A stretch of DNA of 64,000 bases, from positions 1 through 64,000 of the forward strand of contig JADFUR010000002.1 in the NCBI GenBank assembly GCA_015222055.1, written 5' to 3'. The DNA is from Bacteroidota bacterium. GTDB taxonomy: Bacteria; Bacteroidota; Bacteroidia; Bacteroidales; B39-G9. Below, piece by piece: positions 1-64,000 of the stretch. How positions within the stretch are numbered: the first letter of the stretch is position 1; the number at the start of each line of letters is the position of its first letter. The notes beneath the pieces were generated by a model. It searched no databases, was not told the origin of the DNA, and saw nothing but the letters and a program-made list of their open reading frames with translations. The position numbers were made by a program, and so were the translations under genes.

Positions 1-1
1 C

Positions 2-1060
2 GACACATTAATAATAAATTTTGTATTAAAACCTAAAATTGAGACACTTAAGCCTATTATTATCAGTTCAAATAAAATTGAAAAGATATTAGGACAAAAA
101 CCTTTTTATATAATTGATTATGAATTATATAATGATAATATTCTATTGCTTGCATTAAAAAATGCAAAATCATCAAAAAAAGAATTAATATTAATGAATT
201 ACATAGGTGATGTAATTTGTCAGAGAAAAGTAAATAAATCATCAAAAAAATTGTTTAAAGATTGTACCGGGAATATCCAATTATTAACAAACGATTCGGC
301 TTTTCAAATAAATTTTACTCCTTCCCCAAAAAACATTCAATTATTATACCCAATAACATTAAAAAAATTTGAAACTATATTATTGCCCTGTCTAGCAGTA
401 GATAGTAATAAATATTTTTTTTATGACAATTTTTATAATAAACAAGGGGTGGTTTATTATGATATTGATAATCAAGCAAAAAAAAAGAAAGTAATAACAT
501 ATATTATAAGTAAAGAAAAATTAAATCATCTGAAAAATGAAAATAATTATTTATTTGAAAAATATGGATATACTCAAAATGAAATGATTAGTATTAAAGG
601 AAAATCATTAATAGCAAAGTCAAAAAATATGGCAATGACAAGACATAAAGAAAGTAATATTTCGTATGATAAAGAAATATTTTTTACTCCAATAAATTCG
701 TTTTTTTCAATAATAAAAAACCAAGTTGCAATTTTTAATTTTGTTGATTCTCAAATAGAGTTCTATAATTTTCACGATAGTTTAATTAATAATATTAAAA
801 TAGAATTCAATAAATATCCAAATTGGCAAAAAAAAATATTCATTGATGGCGTAACAAACAAAGCCTATACTCATTACCGAAAGAACGGAATTTCAACGAT
901 AAGTGAAATTGATATAAATACAGCTTGCTTAATAAGTACTATTAAGATACCAAATTTTCAATTTGTGGAGAAAATAAAAATTAGAAATGGATACATATAT
1001 TTTTTATATAAAAATAATTTATTGATGGAATATAAAAAATTATATAAAATGATGATGTGA
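2..1060 (+). CDS. Hypothetical protein, 5' end outside the window
   Basis: The reading frame is open from the first complete codon at base 2, so the start codon lies upstream of the window. A TTG at 146 is only an internal codon. About 352 residues are visible, ending with TGA at 1058-1060. The protein is rich in Lys, Asn, Ile, Tyr and Phe, with short alternating hydrophobic stretches (for example FYIIDY, IYFLYK) that suggest beta-strands. I see no recognisable catalytic motif, and no membrane segment in the visible part. The C-terminus ends in three Met residues. It lies upstream of the NSS transporter in the same direction, with a gap of about 150 bases and its own likely promoter after it, so a shared operon is unlikely. 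A beta-propeller-like or cell-surface protein is a guess; I do not recognise the family. Confidence 0.6.
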   Translation, partial: DTLIINFVLKPKIETLKPIIISSNKIEKILGQKPFYIIDYELYNDNILLLALKNAKSSKKELILMNYIGDVICQRKVNKSSKKLFKDCTGNIQLLTNDSAFQINFTPSPKNIQLLYPITLKKFETILLPCLAVDSNKYFFYDNFYNKQGVVYYDIDNQAKKKKVITYIISKEKLNHLKNENNYLFEKYGYTQNEMISIKGKSLIAKSKNMAMTRHKESNISYDKEIFFTPINSFFSIIKNQVAIFNFVDSQIEFYNFHDSLINNIKIEFNKYPNWQKKIFIDGVTNKAYTHYRKNGISTISEIDINTACLISTIKIPNFQFVEKIKIRNGYIYFLYKNNLLMEYKKLYKMMM

Positions 1061-1181
1061 TAATTTGGGAAGCTTTTTAGATAAAAAAATCTTGCATAAA
1101 GCCCAATTTTTATTGTGTGAAACATTCAAGCTTAAACTTTTAACCTTAAACATTAAATTTTCTTCCTTTAACTATTTTTAT

Positions 1182-1189
1182 TACATTTG
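1182..1189 (+). promoter_or_regulatory. Candidate -7 box before the NSS transporter
   Basis: TACATTTG matches the Bacteroidota -7 consensus TAnnTTTG. Transcription would begin near 1196, giving a leader of about 20 bases to the ATG at 1218 and almost none to the TTG at 1197. No clear TTG -33 element is visible. Confidence 0.4.
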
Positions 1190-1217
1190 AGATTATTTGA
1201 AAAAAAACAATAAAGAT

Positions 1218-3038
1218 ATGAGTAAAAGCAAAGAGGCATGGGGCTCACGAATTGGTTTAATATTAGCTATGGCAGGAAGTGCCGTAGGATTTGGTAATTT
1301 TTTACGTTTCCCTGTTCAGGCAATTCAAAATGGAGGAGGAGCCTTTATCATTCCTTATATTGTTTGTTTCTTGTTGCTGGGCATCCCTTTGCTTTTTATC
1401 GAGTGGTCAACCGGTCGTTTTGGCGGAAAGCATAATGTTCACTCAACACCTTTTATTCTCGACAGTTTAAAACAAGGAAGACAATGGAAATACGTAGGTG
1501 TTTTCGGCGTGTTTTCAAACTTGGTTATCAATGCTTACTATTGCTATATTGAGAGTTGGACTCTTTCTTATATGTATTTCTCACTTGGAGGAACTTTTAC
1601 AGGATTAGATCAATCACAGGTTGCAGAATTTTTTAATAATTATTTAAGCTTAAATTTCTCAACAACCGGTTTACCTTATGAATCAATTGTCTTTTTTCTT
1701 ATATGCCTTGTGCTAAATGTATGGATTTTGAGCAAGGGGCTGAGAGGAGGAATTGAGAAAGTAGCGAAAATTGGAGTTCCTTTATTAATTATTTTTGGTA
1801 TTTTTCTTGCCATAAAAGGTATTTTAATAAAACAAGGTCATAATGGAGCAGTTGTTGATGGAGTAGTAGGTTTAGATTTTTTATGGACTCCTCATTTCGA
1901 TTCCCTTAAAAATCCAAAAGTGTGGCTTGCTGCCGCAGGACAAATATTTTTTACACTCTCGGTTGGTATGGGGTGTGTTCAGTGTTACTCATCTTATATT
2001 GATAAAAATGATGACGTTGCCTTAAACGCAATGTCGGCAGGTTGGCTAAACGAATTTGTCGAAATTGTTCTGGGGGCATCTGTAATTATTCCTATTTCAA
2101 TAGGATTCCTTGGAGTTGATAAAGTTATTGAGTTAACCAATACAGGAAGTCTTGGCTTAGGATTTAGAACAATGCCATATCTTTTTAACCAATGGGGACA
2201 AACGATGTCTGCAATAGCAGGCTTCTCATTTTTTGGATTGCTATTTATTGCAGGAATCACATCATCTCTATCAATGGGAACTCCTGTAATGGGTTTTTTT
2301 CAAGACGAATTTAGTTGGAGTAGAAATCGGTCTGCAATAACTTTCGGGATTATTGTTTTAATGCTTGCCTTACCTTCTATTTTATTTTTTGAAAAAGGAG
2401 TTTTCGATGAATACGACTACTGGGCAGGAACAGTTGCTCTGGTTGTTTTCGCATTGTTCGAAACTGTAATGTTCTCATGGTATTTCGGTTTAAAAAAAGG
2501 TTGGCACGAAATTACCTTTGCTGCCGATATTAAAGTGCCAAATATCTATAAATTTATTATTAAATATATTACACCGGTTATTTTAATTTTTATATTTATT
2601 GGTGCTTTATTAAGACCTGTTAACGACGATTGGCTAAATTTTAAAAATGGATGGCAATTGCATAAAGAAAGTATTCTGGGTAAAATAATGCATAAAGGAA
2701 TTGGACAAAATAACACATATTTTAGCAATGAATTTTATGCGGAGAATGATGGGGTAGTAGACTCTATTTATATATACCATAATCAGAATTTTATTCGCAC
2801 ATCTCATTTTAATGATAAAGAGAAAAAAAATATTGCTTATAAATATAATGACAAAAATAAACTAAAAGTTAATATTGGCGACAATGTAAAAGTTGGAGAT
2901 GTGCTTTATACCGGGAAAATTATAAATAATTTGTTCTATGTAGATATGTCTCGTCTATTACTATTGCTAATATTTTCGGGTGTAATAGTAATGATCTATT
3001 TAGCAAGTAAAAAAAATATTAAAAAAAGGAGCTACTAA
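1218..3038 (+). CDS. Sodium-dependent NSS-family symporter (amino acid or other small organic solute)
   Basis: This is an inner-membrane Na+-coupled transporter of the neurotransmitter:sodium symporter (SNF/NSS) family. The N-terminus has the family hallmark in TM1 (AMAGSAVGFGNFLRFP), with the unwound Gly-containing substrate/Na+ site, followed by QNGGGAFIIPY and a GIPLLFIEWSTGR segment. About 12 membrane segments can be traced. I place the start at ATG 1218 rather than TTG 1197 because the upstream -7 box would leave almost no leader for the TTG. The C-terminal third is unusual: between the last two hydrophobic segments lie about 90 polar residues containing VNIGDNVKVGDVLYTGKI, which resembles the beta-hairpin of biotinyl/lipoyl-like domains but lacks the modified Lys. 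A tiny membrane-protein gene follows after one base. The substrate cannot be read from sequence. Confidence 0.9.
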   Translation: MSKSKEAWGSRIGLILAMAGSAVGFGNFLRFPVQAIQNGGGAFIIPYIVCFLLLGIPLLFIEWSTGRFGGKHNVHSTPFILDSLKQGRQWKYVGVFGVFSNLVINAYYCYIESWTLSYMYFSLGGTFTGLDQSQVAEFFNNYLSLNFSTTGLPYESIVFFLICLVLNVWILSKGLRGGIEKVAKIGVPLLIIFGIFLAIKGILIKQGHNGAVVDGVVGLDFLWTPHFDSLKNPKVWLAAAGQIFFTLSVGMGCVQCYSSYIDKNDDVALNAMSAGWLNEFVEIVLGASVIIPISIGFLGVDKVIELTNTGSLGLGFRTMPYLFNQWGQTMSAIAGFSFFGLLFIAGITSSLSMGTPVMGFFQDEFSWSRNRSAITFGIIVLMLALPSILFFEKGVFDEYDYWAGTVALVVFALFETVMFSWYFGLKKGWHEITFAADIKVPNIYKFIIKYITPVILIFIFIGALLRPVNDDWLNFKNGWQLHKESILGKIMHKGIGQNNTYFSNEFYAENDGVVDSIYIYHNQNFIRTSHFNDKEKKNIAYKYNDKNKLKVNIGDNVKVGDVLYTGKIINNLFYVDMSRLLLLLIFSGVIVMIYLASKKNIKKRSY

Positions 3039-3039
3039 A

Positions 3040-3174
3040 ATGAATACAACTGCACTAATAATAATGTTAACTGTTCAGATTACAGTTGCAACTTTAGCAT
3101 TCTATTTTTTTTATAGAGTACTTCACACTAATTCGAAAAACAGAAAAGACAAGGGTCATGATTTATCTGAGTAA
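3040..3174 (+). CDS. MetS-like small membrane subunit of the NSS transporter
   Basis: This 44-residue ORF begins one base after the transporter stop codon and is preceded by AAAGGAG, an unusually good Shine-Dalgarno for this genome. It encodes one hydrophobic helix (about residues 4-26: TALIIMLTVQITVATLAFYFF) followed by a short basic and polar tail. The arrangement matches the MetP/MetS type of NSS system, in which a tiny single-span protein encoded just downstream is needed for transport. The call rests on position, size and topology rather than residue identity. It is shorter than the cut-off many gene finders apply, so it is easily missed. Confidence 0.7.
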   Translation: MNTTALIIMLTVQITVATLAFYFFYRVLHTNSKNRKDKGHDLSE

Positions 3175-3244
3175 ATTTTTAAGTGTTGAGTTACCGACAA
3201 AATAATAATGTATTACTCTTTAGTCAATTAATAATTATAAATTA

Positions 3245-4333
3245 ATGAGTAACTTTTTTAAAGAATATTTTTCATTCTCACAATCTGAAAAAAAAGGAAT
3301 CCTAATTTTATTGGCAATAATTATTATTTTATTAGCTGTTCCAAAATTTCTCTATTTATTTCAAAAAGAAGATGTTTATTACGATTACTCTAAGTTTAGT
3401 AAGGAAATTGATGATTTTGAAAATTCTTTAAAAGAAAATAATAAGAATCTGGGAAAAGAATTAAAAGCATCTTTGTTTTATTTCGATCCTAACAAAACAA
3501 CAAAAAAACAATGGAAACAACTAGGGCTTAATGACAAACAAATAAAAACTATTAATAATTATAAATCGAAAGGTGGTAAGTTTTATCTGCCAAAAGATTT
3601 AAAAAAGATATATGGTATATCTCCAAAATTATACAAAAAATTAAAACCGTATATTATTATTAATAGCCCTAAACCTAAAAAAAACAAACACTTAACAAAA
3701 AAGAAACAAGACAGCTTATTTGATTTTAATCCTAATTCAATATCTAAAAAACAATGGCAATTGTTAGGTCTTAGCGAGAGACAATCCCAAACAATAAAAA
3801 ATTATTTGCAAAAAGGAGGTGAGTTTTATAAAAAACAAGACCTTAAAAAAATATACGGAATAACAGGTAGTATGTATATTCGTCTTGAACCATTTATTCA
3901 AATTCAAAAAATACAGAACGACACAACAAAAAAAATATTTTTTGATATTAATACTGCCGATACAACTATGCTTAAGCAGATTAAAGGTATTGGTAGCTAT
4001 TTTGCAAATAGTATTGTTAAAAATAGAAACTTTCTTGGAGGTTATTATAAAAAGCAACAATTATTAGAAATATATGGAATGACTAAAGAAACCTATTCCC
4101 TTATAGAACATTATTTTTATGTTGACACAACAAAAATTAAAACAATAAATATTAATACTGCCGATTTTAAAACAATAAATAAACATATTTATATTACCTA
4201 TTCAGAAACAAAAGCCTTAATACATTTCAGAAAAGTTATGGGAGAATTTAAAAGCATTAATGATATTGTTAAATATAAATTAATCCCAAAACAAAGTTTT
4301 GAAAAAATTAAACCTTATTTAGTTGTAAAATAA
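3245..4333 (+). CDS. Membrane-anchored helix-hairpin-helix protein (ComEA-like repeats)
   Basis: This protein of 362 residues has one N-terminal membrane segment (about 18-38, GILILLAIIIILLAVPKFLY) and four repeats of about 60 residues, near 78-136, 157-215, 230-290 and 300-360. Each repeat carries a helix-hairpin-helix-like unit. The third is the most canonical ComEA type (DINTADTTMLKQIKGIG, then SIVKNR and LLEIYGM). Helix-hairpin-helix units bind DNA backbone non-specifically, and ComEA proteins bind incoming DNA during natural transformation; here the repeats would sit outside the inner membrane. The first two repeats have lost the glycine hairpin (KQLGLNDKQ, QLLGLSERQ), so they may serve protein contacts. 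No other competence gene is nearby. The family is common in Bacteroidota and its exact role is unproven. Confidence 0.75.
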   Translation: MSNFFKEYFSFSQSEKKGILILLAIIIILLAVPKFLYLFQKEDVYYDYSKFSKEIDDFENSLKENNKNLGKELKASLFYFDPNKTTKKQWKQLGLNDKQIKTINNYKSKGGKFYLPKDLKKIYGISPKLYKKLKPYIIINSPKPKKNKHLTKKKQDSLFDFNPNSISKKQWQLLGLSERQSQTIKNYLQKGGEFYKKQDLKKIYGITGSMYIRLEPFIQIQKIQNDTTKKIFFDINTADTTMLKQIKGIGSYFANSIVKNRNFLGGYYKKQQLLEIYGMTKETYSLIEHYFYVDTTKIKTININTADFKTINKHIYITYSETKALIHFRKVMGEFKSINDIVKYKLIPKQSFEKIKPYLVVK

Positions 4334-4523
4334 TATCTTAAAAATATACACGTTATAAGTATAAAGATGATGAAAATTAACGTAAAATAAAAAAATATGA
4401 CATTAAATATGGAAAAAATGCTTTTTTTTCTTATATTTATACAAAAATATAGTATATGCAATTAATTGAAAATTAAATAGTTAGTTTTTATATTAAAAAT
4501 AAAAATAATAATAATAATAATAC

Positions 4524-4554
4524 TTGAAAAACAAATTTCTATTTAATAAATTTG
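4524..4554 (+). promoter_or_regulatory. Promoter of rpsU
   Basis: TTG (4524-4526), 20 bases, then TAAATTTG (4547-4554) fits the Bacteroidota sigma-A promoter pattern. The rpsU ATG lies 39 bases downstream of the -7 box. The 259-base stretch before rpsU is very AT-rich and shows nothing else. Confidence 0.65.
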
Positions 4555-4592
4555 CAACTTAATTTTTAGTAATATTTAATTAAATACAAACT

Positions 4593-4790
4593 ATGATAGT
4601 TATTCCAATTAAAGACAACGAAAACATTGACAGAGCATTAAAAAAATTCAAAAGAAAATTTGAAAAAACAGGTGCTATCAAAGAATTAAGAGCAAGACAA
4701 GTTTATAGAAAACCATCTGTCGTTAAAAGAGAAAAAAAAATGCATGCTATTTATGTTCAACAATTACAAGATAAAGAGGAAAGTTTATAA
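4593..4790 (+). CDS. rpsU: 30S ribosomal protein S21
   Basis: This small basic protein of 65 residues matches the S21 family in length and pattern: the N-terminal MIVIPIKDNENIDRALKKFKRKFEK, then ELRARQVYRKPSVVKREKK. S21 sits on the 30S platform near the 3' end of 16S rRNA and affects mRNA start-site selection. In Bacteroidota it commonly stands before xerC/xerD and hpf, as here. A clear TAnnTTTG promoter lies upstream. Confidence 0.95.
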   Translation: MIVIPIKDNENIDRALKKFKRKFEKTGAIKELRARQVYRKPSVVKREKKMHAIYVQQLQDKEESL

Positions 4791-4860
4791 TCTATTTCAA
4801 TAGTTTAATAGTTTTTCTTCTATTAATAGTGTTGAATCGTAATATTTTTTTCTTGTAAAT

Positions 4861-5769
4861 ATGCACAAAACAGCTTTTATTAATTACATAAAATACGAAA
4901 AGCATTATTCTTCTTACACAATTCGTTCATATAAAAACGATTTGCAACAATATTGTGCTTTTTGTGAAAAAAATTATAAAGATTTTGATCCACTTTCAGC
5001 TAATCATAAGATTATACGTAAGTGGATTATTTTTTTAATGGAAAATAATTTATCTTCCCGTTCAATTGGGAGAAAGCTTTCAACATTAAAAACATTCTAT
5101 AAATTTTTAATACGAGAAAAAATTATCGAAAACAATCCTTTAGATAAAGTTATTTCACCAAAGATTGTTAAAAAATTACCAAGTTTTGTCGAAAAATCTA
5201 AAATGGATTTATTACTTGATAATGTTGAGTTTACTAATGATTATAAGGGAAATAGGGACAAGCTGATAATAACAACTTTTTATTTAACAGGCATTAGATT
5301 AAGCGAATTAATTAATCTTAAAATTAATGACATCGATTATCAGATGCTTACTATAAAAGTGCTAGGTAAAAGAAATAAAGAACGACTAATACCATTTAAT
5401 CGGAATTTTTTAAAAACATTAAATGATTTTAAAATTGTTCGAAAACAATATATTGATCAACTTGAATCTAATATAGATAATAATTATGATAATGAGTTTT
5501 TCTTTTTAACACAAAAGGGAAAAAAGATGTATCCGAAATCGGTTTATAGAATAGTTAATAAATATCTTGCTATTGTAACTACTAACGAAAAGAAGAGCCC
5601 TCATGTTTTACGCCATACATTTGCAACACATATGTTAAATAATGGTGCAGACTTGAATGCTATAAAAGAATTATTAGGTCATGCTAATTTATCGGCTACA
5701 CAAATATATACTCATAATACATTTGAGAAATTGAAAAAATCATATAAACAAGCTCATCCAAGAGCGTAA
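4861..5769 (+). CDS. xerC: Tyrosine recombinase of the XerC/XerD type
   Basis: This is a 302-residue site-specific recombinase of Xer size. The N-terminal SAM-like DNA-binding domain covers about residues 1-95. The catalytic domain shows the full set of residues: R146 (TGIRLSEL), K170 (LGKRNKE), H248 and R251 (HVLRHTFATH), H274 (LLGHANLSAT) and the nucleophile Y283 (QIYTHNT). Xer proteins resolve chromosome dimers at dif with FtsK. Its place between rpsU and hpf is the conserved Bacteroidota locus, so this is a housekeeping Xer and not a phage integrase. It lacks the extra alpha-helix insertion expected of integron integrases. Whether it is the XerC or the XerD partner cannot be decided from sequence alone. 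Confidence 0.85.
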   Translation: MHKTAFINYIKYEKHYSSYTIRSYKNDLQQYCAFCEKNYKDFDPLSANHKIIRKWIIFLMENNLSSRSIGRKLSTLKTFYKFLIREKIIENNPLDKVISPKIVKKLPSFVEKSKMDLLLDNVEFTNDYKGNRDKLIITTFYLTGIRLSELINLKINDIDYQMLTIKVLGKRNKERLIPFNRNFLKTLNDFKIVRKQYIDQLESNIDNNYDNEFFFLTQKGKKMYPKSVYRIVNKYLAIVTTNEKKSPHVLRHTFATHMLNNGADLNAIKELLGHANLSATQIYTHNTFEKLKKSYKQAHPRA

Positions 5770-5787
5770 CTAAAAGGAGGATTTAAT

Positions 5788-6087
5788 ATGCAAGTAAAAA
5801 TTCATTCATTGAAGTTTGATGCAGACCAAAAATTAGAACAATTTATTGAATCTAAAGTAAATAAATTGAATCAATTTTACGACGACATTATTTCAGTTGA
5901 CGTATTTCTAAAAGTCGATAAAGATCAAAGTTTAGAAAATAAGATTACAGAAATTAAATTAAAGATTTCTGGGACCGAATTATTTGCTAAGAAACAAACT
6001 AAAAGTTTTGAAGAATCAACTGATACAGCAATAGATGCATTGCGTCGTCAGATTACAAAGTTCAAAGAAAAACAAAGAGGAAAATAA
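5788..6087 (+). CDS. hpf: Ribosome hibernation-promoting factor (short HPF/RaiA family)
   Basis: This 99-residue protein of the short HPF/YfiA (S30AE) type begins MQVKIHSLKFDADQKLEQFIESKVNKLNQFYDD in a beta-alpha-beta pattern and ends with a basic KFKEKQRGK tail. Such proteins bind the 30S decoding region and inactivate ribosomes during slow growth. The start codon is preceded by AAAGGAGG at 5773-5780, one of the strongest Shine-Dalgarno sequences in the window. It is 18 bases after xerC and probably co-transcribed. The long-form C-terminal dimerisation domain is absent. Confidence 0.88.
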   Translation: MQVKIHSLKFDADQKLEQFIESKVNKLNQFYDDIISVDVFLKVDKDQSLENKITEIKLKISGTELFAKKQTKSFEESTDTAIDALRRQITKFKEKQRGK

Positions 6088-6110
6088 TATTTTAAAAAAA
6101 ATAAGAATTT

Positions 6111-6143
6111 TTTGCGAATTTCTAAATTAATTTTATACATTTG
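6111..6143 (+). promoter_or_regulatory. Promoter of the tRNA cluster
   Basis: TTTG (6111-6114), 21 bases, then TACATTTG (6136-6143) is a near-perfect Bacteroidota promoter, 53 bases before the first tRNA. Confidence 0.7.
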
Positions 6144-6196
6144 CAAACCGTTTTAAGAAAGTTCTTTTACAAAGATAAAAAAATATAATAAAAGTT

Positions 6197-6270
6197 GCCG
6201 ATGTAGCTCAGTTGGTCAGAGCAGCTGATTTGTAATCAGCAGGTCGTGGGTTCGAATCCCTCCATCGGCT
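6197..6270 (+). tRNA. tRNA-Thr (anticodon TGT)
   Basis: Cloverleaf read by eye: acceptor GCCGATG pairs with CATCGGC, D-arm AGCTCAGTTGGTCAGAGC, anticodon stem GCTGA/TCAGC with loop TTTGTAA (anticodon TGT), T-arm with GGTTCGAATCC. CCA is not encoded. Confidence 0.95.
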
Positions 6271-6284
6271 CTTCTTTTATGTAT

Positions 6285-6366
6285 GGGGAGATACCAAAGC
6301 GGTCAACTGGGGCAGACTGTAAATCTGTTGGCTAAGCCTTCGGAGGTTCGAATCCTCCTCTCCCCA
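6285..6366 (+). tRNA. tRNA-Tyr (anticodon GTA)
   Basis: Acceptor GGGGAGA pairs with TCTCCCC. The anticodon loop CTGTAAA gives GTA. The long variable arm (GTTGGCTAAGCCTTC region) makes it class II, as expected for bacterial tRNA-Tyr. CCA is not encoded. Confidence 0.95.
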
Positions 6367-6382
6367 CTTTATTTTTTTACAA

Positions 6383-6455
6383 GCGGGAATAGCTCAGTTG
6401 ATAGAGCATCAGCCTTCCAAGCTGAGGGTCGCGAGTTTGAGTCTCGTTTCCCGCT
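6383..6455 (+). tRNA. tRNA-Gly (anticodon TCC)
   Basis: Acceptor GCGGGAA pairs with TTCCCGC. The anticodon loop CTTCCAA gives TCC. The T-loop is TTTGAGT, and CCA is not encoded. Confidence 0.93.
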
Positions 6456-6465
6456 CTTTTATTTG

Positions 6466-6531
<66 letters not shown>

Positions 6532-6537
<6 letters not shown>

Positions 6538-6562
6538 CGTATAAAAAAAAATGTTATATTTG
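6532..6562 (+). promoter_or_regulatory. Candidate tuf promoter overlapping the tRNA-Thr 3' end
   Basis: TTG at 6532-6534 (inside the tRNA-Thr acceptor strand), 20 bases, then TATATTTG at 6555-6562. The tuf ATG is 48 bases downstream of the -7 box. Confidence 0.5.
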
Positions 6563-6609
6563 TGAATTAATTCTTTTTTTCTGTATAAATTAATAAATAT
6601 TTTGAAATT

Positions 6610-7797
6610 ATGGCTAAAGAACATTATGATAGGTCAAAGCCTCATGTTAATATTGGAACAATAGGTCATGTTGACCATGGAAAAACTACTTTAACTTCTG
6701 CAATTACTCTAGTTTTATCAAAAAAAGGTTTATGTGATATAAAATCTTTTGATTCAATTGATAATGCACCTGAAGAAAAAGAAAGAGGTATTACTATTAA
6801 TACTGCTCACGTTGAGTATGAAACAGAAAAACGTCATTATGCCCATGTTGACTGTCCTGGTCACGCTGACTATGTTAAAAACATGGTTACTGGTGCTGCT
6901 CAAATGGACGGTGCTATTCTTGTAGTTGCTGCAACGGATGGTCCTATGCCTCAAACAAGAGAGCATATCCTTTTAGCACGTCAAGTAAACGTACCAAAAA
7001 TTGTTGTTTTCATGAACAAGGTTGATATGGTTGACGATCCTGAACTACTTGAATTAGTAGAGATGGAAGTTCGTGAATTATTAGATTTTTATGAATTCGA
7101 TGGTGATAACACTCCTATTATTCTTGGATCTGCTTTAGGTGGTTTAAATGGAGAACCAGCATGGGAAGAAAAAATCATGGATTTGATGGATGCTGTTGAT
7201 ACTTGGATACCAATACCTCCACGTGATGTTGATAAGCCATTTCTAATGCCTGTTGAAGATGTTTTCTCAATTACAGGTCGTGGAACAGTTGCTACAGGTA
7301 GAATTGAAGCAGGTATTGTTCATACTGGTGATGCAGTTGAACTTATTGGTTTAGGTGCTGATCATAAAAAAACTGTTGTTACAGGTGTTGAAATGTTTAG
7401 AAAAATATTAGACGAAGGACAAGCTGGTGATAACGTAGGTTTATTATTAAGAGGAATTAATAAAGAAGATGTAAAAAGAGGAATGATTGTTGCCCATCAA
7501 GGCGTTATTACTCCACATACTAAATTCAAAGCTGAGATTTATGTTTTGAAAAAAGAAGAAGGTGGACGTCATACTCCTTTCCATAATAATTATAGACCTC
7601 AATTTTATATTAGAACTCTTGATGTTACAGGTGTAATTCTATTACCAGAAGGAACAGAAATGGTTATGCCAGGTGATAATGTAACAATTGAAGTTGACTT
7701 AATTACTCCTGTTGCATTAGATTTAGGATTACGTTTTGCTATTCGTGAAGGTGGTAGAACTGTAGGTGCAGGACAGGTAACAAGTATTATTGAATAA
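6610..7797 (+). CDS. tuf: Elongation factor Tu
   Basis: EF-Tu, 395 residues, delivers aminoacyl-tRNA to the ribosome in a GTP-dependent manner. The G motifs are clear: GHVDHGKT (about 19-26), the switch [21 protein letters not shown] (about 81-88) and NKVD (about 136-139). Domains 2 and 3 follow with the usual [17 protein letters not shown], and the C-terminal [13 protein letters not shown] is intact. It stands after the four tRNAs and before tRNA-Trp-secE-nusG, the standard Bacteroidota order. It can be transcribed from the tRNA promoter and probably from its own promoter, and is followed by a terminator-like hairpin. Confidence 0.98.
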
Positions 7798-7820
7798 ATA
7801 CCATTATTTACATAAAATTA

Positions 7821-7854
7821 AAGAGGTGTTTTATAAAAAATACCTCTTATTTTT
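7821..7854 (+). terminator. Terminator-like hairpin after tuf
   Basis: AAGAGGT (7821-7827) pairs with ACCTCTT (7842-7848), followed by ATTTTT. It lies between tuf and tRNA-Trp, so it probably reduces read-through from tuf into the secE-nusG-ribosomal protein operon. Confidence 0.6.
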
Positions 7855-7928
7855 ACGGGTGTAGCTCAGCTTGGTAGAGCAGTGGTCTCCAAAACCAAAG
7901 GTCGGGAGTTCGATCCTCTCTACCCGTG
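7855..7928 (+). tRNA. tRNA-Trp (anticodon CCA)
   Basis: Acceptor ACGGGTG pairs with TACCCGT (one G-T pair). The anticodon loop CTCCAAA gives CCA, and the T-arm contains AGTTCGATCCT. It lies 14 bases before secE, so the tRNA and secE are probably on one transcript. CCA is not encoded. Confidence 0.93.
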
Positions 7929-7942
7929 CTAAGTATATAATA

Positions 7943-8137
7943 ATGAAAAAAATAAAATTATATTTTAAAGACGTTTATAACGAATTAATACATAAGGTTT
8001 CTTGGCCTTCATGGTCAGATTTACAGAACAGCTCAATTGTTGTAATGATTGCTTCCTTAATTATTGCAATTGTGATTTACTTAATGGATGTAAGCTTTAG
8101 TAGTATAATGTCTTTTATTTACGGAATATTTTATTAA
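7943..8137 (+). CDS. secE: Preprotein translocase subunit SecE
   Basis: The ATG at 7943 gives a 64-residue protein with the SecE pattern: an amphipathic N-terminal part ending in the conserved ELIHKVSWPSWSDLQNS, then one membrane helix (IVVMIASLIIAIVIYLMDV). SecE clamps SecY in the translocon. A longer reading beginning within tRNA-Trp is not credible. It stands between tRNA-Trp and nusG as in most bacteria. Confidence 0.95.
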   Translation: MKKIKLYFKDVYNELIHKVSWPSWSDLQNSSIVVMIASLIIAIVIYLMDVSFSSIMSFIYGIFY

Positions 8138-8160
8138 TATTTTGCTAAAAAATTTTAGTA

Positions 8161-8697
8161 ATGGAAAAAAAATGGTACGTAATAAAAGCTATTAGTGGTA
8201 AAGAAAAGAAAGTTAAGGAGTTTATTGAAAGTGAAATTATAATTAATAAATTAGAAGATTATGTTTCACAAGTTTTAATCCCTACTGAAAAAATTTATCA
8301 AATAAGAAAAGGTAAAAAAATTAGTAAGGAAAGAAGTTTTTTTCCGGGTTATATTTTAATTGAAGCAAATCTCGTAGGTGAGGTTCCCCATGTTATTAAA
8401 AATGTATCTAATGTATTAGGTTTTTTAGGTACTAAACAAGGTGTTCCTGTTCCATTGAGAGACGATGAAGTTAAAAGAATTTTAGGAAAAGTCGATGAAC
8501 TGGCCGAAAGTGATGAGGAAATTAATATTCCTTTTATTGTAGGCGAATCTGTAAAGGTTGTAGATGGACCTTTTAATGGTTTTAATGGAATAATTGAAGA
8601 AGTTAACGAAGAAAAGAAAAAACTTAAAGTAATCGTTAAAATCTTTGGTCGTAGAACTCCATTAGAACTTAGTTTTATGCAAGTTGTAAAAGATTAA
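8161..8697 (+). CDS. nusG: Transcription termination/antitermination factor NusG
   Basis: This 178-residue NusG has the NGN domain at the N-terminus ([20 protein letters not shown]; later [12 protein letters not shown]) and a C-terminal KOW domain ([24 protein letters not shown]). NusG binds the RNA polymerase clamp and links it to Rho or to ribosomes. Spacing to secE (23 bases) and rplK (26 bases) supports one operon. Confidence 0.96.
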
Positions 8698-8723
8698 TTA
8701 ATTTAAATTGTATATTAATTATC

Positions 8724-9167
8724 ATGGCTAAAGCAATATCAGGAATAATTAAATTACAGATTAAAGGAGGAGCAGCAAACCCTTCACCACCTGTAGGCCC
8801 TGCCTTAGGTGCAAAAGGCGTTAATATAATGGAGTTTTGCAAGCAATTTAATGCAAGAACTCAAAATAGTGCAGGTAAAGTTTTACCTGTTATTATTACA
8901 GTATATGCTGACAAATCTTTTGACTTTGTAGTTAAAAAACCACCCGTTGCGGTGCAAGTATTAGAAGCAGCAAAACTTAAATCAGGTTCTGCTGAATCAA
9001 ATAGAGTTAAAGTAGGTTCAATTACTTGGAATCAAGTAACTGAAATTGCAGACGAAAAAATGTCTGACTTAAATGCGTTTACTCAAAAATCAGCTATGAG
9101 AATGGTTGTTGGCACGGCTAGGAGTATGGGTGTTACTATTAAAGGAGAATCTCCATTTAATGAATAA
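8724..9167 (+). CDS. rplK: 50S ribosomal protein L11
   Basis: This 147-residue L11 carries the family signature: the N-terminal [20 protein letters not shown] (proline-rich switch) and a C-terminal rRNA-binding domain with [16 protein letters not shown] and ARSMGVTI. L11 forms the GTPase-associated centre with 23S rRNA. It is the first ribosomal gene of the rplKAJL set here. Confidence 0.97.
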
Positions 9168-9183
9168 TTAATACTTCAAAAAA

Positions 9184-9879
9184 ATGACTAAACTTACAAA
9201 AAATCAAAAGTTAGCTTTTGAGAAGATTGGAGATAAAGAACAACTTGATATATTAGATGCTGCAAAACTAGTTAAAGAAATAACAAAAACTAAGTTTGAC
9301 GCATCTTTAGATCTTGATGTTCGATTAGGTGTTGATCCAAGAAAAGCTAATCAAATGGTTCGTGGAGTGGTTTCATTACCTCACGGAACTGGTAAAGATA
9401 TCAAAGTTTTAGTTTTATGTTCTTCTGCAAAAGAAGAAGAAGCTAAAGCTGCGGGAGCAGATTTTGTCGGACTAGATGAATATATCGGCAAAATTAAAGG
9501 AGGATGGACTGATGTTGATGTTATTATTACTTCGCCAGACGTTATGGCAAAAGTAGGTCAACTTGGTAGAATATTAGGCCCTAGAGGTTTAATGCCTAAT
9601 CCTAAAAGCGGTACGGTTACAATGGAAATTGGTAATGCTGTAAAAGAAGTTAAACAGGGTAAAATTGATTTTAAAGTTGATAAATTCGGTATTATTCACA
9701 CTTCTATCGGTAAAGTTTCTTTTGAAGCCGAAAAAGTTGTTGATAATGTAAAAGAATTAATGAATATTCTTGTTAAATTAAGACCATCAGCTGCTAAGGG
9801 TATATATATTAAAAGTGTTTATTTGTCAAGCACTATGAGCCCTAGTGTGCAAGTAGAAGTTAAATCAATTGTTGAATAG
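9184..9879 (+). CDS. rplA: 50S ribosomal protein L1
   Basis: This 231-residue L1 has the conserved [26 protein letters not shown] near residues 47-72 and the [15 protein letters not shown] loop. L1 forms the mobile stalk near the E site. In other bacteria it represses its own operon by binding an mRNA leader that mimics its rRNA site; no such leader was identified here. It follows rplK by 16 bases. Confidence 0.97.
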
Positions 9880-9899
9880 TTTTTAACTTATTTGTAATT

Positions 9900-10418
9900 A
9901 TGAGATTAGAAGAAAAAAATATAATAATTGATAACTTAACTAAACAAATTAATGAAGCAAATCATTTCTATTTAGCTGATGTTTCTGGTTTAAATGCATT
10001 AGATACAAGTACACTACGAAGAAAATGTTTTGAAAAAGATATTAATTTAGTAGTAGTTAAGAATACTCTATTAAAAAAAGCATTAGAAAAATCTGATGCT
10101 GAATTTGACCCTTTGTATGATATTTTAGTTGGGAATACATCTATTATTTTTTCAGAAACAGGCAATGTTCCTGCTAAAGTAATTAAAGAGTTTAGAAGAA
10201 AACATAAATTGCCCCTTATTAAAGGTGCTTTTGTTGAAGAAAGCTTTTATTTTGGAGATGACCAATTAGAAACATTAGCAAATATTAAATCTAAAGATGA
10301 ACTTATTGGAGATATCGTAATGTTATTACAATCTCCTCTAAAAAATGTTATGTCTTCTTTACAATCTGGAGGCAATATATTAACTGGTGTACTTAAAACA
10401 CTATCTGAAAAAAAATAA
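9900..10418 (+). CDS. rplJ: 50S ribosomal protein L10
   Basis: This 172-residue L10 anchors the L7/L12 stalk on 23S rRNA. The N-terminal RNA-binding part (FYLADVSGLNALDTSTLRRK, then VVKNTLLKKALE) is typical, and the C-terminal helix (DIVMLLQSPLKNVMSSLQSG onward) offers the L12 dimer-binding sites. It is 20 bases from rplA and 32 bases from rplL. Confidence 0.96.
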   Translation: MRLEEKNIIIDNLTKQINEANHFYLADVSGLNALDTSTLRRKCFEKDINLVVVKNTLLKKALEKSDAEFDPLYDILVGNTSIIFSETGNVPAKVIKEFRRKHKLPLIKGAFVEESFYFGDDQLETLANIKSKDELIGDIVMLLQSPLKNVMSSLQSGGNILTGVLKTLSEKK

Positions 10419-10450
10419 AAATAAATATTTAATTTAAATTTTAGCAAAAA

Positions 10451-10825
10451 ATGGCAGATTTAAAAGCGTTAGCAGAACAATTAGTTAACTTAACTGTAAA
10501 AGAAGTTAATGAATTAGCAGACATATTAAAAGACGAATATGGAATCGAACCAGCTGCAGCTGCTGTTATAGCAGGACCAGCTACTGGAGGTGAAGAAGGT
10601 GTTGCAGAAGAAAAAACTGAATTTGATGTAGTATTAAAATCACCAGGTGGAGCTAAATTACAAATTGTAAAATTAGTTAAAGAATTAACGGGATTAGGTT
10701 TGAAAGAAGCTAAAGCACTTGTTGATTCAGCACCAAAAGAAGTTAAAGAAGGAGTGTCTAAAGAAGAAGCAGAATCTTTAAAAGCTAAATTAGAAGAAGC
10801 AGGAGCCGAAGTTGAACTTAAATAA
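10451..10825 (+). CDS. rplL: 50S ribosomal protein L7/L12
   Basis: This acidic, Ala-rich 124-residue protein has the N-terminal dimerisation part ([21 protein letters not shown]), an Ala/Gly hinge ([14 protein letters not shown]) and the C-terminal factor-binding domain (KTEFDVVL, then KIQ-type [20 protein letters not shown]). It is the multicopy stalk protein that recruits GTPase factors. A strong hairpin follows before rpoB, as expected where ribosomal and polymerase expression must differ. Confidence 0.97.
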
Positions 10826-10851
10826 GATATTCTTATACATATAGCCCTTTT

Positions 10852-10888
10852 AAGGTTTAGAGCAATAGAGTTGCTCTAAGCCTTTTTG
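10852..10888 (+). terminator. Attenuator/terminator hairpin between rplL and rpoB
   Basis: The 14-base arm at 10852-10865 pairs with 10871-10884 (one G-T pair) around loop TAGAG, followed directly by TTTGTTGTTTTT. rpoB begins 35 bases later. Placement matches partial termination before rpoBC, known in other bacteria. Confidence 0.75.
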
Positions 10889-10922
10889 TTGTTTTTCTAA
10901 AGTTCAATTTTTTATTTTTATT

Positions 10923-13900
10923 ATGTCTTCTAACAAATTAAGTAGCAGAATTAGTTTCGCTAATATAAAAAATCAATTAGAATATCCTGATTTTTTAGAA
11001 ATACAATTGAAATCTTTTAGAGAATTTTTTCAATTAAATTCAACTCAAGATCAAAGGAAAAAGGAAACTTTACACAAAGTTTTTACCGATAATTTTCCTA
11101 TTACAGATACTCGTAATAATTTTGTTCTTGAATTTTTAGATTTCCACATAGAACCAGCACGGTATTCATTAGATGAATGCATTAACAGAGGTTTAACTTA
11201 TAGCGTACCCTTAAAAGCTAAATTAAAACTTTATTGTACCGATCCTGAACATGAGGATTTTGATACAGTAGTTCAAGATGTTTATCTTGGAATGATACCT
11301 AATATGACTAAAAAAGGTACATTTGTTATTAATGGTGCAGAAAGAGTTATTGTCTCGCAACTTCATCGTTCTCCGGGAGTGTTCTTTGGACAGAGTACCC
11401 ATGCAAATGGTACAAAATTATATTCAGCACGTGTAATTCCTTTTAAAGGTTCATGGATTGAGTTTTCAACTGACATTAATAATGTTATGTATGCATACAT
11501 CGATCGTAAAAAGAAATTACCAGTTACAACATTACTTCGAGCTATAGGCTTCGAGAGTGATAAAGATATTCTTGAAATTTTTAACCTAGCTGATGAAGTT
11601 AAGGTTTCAAAAACCGGTTTGAAAAAATTAATAGGACGAAAACTTGCGGCACGAGTTCTTAAATCGTGGGTTGAAGATTTTGTTGATGAAGATACTGGTG
11701 AAGTTGTTTCAATCGAAAGAAATGAAGTAATTATTGATCGCGAAACAGTTCTTGAAAATGATCATATTGATCAAATAATCGATTCGGGTTCAAAAACTAT
11801 CCTTTTACATAAAGAAGGATTAAATGTAAACGATTTTGCAATTATTTATAATACTTTACATAAAGACCCTTGTAATTCTGAGAAAGAGGCAATTTATCAC
11901 ATTTATCGACAATTAAGAAATTCTGAACCACCAGATGATTCTACTGCAAGAGATGTTATTGATAAATTATTTTTCTCTGAAAGTAGATACGATTTAGGTG
12001 AAGTAGGTAGGTTTAGAATTAATAAAAAACTTGGTATAAATACTGACATTGATACCAAAGTACTTACCAAGGAAGATATTATTAAAATTATTAAATATCT
12101 TATTCAGCTTATTAATTCTAAAGCTGACGTTGATGATATTGATCACCTAAGTAATAGAAGAGTACGTACAGTAGGAGAACAATTGAATAATCATTTTGGA
12201 GTTGGTCTTGCAAGAATGGCACGTACAATTCGTGAACGCATGAATGTTCGTGATAACGAGGTGTTTACTCCTATAGACTTAATAAATTCCAAAACACTTT
12301 CTTCTGTAATTAATTCTTTTTTCGGAACAAATGCTTTGTCTCAATTCTTAGATCAAACAAATCCATTAGCGGAGATGACTCACAAAAGAAGAATGTCTGC
12401 ATTAGGCCCTGGAGGTTTATCAAGAGAAAGAGCAGGTTTCGAAGTTCGTGACGTTCATTATAGTCATTATGGACGTTTATGTCCAATTGAAACTCCTGAA
12501 GGTCCAAATATTGGATTAATTTCTTCATTGTGTGTATATGCTAAAATTAATAATCTTGGTTTTATTGAGACTCCATATAGATATGTTGAGCAAGGGAAAG
12601 TTAATTTAAATAAAGATGATGTTATTTACTTAAGTGCTGAAGAAGAAGAGAAAAAAATTATTGCTCAAGCAAATGCACTTATTGATGAAAATGGTGTTTT
12701 CTTAAGTCCGAAGGTTAAAGCTAGATATGAAGGAGATTTTCCGGTAACTGAGCCCGAAAAAATTAATCTTATGGATGTAGCTCCTAATCAAATTACATCA
12801 ATTGCTGCTTCTTTAATTCCATTTTTGGAGCATGATGATGCGAACCGTGCCTTGATGGGGTCTAATATGATGCGTCAAGCAGTTCCTATTATGCAGCCTA
12901 GAGCACCTATTGTTGGTACTGGTATTGAAGGAAAAGTAGCAATAGATTCACGAAACGTAATTTTATCCGAAGGTGATGGAGTTGTAGAATATGTTGATGC
13001 TAATGAGATTATTATTAGATATTCACGAACAGATGAAGAGAATTTTGTTAGTTTCGATAATGAAGTTGTTCATTATAAAATACCAAAATTTAAAAAAACG
13101 AATCAGAATACTTGTCTAAATCTTAAACCGATTGTTAAATTAGGAGAGAAAGTTAATAAAGGCACAGTATTAACAGAAGGGTATGCAACCGAAGGAGGTG
13201 AATTAGCTTTAGGTCGTAACTTAAAAGTTGCTTTCATGCCTTGGAAAGGTTACAATTTTGAGGATGCTATTGTTATCTCTGAACGAGTTGTTCGGGAAGA
13301 TTTATTTACATCAATTCATATAGATGAATACTCACTTGAAGTACGTGACACAAAGCGTGGTATTGAAGAATTAACTTCGGATATACCTAATGTTAGCGAA
13401 GAAGCAACTAAAGATTTGGATGAAAATGGTATTATAAGAATTGGAGCAGAAGTAAAACCTGGTGATATTCTTATTGGTAAAATTACTCCTAAAGGAGAAA
13501 CCGATCCATCTCCTGAAGAAAAACTATTAAGAGCTATTTTTGGTGATAAAGCAGGTGATGTTAAAGATGCTTCATTAAAAGCTTCTCCTTCATTAAATGG
13601 AGTTGTTATAAAAAAAGAATTATTTTCACGTGCTTTAAAAGATAGAAGAAGTAAAGCAACAGAAAAACCTATTATAGATAAAATTAATGAAGAATTATCA
13701 TTAAAATTAGAAGAACTTAAAGCAAGATTAATTGATAAAATATTTATTTTAGTTAGCGGTAGAACTTCTCAGGGTGTAAAAGATTTCTTAGGAACAAGTA
13801 TTATTCCTAAGGGTACAAAATTTACTCAAAAATTATTACAAGATATCGATTTCTTGAATGTTAATCCTAATAGGTGGACTACTGACAAAATTAAGAATGG

Positions 13901-14735
13901 AACAATTAAATTATTATTGTTAAATTTTGTCAAGAAACATAAAGAAGTTGAAGGAGAATACAAAAGGAAAATTTTCAATCTAACAATTGGAGATGAACTA
14001 CCTCGAGGTATAATTCAATTAGCAAAAGTTTATATCGCTAAAAAGCGTAAATTAAAAGTGGGAGATAAAATGGCAGGTCGCCATGGTAACAAAGGTATTG
14101 TATCCAAAATTGTTAGAGCAGCAGATATGCCATTTCTTGAAGATGGAACGCCTGTTGATATTGTTCTTAACCCTCTTGGTGTACCTTCTCGTATGAACTT
14201 AGGACAAATTTATGAAACAGTTTTAGGTTGGGCAGGCCAGGTTTTAGGAATGAAATTCGCTACTCCTATATTTGATGGTGCTTCTTTAGAAGAAATAAAT
14301 AAATATACTCAGGACGCTAATGTTCCAATGTTTGGGAAAACACAATTATTTGATGGTGGAACTGGTGAGAAATTTGACCAAAAAGCTACTGTAGGTATTA
14401 TTTATATGCTTAAATTAGGTCATATGGTTGACGATAAAATGCATGCTCGTTCAATTGGTCCGTATTCATTAATAACTCAACAACCACTTGGAGGTAAAGC
14501 TCAATTTGGTGGACAGCGATTTGGTGAGATGGAAGTATGGGCACTTGAAGCATTTGGTGCAGCAAATGTTTTACAAGAGATACTTACAATAAAATCTGAT
14601 GATGTTGCTGGTAGAGCTAAAGCTTATGAAGCTATTGTAAAAGGCGAACAAATGCCAGAACCAGGTATCCCAGAATCGTTTAATGTGTTATTACATGAAC
14701 TTAGAGGTTTAGGTTTAAGTATAAATTTCGAATAA
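10923..14735 (+). CDS. rpoB: DNA-directed RNA polymerase subunit beta
   Basis: The full-length beta subunit (1270 residues) contains the lobe and protrusion regions. The rifampicin pocket includes [19 protein letters not shown] and [14 protein letters not shown], with [18 protein letters not shown] just after. The catalytic-centre lysine segments ([30 protein letters not shown]) and the C-terminal clamp ([19 protein letters not shown]) are present. The beta subunit forms half of the active-site cleft. The rifampicin region looks wild-type by eye (D of FLDQ, H of THKRR and S of RRMSALG present). It lies downstream of the rplL hairpin and 76 bases before rpoC. Confidence 0.99.
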
Positions 14736-14748
14736 TTATAATATTTAT

Positions 14749-14787
14749 AGGATATTAATCAATCCGGTTAATATCCTGTGCTTTTTT
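14749..14787 (+). terminator. Terminator-like hairpin between rpoB and rpoC
   Basis: AGGATATTAA (14749-14758) pairs perfectly with TTAATATCCT (14768-14777) around a 9-base loop, followed by GTGCTTTTTTG. It sits only 25 bases before the rpoC start. The T-run makes partial termination plausible, but the stem is AT-rich. Confidence 0.6.
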
Positions 14788-14811
14788 GTTTAATTTTAAA
14801 ATATTCTATAT

Positions 14812-17800
14812 ATGGCTTTCAGAAGGGACAACAAAGAAAAAAGCAAATTTTCAAAAATTTCCATTAGCCTTGCTTCACCAGAAGAAATTCTTGAACGTTC
14901 TTATGGTGAGGTTTTAAAACCAGAAACAATTAATTATCGTACATATAAACCAGAAAGAGATGGTTTATTTTGCGAAAGAATTTTTGGTCCAGTTAAAGAT
15001 TACGAATGCCATTGTGGCAAATATAAAAGAATAAGATACAAAGGTATTGTATGCGATAGATGTGGTGTAGAGGTTACTGAGAAAAAAGTACGACGTGAGC
15101 GAATGGGGCATATTAGTCTAGTTGTTCCTGTTGCACATATTTGGTATTTCAAATCATTACCTAATAAAATTGGTTATTTGTTAGGCTTGCCAACTAAAAA
15201 GTTAGATACTATTGTTTATTATGAGAGATATGTTGTAATAAATCCTGGTGTAAAAGGAGTTGACGATGTCAAATATCTTGATTTTTTAACTGAAGAAGAA
15301 TATCTTGATATTTTGGAAGCTCTTCCAAAAGAAAATCAGATGTTAGATGATGACGATCCTAATAAATTTATTGCTAAAATGGGTGCTGATGCACTATATG
15401 ATTTATTAGCACGTATTGATTTAGATGAATTATCTTACTCTTTAAGACATAAAGCTAGTACAGAGACTTCTCAACAACGTAAAAATGAAGCTCTAAAAAG
15501 ACTTCAGGTTGTTGAAGCTTTCCGTGCTTCAAAATTAAAAAATCATCCCGAATGGATGATTGTAAAAATTGTTCCGGTAATTCCTCCTGAGCTTCGTCCT
15601 CTTGTTCCTCTTGATGGAGGGAGATTTGCAACTTCAGATTTAAATGACTTATATCGTCGTGTTATTATCAGAAATAATAGACTTAAACGTCTTATTGAAA
15701 TAAAAGCTCCTGAAGTTATTCTTCGTAACGAAAAAAGAATGTTGCAGGAAGCTGTTGATTCATTATTTGATAATTCGAGAAAGTCAAATGCTGTTAAAAC
15801 AGATGCAAATCGTCCATTAAAATCATTAAGCGACAGCTTAAAAGGTAAAAAAGGAAGATTCCGACAAAATTTATTGGGTAAACGAGTTGATTATTCTGCC
15901 CGTTCTGTAATTGTTGTTGGACCTGAATTAAAGATGGGTGAGTGTGGTATTCCTAAAGCAATGGCAGCAGAATTATATAAACCTTTCATTATTAGAAAAT
16001 TAATTGAGAGAGGCATTGTTAAAACAGTTAAATCTGCAAAAAAAATTGTAGATAGAAAAGATCCTGTTGTATGGGATATCTTGGAAAATGTTTTAAAAGG
16101 ACATCCTATTATGTTAAACAGAGCTCCAACGCTTCACCGTCTTGGTATTCAGGCATTTCAACCAAAATTAATTGAAGGAAAAGCTATTCAATTACATCCT
16201 TTGGCATGTACAGGTTTTAACGCTGACTTTGATGGTGACCAAATGGCTGTTCATTTACCTCTTGGTAATGCTGCTGTATTAGAGGCTCAAATGTTGATGT
16301 TGGCTTCTCATAATATTTTAAACCCTGCTAATGGGACTCCGGTTACTGTTCCTTCTCAGGATATGGTTCTTGGTTTATATTATATTACAAAGCCAAGAAA
16401 AAATATGAAAGGAGAGGGGCTTGTTTTTTATTCCCCAGAAGAAGTTAAAATAGCCTATAATGAAAAAGTTGTTGATATTCATGCTAAGATTAAAGTTAGG
16501 ATTGATTTCATTGAAAAAGATAAAACAGTTAGTAAAATAATTGAAACAACAGTAGGTAGAGTAATTGTTAATGAATTTGTACCTAAAAATGTAGATTTTA
16601 TTAATGAAGTACTTACTAAAAAATCTTTACGAGATATTATTGGTGATGTTTTGAAGAAATGTGGAACATCAGTTACCGCTGATTTTCTTGATAATATTAA
16701 AAACCTTGGTTACAGGATGGCTTTTGAAGGAGGCTTATCATTTAATTTAGATGATATTATTGTACCTAAAGAAAAAGAAGGATTAGTTAAAGAAGGATAC
16801 AGACAAATTGATGAAGTAATGAATAACTACAATATGGGATTTATTACTAACAATGAAAGATATAATCAAGTTATTGATGTATGGACTCATACTAATGCAA
16901 ACTTGACACAAACATTAATGAAACAGTTAAGTTTAGATAACGAAGGATTTAATTCTGTTTATATGATGCTTGATTCTGGTGCTCGTGGTTCACGAGAGCA
17001 AATTAGACAGTTAGGTGGTATGAGGGGCTTGATGGCAAAACCTCAAAAATCAGGAGCTACTGGTTCTGAAATTATTGAAAATCCTATTTTGGCTAACTTT
17101 AAAGAAGGACTTTCTGTTTTAGAATATTTTATTTCTACTCACGGTGCTCGTAAAGGACTGGCCGATACTGCACTTAAGACTGCTGATGCTGGTTATTTAA
17201 CCAGACGTTTAGTTGATGTTTCTCAAGATGTAATTATTACTGAGAAAGATTGTGGTACTTTAAGAGGATTGCTTGCCACTGCACTTAAAAATAATGATGA
17301 GATTGTAGAATCTTTATACGAAAGAATTCTTGGTAGAACCTCGGTTCATGATGTATATGACCCATTGACAGGAAATTTGATTGTTGCATCAGGAGAAGAA
17401 TTTTCAGAGGAAATTTCAAAACAGATTGAAGAATCTGCAATAGATCAAGTTGAGATACGCTCAGTATTAACTTGTGAATCAAAAAGAGGAGTTTGTGCTA
17501 AATGTTATGGACGAAATCTTGCAACAGGACGTATGGTTCAAAAAGGAGAAGCTGTAGGTGTTATTGCTGCACAGTCAATTGGAGAACCGGGAACGCAGTT
17601 AACTCTTAGAACATTCCACGTTGGTGGTACTGCTTCTAATATTGCGGTAGATACTACTATTACTGCTAGTTTTAATGGAATTGCTGAAATTGATGAATTA
17701 AGAACAGTTGAACATGTTGAAGATGATGGAAGCAAAGTTGAGATTGTTATTGGTCGATTAGCAGAAATCCGAATTATTGATAAAGAAACAAAGATTGTTC

Positions 17801-19107
17801 TTGCAACTAATAATATTCCTTATGGTGCAAAATTGTATGTTAAGAATGGTCAAGAACTTACAAAAGGAACATTAATTTGCGAATGGGATCCTTATAATGC
17901 TTTAATTATTACTGAAGTAGCAGGTAAAATTTCGTTCCAAAATGTAATTGAAGGTATTACTTTTAAAGAAGAATCTGATGAGCAAACAGGATTTAAAGAA
18001 AAAGTTATTACTGAAACTAAAGATAAAACCAAAAATCCTTTATGTAGAATTTTAAACGATGAAGGTGAAGTTTTAAAATCATATAACCTACCTGTTGGTG
18101 CTCATATTTTTGTTAAAGATGGTGATATGCTGTTAAAAGGTCAGATTCTTGTTAAAATTCCACGTGCCGTTGGTAAAGGTGGTGATATTACTGGTGGTCT
18201 GCCAAGAGTTACAGAGCTATTTGAAGCTCGTAACCCTTCAAATCCCTCTACGGTAGCTGAGATTGATGGTCAAGTTTCCTTTGGGAAGATTAAAAGAGGT
18301 AATAGAGAGATAATTATTGAATCAAAAGCCGGTCAAATTAAAAAATATCTTGTTTCATTATCAAAACAAATTTTAGTTCAGGAAAGCGATTACGTTAAGT
18401 CTGGTACTCCTCTTTCTGACGGTGCAATTACACCTGCCGATATTTTAGCTATTAAAGGACCTACAAAAGTTCAAGAGTATATTGTGAACGAGGCTCAAGA
18501 GGTTTATAGAATGCAGGGTGTGAAAATTAACGATAAGCATTATGAAGTTATTGTTCGACAAATGATGCAGAAGGTAGTTATTGAAGATCAAGGAGATTCT
18601 ATATTTCTTGAAAAACAAATAATTGACAAAAAAGATTTTGCTATAGAAAATGATTTACTATATGGTAAAAAAGTGGTTGAAGACAATGGAGATTCTGTTA
18701 ATTTAAAACCAGGTCAAATTATTAGTGCACGTAAATTACGTGATGAAAATTCTGTTTTGAAACGTAAAGACTTAAGACTTATTCAAACGAGAGATGCTAT
18801 TCCTGCAACATCTAGTCAAGTACTTCAAGGAATAACTAAAGCAGCTCTTCAAACAAAAAGTTTTATGTCTGCTGCATCTTTCCAAGAAACAACAAAAGTT
18901 CTTAATGAAGCTGCAATTAGAGGTAAAACTGATTACTTAGAAGGTTTAAAAGAGAATGTTATTGTGGGACATTTAATTCCTGCAGGAACAGGATTGAAAA
19001 AATATCAAAAAATGGTTGTAGGCTCTAAAGAAGAGTATGATAAATTGCTTGCAGCAAAAAATAAAGAAGTTAAAGATGAAGTTAAAGATGAAATTATTGA
19101 AGAATAA
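14812..19107 (+). CDS. rpoC: DNA-directed RNA polymerase subunit beta'
   Basis: The full-length beta' subunit has 1431 residues. The N-terminal zinc site (CHCGKYKR, then CDRCG) and the lid and rudder regions are present. The Mg2+ centre [14 protein letters not shown] lies near residues 470-483, the trigger-loop region [19 protein letters not shown] follows, and the second zinc site is [13 protein letters not shown]. The C-terminus ends in an acidic/lysine repeat ([14 protein letters not shown]). Together with rpoB it forms the polymerase core. A very strong intrinsic terminator follows. Confidence 0.99.
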
Positions 19108-19125
19108 TTCCATCCTTAAAATGAT

Positions 19126-19160
19126 AAAAAAAGGTATAATATTATTATACCTTTTTTTTA
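19126..19160 (+). terminator. Intrinsic terminator after rpoC
   Basis: The 15-base arm 19126-19140 (A-rich, then GGTATAAT) pairs with 19144-19158 (ATTATACC then T-run) around a 3-base loop, ending in eight T residues. It closes the rplKAJL-rpoBC operon. Confidence 0.85.
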
Positions 19161-19165
19161 TTTTG

Positions 19166-19199
19166 TAAATTTGCATTATTACAATAAATAATAAATTTG
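19166..19199 (+). promoter_or_regulatory. Two candidate -7 boxes before the DUF3467 gene
   Basis: TAAATTTG occurs at 19166-19173 and again at 19192-19199. The TTTG of the first box stands 18 bases before the second and could serve as its -33 element. The second would give an almost leaderless mRNA for the ATG at 19208. Confidence 0.4.
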
Positions 19200-19207
19200 T
19201 AGAAATT

Positions 19208-19522
19208 ATGGAAGAGAAAAATAAAAATCAAATTAATATTGAATTAAACGAAGAAGTTGCTCAAGGAGTATATTCAAATTTGGCAGTTATAACTCACTCA
19301 TCATCTGAATTTGTTATTGATTTTATTAGAATAATGCCCGGAATACCTAAAGCAAAAGTTAAATCAAGAGTTATTTTAACTCCCGAACATGCAAAACGTT
19401 TAATGATGGCTTTAAAAGATAATATTGCAAAATTTGAAGCAACAAATGGCGAAATAAAAAATATTGAGAGTTCTGGAACACCTATTCCTATGAATTTTGG
19501 TGGACCTTCGGCTCAAGCATAA
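19208..19522 (+). CDS. DUF3467 family protein
   Basis: This 104-residue protein matches DUF3467: INIELNEEVAQGVYSNLAVITHSSSEFVIDFIRIMPG, then AKVKSRVILTPEHAKRLMMALKDNI. It has no membrane segment or catalytic motif. The gene directly follows rpoC in many Bacteroidota, which suggests a link to transcription or translation, but no function is established. Here it is separated from rpoC by a strong terminator and followed by its own, so it is a single-gene transcript. Confidence 0.88.
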   Translation: MEEKNKNQINIELNEEVAQGVYSNLAVITHSSSEFVIDFIRIMPGIPKAKVKSRVILTPEHAKRLMMALKDNIAKFEATNGEIKNIESSGTPIPMNFGGPSAQA

Positions 19523-19561
19523 TTTTCATATTTTTTTTGTTAGTGAATTTAATCATTTTAT

Positions 19562-19604
19562 AAGCCATAAAAATATTGTATTTTATGGCTTTGTTATATA
19601 TTTT
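19562..19604 (+). terminator. Terminator after the DUF3467 gene
   Basis: AAGCCATAAAA (19562-19572) pairs with TTTTATGGCTT (19581-19591) around an 8-base loop. A T-rich tail follows (19597-19608). Confidence 0.8.
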
Positions 19605-19645
19605 TTTTGATAAAAAGAGATAATATTCTTAATTTTATATTTCAG

Positions 19646-20095
19646 ATGAATAAAAAAAGTAATAAAATTACGAGTTTTTTTAAAGTCTTTAATTTAGATA
19701 ATTCAACAAAGATAGAAATTCCTTTGTTTGTTGATACCATTTCAGCCGGGTTTCCCTCACCTGCGGATGATTATATTGAAGAAAAATTAGATTTAAATAA
19801 ACACCTTATTAAACACCCAGAGGCAACGTTTTATGTTAAAGCAAAGGGGAATTCAATGATAAATATTGGAATTTTTGAGGACGATATATTAATTGTCGAT
19901 CGTTCCTTAGACCCTGCTAATAATTCAATTGTTATTGGTGTTGTTAATGGTGAATTTACTGTTAAAAGAATTAATAAATCAGATGATAAGTTTTATTTAA
20001 TTCCTGAAAATGATAATTTCCCTCCTATTGAAATTACTGAAAGTATGGATTTTAAAATTTGGGGTGTTGTTACAAATGCAATTCATAAATTGTAG
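19646..20095 (+). CDS. umuD: UmuD-like self-cleaving subunit of DNA polymerase V
   Basis: The ATG at 19646 gives 149 residues. The cleavage site A34-G35 (TISAGFPSPADDY) and the Ser/Lys dyad S70 (KGNSMINIGI) and K107 (GEFTVKRIN) are all present, so the protein should self-cleave when RecA filaments form. UmuD' then joins UmuC in error-prone translesion synthesis. A longer version from TTG 19607 would start within the preceding terminator T-tract and is unlikely. umuC follows after 6 bases. I could not identify an SOS box. Confidence 0.93.
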   Translation: MNKKSNKITSFFKVFNLDNSTKIEIPLFVDTISAGFPSPADDYIEEKLDLNKHLIKHPEATFYVKAKGNSMINIGIFEDDILIVDRSLDPANNSIVIGVVNGEFTVKRINKSDDKFYLIPENDNFPPIEITESMDFKIWGVVTNAIHKL

Positions 20096-20101
20096 TTTTT
20101 A

Positions 20102-21364
20102 ATGAATAAGCTTTTTGCTTTAGTTGATTGCAATAATTTTTTCGTGTCGTGTGAACGGGTTTTTAATCCTAAGCTAGAAAATAAACCTGTTGTTGTCCTC
20201 TCTAATAATGATGGATGTATTATTTCTCGTTCTAATGAGGCTAAATCTCTTGGATTAAAAATGGGAAGTCCATTTTTTAAGCTTAAAGATTTTTTGAAGC
20301 AAAATGAAGTAACAGCTTTTTCTTCAAACTATTCATTATACGGCGATATGTCGCAGCGAGTAATGTCAATTTTGGCAAAATTTTCATCAAACATAGAAAT
20401 TTATTCAATTGATGAAGCTTTTTTAGATTTTTCAGGTTTTGATTATTATAATATTAAAAATTATGCTCGTGAAATTAAGCGAATTGTTTTTCAATGGACA
20501 GGGATTCCTGTATCGGTGGGAGTTGGAACAACAAAAACATTAGCCAAGATAGCAACTCATATAGCAAAAAAGAATGATATTTTAAAAGGAGTTTTTATAA
20601 TTAAGGATGAGAAAGAACTAAATAGTTTCTTAAAAGATATTCCTGTAAACGAAGTGTGGGGTATTGGAAAGCAATTTAATAAGAAATTGATAGCAAATAA
20701 TATTAATACTGTATTTAAATTAAAAAATGCTGAGCAACAATGGATAAAGAAAAATTTTGGCATTGTTGGTTTACGAACGATTAAAGAATTAAATGGGCTT
20801 TCGTGCATATCTATTGAAAGAGTTGCAAGAAACAAAAAAGGTATTACTTCATCACGTTCATTTGGCAAACCTGTTACTGAGTATGAAGATTTACGTCAAG
20901 CAATTTCATCTTATATTACTACTGCATCAAGGAAACTTAGGAAACAAAAATCCTTAGCAAATATTTTAACAATCTATATTTTAACCAATCGTTTTGATAA
21001 GGAACATTTTTATTACAATCATAAGGTTATAAAACTACCTCTTCCAACAAATAATACTTCTACATTTATTACATTTGCTAGTGAGGCACTTCGGAATATT
21101 TATGTAGATGGATTGAAATATAAAAAAGCTGGTATTATGCTGAGTGAAATAATTCCTGAAGAACATACGCAATTAAGCCTTTTCGATAATGTTGATATTA
21201 AGAAAAGCAATATTTTGATGACTACTATTGACAATATTAATGAGAAGATGGGAACAGGAACAATTAAATCTGCAAGTGAGGGTTTTGATAAGAAATGGAA
21301 AATGAAGTCAGAAATGCGATCAAGAGAATTTACAACTTGCTGGGATGATATTTTGGAAGTATAA
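20102..21364 (+). CDS. umuC: UmuC-like Y-family DNA polymerase (Pol V)
   Basis: This Y-family polymerase has 420 residues, of normal length. Catalytic carboxylates are D9 (LFALVDCNNFFVSCERVF) and D104/E105 (EIYSIDEAFLDF). The steric/nucleotide site SNNDGCIISRSNEAK and the helix-hairpin-helix thumb (VNEVWGIGKQFNKKL) follow, then the little-finger domain (ITSSRSFGKPV). The C-terminus ends in the UmuC-specific KWKMKSEMRSREFTTCWDDI. It copies across DNA lesions with low fidelity. It is coupled to umuD, and the pair stands between DUF3467 and an iron-sulfur protein gene. Confidence 0.96.
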   Translation: MNKLFALVDCNNFFVSCERVFNPKLENKPVVVLSNNDGCIISRSNEAKSLGLKMGSPFFKLKDFLKQNEVTAFSSNYSLYGDMSQRVMSILAKFSSNIEIYSIDEAFLDFSGFDYYNIKNYAREIKRIVFQWTGIPVSVGVGTTKTLAKIATHIAKKNDILKGVFIIKDEKELNSFLKDIPVNEVWGIGKQFNKKLIANNINTVFKLKNAEQQWIKKNFGIVGLRTIKELNGLSCISIERVARNKKGITSSRSFGKPVTEYEDLRQAISSYITTASRKLRKQKSLANILTIYILTNRFDKEHFYYNHKVIKLPLPTNNTSTFITFASEALRNIYVDGLKYKKAGIMLSEIIPEEHTQLSLFDNVDIKKSNILMTTIDNINEKMGTGTIKSASEGFDKKWKMKSEMRSREFTTCWDDILEV

Positions 21365-21383
21365 AAATTAAGCATTTTAATTT

Positions 21384-22736
21384 ATGAGAAACATTTTGCT
21401 AATAAATTTATTTTTAGGATTATTGATTTTTATATCAATGGTTTATATTTCATTTATTTCTTTTATTGAAAAAGAAAATAGAGCAGGTTTTATATCAATT
21501 TTGTTGTCCTTTATTTTGTCGGCTCCTTTTGTTTCTGTTTCATTAATTAGTTTTCCTTATAGAGATATATTTTCTGTTGTTTTATTAATATTGTCAATAC
21601 TTGTAGTACTAATTTTATTTTTGCCAATTAATATTTATAAAGATAAAAAGTATTATATACCAGAAAAAAAATTAGATGAAAGAAACGTTATGTTCTCTAG
21701 AAATGAACTAGAGAAAGGAACTGAAAGGTTTAATAATTATTATGAAGATAAGCCTGAGTTTGAAAAGTTAGATGATAAATTTCGAGAGAAAGCGGGCTTG
21801 TTATCTAAAGATTCTTTGTATTATGACCCAGTTTCTTTTTCTGCTGCAAAAGCAAATTTTGATGTCATTGAATATTTTAGGAAAGCTGTTGATGGAAAAT
21901 CTAGCGAGAATAAAATTGAAGTAAACCCTCAAAGGATTACAAATTTTATTAAAAAATGGGCAAAACGCAATGGAGCAGTATCGTTTGGTGTTACTGAACT
22001 TAAAAAGTATCATTTATATTCGCATAAAGGCAGAGGCGATTTGTATGCTAAGGAGATAACTAATAATCATCCATATGCAATTGCATTTACTGTTGAAATG
22101 AGTGAAGATTTAATGAGATGTGCTCCAAAAGGTTCTGTCATAATGGAATCGTCTCAACAATATTTAAATTCAGGGGTTATTGCTGTTCAAATTGCTTCTT
22201 TTATAAGAGAAATGGGATATTCGGCTCGAGCTCATATAGATGGTAATTATGAACTTATTTGTCCGCTTGTTGCTCGAGATGCAGGTTTAGGTGAAATTGG
22301 GCGAATGGGCTTATTAATAACTCCAAAATTGGGTTCAAGAGTGAGAATAGCTGTTGTAACTACAGACATTCCTTTAATAATTGATAAGAAAAAACAAGAT
22401 AACTCGGTAATTGATTTTTGTACTATTTGTAAAAAATGTGCAGATGTTTGTCCTTCACGTTCAATTTCTTTTGACGACAGAAAATTTATTAATGGAGCCT
22501 TAAGATGGCAAATTTGTCAGGAAACCTGTTTTACTTATTGGTGTACTATTGGAACCGATTGTGGAAAATGTATGGCTTCTTGTCCTTATTCTCACCCAAA
22601 TAATTTGATGCATAATTTTATACGTTGGGGAATTTCCAATTCAATGATTTTTCGTAGGTTCGCATTAAAGATGGATGATTTATTTTACGGAAGAATACCA
22701 AAAGTTGCAGAAATGCCTAAATGGATTGAACATTAA
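21384..22736 (+). CDS. Membrane-anchored reductive-dehalogenase-like iron-sulfur protein
   Basis: This protein of 450 residues has three N-terminal membrane helices (about 4-27, 33-57 and 63-82), a linker, then a RdhA-like domain. The segment [25 protein letters not shown] (297-321) is close to the cobamide-binding part of reductive dehalogenases, whose relative QueG has a similar fold. The first [4Fe-4S] site is C346, C349, C352, C356; a second includes C393, C396 and C400 ([16 protein letters not shown]). The C-terminal DDLFYGR also resembles RdhA proteins. There is no Tat signal, unlike respiratory dehalogenases, and no RdhB anchor gene next to it; the protein's own helices could anchor it. 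The active site would probably face the cytoplasm. Substrate and corrinoid use are unproven. It follows umuC by 19 bases. Confidence 0.75.
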
Positions 22737-22755
22737 TTAGAAATTAGAAAAAAAC

Positions 22756-23193
22756 TCATAATTTTTCAAGATCTCTAATAATAAGCACTTTATAGTTGCC
22801 AAGGTATTTAAACCCCAATTTTTTATAAAGTTCAATAGCACCTTTATTATTTTCGTGTACTTCAAGTTTGATTTGCATATTCTTTTTTTTTGCAAATTCA
22901 AGAGAGGCTTTTGCAAGCATAATGCCTAGTCCTTTTTTTTGATATTCTGGTTTAATCCCAAAGTGATGAAGATATAGCCTTCTGTTGTCTGTTGTAATCC
23001 ACGATGTGCCAATAATTTCGTTGTGTTCTGAATTTTCTAAAACTAAAAATTTACCGCCAATTTTTATTGTGTTGTTTATAATATTTTCGTTATCACCACG
23101 CTCGGCATTACCTAAATCTGTTTGCTGCCAAATTTCATTAATCTGTTTAATATCATCGGCTGAAAAATCTCTAATAATATATTTTGAATTCAT
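22756..23193 (-). CDS. GNAT family N-acetyltransferase
   Basis: This 145-residue acetyltransferase has the acetyl-CoA site pattern (HHFGIKPEYQKKGLGIMLAKASLEFAKKK) and the C-terminal HENNKGAIELYKKLGFKYLG of RimI-like GNATs. The substrate is unknown; both small-molecule and protein N-terminal acetylation are possible. The gene is convergent with the iron-sulfur protein gene, 19 bases away, and lies 160 bases downstream of the nfeD-type gene on the same strand. Confidence 0.88.
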   Translation of the reverse strand: MNSKYIIRDFSADDIKQINEIWQQTDLGNAERGDNENIINNTIKIGGKFLVLENSEHNEIIGTSWITTDNRRLYLHHFGIKPEYQKKGLGIMLAKASLEFAKKKNMQIKLEVHENNKGAIELYKKLGFKYLGNYKVLIIRDLEKL

Positions 23194-23291
23194 GAAATTC
23201 GTTTGAAAGTTTGTAAAGTTAGAAAGCAGAATTCTATGGTCATTCTAAACTTGTTTCAGAATTTATTTCTATCAATGATTGCTGTTTTCAA

Positions 23292-23322
23292 GCAGATGCC
23301 GAAATAAGTTCGGCATGACTGC
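23292..23322. repeat. Small palindromic hairpin in the GNAT/NfeD gap
   Basis: ATGCCGAA (23296-23303) pairs with TTCGGCAT (23309-23316) around ATAAG, extended by GCAG/CTGC with a two-base bulge. It lacks a T-run, so it looks more like a REP-type intergenic palindrome than a terminator. Confidence 0.6.
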
Positions 23323-23353
23323 TATTATTTTTATGATTATCAGTAACTCTCTA

Positions 23354-24763
23354 TTAATCAATTTTTTTTACATATAGCTGACCGGCTTCATGACCAACAA
23401 CTTCAATTTTATCATTTTTTAATATATATCCATATTGAGCCTTTGCATCATAAGTATCATTCTCAATTTTCACCTTTCCCGAAGGACGCAATATGGTTGA
23501 AGCAACTCCCTGTTTTCCAATTAGTAATTTTTCAGTATTATCTACAGCTACATAACCATCTTCTAATTTTTGTGTTGAATTTAAAGCTAAAAAGCTAAAA
23601 TATCCAGTGTCAAAAAGTTTTTTGCTAAAATATACTGAAGCTATAATACCAAAAAACATAGAAGTAACAACAATAACTAAAGATTTAAAAAATGGATCTA
23701 AATAATCTCCTCCTAATTCGAAAACAATATTATCTACCATACTTAGCGATAAACCAACAATAATTAGAATAATTCCCGAAATACCTGCAACACCAAAACC
23801 CGGAATAACAAAAATTTCTAAAGCAACTAAAATAATTCCGATAACAAATATTAATATTTCCCAATTTGCAGCTAAACCTTCAAGGTATAGTGGTGCAAAA
23901 TAAAGTACAGCAGCTAATATGGCTATTGCAAGAGGAAACCCAATACCAGGTGTTTGTAACTCAAAATAAATTCCTCCAATTATTAGCATTATGAGCAAAC
24001 CGTGAACAGCTGGGTTTACCAATAAGTCAATTATTGATTCGAGGGGTGTTATTTCAAATTTCCTTATTTCGTAATTGTCAATTTTTTCAAGTTTTAATAA
24101 CTCTGGAATTGTTTCTGCCTGTCCTTCGCAATATCCATATTTGATAGCTTCATTGGTTGTTAATGTTAAGACTTTTCCAGTATCTATAATTCCTTCAATA
24201 TATGTTCGAGGGTCAACCATAGCTTCCGCAATTAAAGGGTCTCTTATCCATTTAATAATAGTATCGTTACCATTTATAATAGTGTCTTTTCCGTGAGATT
24301 CAGCTGTTGAACGCATTGTTGAACGCATGTATGATTGATATTTGTCGGGCATTGCGGCTCCGGTTTGATTTACAACTGTTGCTGCTCCAATATTTGCACC
24401 TTTACGCATATAAATTTTGTTGCAAGCAATTGATATTAAGGCACCTGCTGATGCTGCATTATTATCAATAAAAACATAAACGGGTATTTTACTGTTCAGT
24501 ATCTCTGTACGAATTGAATCTGCCATATCGACCAATCCACCATAAGTGTTCATGTGAATTATTATTAAGTCGGCTTTTGTGCTATTGGCTTGTTCAAAAC
24601 TTTGTTTTGTGTGACGCCAAACAGCTGGTGCTATCTCTTGCTTTATATCATATTGAAAAACTAATGTTTTTTTTGTTTCCTGTGTTGTTGAATCTTTTTG
24701 TGTCTCAGAAAATGAGATATTTGCAAAAAACATTATTGATAAAAAAAATATAATTTTATTCAT
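23354..24763 (-). CDS. NfeD-family membrane serine protease (ClpP-like plus OB-fold)
   Basis: This 469-residue protein is of the long NfeD (NfeD1b) type. A signal peptide (1-19, ending ANISFSE) precedes a ClpP/SppA-like protease domain with nucleophile S105 (IDNNAASAGALIS) and the conserved NTYGGLVDMADSI loop. Several membrane helices follow (about 240-380), with FGVAGISGIILIIVGL typical of NfeD. A C-terminal OB-fold domain ends the chain (IGKQGVASTILRPSGKV). In other bacteria such proteases cut membrane-bound stomatin partners, with which they are usually co-transcribed; no stomatin gene is next to it here. It lies 57 bases downstream of mqnA on the same strand. Confidence 0.9.
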   Translation of the reverse strand: MNKIIFFLSIMFFANISFSETQKDSTTQETKKTLVFQYDIKQEIAPAVWRHTKQSFEQANSTKADLIIIHMNTYGGLVDMADSIRTEILNSKIPVYVFIDNNAASAGALISIACNKIYMRKGANIGAATVVNQTGAAMPDKYQSYMRSTMRSTAESHGKDTIINGNDTIIKWIRDPLIAEAMVDPRTYIEGIIDTGKVLTLTTNEAIKYGYCEGQAETIPELLKLEKIDNYEIRKFEITPLESIIDLLVNPAVHGLLIMLIIGGIYFELQTPGIGFPLAIAILAAVLYFAPLYLEGLAANWEILIFVIGIILVALEIFVIPGFGVAGISGIILIIVGLSLSMVDNIVFELGGDYLDPFFKSLVIVVTSMFFGIIASVYFSKKLFDTGYFSFLALNSTQKLEDGYVAVDNTEKLLIGKQGVASTILRPSGKVKIENDTYDAKAQYGYILKNDKIEVVGHEAGQLYVKKID

Positions 24764-24820
24764 AACAGATTAGTTTAAAAGTTATAAAGTTGAAAGTTCT
24801 TAAAGTTCCGAAACTTTCAA

Positions 24821-25588
24821 CTATTTTATTTGCTTAGCTAAATCTAAAAACAATTGCATTCCTTTAAGTTTTTTTTCGTCAAGATTATAGCTTATGTTTT
24901 TATTATAATATTCTTCAATATTAAAATTGTTATACTCCTTATGGTTTTCTCTAAAGTCGTTTATAGCTGATTTAATATTTTTAACACCAAATTTAAGCGA
25001 ATTATTAAAATTATCAACAAATTGTTTGTCAAGATTTTTGTTTGATACCCAACAAGCAAAAACAAAAGGTAAATCTGTGTATTTTATCCATTCTTCAGCT
25101 AAATCGTATTTATATTTATATTTATTATTGATATTAAAAGTGCGATCTCCAATAATTACATAAGCTGAATTTTTTGATAATAGTTTATTTTCAAAACCTT
25201 GTTCTGTTTTTAGAAATTTAACATCTATTTTCCAGAATTTTTTTGCTAATATTTGAGCCAGCAATATAGACGTTCGCGACTGATAATCTAAATAAATAGT
25301 TTTTATTTTTTGAATAGGAACATCGGAAACTAAAAGAACACTTTTAACTTGTGAAGTAGCACCAATGCAGAAATTTGAAACAATATTATAATGTTGTAAC
25401 TCAGGAATTATTGCAACAGGAACAAGACCTATGTCAACTTTGTCGGTTAATAGCTTTTGTGCACATAATGATGGCATATCCTCGTATATCTGACAATTAT
25501 TTTTCATAAATTCAGAATCTTGCATTCCTAAAATAAAAGGTTGCGAATTAGTATAAGAAACTACTGATATTTTAATTTTATCTTCCAA
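24821..25588 (-). CDS. mqnA: Chorismate dehydratase MqnA (futalosine menaquinone pathway)
   Basis: This 255-residue protein has a periplasmic-binding-protein-like fold. The N-terminal KISVVSYTNSQPFILGM, the EDMPSLCAQKLLTDKVDIGLVPVA segment and LDYQSRTSILLAQIL are typical of MqnA/MqnD-type enzymes, with the length and Ser/Asn placement of MqnA. MqnA converts chorismate to 3-enolpyruvylbenzoate, the first step of menaquinone synthesis by the futalosine route. This suggests the organism makes menaquinone by that route and not by MenF-MenD. No other mqn gene is in the window. It is the first gene of a minus-strand run with nfeD and the GNAT. Confidence 0.88.
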   Translation of the reverse strand: MEDKIKISVVSYTNSQPFILGMQDSEFMKNNCQIYEDMPSLCAQKLLTDKVDIGLVPVAIIPELQHYNIVSNFCIGATSQVKSVLLVSDVPIQKIKTIYLDYQSRTSILLAQILAKKFWKIDVKFLKTEQGFENKLLSKNSAYVIIGDRTFNINNKYKYKYDLAEEWIKYTDLPFVFACWVSNKNLDKQFVDNFNNSLKFGVKNIKSAINDFRENHKEYNNFNIEEYYNKNISYNLDEKKLKGMQLFLDLAKQIK

Positions 25589-25731
25589 GTTTTATTTAAG
25601 TTTAAAATATTAATATTTATAATTTTATCTATCAGATGTAAAAATATAAAATAACTTAAAGTAAAAATAATTTTTTTTTACTTTAATACGTTTAAATTAG
25701 AAAGTTTTTTAAAAGGGATGGTAATTTTTTT

Positions 25732-25739
25732 TAACTTTG
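25732..25739 (+). promoter_or_regulatory. Candidate -7 box of purB
   Basis: TAACTTTG matches TAnnTTTG, 21 bases before the ATG at 25761. A start near 25746 would rule out the upstream TTG at 25737. No clear -33 TTG is seen. Confidence 0.5.
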
Positions 25740-25760
25740 TGTTTTCAAAAAATAAAAGTA

Positions 25761-27104
25761 ATGGATTTAAATGAACTAACAGCAATTTCACCTATTGATG
25801 GACGATATAGGGATAAGGTAAAAGAATTAGACATATATTTTTCTGAGTTTGCACTAATAAAGTATCGCACCTTAGTTGAAATTGAGTATTTTATTGCATT
25901 ATGTGATTTGCCTTTACCTCAATTAAAAAAATTTGATAAAGAGAATTATACTGCAATAAGAGAGGTTTATAGAAATTTTAATCTTGAAGATGCTAAAAGA
26001 GTTAAGGAAATAGAAAAAGTCACAAATCATGATGTAAAAGCTGTTGAATATTTTTTAAAAGAGAAATTTGATGTTTTAGCTTTGTCAGATTTTAAAGAAT
26101 TTATTCATTTCGGGCTTACTTCACAAGATATTAATAATACTGCAATACCTTATTCGCTAAGAGATGCAATAAATTTAGAATACTATCCTTTATTAGATGG
26201 ACTAATTGAAAAATTGACACAGTTGTCTGATGTATGGATTGATATTCCTATGCTTGCTCGTACTCATGGTCAGCCGGCATCACCAACACGACTTGGGAAA
26301 GAAATAAAGGTTTATGTAGAACGTTTGTCTAAACAATTAGAGTTGCTTAAAGATATACCTTGTTCTGCAAAATTTGGAGGAGCAACAGGTAATTTCAATG
26401 CTCATAATGTTGCTTATCCTGATATTGAGTGGGTTAATTTTGCAAATACTTTTGTTAATGATGTATTAAGATTAGAAAGGCTACAAACGACAACTCAAAT
26501 ATCTCATTATGATGATTTTGGAGCTATTTTTGATAATCTCAAAAGAATAAACACAATTTTGATTGATTTGGATCGTGATTTTTGGATGTATATTTCAATG
26601 GGATATTTTAAACAAACAATTAAAAAGGGAGAAGTAGGTTCTTCTGCAATGCCTCATAAAGTTAATCCTATTGATTTTGAAAATTCAGAAGGAAATCTTG
26701 GTATAGCAAATGCTTATTTCCAACATTTATCTCAGAAATTACCAATATCCAGAATGCAAAGAGACTTAACAGATTCTACTGTTTTAAGAAATATTGGAGT
26801 ACCTATTGCACACTCAATGATTTCAATAAAATCACTTTTAAAAGGTCTTGACAAACTCATTATTAACCAAAGTGTTATTAATAATGATTTGGAAAATAAT
26901 TGGAGCGTTGTTGCCGAAGCTATTCAAACAATTCTTCGACGCGAAGCTTATCCAAATCCTTATGAGGCTTTAAAAGAACTTACTCGAACAAATAGTGTTA
27001 TTAATAAACAAACAATTTCTAATTTTATTGATAGCTTAGAGGTTAGCGAAAAAATAAAAAATGAATTAAAGATGATAACACCTCAGAATTATACAGGAAT
27101 TTAA
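25761..27104 (+). CDS. purB: Adenylosuccinate lyase
   Basis: This 447-residue enzyme of the fumarase/aspartase superfamily acts twice in purine synthesis, releasing fumarate from SAICAR and from adenylosuccinate. The N-terminal LTAISPIDGRYRDKV, the TSQDINNTAIPYSLRDA region, the ARTHGQPASPTRLGKE segment and the signature loop SSAMPHKVNPIDFENSEGNL mark the E. coli-type PurB. I use the ATG at 25761 because the -7 box ends at 25739 and MDLNELTAISPIDGR is the natural family N-terminus. The ABC exporter gene follows after 34 bases. Confidence 0.96.
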   Translation: MDLNELTAISPIDGRYRDKVKELDIYFSEFALIKYRTLVEIEYFIALCDLPLPQLKKFDKENYTAIREVYRNFNLEDAKRVKEIEKVTNHDVKAVEYFLKEKFDVLALSDFKEFIHFGLTSQDINNTAIPYSLRDAINLEYYPLLDGLIEKLTQLSDVWIDIPMLARTHGQPASPTRLGKEIKVYVERLSKQLELLKDIPCSAKFGGATGNFNAHNVAYPDIEWVNFANTFVNDVLRLERLQTTTQISHYDDFGAIFDNLKRINTILIDLDRDFWMYISMGYFKQTIKKGEVGSSAMPHKVNPIDFENSEGNLGIANAYFQHLSQKLPISRMQRDLTDSTVLRNIGVPIAHSMISIKSLLKGLDKLIINQSVINNDLENNWSVVAEAIQTILRREAYPNPYEALKELTRTNSVINKQTISNFIDSLEVSEKIKNELKMITPQNYTGI

Positions 27105-27138
27105 ATTTAGATATTCTCATAATATTAATTGATTTATT

Positions 27139-28959
27139 TTGAAAAAATTTACTAAAATCTTAAAATATATTGTCCCTTACTGGAGAAAAGCAATTTTAAA
27201 TATTTCATTTAATATACTCTCAATTTTTTTCTCTTTATTCTCAGTAACAATGGCAATTCCTTTTTTGGGAATTCTTTTCAAAAATGAATCTCTTGTTGCT
27301 TCAGTAGAACCTTTTACCTTTTCAGTAGCATCAATAAAAGAACATTTTTATTACTTTTTAAGCCAGATGATTATGGATAAAGGTGCTGCTTCGGCTTTAT
27401 TTTTTGTTAGCATTCTAATTGTTTTAATGACTTTTTTTAAAACATTTTTTAAATACCTTGCAGCGTATTTCTTATCGCCAATAAGAAATGGAGTAGTACG
27501 TGATATTAGAAATTCTATTTATACTAAAACCTTAAATTTACCACTTTCATATTTTTCAGAGGAGCGAAAGGGTGATATAATATCGAGAATGACCAGTGAT
27601 GTACAAGAAATTGAATGGTCAATAATGAATTCGCTTGAGATGATTTTTCGTGACCCTATATCAATAATTGTATATCTGGGTGCATTGTTTTTTATGAGTA
27701 CGAATCTTACTTTATTTGTTTTGGTTTTACTTCCATTAAGTGGTCTTATAATAGGGCAGTTAGGAAAAAAATTACGAAAAAAATCTTTTATAGCTCAAAC
27801 AAAAATGGGGTCTCTATTGTCAATTATGGAAGAAACTCTGGGAGGTCTTCGAATAATAAAAGCATTTAGTGCAGAAGCAAAAACTTCGGAAAAATTTTAT
27901 AAAGAGAATAATTCTTATACCAGAGTAATGATAAGCATGTTACGACGACGTGATTTAGCAAGCCCTTTGAGCGAGTTTCTTGGTACAGCTGTTATGGTTG
28001 TTATTATGTGGTATGGTTCATCTTTAGTTTTAACCGACCAAAGTGTTTTAACATCTCAAGAGTTTATAGGGTATCTAATGTTGTTTTATTTACTGATTGC
28101 TCCTGTTAAATCATTCTCTTCGGCTTTTTATAATATTCAAAAAGGTATGGCTTCAGCCGATAGAATTGATGAGATTCTTTTATCAAAACAGGAAATTAAG
28201 GAAAAAAAGAATGCAAAATCTATTAGCGATTTTTCTTCATCAATAGAATATAAAAATGTTACTTTTAGTTATATAAAAGATACCGTTTTAAAAGACATTA
28301 ATATTAAAATTGAAAAAGGAAAAAAGATTGCATTGGTAGGACAATCTGGCTCAGGAAAATCAACATTGGTCGATTTATTACCTCGTTTTTATGACCTTTT
28401 AAAAGGTGATATTTTAATAGATGGTTTATCAGTTAAAGATTATAAAATTTTAGACCTTAGAAATTTAATGGGTAATGTTAATCAAGAAGCAATTCTTTTT
28501 AACGATACTGTTTATAATAATATTGCTTTTGGTGTTGACGATGCAATTGAAGACCAAGTTGTTGAAGCTGCTAAAGTTGCTAATGCTCATGAGTTTATAG
28601 AGAAAATGCCTGAAGGATACCAAACAAATATTGGTGACCGTGGCAGTAAGCTTTCAGGTGGTCAACGACAACGAATTAGCATTGCTCGTGCGGTGTTAAA
28701 AAATCCTCCTATTATGATTCTCGATGAGGCTACTTCTGCTCTTGATACAGAATCGGAGCGTTTAGTACAAGATGCTCTTGAAAAACTTATGAAAAATCGT
28801 ACCTCAATAGTTATTGCTCATCGTTTATCAACAGTTGTTAATGTTGATGAAATTTATGTTTTAAGAGATGGTGTAATTATCGAAAAAGGTAAACACAGTG
28901 ATTTAATAAAGATTGATGGTGCATATAAAAGACTTTATGAACTTCAATCGTTCTCTTAA
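27139..28959 (+). CDS. ABC transporter, fused membrane and ATPase domains (MsbA-like)
   Basis: This 606-residue half-transporter of the type IV exporter class works as a dimer. The N-terminal domain has six membrane helices (about 15-340), with the coupling region ERKGDIISRMTSDVQEIEWS. The nucleotide domain has Walker A GQSGSGKST, signature LSGGQRQRISIARA, Walker B IMILDEAT and the H-loop IVIAHRLST. MsbA proteins flip lipid A core across the inner membrane; similar exporters move lipids or peptides, so the substrate is an inference. The start is TTG at 27139; the first ATG would remove the first membrane helix. Confidence 0.9.
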   Translation: MKKFTKILKYIVPYWRKAILNISFNILSIFFSLFSVTMAIPFLGILFKNESLVASVEPFTFSVASIKEHFYYFLSQMIMDKGAASALFFVSILIVLMTFFKTFFKYLAAYFLSPIRNGVVRDIRNSIYTKTLNLPLSYFSEERKGDIISRMTSDVQEIEWSIMNSLEMIFRDPISIIVYLGALFFMSTNLTLFVLVLLPLSGLIIGQLGKKLRKKSFIAQTKMGSLLSIMEETLGGLRIIKAFSAEAKTSEKFYKENNSYTRVMISMLRRRDLASPLSEFLGTAVMVVIMWYGSSLVLTDQSVLTSQEFIGYLMLFYLLIAPVKSFSSAFYNIQKGMASADRIDEILLSKQEIKEKKNAKSISDFSSSIEYKNVTFSYIKDTVLKDINIKIEKGKKIALVGQSGSGKSTLVDLLPRFYDLLKGDILIDGLSVKDYKILDLRNLMGNVNQEAILFNDTVYNNIAFGVDDAIEDQVVEAAKVANAHEFIEKMPEGYQTNIGDRGSKLSGGQRQRISIARAVLKNPPIMILDEATSALDTESERLVQDALEKLMKNRTSIVIAHRLSTVVNVDEIYVLRDGVIIEKGKHSDLIKIDGAYKRLYELQSFS

Positions 28960-28971
28960 ATCGAACTGAGG

Positions 28972-29892
28972 TTAATACAACTTTTTTCTTTTTATAAGAT
29001 AAGACAATAAAACTTCATCAAAATCAGAATTAATATCTGCTTCTACTAAGTCAATTTTATATTGTCCACACTTTAATTTTATTTGATTGTAGTAATCGTT
29101 TATACTTTTAGTGTAATCGTTTCTTACATCGTTAGGATTGAATTTTAAGCTATCGCCGGTCTCCATATCAATAAAACGGTAAGGTCGGTTTTTGTATTGA
29201 AAATTTTGCTCAAGATTTTTATCAATAACGTGAAAAAGAATAACTTCATGTTTATTGTAACGCAAATGTTCGAGTGCAGAAAATATTTCATCAGGACTTT
29301 CACTGTCCATCATATCACTAAAAATAATAATTAACGAACGTTTATGAATATTCTCAGCTAATTGATGCAAAATTTTTGTGCCGTGTGTTCCCTTGTTAAA
29401 TTGCTTTTTGTCGGCAGATAATAACTCGTTTAATTTACCATATAACATTTTTGAATGAACAGAAGATGAACGTGCATCTGTATGAAGTTCAATACTATCG
29501 GAGAATAATGTTAAGCCAACAGCATCTCTTTGTTTTCTCAATAAATGAATTAAAGCAGAAGCACAATAAATAGAAAATGATAATTTATTGACTCGCTTAT
29601 CATTATCGGGAAATAGCATTGATGATGATGTGTCAATAATAATATGACTTCTTAAATTTGTTTCTTCTTCATAACGTTTAACAAAAAGTTTATCTGTTTT
29701 TGCATATAGTTTCCAGTCAATGTGTTTTGTTGATTCTCCTTTGTTGTATATTCGGTGTTCGGCAAATTCAACAGAAAAACCATGAAAAGGACTCTTGTGT
29801 AAGCCGGTTATAAAACCCTCGACAACTTGCTTTGCTATAAGCTCAAGATTATCAAATTCTTGAAATTGTTGTATGTCAATAATATTTTTCAA
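28972..29892 (-). CDS. DUF58 family protein (von Willebrand A-like)
   Basis: This 306-residue protein has the DUF58 pattern: an N-terminal HKSPFHGFSVEFAEHRIYNKGESTKHIDWKLYAKTDKLFVKRYEEET, then a vWA-type metal site (HIIIDTSSSMLF) near residues 90-100. DUF58 proteins usually sit beside a MoxR AAA+ ATPase and act as chaperone-like partners for membrane or metalloenzyme assembly. Here no moxR is adjacent: the neighbours are the convergent ABC exporter (12 bases away) and a divergent GH13 gene. Confidence 0.88.
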   Translation of the reverse strand: MKNIIDIQQFQEFDNLELIAKQVVEGFITGLHKSPFHGFSVEFAEHRIYNKGESTKHIDWKLYAKTDKLFVKRYEEETNLRSHIIIDTSSSMLFPDNDKRVNKLSFSIYCASALIHLLRKQRDAVGLTLFSDSIELHTDARSSSVHSKMLYGKLNELLSADKKQFNKGTHGTKILHQLAENIHKRSLIIIFSDMMDSESPDEIFSALEHLRYNKHEVILFHVIDKNLEQNFQYKNRPYRFIDMETGDSLKFNPNDVRNDYTKSINDYYNQIKLKCGQYKIDLVEADINSDFDEVLLSYLIKRKKLY

Positions 29893-30016
29893 AACAAAGG
29901 ATAAATGTTGTAAATTAGCTAAAATTAAATTTGTATTTTTATTCTTTAAAAATACAAATACAAATTTGCTTATATTTAATGAGTAAACAAATTTTATTAA
30001 AAATAAATCTAAAAAA

Positions 30017-32386
30017 ATGATTAGAAAAATATTAATGTCATCATTATTAATATTATTGCTCTCTTGTCAGAACAATAATAAATTGATTATTCCTCTTGAA
30101 TCGAAAATTTTTGGGCTTGCTACTCCAATTTATCTTAACCAGAATAAGACGATTATTCATTTGTCTGATTTTATTATTAATGTTGCTGAAATTGATTCAA
30201 TTAAGGCTGATAGTAACTTAGTTTTAGATATTTCTGCCGATAAACAACAATTGACAATTGAAACAAAAAATAATTTTTTGCCAAAACTTTCAAGTCTTAA
30301 TATATGGTCTGATGGATTTAGATATGATATTCTTGTGAAAAAATCACGAAAAGTAAATTATAATATTCAATTTGATGCTAAAGGAAAAAAATATTCTAGC
30401 GTTCAAATTACAGGAGATATAAACGGTTGGAACCCCAAAGCAACTAATTTAGAAAATAATAACGGTATTTGGGAGAAAGAAATTAGTTTAAATCCCGGGA
30501 AATATAGTTATCAAGTTGTATTGGACGGTGAGTGGATGTTAGACACTAATAATAAAGATTCTGTTGATAATAACAATGGAGGCTTTAATTCGCTTATGAA
30601 AGTGGGCAATTTTAATCCTGAGCTTAGTCCTGAATTATATACTAATAATTACAATGATAATGAGATTAATATAACCAGTAACTCCAAAATTAGTAAGTTT
30701 TACGCATTTTGGCAAAATTATGAGTTAGATAAAAATTTTGTAAAAATTATCAAAAACACAATTAGTATTAAAATTCCTGATGAAGCAAAAAAAATTAAAC
30801 GTTCATTCATTAGAGTGTGGGCATATAACGAACAAGGAGTTTCTAATGACATTTTAATTCCTCTCAATTATGGGAAAGTTATGAGTAATTCTAAAGAGAT
30901 TATTCGAAGTGATAAGCAAGCACTGGTAATGTATTTTTTAATGGTTGACCGTTTCAATAATGGCGATAAAAATAACGACCATCCTTTAAAAGATACGAAT
31001 ATTTTACCTAAAGCAAATTATTTTGGTGGTGACATAACTGGCATTGTGCAAAAAATTGAACAAGGTTATTTTTCCGACTTAGGAGTAAACACAATCTGGA
31101 TATCACCAATTGCACAAAATCCTCTTGGGGCTTATGGTGAATATCCAAAACCACACACAAAATTTTCAGGCTATCATGGTTATTGGCCAATCTCTTCGTC
31201 AAAGGTTGATTACAGGTTTGGTACACAAAAAGAAGTCGAAAATTTTATTAACGTTGCACATAAAGATAATTTCAATGTTCTTTTAGATTATGTTTCAAAT
31301 CATGTTCATCAAAATCATCCTTTATATAAGAATCATCCTGATTGGGCTACTTCAATGTATTTACCCGATGGGACAAGAAATCTTGAGAAGTGGGATGAAT
31401 ACCGCTTGACAACATGGTTCGATACTTTTTTGCCAACATTAGATTTTTCAAAATCAGAAGTTGTTGATTTAATGACAGATTCGGCTGTTTACTGGATAAA
31501 GACTTTTGATTTCGATGGCTTTCGTCATGATGCTACTAAGCACATTCCTGAAGTATTTTGGCGTACTTTAACTAAGAAGTTGAAACTACAAATACCTAAA
31601 AACAAAGCTTTATACCAAATTGGGGAGACCTATGGAAATAGAGATTTAATAGGGAGTTATGTAAATTCAGGAGAGCTAGATGCTCAGTTTGATTTTAATG
31701 TTTATGACGATGCTGTTGCTGTTTTTGCAAATGATGATCAGTCATTTTTAAGATTAAAAAATTCAATTCTTCAAAGCTTTTTATACTATGGGAATCATAA
31801 CCTGATGGGTTATATTACAGGAAATCAAGACCGAGGTAGGTTTATATCTTATGCTAGTGGCGATTTGTTATTTAACGAAGATGCAAAAAAAGCAGGATGG
31901 ACCCGAAAAATTGAAGTTACAAACCCTGTTGGATATAAGAAACTTGCTTCATTAATAGCTTTTAATATGACAATACCCGGAGTTCCTGTTATTTATTACG
32001 GCGATGAAATTGGAATGCCGGGAGGTAACGATCCTGACAATAGACGAATGATGCGTTTCGATAATTTAAAACCCGAAGAAGCAAAGCTTAAAGAAATTAC
32101 TACAAAATTAATTTTTTTACGAAGAAATAATTTATCGCTTATTTATGGAGATTCTAAAATTCTTGAAGCTTCTGATAAGACTTTTGTTTACGCAAGAAAA
32201 TATTTTAACAAAGTATCTATTATCGTTTTTAATAAAGATAATATTGAAAAAAACATTTCGTTTAATATACCTGAACAGTTTGAAAATAGGAAACTAAAGA
32301 CAAGTTTTAATGCGGAATTTAACATAGAGAAAAATATAATAAGTGTTAAATTGCCAGCTAATTCGTTTGAAATACTAACGAATTAG
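30017..32386 (+). CDS. GH13 alpha-amylase-family lipoprotein with an N-terminal CBM48-like domain
   Basis: This 789-residue protein begins with a lipoprotein signal (lipobox LLLSC, Cys17), so it is membrane-anchored, probably in the periplasm or at the surface. Residues about 110-200 form an AMPK/CBM48-like glycogen-binding domain (SVQITGDINGWNPKATNL, then ISLNPGKYSYQVVLDGEW). The GH13 barrel begins near 295 (ALVMYFLMVDRFNNGD). Catalytic residues are nucleophile D505 (DFDGFRHDATKH), acid/base E537 (IGETYG) and D605 (TGNQDRGRF; the usual NHD reads NQD). It should hydrolyse alpha-1,4-glucans such as starch, glycogen or maltodextrins. It is the first of three GH13 genes in a row. Confidence 0.92.
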   Translation: MIRKILMSSLLILLLSCQNNNKLIIPLESKIFGLATPIYLNQNKTIIHLSDFIINVAEIDSIKADSNLVLDISADKQQLTIETKNNFLPKLSSLNIWSDGFRYDILVKKSRKVNYNIQFDAKGKKYSSVQITGDINGWNPKATNLENNNGIWEKEISLNPGKYSYQVVLDGEWMLDTNNKDSVDNNNGGFNSLMKVGNFNPELSPELYTNNYNDNEINITSNSKISKFYAFWQNYELDKNFVKIIKNTISIKIPDEAKKIKRSFIRVWAYNEQGVSNDILIPLNYGKVMSNSKEIIRSDKQALVMYFLMVDRFNNGDKNNDHPLKDTNILPKANYFGGDITGIVQKIEQGYFSDLGVNTIWISPIAQNPLGAYGEYPKPHTKFSGYHGYWPISSSKVDYRFGTQKEVENFINVAHKDNFNVLLDYVSNHVHQNHPLYKNHPDWATSMYLPDGTRNLEKWDEYRLTTWFDTFLPTLDFSKSEVVDLMTDSAVYWIKTFDFDGFRHDATKHIPEVFWRTLTKKLKLQIPKNKALYQIGETYGNRDLIGSYVNSGELDAQFDFNVYDDAVAVFANDDQSFLRLKNSILQSFLYYGNHNLMGYITGNQDRGRFISYASGDLLFNEDAKKAGWTRKIEVTNPVGYKKLASLIAFNMTIPGVPVIYYGDEIGMPGGNDPDNRRMMRFDNLKPEEAKLKEITTKLIFLRRNNLSLIYGDSKILEASDKTFVYARKYFNKVSIIVFNKDNIEKNISFNIPEQFENRKLKTSFNAEFNIEKNIISVKLPANSFEILTN

Positions 32387-32409
32387 TATTTGCAAGAAAA
32401 CGTGCATAT

Positions 32410-32490
32410 TGTTATTTCGATTAGAAGGAGAAATCTCATAACACAATGTATATAAGTTGAATGGGATTTCTCACTTCGTTCGAAATGACA
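32410..32490. repeat. Imperfect intergenic palindrome (81 bp)
   Basis: The outer arms TGTTATTTCGA (32410-32420) and TCGAAATGACA (32480-32490) are complementary apart from one G-T pair. Inner arms of the GAGAAATC/GATTTCTC type fold inside. It lies between the first two GH13 genes and lacks a T-run. It looks like a dispersed Bacteroidota intergenic repeat, but no second copy is in the window. Confidence 0.6.
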
Positions 32491-32559
32491 GCATAACTAA
32501 AATTTTACGGTTTTTTTTTGACACTAATTAAAGTTTAATATAAAAATTAAAATAAAATT

Positions 32560-33909
32560 ATGAAAATCATCAAAAAAATATTTTTAGCGTTAATTGCAAT
32601 AGCAAGCGTTTCTTGTAGCAACAATGAAGGAGAATTATCAAAAGTAAATCATCCTGAATGGGCAAAAAACAAAAATATTTATGAAGTAAATATACGCCAA
32701 TATACTCCTGAAGGCGATTTTAAAAGTTTTGAGAAAAATCTACCCAGATTAAAAGATATGGGTGTTGATATTCTTTGGATAATGCCTATTCAGACTATTG
32801 GAGAAAAGAATAAAAAAGGAAAATTGGGTAGCTATTATTCAATAAAAGATTATTTAGCAGTAAGTCCTGAGTTTGGAACAATGGATGATTTTAAACATCT
32901 TGTAAATAAGGCACATGAGTTAAAAATGTATGTTATTCTTGATTGGGTTGCAAATCATACTTCATGGGACAATAATTTAATTACCGAGCATCCTGAATGG
33001 TACACCCACGATACATTAGGCAATATTGTTTCGCCTGTTGAAGACTGGACCGATGTAGCAGATTTAAATTATTATAATAATGAATTGAGAACATACATGA
33101 TTAATGCATTAGAATTTTGGCTTAAGAAAGCCGATATTGATGGTTTTAGGTGTGATGTTGCAGGAATGGTGCCAATAGATTTTTGGAACGAAGCCAGAAA
33201 ACAATTAGATAAAATAAAACCTGTTTTTATGCTTGCAGAATGGGAATCCCCAGAGCTTCAAAAACATGCTTTTGATATGACATATAGCTGGTCACTTAGT
33301 GGTTTGATGAATGATATTGCTAAAAAAATTAAAACTGCTGATAAACTTGATACTTTGTTTACGAAAATAAATATTGATTATGATAAGGATAATTATTTTA
33401 TGAATTTCACAACTAATCATGACGAAAATTCATGGAATGGAACTGTTTTTGAACGTTTAGGTGAAGGTGCTAAGGCTTTTGCTGTGCTAACTGCAACTAT
33501 TCCAGGTATGCCATTATTATATAGCGGTCAGGAAGCAGCTATGAGTAAACGATTACGTTTTTTTGACAAAGATACTATTGAGTGGGGTGATTATAAATAT
33601 GCTGATTTTTATAAAATTTTATTAACTCTTAAAACAAAAAACAAAGCTTTATGGAATGGTAACCAAGGCGGTGATTTAATAAAAATAAATTCGTCAAACG
33701 ATAAAGCTGTTTATTCATTTGTTAGAGAAAAAGACGGCGATAAGGTTTTTGTTATACTTAATTTATCAGAAACAGAACAAGATATTACTTTAAATGGTCA
33801 AGAATATGCTGGAGCTTATAAAAATATTTTCACCAATGAAGATGTTGAATTTAAATCAAATACCGAATTAAAACTAAAACCTTGGGAATATTTGGTTTTC
33901 GAGAAGTAG
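32560..33909 (+). CDS. GH13 alpha-amylase lipoprotein
   Basis: This 449-residue lipoprotein (signal ending SVSCSN, Cys20) consists of a compact GH13 catalytic domain and a short beta-sandwich. The barrel starts IYEVNIRQYTPEGDF. Catalytic residues are D199 (GFRCDVAG), E227 (LAEWES) and D288 (TTNHDENS), and the DWVANHTS motif of conserved region I is present. Family members cleave internal alpha-1,4 bonds of starch or maltodextrin. The Cys anchor suggests an envelope location. It lies 173 bases after the first GH13 gene, with a palindromic repeat between, so the two may have separate transcripts. Confidence 0.93.
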   Translation: MKIIKKIFLALIAIASVSCSNNEGELSKVNHPEWAKNKNIYEVNIRQYTPEGDFKSFEKNLPRLKDMGVDILWIMPIQTIGEKNKKGKLGSYYSIKDYLAVSPEFGTMDDFKHLVNKAHELKMYVILDWVANHTSWDNNLITEHPEWYTHDTLGNIVSPVEDWTDVADLNYYNNELRTYMINALEFWLKKADIDGFRCDVAGMVPIDFWNEARKQLDKIKPVFMLAEWESPELQKHAFDMTYSWSLSGLMNDIAKKIKTADKLDTLFTKINIDYDKDNYFMNFTTNHDENSWNGTVFERLGEGAKAFAVLTATIPGMPLLYSGQEAAMSKRLRFFDKDTIEWGDYKYADFYKILLTLKTKNKALWNGNQGGDLIKINSSNDKAVYSFVREKDGDKVFVILNLSETEQDITLNGQEYAGAYKNIFTNEDVEFKSNTELKLKPWEYLVFEK

Positions 33910-34056
33910 TGTTTCTTATAGAAATATATTAATTCATAATTTTTATTTTTATCAAAAAGCTGTAACGATTATTTAGGAAAAGGCACGCCTTTGAAGGGAT
34001 AAATGGAAGTTTTAACTGAGTGTATTATATTAATATGTTAGCAATAAGCTAAATGC

Positions 34057-34082
34057 GATAATAGCAACAAAATTGCAAGTTG
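34057..34082. repeat. Left flank of an imperfect inverted repeat around the toxin-antitoxin pair
   Basis: GATAATAGCAAC followed by TTGCAA mirrors GTTGCTATC (34692-34700) preceded by TTGCAA (34676-34681) after the toxin gene. Spacing differs between the arms. Confidence 0.4.
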
Positions 34083-34102
34083 GAAAAAAAGTTATAAATT
34101 TG
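34073..34102 (+). promoter_or_regulatory. Promoter of the toxin-antitoxin pair
   Basis: TTG (34073-34075), 19 bases, then TAAATTTG (34095-34102), 17 bases before the antitoxin ATG. The -33 element lies inside the left inverted-repeat arm. Confidence 0.6.
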
Positions 34103-34119
34103 AATAAAATTAATAAAGA

Positions 34120-34362
34120 ATGGATTTACAGACACGAAAAATAACATTTGTTCAGGAATTTCTTCGACTACAAAATGAAGATATAATCAGTGGATTGGAA
34201 AAATTGTTACAAAAACGGAAATCAGAATTATATAAAAAAGAACTTAAACCAATGGACTTGAAACAATTTAATAATGAAATTGATCAAGCACTTGATGATT
34301 CCGAAAATGATAGAATTATTAAAGCTACTAATTTAAAATCTAAAATTGAGAAATGGACTTAG
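34120..34362 (+). CDS. Antitoxin of a ParE/RelE-type module
   Basis: This 80-residue, mostly helical and charged protein (DLQTRKITFVQEFLRLQNEDIISGLEKLLQKRK, then MDLKQFNNEIDQALDDSEND) has the layout of the short Bacteroidota antitoxins paired with RelE/ParE toxins: an N-terminal helical region and a C-terminal arm that wraps the toxin. Its last 10 bases overlap the toxin gene, as is usual for such pairs. It probably represses its own promoter at 34073-34102. I do not see a clear ribbon-helix-helix, so the DNA-binding mode is open. Confidence 0.75.
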   Translation: MDLQTRKITFVQEFLRLQNEDIISGLEKLLQKRKSELYKKELKPMDLKQFNNEIDQALDDSENDRIIKATNLKSKIEKWT

Positions 34363-34670
34363 CAGTTTATTGGACACAATTTGCAAAGAATAAACTGGAT
34401 GACATTTTTGATTACTATAAAACAAAAGCCGATATTTTGATAGCCCGAAAATTATTAATTGGAATTGTTGATAAAACAGTTGGACTTAATAAGAATCCTT
34501 ATATTGGACAAAAGGAAGAGTTTTTAATTGACAGACCACAAGAATTTAGGTATTTAATTTTTAAAAGTTATAAGATATTATATTGGGTTAACGATGGTAA
34601 AAATAGAATTGAAATTGTAAATATTTTAGATTGTCGACAAAATCCCATAATAATAATTGAAACCGAATAA
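34353..34670 (+). CDS. RelE/ParE family toxin
   Basis: This 105-residue basic protein has the RelE/ParE fold signature: the N-terminal AVYWTQFAKNKLDDIFDYYKTKA helical hairpin, then PYIGQKEEFLIDRPQEFRYLIFKSYKILYWVNDGKNRIEIVNILDCRQNP. The pattern YRYLI...YKILYWV...I..I.D.RQNP is typical of the ParE/YoeB-like branch. Target (gyrase or ribosome-bound mRNA) cannot be decided by eye. The gene overlaps the antitoxin by 10 bases, and the pair interrupts the GH13 cluster. Confidence 0.85.
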   Translation: MDLAVYWTQFAKNKLDDIFDYYKTKADILIARKLLIGIVDKTVGLNKNPYIGQKEEFLIDRPQEFRYLIFKSYKILYWVNDGKNRIEIVNILDCRQNPIIIIETE

Positions 34671-34726
34671 AAGCAGTTGCAAACATACCATGTTGCTATC
34701 GTTAAACTAAAAAAAGACAACAATGA

Positions 34727-34900
34727 ATATTTTTATTCCAAGGTTTAAAATTTGAATTGGATGATGAAAAAAATATTATTAAGAAAAATGTAGATAATAG
34801 ATATTTAATTTTTAATAGAATAAAATAAAATGGGGAAAAAGTACTTTTTTTCATTGATTATATATCTGGTAAAATATTGAAAGAGATTAATAATCAATAA
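34727..34900 (+). pseudogene. Relic of a gene's 3' end with an in-frame stop
   Basis: One frame reads QGLKFELDDEKNIIKKNVD, then NRYLIFNRIK, TAA at 34826-34828, and continues in the same frame as NGEKVLFFIDYISGKILKEI up to TAA at 34898-34900. Both halves look like ordinary protein (alternating hydrophobic strands) and join sensibly if the TAA is read as a sense codon. The upstream part of the frame closes at 34724-34726. I take this as the C-terminal remnant of a lost gene, left next to the toxin-antitoxin pair. No family is recognised, and chance cannot be excluded for so short a piece. Confidence 0.4.
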
Positions 34901-34939
34901 AAAATAAAATTTAACCCTATAGCATAGCATCAGACAATT

Positions 34940-36811
34940 ATGAAAAATAAAACTCATTTAAGAACATTAATATTTCTAATAATTTTTTTACTCACCTTTT
35001 CACACTTATCATTTTCAAATAATATATCTCTAGAGAGAGTAGAGCCAATGTTTTGGTGGGCAGGTATGCAAAATCCTGATTTGCAGCTTCTGGTTCATGG
35101 CGAGAATATTTCACAAGCTGAAGTAAGTATTAATTACGAAGGTGTTAAACTAAAAAAAGTTAACAAAGTAGAAAATCCTAATTATTTATTTCTTGATATT
35201 GTTGTTTCAAAAAATGCTAAACCCGGTATTTTTGAAATTAAGTTTAAAAAAAACAACAAACTTGTTGAAACATATAAATATGAATTAAGAGAACGAAATA
35301 CAAAAACTGATATTAATAAAGGTTTTGATGCTTCGGATGCAATCTACCTTTTAATGCCCGATCGTTTTTTTAATGGTAATCCGGCAAACGATAATATTAA
35401 GCTAATGCCTGATAAATCAGACAGAAAAAATCCTGATGGTCGTCATGGTGGTGATATACAAGGTATTATTAATCATGTTGATTACATCGAAAATTTAGGT
35501 TTTACGGCAGTTTGGATGAATCCGCTTTTAGAAAACAATATGCCCAAATATTCATACCATGGATATGCAATAAGCGATTTTTATAAAATTGATAAGCGTT
35601 TAGGTACAAATAGCGATTATGTGAACCTTGTGGATTCTTGCCATAAACATAATTTAAAAGTTATTATGGATATGGTGTTTAATCATTGTGGTATAGAAAG
35701 CTATTTTATTAAAGATTTGCCAATGAAGGATTGGATACATCAGTTTCCTGAATTTACGCGCTCAAATTTTCATGCACCGACGGTTATTGATACTCATGCT
35801 TCAGATATTGATAAAGATGTAATGACAAATGGTTGGTTTGACACAAATATGGCTGACTTTAATCAAAAAAATAAATTTCTTGCTAATTATTTAATTCAAA
35901 ACAGTATTTGGTGGATAGAATATTCAGGAATCGACGGAATAAGAATGGACACTTATCCATATCCTGATAAAGATATGATGGCAGAATGGACAATGCGAGT
36001 ATTTGCTGAATATCCAAATTTTAATATTGTTGGTGAAACGTGGGTACAAAAAGTTCCTTTTGCTGCCTATTGGCAAAAAGATTCAAAAATATCAGGCAAC
36101 TATAATTCAATGCTTCCCAGCTTAACCGATTTTCCATTATACTCTGCAATAAATAAGGCGTTTAACGAGAAAGAAGGCTGGACAGAAGGAATGGCTCGTT
36201 TATATTATGTTTTAGCACAAGATTTTTTATATCCTAATCCAAATAATCTGCTTGTCTTTGTCGATAATCATGATTTAGATCGTGCTTTTTCGTCACTAAA
36301 TAAGGATATTAAAAAGTATAAAATGGCAATGGCTTTTTTATTAACTGTTCGTGGTATTCCCCAAATATACTATGGAACAGAAATTTTAATGGATGGTTTA
36401 TCTTCGCAAGGACATGGTTTTATTCGTAAAGATTTCCCCGGAGGATGGAAAAATGACAAAGTAAATGCATTTACAGCTAAGGGAAGGAGTGCTTTGCAAA
36501 ATGAAGCTTTTGATTATTTGCAGAATATTTTAACTTGGAGAAAAAATCAAGCTGTAATAAGTAGGGGAGAATTAAAACATTTTATTCCCGAAGATGGCGT
36601 TTATGTATATTTTCGTTATATCGAAAACAAAACTGTTATGATTATTTTAAATAATAACGAAGAAGCAGACAAAGACCTTAACACAAAAAGGTTTGCAGAG
36701 TGCATGAAAGATTACAAATCAGGATTTGACATAATTTCACACAAACAAATAGATAATTTAAAGAATATAAAAGTAGCTGCAAAATCAGCTATGATAATTG
36801 AATTGAAATAG
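34940..36811 (+). CDS. GH13 cyclomaltodextrinase/neopullulanase-like enzyme, exported
   Basis: This 623-residue protein has a cleavable signal peptide (about 1-26, FSHLSFSNN) and no lipobox, so it is probably periplasmic. An N-terminal beta domain (LERVEPMFWWAGMQNPDLQLLVHG) is the cyclomaltodextrinase/SusA-type N-domain. The GH13 barrel follows, with D337 (GIRMDTYPYPD), E366 (IVGETWV) and D445 (FVDNHDLDR). The C-terminal small domain closes the protein. SusA-type neopullulanases degrade imported maltodextrins to glucose and maltose in the periplasm. With the two GH13 lipoproteins upstream it makes a surface-to-periplasm starch route, but no SusC/SusD pair is present. Confidence 0.92.
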   Translation: MKNKTHLRTLIFLIIFLLTFSHLSFSNNISLERVEPMFWWAGMQNPDLQLLVHGENISQAEVSINYEGVKLKKVNKVENPNYLFLDIVVSKNAKPGIFEIKFKKNNKLVETYKYELRERNTKTDINKGFDASDAIYLLMPDRFFNGNPANDNIKLMPDKSDRKNPDGRHGGDIQGIINHVDYIENLGFTAVWMNPLLENNMPKYSYHGYAISDFYKIDKRLGTNSDYVNLVDSCHKHNLKVIMDMVFNHCGIESYFIKDLPMKDWIHQFPEFTRSNFHAPTVIDTHASDIDKDVMTNGWFDTNMADFNQKNKFLANYLIQNSIWWIEYSGIDGIRMDTYPYPDKDMMAEWTMRVFAEYPNFNIVGETWVQKVPFAAYWQKDSKISGNYNSMLPSLTDFPLYSAINKAFNEKEGWTEGMARLYYVLAQDFLYPNPNNLLVFVDNHDLDRAFSSLNKDIKKYKMAMAFLLTVRGIPQIYYGTEILMDGLSSQGHGFIRKDFPGGWKNDKVNAFTAKGRSALQNEAFDYLQNILTWRKNQAVISRGELKHFIPEDGVYVYFRYIENKTVMIILNNNEEADKDLNTKRFAECMKDYKSGFDIISHKQIDNLKNIKVAAKSAMIIELK

Positions 36812-36826
36812 AATAATAATAACATT

Positions 36827-36991
36827 GGCTAACAACTAAGAATATAAAAATACTTTTATTAAGCTCAATTCCTGCTTTTTAACATATACAATAAATCTAA
36901 AAATTGTTCATTTTTTTTTAAATTTACTTTTTTATTAGTTGTGATATAGGAGAAATAAACGGAATAGTCCGTTTATATAATTGTTATGGGC
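36827..36991. repeat. attC-like spacer A (upstream of the two-gene unknown module)
   Basis: It starts GGCTAAC (36827-36833) followed by CAACTAAGAATATAAAAA and ends GTTATGGGC (36983-36991), nine bases before the ATG of the next gene. The part 36853-36988 is a near copy of 39902-40036. Near the right end ATAAACGGA/TCCGTTTAT (36955-36976) forms a perfect hairpin around a four-base loop. Confidence 0.6.
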
Positions 36992-37000
36992 AATTAAAGA

Positions 37001-37471
37001 ATGAAACCAGAGATACATAACATATTAATTGCAGTAGACGAAAAGGATAACTGGGAGTATCCAAAGAAATTTCGTTGGGATAAGCGAATGAAACTAATTC
37101 AAGAGTTAAAGAAAGATTTTGAATCTGTATTTAAGTTTGAACTTGATATTGACAAAAATGTTCAAGACGCTTCATTTACAACCGATTTGGGAATTTTAGA
37201 TGATAAATTCTATGACCGAAAGACTGGAACAGGTTCTTTGAGATATCTTTTCTCTTTTAGGTTTTCAAATTTTGGAAATCTTTTTACAATTTTAAACTTA
37301 CCTGATAAAAAAGGTGAATACTACAAAGAGACAGTGACTTGTATGAAAATATTAAATGATAAGGGATTTGTTTTTATAGATTCTTCTGAACTTGATGATA
37401 TTTACGATGGAGTTAATGAACCTTATGAAAATGGATTAACTTGGTGGACAAGATACTTTGATTACTTATAA
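37001..37471 (+). CDS. Hypothetical protein, first gene of an unknown two-gene module
   Basis: This soluble protein of 156 residues has no signal peptide or membrane helix. It is rich in aromatic residues and Asp (for example NWEYPKKFRWDKRMKLIQELKKDF; GSLRYLFSFRFSNFGNLFTIL; WWTRYFDYL). I recognise no family. The start ATG follows the right end of spacer A by nine bases. Its stop codon lies in CTTATAACCCAACGC, whose TATAAC resembles the left end of the nearby palindromic spacers, and the next gene begins eight bases later. The tight spacing argues that both products act together. A small effector or immunity-type protein is possible, but this is only a guess from context. Confidence 0.6.
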   Translation: MKPEIHNILIAVDEKDNWEYPKKFRWDKRMKLIQELKKDFESVFKFELDIDKNVQDASFTTDLGILDDKFYDRKTGTGSLRYLFSFRFSNFGNLFTILNLPDKKGEYYKETVTCMKILNDKGFVFIDSSELDDIYDGVNEPYENGLTWWTRYFDYL

Positions 37472-37479
37472 CCCAACGC

Positions 37480-38433
37480 ATGGAAAAACTTGAATTACAC
37501 TATTATTTAGAAAATGAATCTCATGCTATGGATGCATTTGTTAAAAATAAAGCTGAATCAGAAGTTTTAAAGATACTAACTGAGGTTTCTGAACTGCTAG
37601 AGTTAGATTTATCTTTTGAATTAGAAGCTATTCAAGAAGGTGGAATTCGGGAATTTATTAAATTCTTATCTAAGAAAAAGAATAGAAAGAAAATATTACC
37701 TATTCTGACATTTATAGGAGGTATCTTATCCGTTGTCATAGCGGATGTTTCTTCTGATTACTTAAAGAAAGATAAGGAATACGAAAATCTTAAGAAAGAA
37801 GAAATTAAGCTCAATATTAGAAAATTAAAACAAGAACTTGAAGAAGATAACCTTTCTGAAAATGATACAACGGTAATTATTAACAATATTGTTTTAGTAT
37901 TATCAAATTCAGATAAAGTAAAGTTTCATAAATCTAATTTTTATTCAACGTTATTAAAAGAATCAAAGATTGAAAAAATCTCGACTACAGAACTTGATGA
38001 AAACTACAATCCTATTTCAAAAGAAAATATAGTATTGCGTGAAAATTTTAGGTCTTTTATTATTGAGAGTAACAAAGTAGAATCTGAAATAATTGACAAC
38101 GCAACGATTGAAATTGTTTCGCCCGTATTTAAGGCTGGAAAGACTAAGTGGAAAGGTTTTTATGATTCAAGAAGTTTTAGTTTCAGTTTAAATGACCAAG
38201 AATTTAAAAAATCCGTTTTGAATAAGGAATATAGTTTTACTAGTGGAACAATGTTAAAATGTACGTTAGAAGTGGAAAAGGAGATGGATAACGAAGGAGA
38301 TATAAAAATTACTGGTTATAATGTTTTTGACGTTCAATCGGTTTTTGAAGGAGAAAGCTTTAAACCTACCAAAAGAGCAAAACGAGAAATTGAAGACAAA
38401 AGACAGTTATCTATGAACTTTGAAGATGAATAA
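37480..38433 (+). CDS. Hypothetical single-span membrane protein, second gene of an unknown module
   Basis: This 317-residue protein has an acidic N-terminal part, a basic stretch (FLSKKKNRKKI, about 66-77), one membrane helix (LPILTFIGGILSVVIADVSS) and a long charged coiled-coil-like segment (KKDKEYENLKKEEIKLNIRK onward). A C-terminal beta-rich part follows (TIEIVSPVFKAGKTKWKGFY, then EYSFTSGTMLKCTLEVEKEM). I do not recognise the family. The architecture, with a helix, membrane span and a beta-rich cytoplasmic domain, suits a membrane-linked sensor or effector. It is eight bases after the previous gene, and spacer B begins two bases after its stop codon. Confidence 0.6.
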   Translation: MEKLELHYYLENESHAMDAFVKNKAESEVLKILTEVSELLELDLSFELEAIQEGGIREFIKFLSKKKNRKKILPILTFIGGILSVVIADVSSDYLKKDKEYENLKKEEIKLNIRKLKQELEEDNLSENDTTVIINNIVLVLSNSDKVKFHKSNFYSTLLKESKIEKISTTELDENYNPISKENIVLRENFRSFIIESNKVESEIIDNATIEIVSPVFKAGKTKWKGFYDSRSFSFSLNDQEFKKSVLNKEYSFTSGTMLKCTLEVEKEMDNEGDIKITGYNVFDVQSVFEGESFKPTKRAKREIEDKRQLSMNFEDE

Positions 38434-38435
38434 AA

Positions 38436-38570
38436 GCCCATAACAATGTATAAAAATAATAGCCGATACAGTAGTAAATTCAAGGGTTGCAACCCGCTTA
38501 AATTTTCTTGTAGCTTGACAGGAAAGTACCACGCAATCTGCCACTACTCATACAATTTACCGTTATGGCC
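38436..38570. repeat. attC-like palindromic spacer B
   Basis: GCCCATAAC (38436-38444) mirrors GTTATGGCC (38562-38570). Next to these ends, left AATGTATAAAAATAATAGCC and right GCCACTACTCATACAATTT are partly complementary. In the middle GGGTTGCAACCC (38484-38495) is a perfect 12-base palindrome. The whole could fold as one long imperfect hairpin. Confidence 0.65.
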
Positions 38571-38592
38571 AATGCAAGAATTGATCCCTCAC

Positions 38593-38705
38593 TGTCAAAA
38601 GATTAAAATAATTGACAATTGAATATTTTAGTGTCAATATTTGACAAATATTTCGAACAGTGTCAAATATTCCCTATATTTGACAAAAAGATAATTTAAT
38701 GTCAA
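38593..38705 (+). promoter_or_regulatory. Operator array of seven TGTCAA half-sites over the fic promoter and start codon
   Basis: TGTCAA occurs at 38593, 38632, 38661 and 38700, and its complement TTGACA at 38612, 38641 and 38680, so orientation alternates strictly. Start-to-start distances are 19, 20, 9, 20, 19 and 20 bases, close to whole helical turns. The first six are symmetric about 38639. The pair 38661-38685 has perfect 10-base arms (TGTCAAATAT) and its right arm overlaps a -7 box TATATTTG (38675-38682). The last site overlaps the fic start codon at 38699. Confidence 0.8.
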
Positions 38706-39817
38706 AACAATTTAAATACGATAGAAATATTCCTTTCGACAACTTGCCATTGTTGCCTCCTCCAGATGAGAATATTATTACAATTGAGGTGCTTAAATCA
38801 TTAAATGATGCAAATAAAGCTCTTGCTGAATTGAAAGGACTTGCAAGAATGCTTCCGAATCAAGCAATGTTAGTTAATACAATTTCATTAAGAGAGGCAA
38901 AAGCTAGTACTGAAATTGAAAATATTTTCACAACAGATGATGAATTATACAAATCATTAACTCTAAATAGTCAGGAATTAAAAGGAAATGCTAAAGAAGT
39001 GCTTTTTTATCGTCAAGCATTATGGACTGGGGTCAAAAATTTAGAAGCCAATAAACAGATAGATAGTGATGTAATTATAAAAATTTATAGAGAAATTAAG
39101 CAGGTAAATGATGGGATAAGACCTTCTCAAACAGCAACAGTCGTAAAAAAAAGAGACCGTGGTTTACTGGGAGGAACAGTTGTTTATACGCCACCAAGAG
39201 GAATAAAAATAATAAAAGCTAAACTCAACAATTTATTTGACTATATAAACGATGATGAAACATATGATTACGATCCTCTAATTAAATTAGCTATTTCTCA
39301 TTATCAGTTTGAAGCAATACATCCATTTCGTGATGGAAATGGAAGAACAGGCAGAATATTAAGTATATTAATGTTAATTCAGAAAGGATTGTTAGAATTT
39401 CCGATTTTATATCTTAGTGCCTTTATTATTAAGGAAAAGGATGATTACTACAATTTATTAAATTCCGTTACTACTCGAAATAATTGGAAAGCTTGGATAA
39501 TTTATATGCTTAAGGCTGTAGAACAAACATCACTGTACACAATAAATAAAATTGAAGAAATAGATAACCTATTTAATACAACTCTTGAATTAATATCAAA
39601 CAAGTTACCACATATAAGGAAAGAAACTGTAGAATTATTATTTGAACAACCTTATATAAGTCCAAAACGACTGATTGATAACAATATAAAGAGCTTAAAT
39701 ACAGCAAAAAAATATCTTAACCAAATGGAATTACTTGGTATTGTAAGTTCTACTAAAATTGGAAAAGAGATTGTTTATTTAAATATAGATTTATATAACT
39801 TATTATCTCAAGATTAA
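38699..39817 (+). CDS. Class II Fic family protein with a C-terminal winged-helix-like region
   Basis: This Fic protein of 372 residues has an intact active-site motif HPFRDGNGRTGR (208-219), which transfers AMP from ATP to a hydroxyl side chain of a target protein. An inhibitory helix motif of the (S/T)xxxE(G/N) type is visible in the N-terminal part (S70-T-E-I-E74-N75), which marks class II: self-inhibited until E74 is displaced. The last 70 residues (LPHIRKETVELLFEQPYISP, then NTAKKYLNQMELLGIVSSTK) resemble a winged helix, so the protein could bind DNA. The seven-site operator directly upstream makes autoregulation likely. It is the sole gene between spacers B and C. The target protein is unknown. 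Confidence 0.9.
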   Translation: MSKQFKYDRNIPFDNLPLLPPPDENIITIEVLKSLNDANKALAELKGLARMLPNQAMLVNTISLREAKASTEIENIFTTDDELYKSLTLNSQELKGNAKEVLFYRQALWTGVKNLEANKQIDSDVIIKIYREIKQVNDGIRPSQTATVVKKRDRGLLGGTVVYTPPRGIKIIKAKLNNLFDYINDDETYDYDPLIKLAISHYQFEAIHPFRDGNGRTGRILSILMLIQKGLLEFPILYLSAFIIKEKDDYYNLLNSVTTRNNWKAWIIYMLKAVEQTSLYTINKIEEIDNLFNTTLELISNKLPHIRKETVELLFEQPYISPKRLIDNNIKSLNTAKKYLNQMELLGIVSSTKIGKEIVYLNIDLYNLLSQD

Positions 39818-39826
39818 CGAAGCAAA

Positions 39827-40039
39827 GGCCATAACACCCAAGAATATAAAAACCCTATAGAGCAAGGTATGCTAAAACTTTTATATTATTTTGAACTAAT
39901 ACTCTTATTAAGCTCAATTCCTGCTTTTTAACATCTACAATAATTCCCAAAACTGTTCATTTTTTTATAAATTTATTTTTTTATTTGTTGTGATATAGGA
40001 GAAATAAACGGAATAGTCCGTTTATTTAATTGTTATAGC
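39827..40039. repeat. attC-like spacer C, second copy of the spacer A sequence
   Basis: GGCCATAAC (39827-39835) at the left and GTTATAGC (40032-40039) at the right. The part 39902-40036 closely matches 36853-36988 of spacer A, including the ATAAACGGA/TCCGTTTAT hairpin. The left part 39839-39874 matches spacer E (42139-42175). Confidence 0.6.
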
Positions 40040-40081
40040 TTATTGGCATAGAACGAACTATAGCATATTAATTTAAAGTTT

Positions 40082-40684
40082 ATGATATTGATATTAAGAA
40101 GAACCATGTTGGTTTTAGTCTATGTTTTGATTAGTCACTCATTATATTCACAGTATGGAGTAAAACTGGATAAGAATTTAAAGATTGATACCATACGTGT
40201 TTGGATTAATTATCCACAATCCTTTGAAAGAGAACAAGTGGTTAAATATGATTCTGCATTTGAAAGAACTATTGGTCGATTGAATGCAGAGACATCATTT
40301 TATATTGTTTTAGATTCTATAAATTCTTCAAATCGAATTATAATGAATATGGAACCAATTAATTACGTCGGTATAAAGAGGAATATCTTTTCAACGTGTT
40401 TGAGTCTTGCATTGATTGGTGGACAAGTTTATTTGATAACAACATACGGATGGATAGTTCCTATTTGGCCTATATTATTGCCTGCAACATACAGTGTCGT
40501 TAATTTAGAGATTGACCAAGAAATGATTGTTTCAAAGCCAATTGCTAAGACGAATATTAGTTCGGGCGGATATTTAATAAACAGAGAGAAGCAAACTAAA
40601 AGATTTGAGCGAAATTTTGAAAAAGATATTTATAAGTTCTTTAAAAAAATAGATAAACAGAATGTTAAAAACAACAAGCTATAA
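40082..40684 (+). CDS. Hypothetical exported or membrane protein
   Basis: This 200-residue protein has an N-terminal hydrophobic segment (about 8-24, MLVLVYVLISHSLYSQ) that looks like a signal peptide, and a central hydrophobic stretch (about 100-140, FSTCLSLALIGGQVYLITTY then PIWPILLPATYSV) that could be two short membrane helices. The C-terminal 50 residues are basic. An internal ATG at 40109 could be the true start. I recognise no family. It is the only gene between spacers C and D, and its stop codon TAA (40682-40684) is part of the TATAAC at the left end of spacer D. Confidence 0.55.
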   Translation: MILILRRTMLVLVYVLISHSLYSQYGVKLDKNLKIDTIRVWINYPQSFEREQVVKYDSAFERTIGRLNAETSFYIVLDSINSSNRIIMNMEPINYVGIKRNIFSTCLSLALIGGQVYLITTYGWIVPIWPILLPATYSVVNLEIDQEMIVSKPIAKTNISSGGYLINREKQTKRFERNFEKDIYKFFKKIDKQNVKNNKL

Positions 40685-40809
40685 CACGCAATATGAAAAA
40701 TTGGGTAGAAAGTGTTAAATATGAACGAATTAACAATAAATAAACGATGTGGTAAATTGAAAGATTGGAGTTTCAAAGTGCCCAACATTTCATATTTATG
40801 CCGTTTGAA
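40677..40809. repeat. attC-like palindromic spacer D
   Basis: AGCTATAAC (40677-40685) contains the stop codon of the preceding gene. ATATGAAAAATTGGG (40691-40705) pairs with CCCAACATTTCATAT (40781-40795) at 13 of 15 positions. The right end reads GCCGTTTGAA (40800-40809). The rest of the 340-base gap, to 41024, is AT-rich and shows no gene or clear promoter. Confidence 0.6.
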
Positions 40810-41024
40810 TTTTTTCTGAAAAGCCACTAAGCTGTCAACTTTATAAAAAGATTAAAAGCTATAAGTTAATCCCGAGTTTTCGAAAATAATCATTTAATCT
40901 TTAAACGAATAAAAATCAATTTGGATAATGTATTAAGAAATAATAACTTAGTAAATATTAGAATAAATGTAATTGTGTTTATATAATTTTTAGTGCTTAT
41001 TGAAAAAAAAAGATTTCGACAATA

Positions 41025-41453
41025 ATGAAAGCTGATTTTTTTTGTGAAAAAAATTTAAAAATGGATGAAATCGAGAAAACAAATACAGATTTTTACATCA
41101 AAATAGTTGATTTACTAAAAGAAGCGAGAAAATCAGTTGTTAGAACGGTAAACAAGACAATGGTTTTAACTTATTTTGAAATAGGTAGAATAATTGTTGA
41201 AGAAGAACAGAAAGGAAACGCAAGAGCAGAATACGGAAAAGGGATATTAAAAGGACTATCAGAAAAATTAACAAGGGAATTCAAAAAAGGTTTTTCGGTT
41301 GATAATTTGGAAAATATGCGTAGGTTTTATTTAACTTATTCAATATCCGAAAAATCGTCTCGGAAATTAAATGAAAAAAATTCCGAAACAGTGTCTCGGA
41401 TTTTTAATGAAAAGGATTTTAAATTAACTTGGTCGCATTATACTTGTTTTTAA
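41025..41453 (+). pseudogene. N-terminal half of a broken DUF1016 (YhcG-type) nuclease
   Basis: This 142-codon frame matches the N-terminal DUF1016 domain: VRTVNKTMVLTYFEIGRIIVEEEQKGNARAEYGKGILKGLSEKLTREFKKGFSVDNLENMRRFYL, then FKLTWSHY. After WSHY the frame runs into TAA at 41451. The natural continuation (LFLIGLDNLEERTFYEI) is found in another frame from about 41441, so a one-base indel near 41440 broke the gene. A likely true start is the ATG at 41061 (MDEIEKTN). Intact relatives are about 350 residues and are linked to restriction-like or retained selfish functions. Confidence 0.8.
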
Positions 41454-42121
41454 TAGGATTAGACAATTTAGAAGAAAGAACATTTTACGAAATATAAGCG
41501 TATAACAACAATTGGAGTTTAAGAGAGTTGCGTAGACAATTTGATGCAGCTTTATATCAACGATTGGTTTTAAGTCGAGATAAAACAGGCATTAAAGAGT
41601 TGACACAGAACGGACAAATATTAGAAATCCCGGAAGATACAGTAAAAGACCCTTATGTTCTTGAATTTTTAGGCTTGCCGGAAGATAAAAAATACTCTGA
41701 AACAGAATTGGAGCAAAAATTAATAGACAAATTAGAACATTTCCTTCTTGAATTGGGAAAAGGTTTTGCTTTCATTGGCAGACAAGTACGATTTTCATTT
41801 GAAGAAGAACATTTTAGAGTTGATTTAGTATTTTATAATCGGATATTGCAGTGTTTTGTTTTAATTGACTTGAAAATAGGAAAGTTGACACATCAGGATT
41901 TGGGTCAAATGCAAATGTATGTAAACTATTACGATAGGTTTGTAAAATTAGAACACGAAAACAAAACGATAGGAATTGTATTATGCCGAAAGAAAAATGA
42001 TGCAATAGTTGAGATTACTTTACCAGAAAATAATGAACAGATTTTTGCAAGTAAATATTTAACAGTTTTGCCAAGTAAAGAAGAATTAAAAAAATTGATT
42101 GAAAATAAAAATGATGATTAA
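41441..42121 (+). pseudogene. C-terminal half of the broken DUF1016 protein (PDDEXK nuclease domain)
   Basis: The frame resumes as LFLIGLDNLEERTFYEI, meets TAA at 41495-41497 (where relatives have Glu, so probably GAA to TAA), then continues AYNNNWSLRELRRQFDAALYQRLVLSRDK to the end. A TTG at 41528 could still start a 197-residue fragment. The PDDEXK-type core is readable (FRVDLVFYNRILQCFVLIDLKIGKL, then DLGQMQMYVNYYD). Two separate lesions make a sequencing error less likely. It lies between spacers D and E. Confidence 0.8.
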
Positions 42122-42128
42122 TAATAAG

Positions 42129-42220
42129 CACTAACTCTCAAGAATATAAAAACCCCCATAGAGCAAGGTCTGCTACAGCGTTTATTTTCGTTTAAGCTAA
42201 ACCAAAAGTAGCGGATTGTT
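42129..42220. repeat. Partial attC-like spacer E
   Basis: CACTAAC at 42129-42135, then CAAGAATATAAAAACC and the rest of a block at 42139-42175 that matches 39839-39874. GCTAC (42172-42176) and GTAGC further right (about 42211-42215) can pair. The right end is not GTTAT-like, so the copy may be decayed. Confidence 0.45.
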
Positions 42221-42233
42221 TGTTTCTTAATTT

Positions 42234-42662
42234 TTAGTCATCATCCTCAGTATTTTTCCCATTCAAGCCGTATTGTTCATAAAGGTTTTTTAATGCAACA
42301 TTATTATCAGAAAATTCAATAAAATGTTTTTTACATCCTTTACGTGGGCAGATGCTTACCTGACCGCCCATTTTAATATTAAATGTTACCATGAGAGCAC
42401 CGCAAGTTTCGCAATTATTTTTACTTGTTATCTGATTTTTGCAATGAGGACAGAAAAATTTAACAATTTCATTATCTTGAATAATAATATCTGAAATATG
42501 ATTGTAGCTGCCGTAAACTGAACTTAATCTAATTATGCCTTTGTTTTTAGGCGTTTCAATAATTAATTTAATACTTGATTCATTATCCACTAATTTTTCA
42601 GAATCCATTATGGATTTTCCACATGAAGAACATTTTAAACTTAAGCTTATGAAGTTATGCAT
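42234..42662 (-). CDS. Zinc-ribbon protein of unknown function
   Basis: From the ATG at 42662 this gives 142 residues. It contains four Cys pairs or near pairs: KCSSCGKS (about 11), FFCPHCKNQ (about 71), NCETCGAL (about 84) and SICPRKGCKKHF (about 104, CPRKGC with His). These suit two zinc ribbons. The acidic C-terminus ends EDDD. It has no membrane segment. A longer version from 42719 adds an unlikely Ile-rich leader. It is divergent from the transglutaminase gene and convergent with the broken DUF1016 gene. Confidence 0.65.
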   Translation of the reverse strand: MHNFISLSLKCSSCGKSIMDSEKLVDNESSIKLIIETPKNKGIIRLSSVYGSYNHISDIIIQDNEIVKFFCPHCKNQITSKNNCETCGALMVTFNIKMGGQVSICPRKGCKKHFIEFSDNNVALKNLYEQYGLNGKNTEDDD

Positions 42663-42770
42663 ATTCTTAAATATTAATTTAATTATTCTAAATATACAAT
42701 TTTTTGTGAGTGAAAGCAAAGTTTATCTATCTTTTGTTCAGTTTGTTACTTTATTAAATAAGAAAAAATG

Positions 42771-42778
42771 TATTTTTG
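42771..42778 (+). promoter_or_regulatory. Candidate -7 box of the transglutaminase-like gene
   Basis: TATTTTTG matches TAnnTTTG, 22 bases before the ATG at 42800; no well-spaced -33 box. Confidence 0.4.
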
Positions 42779-42799
42779 TTTAATTTAAAATTTATTATT

Positions 42800-43834
42800 A
42801 TGAGAAAAGCAATTTTGGTTTCTGTCGTTATTTATTTTACAAGCGTTAGTTTTCTGTTCGCTCAAAAAAATGATTATTCAAATATTGATAATCATGCCAA
42901 AAAAGCAAGTAGAAGTAATAGTAGAACAGTAAAAAATTTGTCTGATTATCTGATAAAACCATCTAAAAATGATTCTGAAAAGGTTAGAGCTTTTTATGTT
43001 TGGATAACTGAGAATATTACTTACGATGTAAAAACTTTTTTTAATCAAACAAAAAATAAAAAAGTTACTGCTACTGAGGTTTTAACAAAGAGAAAAGCCG
43101 TGTGTGAAGGTTATTCGACTTTATTTATGGCTTTGTGTGAAAATTCAGGAGTAAAATGTTACATAATACAAGGTTACAGTAAAGGATATGGGTTTGATGC
43201 ACGGAAAAAATTTACAAGTACAGACCATGCATGGAATATTGTTTTTGTAAAAAATAATTGGTATTTGATTGATGCTACATGGGGTAGTGGATATATTAAC
43301 GATAAAAAAAAGTTTGTAAAAAGATTTACTGATTATTTTTTCTTAACAGAAGCTAATAAGTTTGCTTATACACATCTGCCGTCTGATCCAATGTGGCAGT
43401 TATTAGATTGCCCCTTAGCAATAAATGATTTTAAAAAAGATTCTTTATTTATAGAAGACAAAATTAGCAAAACAGAATTTTGTTTTAATTATAAAGATAG
43501 TATTGCAAAACATGAAGCCATGCCAGAAGCAGAAAGAAATCTAGAATCTGCTGTTCATGCTTATAAGTTTAATCCGGTAAACAAAATTAATTTAGGTTTT
43601 GCTTATTTAAACTATGCGTATTATTTATCTACAATTAATCAAGAATTTCAGGCAGATCAAGACTTTGAAAAATTATTGAAATTAGAATACAAGATTCTAG
43701 AATATAATAATAAAGCAGTAAAATATTTATCAAAAACGAATAATCAGCAAGCCAAAAATGCCTTACAAATTTGTAAGCAAAACCTAAAGGCTACAAAACA
43801 TAATATTAATGTTTATAAGCAAAATTTAGAATAA
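42800..43834 (+). CDS. Exported transglutaminase-like protein
   Basis: This 344-residue protein has a signal peptide (1-21, FTSVSFLFAQ) and a transglutaminase-like papain-fold core with the triad C102 (RKAVCEGYSTLF), H143 (STDHAWNIVFV) and D158 (WYLIDATWGSG). Such bacterial proteins act as envelope proteases or peptide cross-link enzymes; the precise reaction is unknown. The C-terminal 100 residues are helical and carry repeated Lys/Asn/Gln pairs. The start is placed at ATG 42800 because an upstream TTG (42776) lies inside the -7 box. The gene is convergent with fbp. Confidence 0.88.
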   Translation: MRKAILVSVVIYFTSVSFLFAQKNDYSNIDNHAKKASRSNSRTVKNLSDYLIKPSKNDSEKVRAFYVWITENITYDVKTFFNQTKNKKVTATEVLTKRKAVCEGYSTLFMALCENSGVKCYIIQGYSKGYGFDARKKFTSTDHAWNIVFVKNNWYLIDATWGSGYINDKKKFVKRFTDYFFLTEANKFAYTHLPSDPMWQLLDCPLAINDFKKDSLFIEDKISKTEFCFNYKDSIAKHEAMPEAERNLESAVHAYKFNPVNKINLGFAYLNYAYYLSTINQEFQADQDFEKLLKLEYKILEYNNKAVKYLSKTNNQQAKNALQICKQNLKATKHNINVYKQNLE

Positions 43835-43879
43835 AGCTTAAAGTTAGTTTACCGGAATTTTTTTTTAACCATCAGAATA

Positions 43880-45856
43880 TTATTCCTCTTTGTAATATTC
43901 ATTTATTAAGCCCTCGCGATAAGCATAAAGTAACTTTTCCAGTTCCTTAATTTGTTGTTTAATCTCAATACCAATATCAGTATCCCCAACTTTTTTGCGG
44001 ATAGCATTTTGTTCTAATATTTTTTGAGACGAGAAAACGTCTTTATCTTTCTCAATAGCTTCTTTTGTTGAAACAAAAGGTTTATGAGTAACAAGAATTA
44101 AACCATAAGAGTTGTAAATAAGAGTACAACCGGCTATTCCTGTAACAGGCTGATAAGTTTTTGCCAAACCTCCATCAATAACAATTAATTTACCGTTTGC
44201 CTTTACGGGATTTTCACCTTTGCAGTATTTAACAGGAATGTGACCGTTAACAATATGTGATGTTTCAGGATCAAGATTAAACTCTTTAAGAATTTTGTCA
44301 ACAGTTTTAACATCATCTCTTAAATCAAAATATGGATTTGGTATTTCAATATGAGTTTTTTTATCATTAATAAAATATCTTTCAAAAGTAGCCATTTTTG
44401 ATTTTCCAAATAATGGAGAATCCGGTCCTGACCATAAATACCACATACAATCCATTTCGTAACTACTTGGTATACTGTTGTTTTTATTAAAATAATAACG
44501 TCTGGCAATTTGATCTAATTTATCAACAAGTGATTTGCCATAATATTCTTTACCTAATATTTTTATTTTTTTGAAAGAGCCGTCTTTGTTTAAAGGGATA
44601 CATCCATGATAAAGAAGATTAGAGTTGTAAACTAAATACATACTTCCTTTATCGAAAATAAATTTAATATGTTTTTGAAGTTTTTCACTATTTAAAAATG
44701 AAAATTTTAATCTGTTAATAACTTCATTTTCTTCCTTTGTTAGCTTGTATGGATCCTTTGGATCAATTGTAGGGAAATTCGTGTCGTTTAGTTTATAAGT
44801 TTTGCCATCTAATACAATTGTTCCTTTTTCATAATCAATTTTGTCTAACAATAGTCTATCATTCATTTCAAATTGAGGATTACGTTTAATAATTTGAGCC
44901 TCAAGTTTAAATTGTATTATTGAGATAGCTTTGTGTATTCTACTTAGTAAAGCTAATTGTTTTTTTGTGTACTCATAATTACCGGTAAGCTTAGGAAGAA
45001 ATTGTTCACAGGGATCGTTTTGATATATTTCTAAACTGAAAGTAGCAAGAGGAAGTGTATTAATACCATAACTCTCCTCAATAGTTCTAAGATTATCGTA
45101 ACGAGCGGCTATTCGTAAAACCGTAGCAATATATGCTTCGCAACCTAAAGCAGCACCCATCCATACAACATCGTGATTTCCCCATTGAATATCTAATGAG
45201 TTATGCTCCATAAGTACTTCCATAACTTTTTCGGGACTTTCTCCACGATCATAAATATCACCAACAATATGTAATCTGTCGATAACCAAATTACGTATTA
45301 ATGTACATATTGCTATAATAAATTCATTTGCCCTTTTAGTGCTAATAATTGAATTTATAATACCATTATAGTAGTCTTGTTTATTAACAGTAGATCCTTT
45401 TTCGTGAAGCAGTTCTTCAATTACATAAGCAAAGTCTTTCGGAAGAGATTTTCTTACTTTTGAGCGAGTATATTTTGACGAAACCGATCGACATACTTCA
45501 ATTAAGCGAAGTAATGTTAACCGAAACCATTCTTCAGGATTTTGTTCTTCTCTTAAAACAATTTTTAGTTTACGTTTAGGATAAAAAATAAGCGTTGCTA
45601 ATGATTTTTTTTCTTTTGAACGTATGTTATCTTTAAAAATATCATTTATCTTTCTCATTATAACACCAGAAGCATTGTTTAAAATGTGAGTGAATGCTTC
45701 ATATTCGCCATGAATGTCTGACATATAATGCTCTGTTCCCTTGGGAAGATTTAATATAGAATATAGGTTTATTATTTCTGTACTTGCCTTTTGTATAGTA
45801 GGATAACTTCTTGATAATAGTCCTAAATAGTGTAAATCATTTTTGTTTAAATCCAT
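43880..45856 (-). CDS. fbp: Fructose-1,6-bisphosphatase class III
   Basis: This 658-residue enzyme is of the class III (Bacillus Fbp-like) type, unrelated to the E. coli enzyme. The metallophosphatase motifs are present: MSDIHGEYEAFTHIL near 43-57, VGDIYDRGESPEKVM near 200 and IQWGNHDVVWMGAA near 227. The C-terminal VNGHIPVK motif provides another metal ligand, with IDGGLAK after it. It converts fructose-1,6-bisphosphate to fructose-6-phosphate in gluconeogenesis. The gene is divergent from rel, and the 175-base gap holds a perfect inverted repeat. Confidence 0.95.
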   Translation of the reverse strand: MDLNKNDLHYLGLLSRSYPTIQKASTEIINLYSILNLPKGTEHYMSDIHGEYEAFTHILNNASGVIMRKINDIFKDNIRSKEKKSLATLIFYPKRKLKIVLREEQNPEEWFRLTLLRLIEVCRSVSSKYTRSKVRKSLPKDFAYVIEELLHEKGSTVNKQDYYNGIINSIISTKRANEFIIAICTLIRNLVIDRLHIVGDIYDRGESPEKVMEVLMEHNSLDIQWGNHDVVWMGAALGCEAYIATVLRIAARYDNLRTIEESYGINTLPLATFSLEIYQNDPCEQFLPKLTGNYEYTKKQLALLSRIHKAISIIQFKLEAQIIKRNPQFEMNDRLLLDKIDYEKGTIVLDGKTYKLNDTNFPTIDPKDPYKLTKEENEVINRLKFSFLNSEKLQKHIKFIFDKGSMYLVYNSNLLYHGCIPLNKDGSFKKIKILGKEYYGKSLVDKLDQIARRYYFNKNNSIPSSYEMDCMWYLWSGPDSPLFGKSKMATFERYFINDKKTHIEIPNPYFDLRDDVKTVDKILKEFNLDPETSHIVNGHIPVKYCKGENPVKANGKLIVIDGGLAKTYQPVTGIAGCTLIYNSYGLILVTHKPFVSTKEAIEKDKDVFSSQKILEQNAIRKKVGDTDIGIEIKQQIKELEKLLYAYREGLINEYYKEE

Positions 45857-45863
45857 TTCAATA

Positions 45864-45904
45864 AATTTAATTGTTTTTACTGTACTAAATTAAACAATTA
45901 AATT
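45864..45904. promoter_or_regulatory. Inverted repeat between fbp and rel
   Basis: AATTTAATTGTTT (45864-45876) is perfectly complementary to AAACAATTAAATT (45892-45904), with 15 bases between. It lies eight bases from the fbp start. It could be an operator, but AT-rich DNA makes chance arms more likely. Confidence 0.35.
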
Positions 45905-46031
45905 TAATTTATGTAGTATTTATAATATGTTTAAAAAAAGCAAAATTTATTATTTATTATAGTTTAAAAAGTTAAGGAATATTTTTAAATTTTGTGTAAG
46001 TTTAAGGAAATATTTTATTAAAAATGAATTA

Positions 46032-47999
46032 ATGAAATCTCAATTTTTTATAAAAAAAGACAAAAATACTATTAAAAATAAATGTCATGAGCTATTAAAA
46101 AAGTGCAAAATTTTTCTTGAGAAAAAGGATGTGCAATTAATACGAATGGCTTTAGATATTGCAATTGACACTCATACAGACACAAAGAGTGGAAAGGGAG
46201 AAACATATATTTTTCATTTAATTTCAGTTGCACAAATAGCGGTTGAGGAAATGGGGCTTTCTACAACATCAATTATTTGCTCATTATTATATGATGTTGT
46301 GAAATTGAAAAATGTATCTATTGAAGAGATAGAAGAAAAATTTGGTAAATCTGTGTCGTATATAATAAAGGGATTAGTTAAAGTTTCTGAATTAAATACT
46401 GAAAAAATTCCTTTACAATCAGAAAATTTTATTTCAATTTTATTATCAATTGCCGATGATGTTAGGGTAGTGCTAATTGAACTTGCAAATAATTTTAATT
46501 GCATAAGAAATTTTGAGTCATATTCTGAAAAGGAACAAAAACAGATTTTGATTGAGACCGTTAATCTTTATGCACCAATTGCTCACCGTTTAGGTTTGTA
46601 CAATATTAAGACCGAGATGGAAGATTTATCAATGAAATATACAGAACCGGATATTTACCAAACGATTCAAACAAAATTAATTGAGACCAAACAAAAGAGA
46701 GAACTATATATTAATAAATTTATTGAACCAATTGCTATAGAATTGAAGCAGTTAGGATTTGATTGTGAAATAAAAGGTCGTTCTAAATCTGTTCATTCAA
46801 TATGGAAAAAAATGCAGAAACAAGAAGTTCCTTTTGAGGAGGTTTATGATATTTTTGCAATTAGAATAATAATTAATAATAGTAAAGACGAGAAAGCTGA
46901 TTGTTGGAATATTTATTCAATAATTACAAATTATTACCAGCCAAATACCGATAGATTGCGTGATTGGATAACTGTTCCGAAAGGAAATGGCTATGAATCG
47001 TTGCATACAACAGTTGAGGGTAGTGTAAATAAATGGATTGAAATACAGATAAGAACAAAAAGAATGGATGAAGTAGCAGAGAAAGGTCTTGCTGCACATT
47101 GGAAATATAAAGAAGCGTCAAAAAATCAAGTCCACGATAATTGGCTTAAAAAAGTAAGAGAAGTAATTGAAAATCCAACTGCCAAAGGATTATATGATGT
47201 TGATAAAGCTGATAAATATTCATCTGATGTTTATGTTTTTACACCAAATGGAGATATTAAAAAATTAAGATCTGGGGCAACTGTGCTTGATTTCGCATAT
47301 TCTGTTCATTCAAATGTTGGAGATACCTGCACAGGAGCAAAAGTTAACGATAAAATTGTTCCAATTAAACAAGTATTAGCTAATGGTGATAGAGTTGAAA
47401 TTTTAACATCAAAAAATCAAAAACCAAAACTTGACTGGTTGTCTTTTGTTATTTCACCGCGAGCAAAAAACAAAATTAATCGTGCCATAAACGAGATACA
47501 ATATCGTGATGCAGAGGAAGGAAAAGATATTTTAAAACGTAAATTAAAACAATTAAAAGTAGAATTTAATGATGAGAATGTTTTTAAATTAGTTACTCAT
47601 TTTAAATTTAAAAAAATTCTTGAGTTATATCAAAATGTTGGGAATGGTAAAATTGATTTTATTCAGATAAAAGAATTTTTTACTATTTTAGAAAAAGAAG
47701 AGAAAAAAAAACTAGAGAAAAAAAACACAGAAAAGAAAGATCAACAAAGAGAATCGTTTGATAAATATTTATTTTCAGATAAGGATCTTGACAAAATTGA
47801 TTTTTCTATCGCAAATTGCTGTAAACCAAAATCTGGCGAAAAAATTTTCGGATTTGTTACTGTAGACAAAGGAATTACAATTCATAAAACAAGTTGTCCT
47901 AATGCATCATATATGATTAAAAATTTTCCTTATAGAGTGATTAAAATAAAGTGGTCAAAAAAAGAAAAGAATAATATTGAGCTTATTAATAAAGAATAA
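46032..47999 (+). CDS. relA: RelA-like (p)ppGpp synthetase with a degenerate hydrolase domain
   Basis: This 655-residue RSH protein has an N-terminal HD-fold region in which key hydrolase residues are lost: the HD pair reads Y87-D88 (LLYDVVKLKN instead of HDVVEDT) and the ADRLHN motif reads ANNFNC. H62 remains. The synthetase domain looks intact (GRSKSVHSIWKKM, VYDIFAIRI, GNGYESLHTTV, EIQIRT, GLAAHWKYKE). A TGS domain (VYVFTPNGDIKKLRSGATVLDFAYSVHS) and a zinc-finger-type CC segment (ANCCKPKSGEKIFGF) follow, but the chain ends without a full ACT domain. It probably makes ppGpp on starved ribosomes and cannot degrade it. A separate SpoT-like hydrolase must exist elsewhere. Confidence 0.88.
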   Translation: MKSQFFIKKDKNTIKNKCHELLKKCKIFLEKKDVQLIRMALDIAIDTHTDTKSGKGETYIFHLISVAQIAVEEMGLSTTSIICSLLYDVVKLKNVSIEEIEEKFGKSVSYIIKGLVKVSELNTEKIPLQSENFISILLSIADDVRVVLIELANNFNCIRNFESYSEKEQKQILIETVNLYAPIAHRLGLYNIKTEMEDLSMKYTEPDIYQTIQTKLIETKQKRELYINKFIEPIAIELKQLGFDCEIKGRSKSVHSIWKKMQKQEVPFEEVYDIFAIRIIINNSKDEKADCWNIYSIITNYYQPNTDRLRDWITVPKGNGYESLHTTVEGSVNKWIEIQIRTKRMDEVAEKGLAAHWKYKEASKNQVHDNWLKKVREVIENPTAKGLYDVDKADKYSSDVYVFTPNGDIKKLRSGATVLDFAYSVHSNVGDTCTGAKVNDKIVPIKQVLANGDRVEILTSKNQKPKLDWLSFVISPRAKNKINRAINEIQYRDAEEGKDILKRKLKQLKVEFNDENVFKLVTHFKFKKILELYQNVGNGKIDFIQIKEFFTILEKEEKKKLEKKNTEKKDQQRESFDKYLFSDKDLDKIDFSIANCCKPKSGEKIFGFVTVDKGITIHKTSCPNASYMIKNFPYRVIKIKWSKKEKNNIELINKE

Positions 48000-48057
48000 T
48001 ATTTTGATCTTATTTTTAATTAAAATCGTATAAGACAAAAAAATTGATAATTTTTTT

Positions 48058-48065
48058 TAAATTTG
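48058..48065 (+). promoter_or_regulatory. Candidate -7 box of the hemerythrin sensor gene
   Basis: TAAATTTG matches TAnnTTTG exactly, 39 bases before the ATG at 48105. No TTG at the correct -33 spacing. Confidence 0.4.
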
Positions 48066-48104
48066 AGCTAAAATTGTAAACACATAGAACTTATAAATTA
48101 TAAT

Positions 48105-51038
48105 ATGAAGATGAAAAATAATATTAGTGCAAAGATGTTGTTTTTTATAATAATTCCGTCAATTATTATATATGGTGCATCAATTGGATATATAAGTATT
48201 ACTTCTCAAAAAACAGGATATCAAGATGCCATAGATATAGTAAAAACGGTTGATAAAGAGTATGCTTCAAAAATTGAAGCACGATTAAATACTCACATGG
48301 CAAAAGTAAAAACTTTAGCACAATCATTTAAAAAATATAGTGCTATTTCTTTAGAGCAGCGAAAACAGATATATCCGGATATGTATGAAAGTGTTTTTGA
48401 AGCTAATCCTGATTTCATTAGTTTATGGGATAGTTGGGAACTAAGTAATATTGACAGTACATATGATAAACCTTTTGGAAGATATGTTTATGAGTTTTAT
48501 CGTGAGGGAGGCGAGATTAATAAAAAATTTAGCTATAGAAGTATGGACGGAGATCCTGCAGATTATGCCAGAATAAAGGAAATAGGAAAAGATGCAATTG
48601 AAGAGCCTTATTATTATTCATATACAGGAAAAGAAGAAGACCAAATTTTGGAGACAAGTTTAATTGTTCCAATGCTAGATAATGGTAATTTTATTGGTGT
48701 TGTAGGAGTTGACATATCTCTTGATGTATTTAACGAATTAATTAAAGAGATAAAACCTTTTGATAGAAGCTATGCTTATTTGGTTTCTAATAAAGGTGCT
48801 ATTGTAGCTCACCCAAACATTAGCTATATTGGAAAATCAATGGATAATGTTGAGACTGAGAAGTCTGAAAAATTTGATATCTTAAATAAAATACAAAAAG
48901 GATTAGAGTTTTCATTTACTGAAAAGGACAATAATGAAGATTATTTTTATTCTTTTTATCCCATTAAAGTTGGCGAAACTTTAACTCCATGGTCAATCGC
49001 AATTGCAGTGCCAACAACAGTGATTACAAAACAAGCCAGAAATAATTTCTATGTTTCAATATTTGTTGGCTTATTGGGACTGTTAATTATTGTTTTGATA
49101 ATATGGTATATTTCAAGAAGCATAAGCATTCCGTTAAGAAAAACAACAGATATACTTCAAAAATTAGCTCAAGGTAAAATCAGTCATTCAAATAAATTGA
49201 ACGTAGATTCAAATGATGAACTAGGTGATATGGCTAAATCGGTTAATACATTGATTGAGGGACTAAACAGTACTGCCGAATTTGCACAAGATATAGGAGC
49301 AGGTAAATTAGAAGAAGAATTTAATCTTCTGAGTAATGAAGATGTTCTAGGGACTTCTCTGCTTGAGATGAGAGGTAGCCTGAAACATGCAAAAGAAGAA
49401 GATGAAAAAAGGAAACTTGAAGAAGGAAAACAAAAATGGGTCACAAATGGATTGGCTAAATTAGGTGATGTAATGAGGCAAAATGCAAATAATATTAAAG
49501 AACTTTCTTTTAGTATTATTAGCAATCTTTGTAACTATCTTGATGCAACTCAGGGAGCTTTATATATATTGAATGATAATGACGAAGAGGATATTTATTA
49601 CGAATTAATTTCGGCTATTGCTTACGGTAGAGATAAATTATTGAAAAAGCAATATAGGTCAGGTGAAAGCCTCGTTGGAAGGTGTGCTCATGAACGCATG
49701 ACAATTTACATGACCGATTTGCCTGACGATTATATTAAAATATCTTCAGGTATGGGAACTGCTAATCCAGATTGCGTGTTATTAGTCCCATTATTACTTA
49801 ATAATGATGTTTTTGGTGTTATAGAAATAGCATCATTTGGTAAGTTTGAACCACATCAAATTGAATTTATTGAAAAGGTTGGAGAAAGTATAGCATCCAC
49901 AATTTCAAGTGTAAAAATTAATGCACGAACTGCAAGACTTTTATCTCAATCGCAACAACAAGGTGAGGAATTAGCCGCTCAGGAAGAAGAAATGCGTCAA
50001 AATTTAGAAGAGATGCAGGCAACCCAAGAAGAGGCTTCACGTAAAGAATTTGAAATGCAAGGTTTAATTCATGCCTTAAGTTCTTCATGTTTCACAGTTG
50101 AGTATGATATGAATGGATATATTACTGCTGTTAATGATTCTTATGCCGATTTTATTGGAGTTTCTAAAGACAGAATTAAAGGGGTTCATCATAAAGATGG
50201 TTTTGAATTAAATGAGAATGAATTGAGAAATTATAGTCAGTTTTGTGATGATTTGAAAAATGGCGTTACAAAAAAAGATATAAATAAAGTTTGTTATAAT
50301 GATAAAACTCTATGGTTGTCTGAAACCTATTCTCCAATTTTTGACAAAGAAGATAAAGTTTATAAAGTGTTGAAAATTGCATTTGATATTACAGACTTAA
50401 AATTGAAAGCAGAAGAGCTTGAAAAAAAGGCTGATGAAATAGAAAATGATGAAAATAAATTAATAATAAAAGCTGAAGAATTAGAGTTAGTTAAGCAAGA
50501 ATTGAAGAAAAAGGATCAAGAACAAGAGAAAATAATAACTGATTTGCAAAAAAAACTTGGTGAAATTAATTCTGTTTCATCAAAAAAAACCGAAACAATA
50601 ATTAAGAAAGAAAGAGAAATATTAAAAGAAAAATTGCTTGTTGAATGGAAGAATGATTTAGTAATTGGAATTGATGAACTTGACCAACAACACAAAAAAT
50701 TAGTCGATATTGCAAATCAATTGTTTGTTGCTTTCAAAAAAGAAAAAGGAAAAAAAGAGATTAAAGAAATAATAAAAGGTCTCTCTGATTATGCTTCTTA
50801 TCATTTTTCAACTGAAGAAAATTATTTTAATAAATTCAGTTTTTCTGATACGAAATCACATATTAACGAACATCAAGTATTTATTAAAGAAATTATTAAT
50901 TTTCAAAATGATTTTAATAAGGGTAAAGTAAGATTTCTCGACGATTTTATGACTTTTGTTAAATCATGGATTGTTAATCATTTTACTAATGTTGACAAAA
51001 AATATGTTGATTTATTTATTGAAAATGGACTCTCATAA
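48105..51038 (+). CDS. Cache-HAMP-GAF-PAS-hemerythrin sensor protein
   Basis: This 977-residue protein has domains in this order: a membrane helix (about 8-32), a large extracytoplasmic Cache domain (about 45-300, with GNFIGVVGVDISLDVFNELI), a second helix (about 310-335), HAMP (about 337-390), GAF (about 450-605), a coiled coil rich in Glu/Gln, PAS (about 645-765), a second coiled coil and a C-terminal bacteriohemerythrin domain from 845. The diiron ligands are all present: H863, H900, E904, H919, H923, H959 and D964. No histidine kinase, GGDEF, methyl-accepting or phosphatase domain is present, so the output is unknown. A role in oxygen sensing is an inference from hemerythrin. Confidence 0.88.
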   Translation: MKMKNNISAKMLFFIIIPSIIIYGASIGYISITSQKTGYQDAIDIVKTVDKEYASKIEARLNTHMAKVKTLAQSFKKYSAISLEQRKQIYPDMYESVFEANPDFISLWDSWELSNIDSTYDKPFGRYVYEFYREGGEINKKFSYRSMDGDPADYARIKEIGKDAIEEPYYYSYTGKEEDQILETSLIVPMLDNGNFIGVVGVDISLDVFNELIKEIKPFDRSYAYLVSNKGAIVAHPNISYIGKSMDNVETEKSEKFDILNKIQKGLEFSFTEKDNNEDYFYSFYPIKVGETLTPWSIAIAVPTTVITKQARNNFYVSIFVGLLGLLIIVLIIWYISRSISIPLRKTTDILQKLAQGKISHSNKLNVDSNDELGDMAKSVNTLIEGLNSTAEFAQDIGAGKLEEEFNLLSNEDVLGTSLLEMRGSLKHAKEEDEKRKLEEGKQKWVTNGLAKLGDVMRQNANNIKELSFSIISNLCNYLDATQGALYILNDNDEEDIYYELISAIAYGRDKLLKKQYRSGESLVGRCAHERMTIYMTDLPDDYIKISSGMGTANPDCVLLVPLLLNNDVFGVIEIASFGKFEPHQIEFIEKVGESIASTISSVKINARTARLLSQSQQQGEELAAQEEEMRQNLEEMQATQEEASRKEFEMQGLIHALSSSCFTVEYDMNGYITAVNDSYADFIGVSKDRIKGVHHKDGFELNENELRNYSQFCDDLKNGVTKKDINKVCYNDKTLWLSETYSPIFDKEDKVYKVLKIAFDITDLKLKAEELEKKADEIENDENKLIIKAEELELVKQELKKKDQEQEKIITDLQKKLGEINSVSSKKTETIIKKEREILKEKLLVEWKNDLVIGIDELDQQHKKLVDIANQLFVAFKKEKGKKEIKEIIKGLSDYASYHFSTEENYFNKFSFSDTKSHINEHQVFIKEIINFQNDFNKGKVRFLDDFMTFVKSWIVNHFTNVDKKYVDLFIENGLS

Positions 51039-51055
51039 TATATTTTCATATTAAC

Positions 51056-51081
51056 AAAAAAGGGCTTTAAAGCCCTTTTTT
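51056..51081. terminator. Bidirectional terminator between the sensor and the NadR-type gene
   Basis: AAAAAAGGGCTTT (51056-51068) pairs perfectly with AAAGCCCTTTTTT (51069-51081), with T-runs on both strands. It overlaps the stop codon of the minus-strand gene and serves both convergent genes. Confidence 0.8.
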
Positions 51082-51622
51082 ATTTTAGTTCATTTAAGAA
51101 TTTTAGAGCATTCTCAAATCTTTTTTTACCTACTCCTGATATTATTTTGTAGTTAAAATTATAATTCTCTAATTCCGTTTTATACAAATTGTATAATTCT
51201 TCTCTTTTATCGGGATTTTCTCTAACACCGTCTGGTTTCCATTTAATATCGGTATTGCATAACAAAAATAAATCAATATTGCTTTTTTTAATTTCAATGT
51301 CTAAAAACAAAGGAAATTTATTATAAACCACCTGAAACCAAATTTTTGTAATGATTAAATATGTATCAAAAAAAATGAATTTATTGACGTCACTATAATT
51401 ATTATTAAATTCTTTAATTTGTTTTTCAGAAATTTTAATTAAATCGCCATAGTTATATGGTCGCTTAAGATTTTCAACATATTTGCGTGCATATTCAGGT
51501 ACCCAGACTGTTTTAAAATTTTCAGCGAGATTTTTACTAAGTATTGTTTTGCCTGTTGATTCGGGACCAATTATTACTATTCGCTTAATGCGAGTTCTGT
51601 TTTGTTCATTTCTTTTTTCCAT
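51080..51622 (-). CDS. NadR-type ribosylnicotinamide kinase (AAA P-loop)
   Basis: This 180-residue P-loop kinase resembles the C-terminal kinase domain of NadR. Walker A is G19-P-E-S-T-G-K-T26. The segments VPEYARKYVENLKRPYNYGD and FFDTYLIITKIWFQVVYNK follow the NadR kinase pattern. It should phosphorylate nicotinamide riboside to NMN in NAD salvage. There is no adenylyltransferase or repressor domain, unlike enterobacterial NadR. The start codon overlaps the end of pnuC by 46 bases, so translation is likely coupled, and uptake and phosphorylation go together. Confidence 0.88.
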   Translation of the reverse strand: MEKRNEQNRTRIKRIVIIGPESTGKTILSKNLAENFKTVWVPEYARKYVENLKRPYNYGDLIKISEKQIKEFNNNYSDVNKFIFFDTYLIITKIWFQVVYNKFPLFLDIEIKKSNIDLFLLCNTDIKWKPDGVRENPDKREELYNLYKTELENYNFNYKIISGVGKKRFENALKFLNELK

Positions 51623-52194
51623 TCAAAATAACCTATTATTGCCATAATTGTGTAAAAAATAAACAAGAAACTTGTTGAATAAAGTCCCTTATAAATATAC
51701 AGACCAAGAGAAACTGCATCAACAATTACCCAAATTATCCATTGTTCAATATATTTTTTTGTCAACATCCAAGTAGCAACAATGCTAGCCGATGTTGTAA
51801 AAGAATCCCAATATGGTAAAGGTGAATCTGTATAATTTTTAAGTATAAAAGCCATAAAAACAAACAAAATAAAAGTTGTTAAAATTAGAATGAAACTTAA
51901 TTTTTTTGTTGCTCTAGTAATTTGTATTTGATTCGTCTCTGTATTTTTATTTTTACCATGAAGCCAGTTATGCCAACCATAAATACTTATAAATAGGTAA
52001 TATACCTGTAAACTCATGTCGGCATAAAACTTTGAGTAAAAAAACACATAAATATAAAGTGCTGATGTAATAATACCCACAGGCCAGAGTAAGATATTTT
52101 GTTTTATTGAGAAAACAATATAAATTAATCCGAAAATTGTACCCAAAAATTCAATGTAATGATTTGTAAACCAATTAAGTGTGATTTCTAACAT
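51577..52194 (-). CDS. pnuC: PnuC-family nicotinamide riboside transporter
   Basis: This 205-residue membrane protein has about seven hydrophobic segments and the PnuC hallmarks: LLWPVGIITSALYIYVFFYSKFYADMSLQVYYLFISIYGWHNWLHG near residues 32-80, and the terminal YFEWKKEM. PnuC carries nicotinamide riboside by facilitated diffusion; trapping depends on phosphorylation by NadR-type kinase, whose gene overlaps the end of this one. Some family members carry thiamine or riboflavin, but the neighbour argues for nicotinamide riboside. Confidence 0.9.
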   Translation of the reverse strand: MLEITLNWFTNHYIEFLGTIFGLIYIVFSIKQNILLWPVGIITSALYIYVFFYSKFYADMSLQVYYLFISIYGWHNWLHGKNKNTETNQIQITRATKKLSFILILTTFILFVFMAFILKNYTDSPLPYWDSFTTSASIVATWMLTKKYIEQWIIWVIVDAVSLGLYIYKGLYSTSFLFIFYTIMAIIGYFEWKKEMNKTELALSE

Positions 52195-52215
52195 GAGATG
52201 TGGTCAAGATTTATT

Positions 52216-52250
52216 AACGCTCTTTCGGTTTGAAAATCCAAAAGAGCGTT
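52216..52250. repeat. Hairpin variant of the CTTTCGG repeat upstream of pnuC
   Basis: AACGCTCTTT (52216-52225) pairs with AAAGAGCGTT (52241-52250). It is related to the REP-like family but with changed inner bases. The whole 323-base gap 52195-52517 holds only this hairpin and the two-hairpin element at 52324-52399; no ORF is seen. Confidence 0.55.
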
Positions 52251-52323
52251 ATTCTTAATTTATAATAGTCCACGTATTACAAGAAATACATGAACATTTT
52301 TTAGACACTAATTTCTACTAATC

Positions 52324-52399
52324 TGCTCTTTCGGATTTGTAATCCGAAAGCATTATTATACAGCTTGTTAATTCGGGATTACAAATCCCGAACAGCAGT
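52324..52399. repeat. REP-like element with two hairpins
   Basis: CTTTCGGATT (52328-52337) pairs with AATCCGAAAG (52341-52350); then TTCGGGATT (52372-52380) pairs with AATCCCGAA (52384-52392). The linker CATTATTATACAGCTTGTTA recurs with small changes at the end of the window. Confidence 0.75.
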
Positions 52400-52517
52400 G
52401 TTATCACAAACATGTCAGGTTTTTTCGGAGTAGCCTCATATTTATCACGTTAAAAAATTTTTAATTTCCAATTTCATCATCCATTTATGTGTAAAACCAA
52501 ATCTAAATTTTTAATTC

Positions 52518-54134
52518 CTAATTTTTAATTGTAGTTAGTTTATTTTTGTATAAAGAAGGATTATCTAAAACTTCAACCGCTTTTTTGAAAATTGGATTAA
52601 TTTGATTTATCATTTCATAATATTCACTAGTTCCCCACAAACTACTGGCAATTAGTGCTTTTAGTTGCACCTTAATAATATCTTTAGAGATGTTTAATTC
52701 TTCTTCGTTTTCATCTACACCTTCTTTTTTAGCAAATTTTATAAATTTGTTTAATTTATTTTCATCAAATTCATATTCATTTTTAAACACTGTAAAGTCA
52801 GTGTATTGTTTTGATAATTTTTTTCTATTATCGTCAACATATTTGTAAACAAATTTATTAAGAATTCCTTTTCTCCATAAATCAGTATAATAATCAGTGA
52901 TTTTAGTTGTGTCAATAGAAACAAAAATATCTGGCATAATACCTCCGCCACCATATACATTCCTTTGCTTAATTAGAGTTTGATATTTCAGAGAATCCGG
53001 AAAATGAATACTGTCTTGATTTGTTAGCTCTCCATTATTATATCTGTTTATTAAATCCATTCGGTATTCTTTTAGTCCGTTCTTATATGATTTCTGGATA
53101 CACCTACCGGTTGGAGTGTAATAATGAGCAATTGTTAAACGAATCATTGAACCATCGGGTAGAGGATATTGTCTTTGTACTAAACCTTTACCAAACGAAC
53201 GTCTGCCAACCACAACACCTCTGTCCCAATCTTGAATAGCACCGGAAAGAATTTCACTTGCAGATGCTGAACCTTCGTCAACCATAACAACTAATTTGCC
53301 TTCTTCAAAATCACCTTTTTTTGTAGATTTATACTCTTCTTTAGGATTATTTATTCCATTAGTATAAACCACCATCTTATTATCGTCTAAAAACTCATCA
53401 GCCAGTTTAATAGCTGTTCTCATATATCCACCACCGTTATTTGTTAAGTCGAGAATAATTTTTTTTACGTTTTTTTCTTTAAGTTTCTTAAAAGCTTTTT
53501 TGTATTCATCCATGCTTGTTGCAGCAAAACGGCTTAGTTTAATATAACCAATATCATCGCTAACCATATAAGAAGCATCAAGACTAAAGATTGGAATTTT
53601 ATTGCGAGTAATAATAAAGTCAAGTATTTTTTTTACACCTTTTCGTTTTATCCCTAGTGTAACTTTTGATCCTTTTTTACCTCTAAGTAATTTAAATACT
53701 TGTGAATTTTTAATTCCTACACCGGCAATGTTTTCCCCATCAACAGAAAGAATTCTGTCGCCCGCAATAATACCTACTTTTTTTGAAGGTCCTCCTGATA
53801 TTGGAGATACTACTAATAATGTGTCGTTAAAAATATTAAACTGAACACCAATACCATCAAAACTTCCTTGTAAAGGCTCATTCATTTCTTTTACTTCTTT
53901 TGCACTAATATATATTGAATGAGGATCTAAATTCTTTAAAATTTGTACAATAGCATCATCAACTAATTTTTGTTGATTTACTGTATCAACATAAAAAGTT
54001 TTAACTAATCCCATAACACGACTGAATTTATATATACCATCGTTAAATGTTTGAGAATGGCTAGTTTGAGATAATGTAAGTAATAATAATATTATTATTA
54101 GATTATTGATAAAAAGGTGATTAATTTTTTTCAT
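52518..54134 (-). CDS. S41 C-terminal processing protease
   Basis: This 538-residue exported protease has a signal peptide (about 1-28, SQTSHSQTF), a PDZ domain (about 85-175, GIGVQFNIFNDTLLVVSPISGGPSKKVGII) and the S41 catalytic domain with S291 (EGSASASEIL) and K316 (SFGKGLVQRQYPL), spaced by 25 as in other Ctp enzymes. Such proteases trim or degrade envelope proteins with loose C-termini. The C-terminal part after 400 is helical and extended, typical of the Bacteroidota form. It is followed by REP-like repeats and is on the same strand as the nucleotidase gene. Confidence 0.94.
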   Translation of the reverse strand: MKKINHLFINNLIIILLLLTLSQTSHSQTFNDGIYKFSRVMGLVKTFYVDTVNQQKLVDDAIVQILKNLDPHSIYISAKEVKEMNEPLQGSFDGIGVQFNIFNDTLLVVSPISGGPSKKVGIIAGDRILSVDGENIAGVGIKNSQVFKLLRGKKGSKVTLGIKRKGVKKILDFIITRNKIPIFSLDASYMVSDDIGYIKLSRFAATSMDEYKKAFKKLKEKNVKKIILDLTNNGGGYMRTAIKLADEFLDDNKMVVYTNGINNPKEEYKSTKKGDFEEGKLVVMVDEGSASASEILSGAIQDWDRGVVVGRRSFGKGLVQRQYPLPDGSMIRLTIAHYYTPTGRCIQKSYKNGLKEYRMDLINRYNNGELTNQDSIHFPDSLKYQTLIKQRNVYGGGGIMPDIFVSIDTTKITDYYTDLWRKGILNKFVYKYVDDNRKKLSKQYTDFTVFKNEYEFDENKLNKFIKFAKKEGVDENEEELNISKDIIKVQLKALIASSLWGTSEYYEMINQINPIFKKAVEVLDNPSLYKNKLTTIKN

Positions 54135-54160
54135 CTCTATATTTTTTTATATAATTTGCT

Positions 54161-54168
54161 CAAAGGTA
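54161..54168 (-). promoter_or_regulatory. Candidate -7 box of the S41 protease gene
   Basis: On the minus strand the sequence reads TACCTTTG, a match to TAnnTTTG, 27 bases from the start codon. No clear -33 element. Confidence 0.4.
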
Positions 54169-54214
54169 TTAATAAAAGTTGAATTTTTTTCGCCTAAAAA
54201 TTTGTTTAATCTTA

Positions 54215-55687
54215 CTATTTAATCTTTTTTAAATTAATTATTCTTGATTCAATTTTTGGATTTATAATTTTTAATTTTTCACAATAATTTATTAGTATGT
54301 CAACGCCCTTTGTGCCTTTTTCTTGTGTGATAAGTATTCTATTTTTTGGTATTGTTTTAAATCCTTCTCCTCCTTTAATAAGGTAGTTTGATATTGCAAC
54401 AGTATATTCTTTGTTATCATAAATAGATTTATTGTTAATATTTATTGACACTAATTTATTATTAATATATTTATAATTGGCACCCGATATTTGTAAAAAG
54501 CTGTTTCTTATATTTTTTGTAAGGCTGTTTTGAATATATTCGTAAAGCATTTTTCCTGATAATTTAACAAGGCATATTTTATTCCCAAAAGGCAATAGTG
54601 AATAAGCATCTTTAAGAGTAATTAATCCTTTGTCAACATTTGCACGAATACCGGCTCCATTAATTATTGCAATGTCGCAATTGTAATAGTCACGAAAAGC
54701 ATCTGTGATTAAATTACCTACTTTTGTTTCTTTATATAAATTGTTCTTAACTTTTAAGTCACATAATAATTTGCCAATTGGTTTAGAGAGTTCTTCATTT
54801 AATTTATTTTTATATTTTTCTTGTAGAATGGCGAGTTCCTTGTTTTCTGCAACTAAAGAATCTAATGCATGTACTTTTACAGATAAATCAATTTCATCAT
54901 CAATTTTATTTAAATCAACTCTCACTACAGAACCCATATTTCCACATGGAGAAATAATAGGACGATTATGAACATAATAAATATTGCTTCTGTTTTCATA
55001 TTGCTCCTCAGTAAATATTGCATTTATTTGAGGAAACTCATTAAGAAGTTTTTCGTTTATTTTTAGTGCAGTTTGTGTAAGTGCAATAATAATATCAGGG
55101 TTTTCATTTTTTATTTTTAGCAAAGAATTTTTACAAGATTCAAATAAATCTTCTTGAATAATTTTACCATCTTGTTTTGTGGTATTCATTTTGTCGGTTA
55201 ATCCAATAAAACATATTTTTAATCCGGCTTTTTGTTTAATTATATAAGTGGGTAAATTATGAAATGCATTGTTCTTGTTATCTTTTAAGTTGGACGAAAA
55301 CCATCTAAAGTTTGAAGAATCAACCAACTGTTTTGTAATGTTTGAGCCAAAATCAAAGTCGTGCTGTCCAAAATTAGCTATATCTATTGGTATTAAGTTA
55401 AAAGCTTCAATCATTGGGAACCCGTGATATAATCCACCAAACAATGTTCCTCCTGCAAGGTCTCCTCCAAAAACAATAATTGTTTCACGATTTTCTCTTT
55501 TTACTTTTTCAACAATTGTTTTTAATCTTGCTACACCACCTCTTTCACCAAAATTATCTTTAACAGGATAAATTTGATGAGCATCATTAAAATATAATAT
55601 TGTTGCATATTCTTTTTCTTTATGTGAACAATTTGAAAAAAATATAATTAATGAAAGGCTGAATATGATAAAGATTATTTTTTTCAT
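54215..55687 (-). CDS. 5'-nucleotidase/UshA-like metallophosphoesterase, likely lipoprotein
   Basis: From the ATG at 55687 this gives 490 residues. The N-terminus is a lipoprotein-like signal (FFSNCSHKEK, Cys20, with an unusual Asn at -1). Metallophosphatase motifs: LYFNDAHQIYP (36-41 region), VFGGDLAGG (about 72-80) and NFGQHDFDFG (106-114). The last has Gln where the family has Asn (GNHD/E). The C-terminal nucleotidase domain is typical (VGNLITDAFRDYYNCDIAIINGAGIR; LPFGNKICLVKLSG). The family hydrolyses nucleotides or UDP-sugars in the envelope. The longer start at 55726 would add 13 residues that include part of a repeat and is rejected. Confidence 0.85.
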   Translation of the reverse strand: MKKIIFIIFSLSLIIFFSNCSHKEKEYATILYFNDAHQIYPVKDNFGERGGVARLKTIVEKVKRENRETIIVFGGDLAGGTLFGGLYHGFPMIEAFNLIPIDIANFGQHDFDFGSNITKQLVDSSNFRWFSSNLKDNKNNAFHNLPTYIIKQKAGLKICFIGLTDKMNTTKQDGKIIQEDLFESCKNSLLKIKNENPDIIIALTQTALKINEKLLNEFPQINAIFTEEQYENRSNIYYVHNRPIISPCGNMGSVVRVDLNKIDDEIDLSVKVHALDSLVAENKELAILQEKYKNKLNEELSKPIGKLLCDLKVKNNLYKETKVGNLITDAFRDYYNCDIAIINGAGIRANVDKGLITLKDAYSLLPFGNKICLVKLSGKMLYEYIQNSLTKNIRNSFLQISGANYKYINNKLVSININNKSIYDNKEYTVAISNYLIKGGEGFKTIPKNRILITQEKGTKGVDILINYCEKLKIINPKIESRIINLKKIK

Positions 55688-55711
55688 GTCTTTGTTTTTT
55701 TGTCCATCACT

Positions 55712-55780
55712 CTTTCGGATTTGCAATCCGAAAGCTCTTGGTTTTTTTTTAATTAGACTTTCGGATTACAAATCCGAAAG
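55712..55780. repeat. REP-like element with two hairpins, upstream of the nucleotidase gene
   Basis: Two copies of CTTTCGGATT/AATCCGAAAG, at 55712-55734 (loop TGC) and 55758-55780 (loop ACA), separated by a T-rich linker of 23 bases. Confidence 0.75.
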
Positions 55781-55802
55781 AGCTGTTATTGTTTTGTAAA
55801 TG

Positions 55803-55871
55803 GTGCAAGCGTCTTCGCTTGTACCTTATTTTATTCAGTTTCTATAAAAGCACAAGCGAAGACGCTTGCAC
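55803..55871. repeat. Long inverted repeat (22-bp arms)
   Basis: The arm 55803-55824 (GTGCAAGCGTCTTCGCTTGT and two more bases) and the arm 55850-55871 are complementary with one mismatch, spaced by 25 bases. The arms are themselves partly palindromic (AAGCG..CGCTT). Confidence 0.75.
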
Positions 55872-55895
55872 TAGTTGTGCCGATAATTGCTTATT

Positions 55896-55927
55896 GTAAA
55901 AAAGGCTATCCAAGAGGATAGCCTTTT
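55896..55927 (-). terminator. Terminator of the TonB-dependent receptor gene
   Basis: AAAAGGCTATCC (55900-55911) pairs with GGATAGCCTTTT (55916-55927) around AAGA. On the minus strand it ends in six T residues. It lies 20 bases after the receptor stop codon. Confidence 0.85.
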
Positions 55928-55946
55928 AATATATCAAAAATGATTA

Positions 55947-58900
55947 TTAGAAAATATATCTAACACCAATTTGTGCTTGCCAACGAGAGCTCATTAAGCC
56001 AGAATCGTCAGTGAACCATGGTTTATCATCTTTAGGACGATTGAATGAGAATATTGGAGTTGTTCCATCAGTATCAAATCCTTCCCATTTCATTAATTTA
56101 ACATTATTGTTTGAAGCATAAGTTCTTACTCCCCAGTCTTTATTTATCATATTTCCAATGTTAAACACATCAATAGTAAATTGTAATGTTTGTCTTCTGT
56201 TAAGAGCATTCACAAATAAATCTTGTGAAAAATGGAAGTCAAAAATATTAACCCAAGGTAAACGAGATGCATTTCTTTCAGCGTATTCGCCACGATTTTC
56301 AGATAAATAATCATTTTGATTAATAAATCCATCTAACTCTGTCCAAGATGCTGTTTGATCAATATCTCTGATAGCAGTATTGCTATATTTTACTCCATCC
56401 CATTCTCCAAAAATAATATCACTAGAATTTTTAGGGATATAAATTAATTCAGGACCTCCGTAAGCTTCATTAGTAAATTCTCCGTTTGAATCATTATAAA
56501 TATATGATATTGCTTGACCGGATTGTCCGTTATAGAATAATGATACAGAAGTTTTTAAATGATTAAGAAATTCTTTACTGTAAGATACAGTACCAACAAC
56601 ACGAGAACCCATATCAAAATTTGAAATACCAAGCTCAGCTTCGTTTCTAGGAACAGGGCTTGATACAAGATAATTCCATTGAGAAGAATTTTGAGAACTT
56701 GTTCCGTCAAATATTGATTTTGAATGTCCATAAGTATAAGCAATGCTAGCGTCAAGACCAAATTTAAATCTTTTTTGCAATTTTGCAGTTATACTGTATG
56801 TATACCCTTCGTTAGTGTTGTCCCCAAGCATAATTTGACCGTAATTTGGTTCAACTCCATTTTTATAAGTTTTATATAATGGTCTGTTGTCAGGAGTTCC
56901 TGTAGCTGTACCCCATGCTTCTTTTACATTAACATCTTTCCATAATACATTATTAAGAGTTTTTGTATATAAAACTTCAAAAGTTGCAATCATATCTCCA
57001 GGTAATTTTTTATCAACCGCTAGATTTGTTCTAAACATTTGAGGGAAATTGAAGTTTTCAGCATACAAGTCAATTTGACTTCCTGAACCAACTGTAGCAG
57101 TAGGATCAACAGGAGGTATATATTGAGTTTGCCAATCAGGATTAAAAGTATTACCACTGTATTGTTTATAATCACCAATCATCATACCATTGTTAGTATA
57201 TGAACCACCTGGCCATACAAATGGAACTCTTGATGTAAAAATACCGAGACCACCACGTACTTGAGTGCTTTGGTCACCAGTTACATCCCAGTTAAATCCA
57301 ACTCTTGGAGAGAACATAAATTGAGTCTTAGGCATTTCACCTGCTTGAGCACCACTTAAATCGTAAACATCAGATAATTTAGCGATTGTTGTATCGTTAA
57401 ATCCATCAATTGCCTTTGGATCATCAGTAAATATAGGCACATCTATACGTAAACCACCTGTAACTTTAAGATTTTCATTAACTTGAAATTCATCTTGTAC
57501 ATAAGCACCAAGTTGCATAAAATTAAAGTCGGCAGCAGCATTTGAACCGTCACCTCTTATATCATCATTTAAAGAGTAACCAATTCTATACTTAGTAGGA
57601 TCATTTCCATCTATGAAGTCTTGTACATTGTTATATTCATAATCACCAAATGCTCTACGCATAAACAGATTATAAATATCATAATATTCGTTATGAGTAC
57701 CAATTGTAATAGTGTGGCGTCCTTTATAAATTTCAAAGTTATCTGTTAGGGTTAATATATTTTGATCTAATTTATTACCTGATGAATAAACTTCACCACC
57801 AACTGCAATTTCACCATCACCATCAAAAATTTTAATTCCCGGGAATTTATTACCCATTGGGTCACGGTCGTCAACAACTGAAGTATATCCAATTTTTAAA
57901 TCGTTTGAATAATCATTACCAAAACGGCTTTTTAATTCAATTGCAGTTGTATTTGAAGTAGATGGGAAGAATACTCCGCTATTATAAAAATTAATATTAT
58001 TTGAATTAGAAGCATAAGGGCTTAGAGATTCTCCATAAGTATATTGATGACGAAGCATCAATTTATGATTTTTGTTTAAATTAATATCAAAACGAACTAA
58101 AAATTTTTGACCATTTAATTCTCTTGTATTATTTAAGTAACCTCCTGGGTTGTATCCGTAATCGTTTATTAGTTTATTTGTTAAATCTGTTAAATTTGTT
58201 TGAGATGAATTTCCTGTATAATCAGCAAAACTAAAAGGTTGAGGTGTTTGATCTTTTTGGAACTCAGCGTTTGCAAAAAAGAATACTTTATTTTTTACAA
58301 TTGGTCCACCAACATTAACACCATAAGTTTTGGCCGTAAATTCAGGTAATTTTTCTCTATCAGCTTCTTCAACATTTGGAGTTTTTCCTGCAAGGTTTTG
58401 GTTACGGAATTTAAAATATGCTGTACCTTTAACTTTATTTGTACCACTTTTAGTTACAGCATTAATTCCACCACCAACAAAACCACCTTGTTTTACATCG
58501 TAAGGAGCAATAACAACCTGAAATTGTTCAACAGCCTCAATACTGATAGGAGAAATACCTGTTTGTCCACCATTCATTCCGTTAGCAGCTAAACCAAAAA
58601 CATCATTATTAACTGTACCGTCAATCATTAATGAATTATATCGGTTATTCATTCCTGCAATAGAAATACCTGAGCCTGTAATATTTGCTTGAGGTGTTAA
58701 ACGAGTAAAATCGTTTAAATCGCCAGATATTGAAGGCATTGAACTAATAGCTTCTTTATCTACAACAGTTTGGGCTCCTGTTCGGTTACCGTCAAAAATA
58801 TCGTTTTTGTATTTTTTTGCTACAACACTAACTTCCAATAACTTTTGAACATCTTCAACAAGCTTAGGATTTAACTTGAAAGTTTGACCAAGTGAAAGAT

Positions 58901-59195
58901 AAATATTCTCTTTTTTAAAAGGGTGATAACCAATAAAAGAAATGTTAATAGAGTATGGTCCTCCAACATTCATATTAGGTAGGCGGAAAAAACCATCGCT
59001 ACCAGTTATACATGCATATTGCGAACCTGTTTCTTGGTGGATAGCTACTATTGTAGCTCCGGGAAGAGCCTCATTTGTTGCTCCAGCAACAACTCGTCCG
59101 TTAATCCCTGATGTTGTAGATCCCTGAGCAAATAGCGTATTAGCACTAAAAGCAAAGAAACAAAAAACCATCATAAATGTAAAATTTTTTTTCAT
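55947..59195 (-). CDS. Oar-like TonB-dependent outer-membrane receptor
   Basis: This 1082-residue outer-membrane protein has a signal peptide (1-23, SANTLFAQG), a carboxypeptidase-regulatory-like domain (about 30-110, INGRVVAGATNEALPGATIV), then a plug domain (about 125-250, DLNDFTRLTPQANITGSGIS; VGGGINAVTKSGTNKVKG) and a long beta-barrel ending in QAQIGVRYIF with C-terminal Phe. It matches the Oar group of TonB receptors rather than SusC: no SusD gene follows, and the plug has the AVTKSGTN motif. Oar proteins take part in protease uptake/secretion and cell-surface signalling; the substrate here is unknown. It has its own promoter and a good terminator. Confidence 0.92.
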   Translation of the reverse strand: MKKNFTFMMVFCFFAFSANTLFAQGSTTSGINGRVVAGATNEALPGATIVAIHQETGSQYACITGSDGFFRLPNMNVGGPYSINISFIGYHPFKKENIYLSLGQTFKLNPKLVEDVQKLLEVSVVAKKYKNDIFDGNRTGAQTVVDKEAISSMPSISGDLNDFTRLTPQANITGSGISIAGMNNRYNSLMIDGTVNNDVFGLAANGMNGGQTGISPISIEAVEQFQVVIAPYDVKQGGFVGGGINAVTKSGTNKVKGTAYFKFRNQNLAGKTPNVEEADREKLPEFTAKTYGVNVGGPIVKNKVFFFANAEFQKDQTPQPFSFADYTGNSSQTNLTDLTNKLINDYGYNPGGYLNNTRELNGQKFLVRFDINLNKNHKLMLRHQYTYGESLSPYASNSNNINFYNSGVFFPSTSNTTAIELKSRFGNDYSNDLKIGYTSVVDDRDPMGNKFPGIKIFDGDGEIAVGGEVYSSGNKLDQNILTLTDNFEIYKGRHTITIGTHNEYYDIYNLFMRRAFGDYEYNNVQDFIDGNDPTKYRIGYSLNDDIRGDGSNAAADFNFMQLGAYVQDEFQVNENLKVTGGLRIDVPIFTDDPKAIDGFNDTTIAKLSDVYDLSGAQAGEMPKTQFMFSPRVGFNWDVTGDQSTQVRGGLGIFTSRVPFVWPGGSYTNNGMMIGDYKQYSGNTFNPDWQTQYIPPVDPTATVGSGSQIDLYAENFNFPQMFRTNLAVDKKLPGDMIATFEVLYTKTLNNVLWKDVNVKEAWGTATGTPDNRPLYKTYKNGVEPNYGQIMLGDNTNEGYTYSITAKLQKRFKFGLDASIAYTYGHSKSIFDGTSSQNSSQWNYLVSSPVPRNEAELGISNFDMGSRVVGTVSYSKEFLNHLKTSVSLFYNGQSGQAISYIYNDSNGEFTNEAYGGPELIYIPKNSSDIIFGEWDGVKYSNTAIRDIDQTASWTELDGFINQNDYLSENRGEYAERNASRLPWVNIFDFHFSQDLFVNALNRRQTLQFTIDVFNIGNMINKDWGVRTYASNNNVKLMKWEGFDTDGTTPIFSFNRPKDDKPWFTDDSGLMSSRWQAQIGVRYIF

Positions 59196-59211
59196 AAATT
59201 TTATGTTTTTT

Positions 59212-59219
59212 CAAAGCTA
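59212..59219 (-). promoter_or_regulatory. Candidate -7 box of the TonB-receptor gene
   Basis: On the minus strand it reads TAGCTTTG, 17 bases before the start codon. Confidence 0.5.
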
Positions 59220-59230
59220 ATATACTACCC

Positions 59231-59261
59231 ACATGTTTATAAAAATTTTTTATAAACATGT
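59231..59261. promoter_or_regulatory. 31-bp palindrome upstream of the TonB-receptor gene
   Basis: ACATGTTTATAAAAA (59231-59245) is perfectly complementary to TTTTTATAAACATGT (59247-59261), with one central T. It covers the -33 region of the receptor promoter, so it could be an operator. The remaining 260 bases before the MFS gene are AT-rich, with no ORF seen. Confidence 0.6.
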
Positions 59262-59516
59262 ATATTCTCTTTGAGTTTAACTTAAATTAGTTAAGTGGGT
59301 TAATTAAGTATTTACATAAATTATTTAGGTGTAAAAATAATGTTTAAAAAAATATTATACAAAATTATTTTTAAATAAAAATAAGCTAATCTTTTATTTT
59401 TTTTTTTAAAGTTTTAAGATAATTGCTGATTTTTAGGATTCTATGGTGAGGGGATATTAAGAAATTTATTTAAAAAAAATTTAACATCATGTTAATAATT
59501 TTGTTTATTTAACAGT

Positions 59517-59524
59517 TAACTTTG
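59517..59524 (+). promoter_or_regulatory. Candidate -7 box of the MFS gene
   Basis: TAACTTTG matches TAnnTTTG, 15 bases before the ATG at 59540. The TTG at 59522 overlaps this box and cannot be the start if it is real. Confidence 0.45.
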
Positions 59525-59539
59525 CGAAAAAATAAAAGA

Positions 59540-60724
59540 ATGATAAGGAGTAAAGAAGAAAAGAATAAGTTTCAAACGAGTAATGTAATACTTGTTTCGT
59601 TTTCGCATTTGTTACACGATATCTATTCTGCTTTTTTATCTCCGGTTTTACCAATACTAATAAAAAATTTGGGGATTTCTTATTCATTAACGAGTTTATT
59701 ATCTGTAATAAGAACATTGCCATCACTAGCAAACCCATTTATAGGTTTATTGGCAGATAAAGTAAGTTTGCGGTATTTTATTATTATTACTCCTACAATA
59801 ACCGCAATAGTTATGAGCCTATTAGGATTTGCCTCATCTTACACTGTTTTAGCTATAATGTTGTTTGTTACGGGAATAAGTTCTTCTTTATTTCATGTGC
59901 CAGCTCCTGTTATGGTAAAAAAGGTGTCGGGTGACAGAGCTGGAATGGGGATGAGTTTTTATATGCTTGGTGGTGAATTAGCACGAACATTAGGACCGCT
60001 TGTTGTTTTAGCTGCTATATCTTTATGGGGATTTAAAGGTACTTACCGTTTAATTCCATTTGCAATAATTGCATCAGTCATTTTATATTTCAAATTAAGA
60101 AAAATCACAGTTTATAAAGAATTTCAAAACAAAAATAAAAAAATTGGTGGTTTTGATACGGTTAAAAAATTTTCATCGGTTTTTTTAATTATAGGTGGGT
60201 ATTTAATTTTTATATCAATAATTAAGTCTGCATTAACATATTATTTACCAACTTATTTGAATTTACAGGGTAAAAGTTTGTGGCTGGGTGGTATTGCTTT
60301 ATCTGTATATCAACTTGCCGGTGCTGGAGGCACTTTTTTATCTGGAACAATTTCCGATAAAATTGGCGGTAAAAAGACTTTATTAATTGCTTCAATTGTT
60401 TCTCCAATTTTAATGTTGCTTTTTACTTTTTCTGAAGGAGTTGTTTTACCGTTTATTCTTCTTATTTTATTAGGACTTTTTATTTTTGCTTCCGGTCCTG
60501 TTTTACTTGCACTTATTACAAGTATTGATGTTGAGCGACCTGCTTTTATCAACGGCGTTTACATGACAACTAGTTTTATTGTTAATTCAATAACAATAAT
60601 GCTTATTGGAGTGCTCGCAGATAAATATGGACTTGAATTTACTTATAGAATAATATCAATTATTGGTTTTGGTGCTTTCCCATTCGTATTATTACTTGCC
60701 CGACAAAAATGTGTTAAGCATTAA
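59540..60724 (+). CDS. MFS transporter, fosmidomycin-resistance (Fsr) type
   Basis: This 394-residue protein has about 12 membrane helices. The N-terminal SHLLHDIYSAFLSPVLPILIKNLGISYSLTSLLSVIRTLPSLANPFIGLLADK is the Fsr signature. A typical MFS loop motif follows the second helix (GLLADKVSLRYF), and a second loop carries GTISDKIGGKKTLL. Family members export fosmidomycin and related compounds when over-produced, but natural substrates are unknown. The start ATG 59540 is chosen because the TTG at 59522 lies inside the -7 box. It is divergent from the TonB receptor gene. Confidence 0.85.
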   Translation: MIRSKEEKNKFQTSNVILVSFSHLLHDIYSAFLSPVLPILIKNLGISYSLTSLLSVIRTLPSLANPFIGLLADKVSLRYFIIITPTITAIVMSLLGFASSYTVLAIMLFVTGISSSLFHVPAPVMVKKVSGDRAGMGMSFYMLGGELARTLGPLVVLAAISLWGFKGTYRLIPFAIIASVILYFKLRKITVYKEFQNKNKKIGGFDTVKKFSSVFLIIGGYLIFISIIKSALTYYLPTYLNLQGKSLWLGGIALSVYQLAGAGGTFLSGTISDKIGGKKTLLIASIVSPILMLLFTFSEGVVLPFILLILLGLFIFASGPVLLALITSIDVERPAFINGVYMTTSFIVNSITIMLIGVLADKYGLEFTYRIISIIGFGAFPFVLLLARQKCVKH

Positions 60725-60727
60725 AGC

Positions 60728-60845
60728 TCATAGAGTTTAGAGTTCATAGAGTTTAGAGTTCATAGAGTTTAGAGTTCATAGAGTTTGGAGTTCATAAAGT
60801 TTAAAGTTCATAGAGTTTGGAGTTCATAAAGTTAAAAGGTTGTAA
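60728..60845. repeat. 16-bp tandem repeat, about seven copies
   Basis: The unit TCATAGAGTTTAGAGT is perfect in the first three copies (60728-60775) and varied in the next four (for example TTTGGAGT, AAAGTTTAAAGT). A second small repeat (CTAATTC-type, about three copies) lies at 60858-60882. The unit is not CRISPR-like: no spacers. Confidence 0.85.
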
Positions 60846-60955
60846 AGTTGAGCTTTAATTCCTAATTCCTAATTCGTAATTCCTTTTGTCTTTTATCTAA
60901 AATTTTATTAATTTTAACTACATCCTTTTTTTAATATTTAGTTAAAATTAGCCTT

Positions 60956-63913
60956 ATGAAAAAAATAATTTTTTTATTTCCCATCTTTTTTTTATTAATT
61001 TTTTTTTCTTCTAATAACATAATAGCTGAGACCAAAACCGCAAGTAATACAATTCAAGAGCAAATTGTTAATGAAAATAGCTCAGACAATGAATCTGATT
61101 TATTAAATAATTCAGATATAAATGTTAATAAGAGTGAAGAAGAACACAAAGAAGACAACGAATCTTCTAGTCACGGTAGTGATATGACATCATTATTATT
61201 CATTATTATTTCTTTAATTATTGGTGCAGCAATAAGGCATTTTTTACGAAAAAGTCCCTTGCCATATACTGGCATGTTGTTTTTGTTTGGGATATTATTA
61301 GGCGTGAGTAATAGAATGGGCTTGTTTGAAATATTTCATTTGACTAGTATAGGAGAATCTTTTACTTGGGCCGGACATATTGATCCGCATCTAATATTAT
61401 ATGTTTTTTTACCAACATTGGTTTTTGAAGCTGCTTTTGGTATGGATGGGCATACTTTTAAAAAGACAGTTACTAATGCCGTAATATTAGCAGTTCCGGG
61501 TATTATTATTGCTTTATTATTGACAGGGGCTTTGGTTATGCTCTTAAATATTGTTGGCATAGGTTTAAATCAATGGACTTGGAGTATTGCCTTAATGTTT
61601 GGAGCTGTAATAAGTGCTACCGATCCTGTTGCTGTTGTTTCTTTATTAAAAGATTTGGGAGCGAGTAAAAAATTAGGAACTTTAATTGAAGCAGAATCAT
61701 TATTAAATGATGGAACAGCAATTGTGTTTTTTATGGTTTTCTTTTTGAGTTTGACAGGTGCTGCTGGAGATAATTCTCCAATTATTGATTTTTGCACAGT
61801 TGCTTTTGGCGGGGTCTTTTTAGGATTAATTGTAGGGTGGATAACAATATCATGGGTTCGACGGGTGTTTAATGACCCAATGGTTGAAATTAGCGTTATT
61901 ATTGCATTTGCTTACCTTACTTTTTTTGTTGCTGAATATTTTCTACATGTGTCGGGCGTTTTGGGTTTGGTTGCTTTTGGTTTGGTTATGTCAGGAGTCG
62001 GCAAAACAAAAATTAGTCCCGAAGTTGAACATTTCCTTCATGAATTTTGGGAGTTGGCAGTTTTTATTGCAAATACTATAATTTTTATTATTGTTGGTCT
62101 TGTAATTGCACAAAGGACTGTTTTCACAGCTAATGATTTTTTAATTCTGGCTATTGTTTATGTTGGAATAAATGCTGTGCGTGCTATTGTAATTATTGTG
62201 TTATTTCCTTTTATGAGAAAAACCGGTTATGGATTAACTGTAAAAGATTCGTATGTTTTATGGTGGGGTGCTTTGCGTGGAGCTATTGGCTTAGCACTTG
62301 CTCTTATTGTTGCAGGCGTTGATGATAAATATATTTCGCCGGAAATAAAAAATCAATTTTTATTCCTTACAGCTGGTATAGTAACATTAACATTATTGGT
62401 TAATGCCACAACAATAAAATGGTTTGTTAATAAGTTGGGATTAACAAAAATTAGTCCTGCAAAAGCAATAATGATAAAGAATGCTAAAGATTATCTCAGA
62501 CAAAGTTCAGAAAATGCTGTTGAAAGAATAAAGCTTGATCGTTTTATGAGCCACTCAGATTGGGATATTGTTAACGGGTATCTTCCTGAAATTGATAGTG
62601 AAGAAAATCTTCAACAGACTAAGATAGAAGAAATTGCAGAAATGCGCCGACTAATTTTGGAAAAAGAAAAAAGCAGTTATTGGCATCAGTTTCAAGATGG
62701 ACTTATTGGGGCAACGGCTGTTAGTAACTTAACCGATGGAATAAGTCAAATTCTAGATAATGAAGGCTTAACATCCCTTTCAGATAGAAAAGACCTTGAG
62801 GAATTGTGGGAAACACCAAAGTTGTTGAATAAACTGCAATCAACACCTGTTTTGGGGAAATTTGTTACTAATATGTTTTTCAATAAATTAATGATAAGTT
62901 ATGAATCTGCACAGGGATTTGTCGTTTCTCAAGAAGAGGCATTAAAACTAACAGAGAGTATTCGCAGAAGTATTGAAGAGAATGATGAAATTGGACAAAA
63001 TAATGTTGCCATAATAGAAGATGAAATTAATGAAAATAAAATTCATGGTCTTACTTTTTTGAGAAATTTAAGAAAAAAATATCCTGAAATTTATAATGCT
63101 TTATCTACTCGTCAAGCGAGCAGGTCATTGTTAAATTACGAGAGGCGTACTGTAGAAAGATTGCAGAAGAACGGAAGGTTAAATGATGATGAAGCTTCAA
63201 AAATGGTTTTGAATATTGAAATACAGATGAAGAAGCTAATGGATAGTACGATATCAATTAAGTTTCCTGAGCCTGAAGATGTTTTAAGAAAAACTGAATG
63301 GCTGAAAGATGTTGATGCTAAATTATTTGCTAAAATTTTACATCATTTTAGCAGTCGGGTTTTTACTGTTGGAGAAGCTTTAATGAAAGAAAATGAGGCT
63401 GGTGACAGTATTTACATTATTGTAAGAGGCACTCTTAAAGTTATGCAAGGGAAAGAGGTGGTTGAAATTTTGGGATCGGGCAGTTTAGTTGGAGTGCAAT
63501 CAGTATTGCTTGGTAGAAGTAGAACAAAAACCGTTATTGCAGAATCTCCTGTTACTGCCGAACGAATTAGATATATAAAAGTACTTAGAATTGTAAAAGA
63601 AAATGAGGAGCTAGGAATCAAGCTATGGAAAATTGCAGGTCAAAAAATTACCGAGAATCTTATAAGGAAAAGCACACCTTTTAATACATGGTCGGAGAAA
63701 AAGCTTAAACGATGGATTTCGCAAGGGGAAATAGTATCAGATAAACACGAAAGCATTCTAAATTTTAATGATAGTATTGGAATTTTAATTGCTGGTAGAG
63801 CTTTTGTGAATAATGATAAAAAAGAAGTTATTGATTCACCTGCTGTTATTGAAAATAAAGAAATTTTTTTAGATGATGATACATGGGTATTTGTTTGTGC
63901 AAAAGTTGTTTAA
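60956..63913 (+). CDS. CPA1-family Na+/H+ antiporter with a C-terminal cyclic-nucleotide-binding-like domain
   Basis: This 985-residue protein has an N-terminal signal-like helix (about 1-24, IFFSSNNIIAE), a polar acidic extracytoplasmic stretch (25-75), then about 12 membrane helices (about 76-495). CPA1 landmarks: ATDPVAVVSL (221-230) and the Na+-binding ESLLNDGTAIV with N251 and D252. The cytoplasmic tail of nearly 500 residues is helical and ends in a cNMP-binding-like domain (about 790-900, FTVGEALMKENEAGDSIYIIVRGTLKVMQG). The order resembles plant SOS1/NHX7 antiporters. It should export Na+ in exchange for H+. A tandem repeat lies upstream. Confidence 0.9.
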   Translation: MKKIIFLFPIFFLLIFFSSNNIIAETKTASNTIQEQIVNENSSDNESDLLNNSDINVNKSEEEHKEDNESSSHGSDMTSLLFIIISLIIGAAIRHFLRKSPLPYTGMLFLFGILLGVSNRMGLFEIFHLTSIGESFTWAGHIDPHLILYVFLPTLVFEAAFGMDGHTFKKTVTNAVILAVPGIIIALLLTGALVMLLNIVGIGLNQWTWSIALMFGAVISATDPVAVVSLLKDLGASKKLGTLIEAESLLNDGTAIVFFMVFFLSLTGAAGDNSPIIDFCTVAFGGVFLGLIVGWITISWVRRVFNDPMVEISVIIAFAYLTFFVAEYFLHVSGVLGLVAFGLVMSGVGKTKISPEVEHFLHEFWELAVFIANTIIFIIVGLVIAQRTVFTANDFLILAIVYVGINAVRAIVIIVLFPFMRKTGYGLTVKDSYVLWWGALRGAIGLALALIVAGVDDKYISPEIKNQFLFLTAGIVTLTLLVNATTIKWFVNKLGLTKISPAKAIMIKNAKDYLRQSSENAVERIKLDRFMSHSDWDIVNGYLPEIDSEENLQQTKIEEIAEMRRLILEKEKSSYWHQFQDGLIGATAVSNLTDGISQILDNEGLTSLSDRKDLEELWETPKLLNKLQSTPVLGKFVTNMFFNKLMISYESAQGFVVSQEEALKLTESIRRSIEENDEIGQNNVAIIEDEINENKIHGLTFLRNLRKKYPEIYNALSTRQASRSLLNYERRTVERLQKNGRLNDDEASKMVLNIEIQMKKLMDSTISIKFPEPEDVLRKTEWLKDVDAKLFAKILHHFSSRVFTVGEALMKENEAGDSIYIIVRGTLKVMQGKEVVEILGSGSLVGVQSVLLGRSRTKTVIAESPVTAERIRYIKVLRIVKENEELGIKLWKIAGQKITENLIRKSTPFNTWSEKKLKRWISQGEIVSDKHESILNFNDSIGILIAGRAFVNNDKKEVIDSPAVIENKEIFLDDDTWVFVCAKVV

Positions 63914-63946
63914 TGAAAAAAAAATTTAAAATCCAAAATCCTCGCT

Positions 63947-64000
63947 CTTTCGGATTAAAAATCCGAAAGCATTAATATCCAGCTTGTTAGTTCGTGATTT
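63947..64000. repeat. REP-like element cut by the window end
   Basis: CTTTCGGATT (63947-63956) pairs with AATCCGAAAG (63960-63969), loop AAA. The linker CATTAATATCCAGCTTGTTA and the start of the second hairpin (TTCGTGATT) match the element at 52324. Confidence 0.7.

Follow-up and report, generated by a model that had tools for sequence, protein, structure and literature searches.

The window analysed here, the whole 64,000-nucleotide stretch of DNA, carries at positions 21384-22736 of its forward strand an open reading frame with an ATG start that encodes a protein of 450 residues. The frame passes the cut-off of NCBIfam TIGR02486 (RDH; 166.6 bits against 160.35) and lies below that of Pfam Dehalogenase PF13486 (11.9 against 24.3 bits), and phmmer matches it to the solved relatives NpRdhA (2.9e-38), SmPceA (6.2e-34), DhPceA (1.2e-27) and QueG (3.4e-6). 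Given the TIGR02486 score, the NpRdhA match and the 48-54% identity to the window protein of six long matches in related genomes, the resemblance goes far beyond chance. The features considered below are these, with the basis of each in parentheses.

20102..21364, forward strand: UmuC-like polymerase gene, 19 bases upstream of the hybrid gene (absent among the recurrent neighbours listed)
21384..22736, forward strand: the whole gene, a fused RdhB-like anchor and RdhA-like catalytic domain, 450 residues (open reading frame, TIGR02486, model)
21387..21545, forward strand: TMH1, E29xE31 loop and TMH2, residues 2-54, the hairpin judged RdhB-homologous (profile ranking, conservation)
21561..21620, forward strand: TMH3, residues 60-79, predicted to return the chain to the ExE-loop side (model helix, charge distribution)
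21924..22385, forward strand: presumed part of the corrinoid site, about residues 181-334, with Tyr260 (22161-22163) and Arg321 (22344-22346) (PDB match, conservation, model)
22419..22454, forward strand: [4Fe-4S] motif 1, C346xxC349xxC352xxxC356P (sequence, family conservation)
22527..22586, forward strand: [4Fe-4S] motif 2, C382 ... C393xxC396xxxC400P, with C382 upstream (sequence, family conservation)
22593..22691, forward strand: C-terminal helix pair with H404, H410, R414, D431 and Y435, a possible menaquinol pocket (DhPceA alignment, conservation in 81/81)
24821..25588, reverse strand: MqnA-like menaquinone biosynthesis gene, 2 kb from the hybrid gene (PF02621, 9.6e-50)

The first-pass annotation had read this frame as an RdhA-type protein with three N-terminal helices, a cobamide-type segment and two iron-sulfur motifs but no Tat signal, and on each of these points it was right: the TIGR02486 cut-off is passed and the fold matches NpRdhA and DhPceA, model helices lie at residues 2-28, 32-54 and 60-79, the segment it called cobamide-type is a 15-letter stretch at residues 300-314, both iron-sulfur motifs are present, and no Tat motif occurs in the sequence of the frame.

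Proteins of this kind were described as "hybrid putative RDases" by Atashgahi 2019 (PMC6797604), which cites Jochum et al. 2018 for their earliest sighting. The passages on hybrids in that paper describe proteins that lack a Tat signal and an rdhB and usually have three N-terminal helices, with an ExE motif linking the first two, in hosts from Bacteroidetes, Deltaproteobacteria and candidate phyla; its table, tallied by hand, holds 69 hybrids, with Marinilabiliales accounting for 8 of the 11 pure cultures. Relevant passages of later papers state that hybrids had still not been shown to be functional (PMC9303371, 2022) and that their function was still to be assessed (PMC10624902, the 2023 structure paper). 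RDase transcripts from Bacteroidales bins, some without a complete Tat motif, were reported during PCE dechlorination (PMC12090745, 2025), and the sections of that paper on the Bacteroidales RDases hold no protein assay. Dibromophenol is reported to induce a Marinifilaceae RDase (PMC12908670, 2026), which is unlikely to be a hybrid because the corrinoid RDases described in the relevant part of that paper carry a twin-arginine motif. We found no assay of any hybrid in the literature searched, most subscription journals lying outside its reach. The frame at 21384-22736 is another hybrid putative RDase and belongs to a class that is not novel, having been published in 2019.

Among 60 related genomes, the window's own included, nine gave a match, which in G057 and G018 is broken or partial. 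In a sample of 392 genomes drawn evenly from the phylum there were nine matches, full length only in the window's own genome, with the other eight partial and 30-38% identical. An alignment-based scan of genome contigs confirmed 204 relatives; a single-sequence scan of genome contigs found none. The window protein and 80 of the 204 relatives make up the family set of 81 sequences, and 18 of the 80, counted from record titles, fall outside Bacteroidota, under titles that include Chlorobiota, Spirochaetales, Gemmatimonadota, Chloroflexi, Latescibacterota and Fibrobacterota. Anchor and charge counts use 78 full-length rows, which are related to one another; in L015, L018, L046 and L082 the ExE glutamate is preceded by just 10-15 residues, probably from start choice. 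Marinifilum sp. N1E240 carries both a hybrid (L033, L152) and a Tat-bearing RdhA (L137), the latter adjoined downstream by an RdhB (109 residues, ExEPRAA) and a further membrane protein that is RdhC-like by eye, and since the two coexist, the hybrid is not simply a stand-in for the classical system in this organism. Bacteroidota also hold a separate, soluble-looking RdhA/QueG-like family (L129-L134; open frames of 317-435 residues), which is 30-32% identical to the hybrid core and has ECLRxY and EHPxGD in six of six rows.

Fold, phylogeny and conserved residues

An AlphaFold model made with 60 sequences (pLDDT 94.7, pTM 0.91) has DhPceA (8q4h_A) as its top Foldseek match (2.3e-20). VIA comparisons gave Z 37.3 with NpRdhA (335 residues, 2.4 Å), Z 36.2 with DhPceA (349 residues, 2.8 Å), Z 33.2 with SmPceA and Z 15.1 with QueG. 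Structure prediction, which the first-pass annotation had called for, is in line with its RdhA reading over 335-349 residues at 2.4-2.8 Å, with the corrinoid pocket standing as a prediction. A tree of the catalytic domain, also called for there and built by a quick method with a long-branch warning from 59 rows and 263 columns, united 31/31 hybrid rows in one group (support 99) and 13/13 QueG rows in another (support 100), placing the window protein outside QueG; with this tree and the matching fold, neither outcome that the first-pass annotation had set against its reading came about. The hybrid group, which includes Marinifilum sp. N1E240 and Ancylomarina euxinus M1P (the latter in Table 1 of PMC6797604), joins the catabolic RdhAs (support 89, not starred) and not the Tat-bearing ones. 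Membership in QueG is ruled out by fold and tree as well as by score, the NCBIfam QueG model TIGR00276 giving 38.7 bits against a cut-off of 200.

Tyr260, Asp286, Arg319, Arg321 and all eight cluster cysteines are invariant in 81/81 family members, as are His404, His410, Arg414, Asp431 and Tyr435. In the PDB alignment, where DhPceA numbering was reached through a 48-residue shift of our own (precursor 551, chain 503), Arg321 corresponds to R396 and Tyr260, the catalytic tyrosine that the first-pass annotation had wanted checked, to Y337; both DhPceA residues are called essential in the relevant part of PMC10624902. His404, His410, Arg414 and Asp431 correspond in turn to K489, H495, R499 and D515, and Tyr435 lies one residue off Y520. 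These five residues form the menaquinone pocket of DhPceA according to the part of PMC10624902 on quinone binding, which also places the ExE signature at the quinone site and states that some pocket residues are conserved in RDases of quinone-less organisms as well.

The reference sequences differ in how they fill these positions. Position 410 is His in 3/3 Tat-bearing references and Glu in 3/3 catabolic ones (His in 0/3), and position 414 is Arg in 3/3 catabolic references and varies (E, D or K) among the three that bear a Tat signal; the Trp that follows Arg414 in the window protein is also found in the three catabolic references, and position 431 is Asp in all six. Of the pocket residues, His410 alone tells the Tat-bearing and catabolic references apart. 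At position 321 the three Tat-bearing references have Arg, the three catabolic references Lys and the 13 QueG rows Phe or Tyr. On these alignments, His410 and Arg321 side with Tat-bearing RdhAs and Arg414 with DhPceA and the catabolic RdhAs, and conservation of the putative pocket supports quinol use without proving it. Asp286 is matched by Asp in 13/13 aligned QueG rows and by A, N, Q or V in six classical RdhA references, and in the phmmer alignment it faces SmPceA Asn272 (numbering counted by hand); its equivalence to the QueG Asp is unsure, because the loop is gapped and both DhPceA and the Marinifilum RdhA have GND nearby.

The membrane anchor and its orientation

The ExE signature reads E29-K-E31 in the window protein, and among the full-length rows E29 is present in 78/78, E31 in 74/78 and the extended form ExExxA/G in 74/78. 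A profile of helices 1-2 built from 77 hybrid N-termini ranked four RdhBs as the top 4 of 5,294 sequences, with E-values of 1.2e-6 to 0.0032 against 0.55 for the best decoy; these four, named from their position after rdhA, are two near-identical Sulfurospirillum sequences, one from Dehalococcoides and one from Marinifilum. Because RdhBs take the top four places, the hairpin is by profile evidence RdhB-derived, its two helices being homologous to the ExE hairpin of RdhB. The first-pass annotation had the N-terminal helices replacing the RdhB anchor; the profile ranking indicates instead that the anchor is itself fused RdhB-like sequence.

Compared with the PDB by sequence, the first 100 residues gave no match up to E 10, and RdhB queries found no RdhB there. 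No adjacent rdhB or RdhC gene was found by blastp with three RdhBs and one RdhC against the six-frame open reading frames of the window and 80 loci, a survey in which short hydrophobic queries are insensitive and whose single RdhB match was the hybrid frame of L034 itself. A loose pattern flagged Tat signals in L049 and L051, and these were discarded as signal peptides since the double Arg sits just after the ExE loop.

Lysine and arginine are unevenly distributed about the helices, with 26.4 K+R per 100 residues in the ExE loop and 23.8 after TMH3 against 1.7 and 4.3 on the opposite side, and in 78/78 full-length rows the ExE loop and post-TMH3 stretch are richer in K+R than the other side. 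Three RdhBs are reversed, with K+R at 0, 1 and 1 of 12 positions in the ExE loop and 3, 4 and 3 after the last helix, and the relevant part of PMC10624902 has the ExE loop of PceB on the P-side. By the positive-inside rule, which is a rule and not a measurement, the catalytic domain of the hybrids is predicted to be cytoplasmic in 78/78 full-length members, and the cytoplasmic placement proposed in the first-pass annotation agrees with this charge pattern. The window protein's C-terminus is likewise predicted to lie inside, and the Tat signal peptide, a feature of classical respiratory RdhAs, is absent. The most economical reading has the unit inverted when it was fused, with the third helix carrying the catalytic domain round to where the ExE loop lies.

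The single orientation predicted for the whole family disagrees with Table 1 of PMC6797604, as far as that table goes, in which TMHMM splits the orientations two ways and makes many members exoplasmic. Those assignments would favour an external catalytic domain like that of classical RdhA, with export independent of Tat. We think this very unlikely, as the charge pattern points inside in all 78 rows and the hybrids lack the Tat signal by which classical RdhA is exported in the description given by PMC10624902. The "exoplasmic" hybrids of the 2019 table are probably not exported.

Gene neighbourhood and host genome

When the 657 neighbouring open reading frames of the 81 loci were clustered and judged by eye from their first 80 residues, the commonest neighbour family occurred in 14/81 loci, and no rdh, corrinoid or halogen gene was recognised among the 22 listed families that each occur in at least five loci. 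The upstream neighbour shares the strand of the hybrid gene in 50/72 cases and the downstream neighbour in 50/76. On these counts, the UmuDC genes beside the window gene are taken as a chance association. The MqnA-like gene suggests that the organism makes menaquinone. Further along the window, 30017-36811 holds three consecutive alpha-amylase-like genes (translations read by eye), a possible starch-use cluster, and 37001-38433 holds two adjoining open reading frames of 156 and 317 residues, the 156-residue one being without a Pfam match at 0.001.

Three cobalamin riboswitches occur in the window's genome (G000); the genes that follow them encode proteins with DUF4465, with DUF6580 and with a secretion-system sorting tail, and after the gene for the tailed protein come genes for a TonB-plug receptor and a DUF5074 protein. 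CobS, the sole cobalamin-synthesis marker used, was not found in G000. With three riboswitches beside surface and TonB genes and no CobS, corrinoid salvage is likely in this host, which speaks to the question of uptake or synthesis raised by the first-pass annotation. Among the units after cobalamin riboswitches, the large surface-type protein L113 (3222-7532) and the DUF4465 protein L112 (1782-2747) are perhaps corrinoid-binding surface proteins.

In G000, a draft in 118 contigs that is 98.6% complete, neither a second RdhA nor a QueG was found over cut-off, and no QueH was found. The genome has two QueA genes (L110, L111; frames of 352 and 415 residues), so that the final step of queuosine synthesis is unaccounted for. 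That combination would fit a hybrid acting as a membrane-bound QueG substitute in epoxyqueuosine reduction, an idea we consider scarcely credible and have rejected: 8/8 other hybrid-bearing related genomes keep a QueG of their own over cut-off, and the hybrid is therefore not a general QueG stand-in. The distance from QueG in tree and fold, the Phe or Tyr that QueG has in place of Arg321 and the draft state of G000 all weigh against it as well.

Proposed mechanism and comparison with known systems

We favour, at a probability of about 55%, the reading of the hybrid as a single-chain, inside-facing menaquinol:acceptor oxidoreductase with a salvaged corrinoid. Its support in silico comes from the fold, the residues, the homology of the fused parts and the charge pattern; the menaquinol donor, the bound corrinoid, the type of substrate and the lack of a direct contribution to the proton motive force are what we infer. 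An RdhB-like ExE hairpin and one extra helix would be joined to an RdhA domain, which should carry a corrinoid together with two [4Fe-4S] clusters. Because the third helix returns the chain to that side, the catalytic domain could sit on the ExE loop as PceA does on PceB, with the whole assembly facing the cytoplasm. The most likely electron donor would be menaquinol, bound where the hairpin meets the C-terminal helix pair; its electrons would travel by way of both Fe-S clusters to cob(I)amide and from there to the substrate on the cytoplasmic side, where Tyr260 would serve as proton donor with the assistance of Arg321. An organohalide is a plausible substrate, and a similar leaving-group compound could take its place. 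Protons would be released and used on the same side of the membrane, unlike with a Tat-exported enzyme, and hence no redox loop with an N-side quinone reductase would be expected.

Several observations pull against this menaquinol-linked reading. The nearest RdhA relatives in the tree are catabolic and not Tat-bearing (support 89, not starred), only H410 discriminates among the pocket residues while K489 is His in the hybrids, TMHMM makes many members exoplasmic in the table of PMC6797604, the invariant Asp286 is unlike the six classical references, and no rdh, corrinoid or halogen gene appears among the recurrent neighbours listed. The grouping with catabolic RdhAs, the predicted cytoplasmic side, and the presence of Arg414 and its following Trp in the three catabolic references would also suit a catabolic or detoxifying dehalogenase tethered on the cytoplasmic side and supplied with electrons by a soluble ferredoxin or flavodoxin, with the hairpin only an anchor. 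We hold this to be possible but clearly the less likely account, given that His410 occurs in 81/81 hybrids and 3/3 Tat-bearing references but 0/3 catabolic ones, that position 321 is Arg as in the Tat-bearing references and not Lys, and that the hairpin keeps the ExE signature placed at the quinone site in PMC10624902, so far as its account of that site goes.

The proposed mechanism overlaps with a third account, which we entertain tentatively: menaquinol would drive a corrinoid reductase acting on something other than an organohalide, such as an epoxide, an ether or a hydroxylated compound. Asp286, present in 81/81 hybrids and aligned with Asp in 13/13 QueG rows where six classical RdhAs have A, N, Q or V, would fit such a substrate, as would the lack of any recognised halogen gene among the recurrent neighbours listed; the gaps in the Asp286 loop and the GND nearby in DhPceA and the Marinifilum RdhA weaken the comparison, and both residues of organohalide reduction, Tyr and Arg, are retained. 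A bolder and rather doubtful extension would have the hybrids as inside-out relatives of PceA2B2 in which the RdhA Tyr/Arg and a QueG-like Asp together reduce a cytoplasmic, possibly non-halogenated substrate, the enzyme serving to dispose of electrons or to detoxify instead of ending a chain that builds proton motive force.

New here are the RdhB homology that the profile assigns to the first two helices, the uniform inside orientation predicted for the family, and the invariance of the catalytic and pocket-aligned residues. Hybrid RDases are present in many sediment bacteria, most of them uncultured, and may be taken there for a sign of organohalide respiration. Should they face the cytoplasm, they would take no part in organohalide respiration of the classical kind, and tallies of this sort in Bacteroidota and other phyla would have to be treated with caution. 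With the predicted orientation and quinone pocket, two questions from 2019 become testable, namely how export of the "exoplasmic" hybrids would work and where the electrons come from.

From the hybrid putative RDases of PMC6797604 the window protein differs in nothing essential, the two having in common a length of 450 residues, three N-terminal helices with ExE between helices 1 and 2, two Fe-S motifs, and neither a Tat signal nor a separate rdhB. The hosts, too, are Marinilabiliales and related organisms in both cases. QueG has the corrinoid and two-cluster core that is also expected of the hybrid's catalytic domain and shares the aligned Asp at 286, but it differs in tree position, in a Z of only 15 and in having no Arg321. 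Catabolic RdhAs (NpRdhA, 4RAS; Comamonas, Nitratireductor, Ruegeria), which published work describes as cytoplasmic and without Tat, have the same fold (Z 37), are nearest in the tree and have Arg at 414. They differ in a Lys for the hybrid's Arg321, in the absence of His410 and in their greater length of about 700 to 1,070 residues. Catabolic RdhAs have a C-terminal 2Fe-2S/flavin reductase part, and the catabolic reference H1 is annotated as a 2Fe-2S protein. The PceA2B2 complex of Desulfitobacterium hafniense (8Q4H), a menaquinol:organohalide oxidoreductase with DhPceA as its catalytic subunit, is, as far as it is described in PMC10624902, like the hybrid in catalytic fold, Tyr/Arg pair, two clusters, ExE hairpin and the His, Arg and Asp that align with its quinone pocket; it consists, however, of two chains and is Tat-exported to the P-side, whereas the hybrid is one chain with an extra helix, a predicted N-side location and His404 in place of Lys489.
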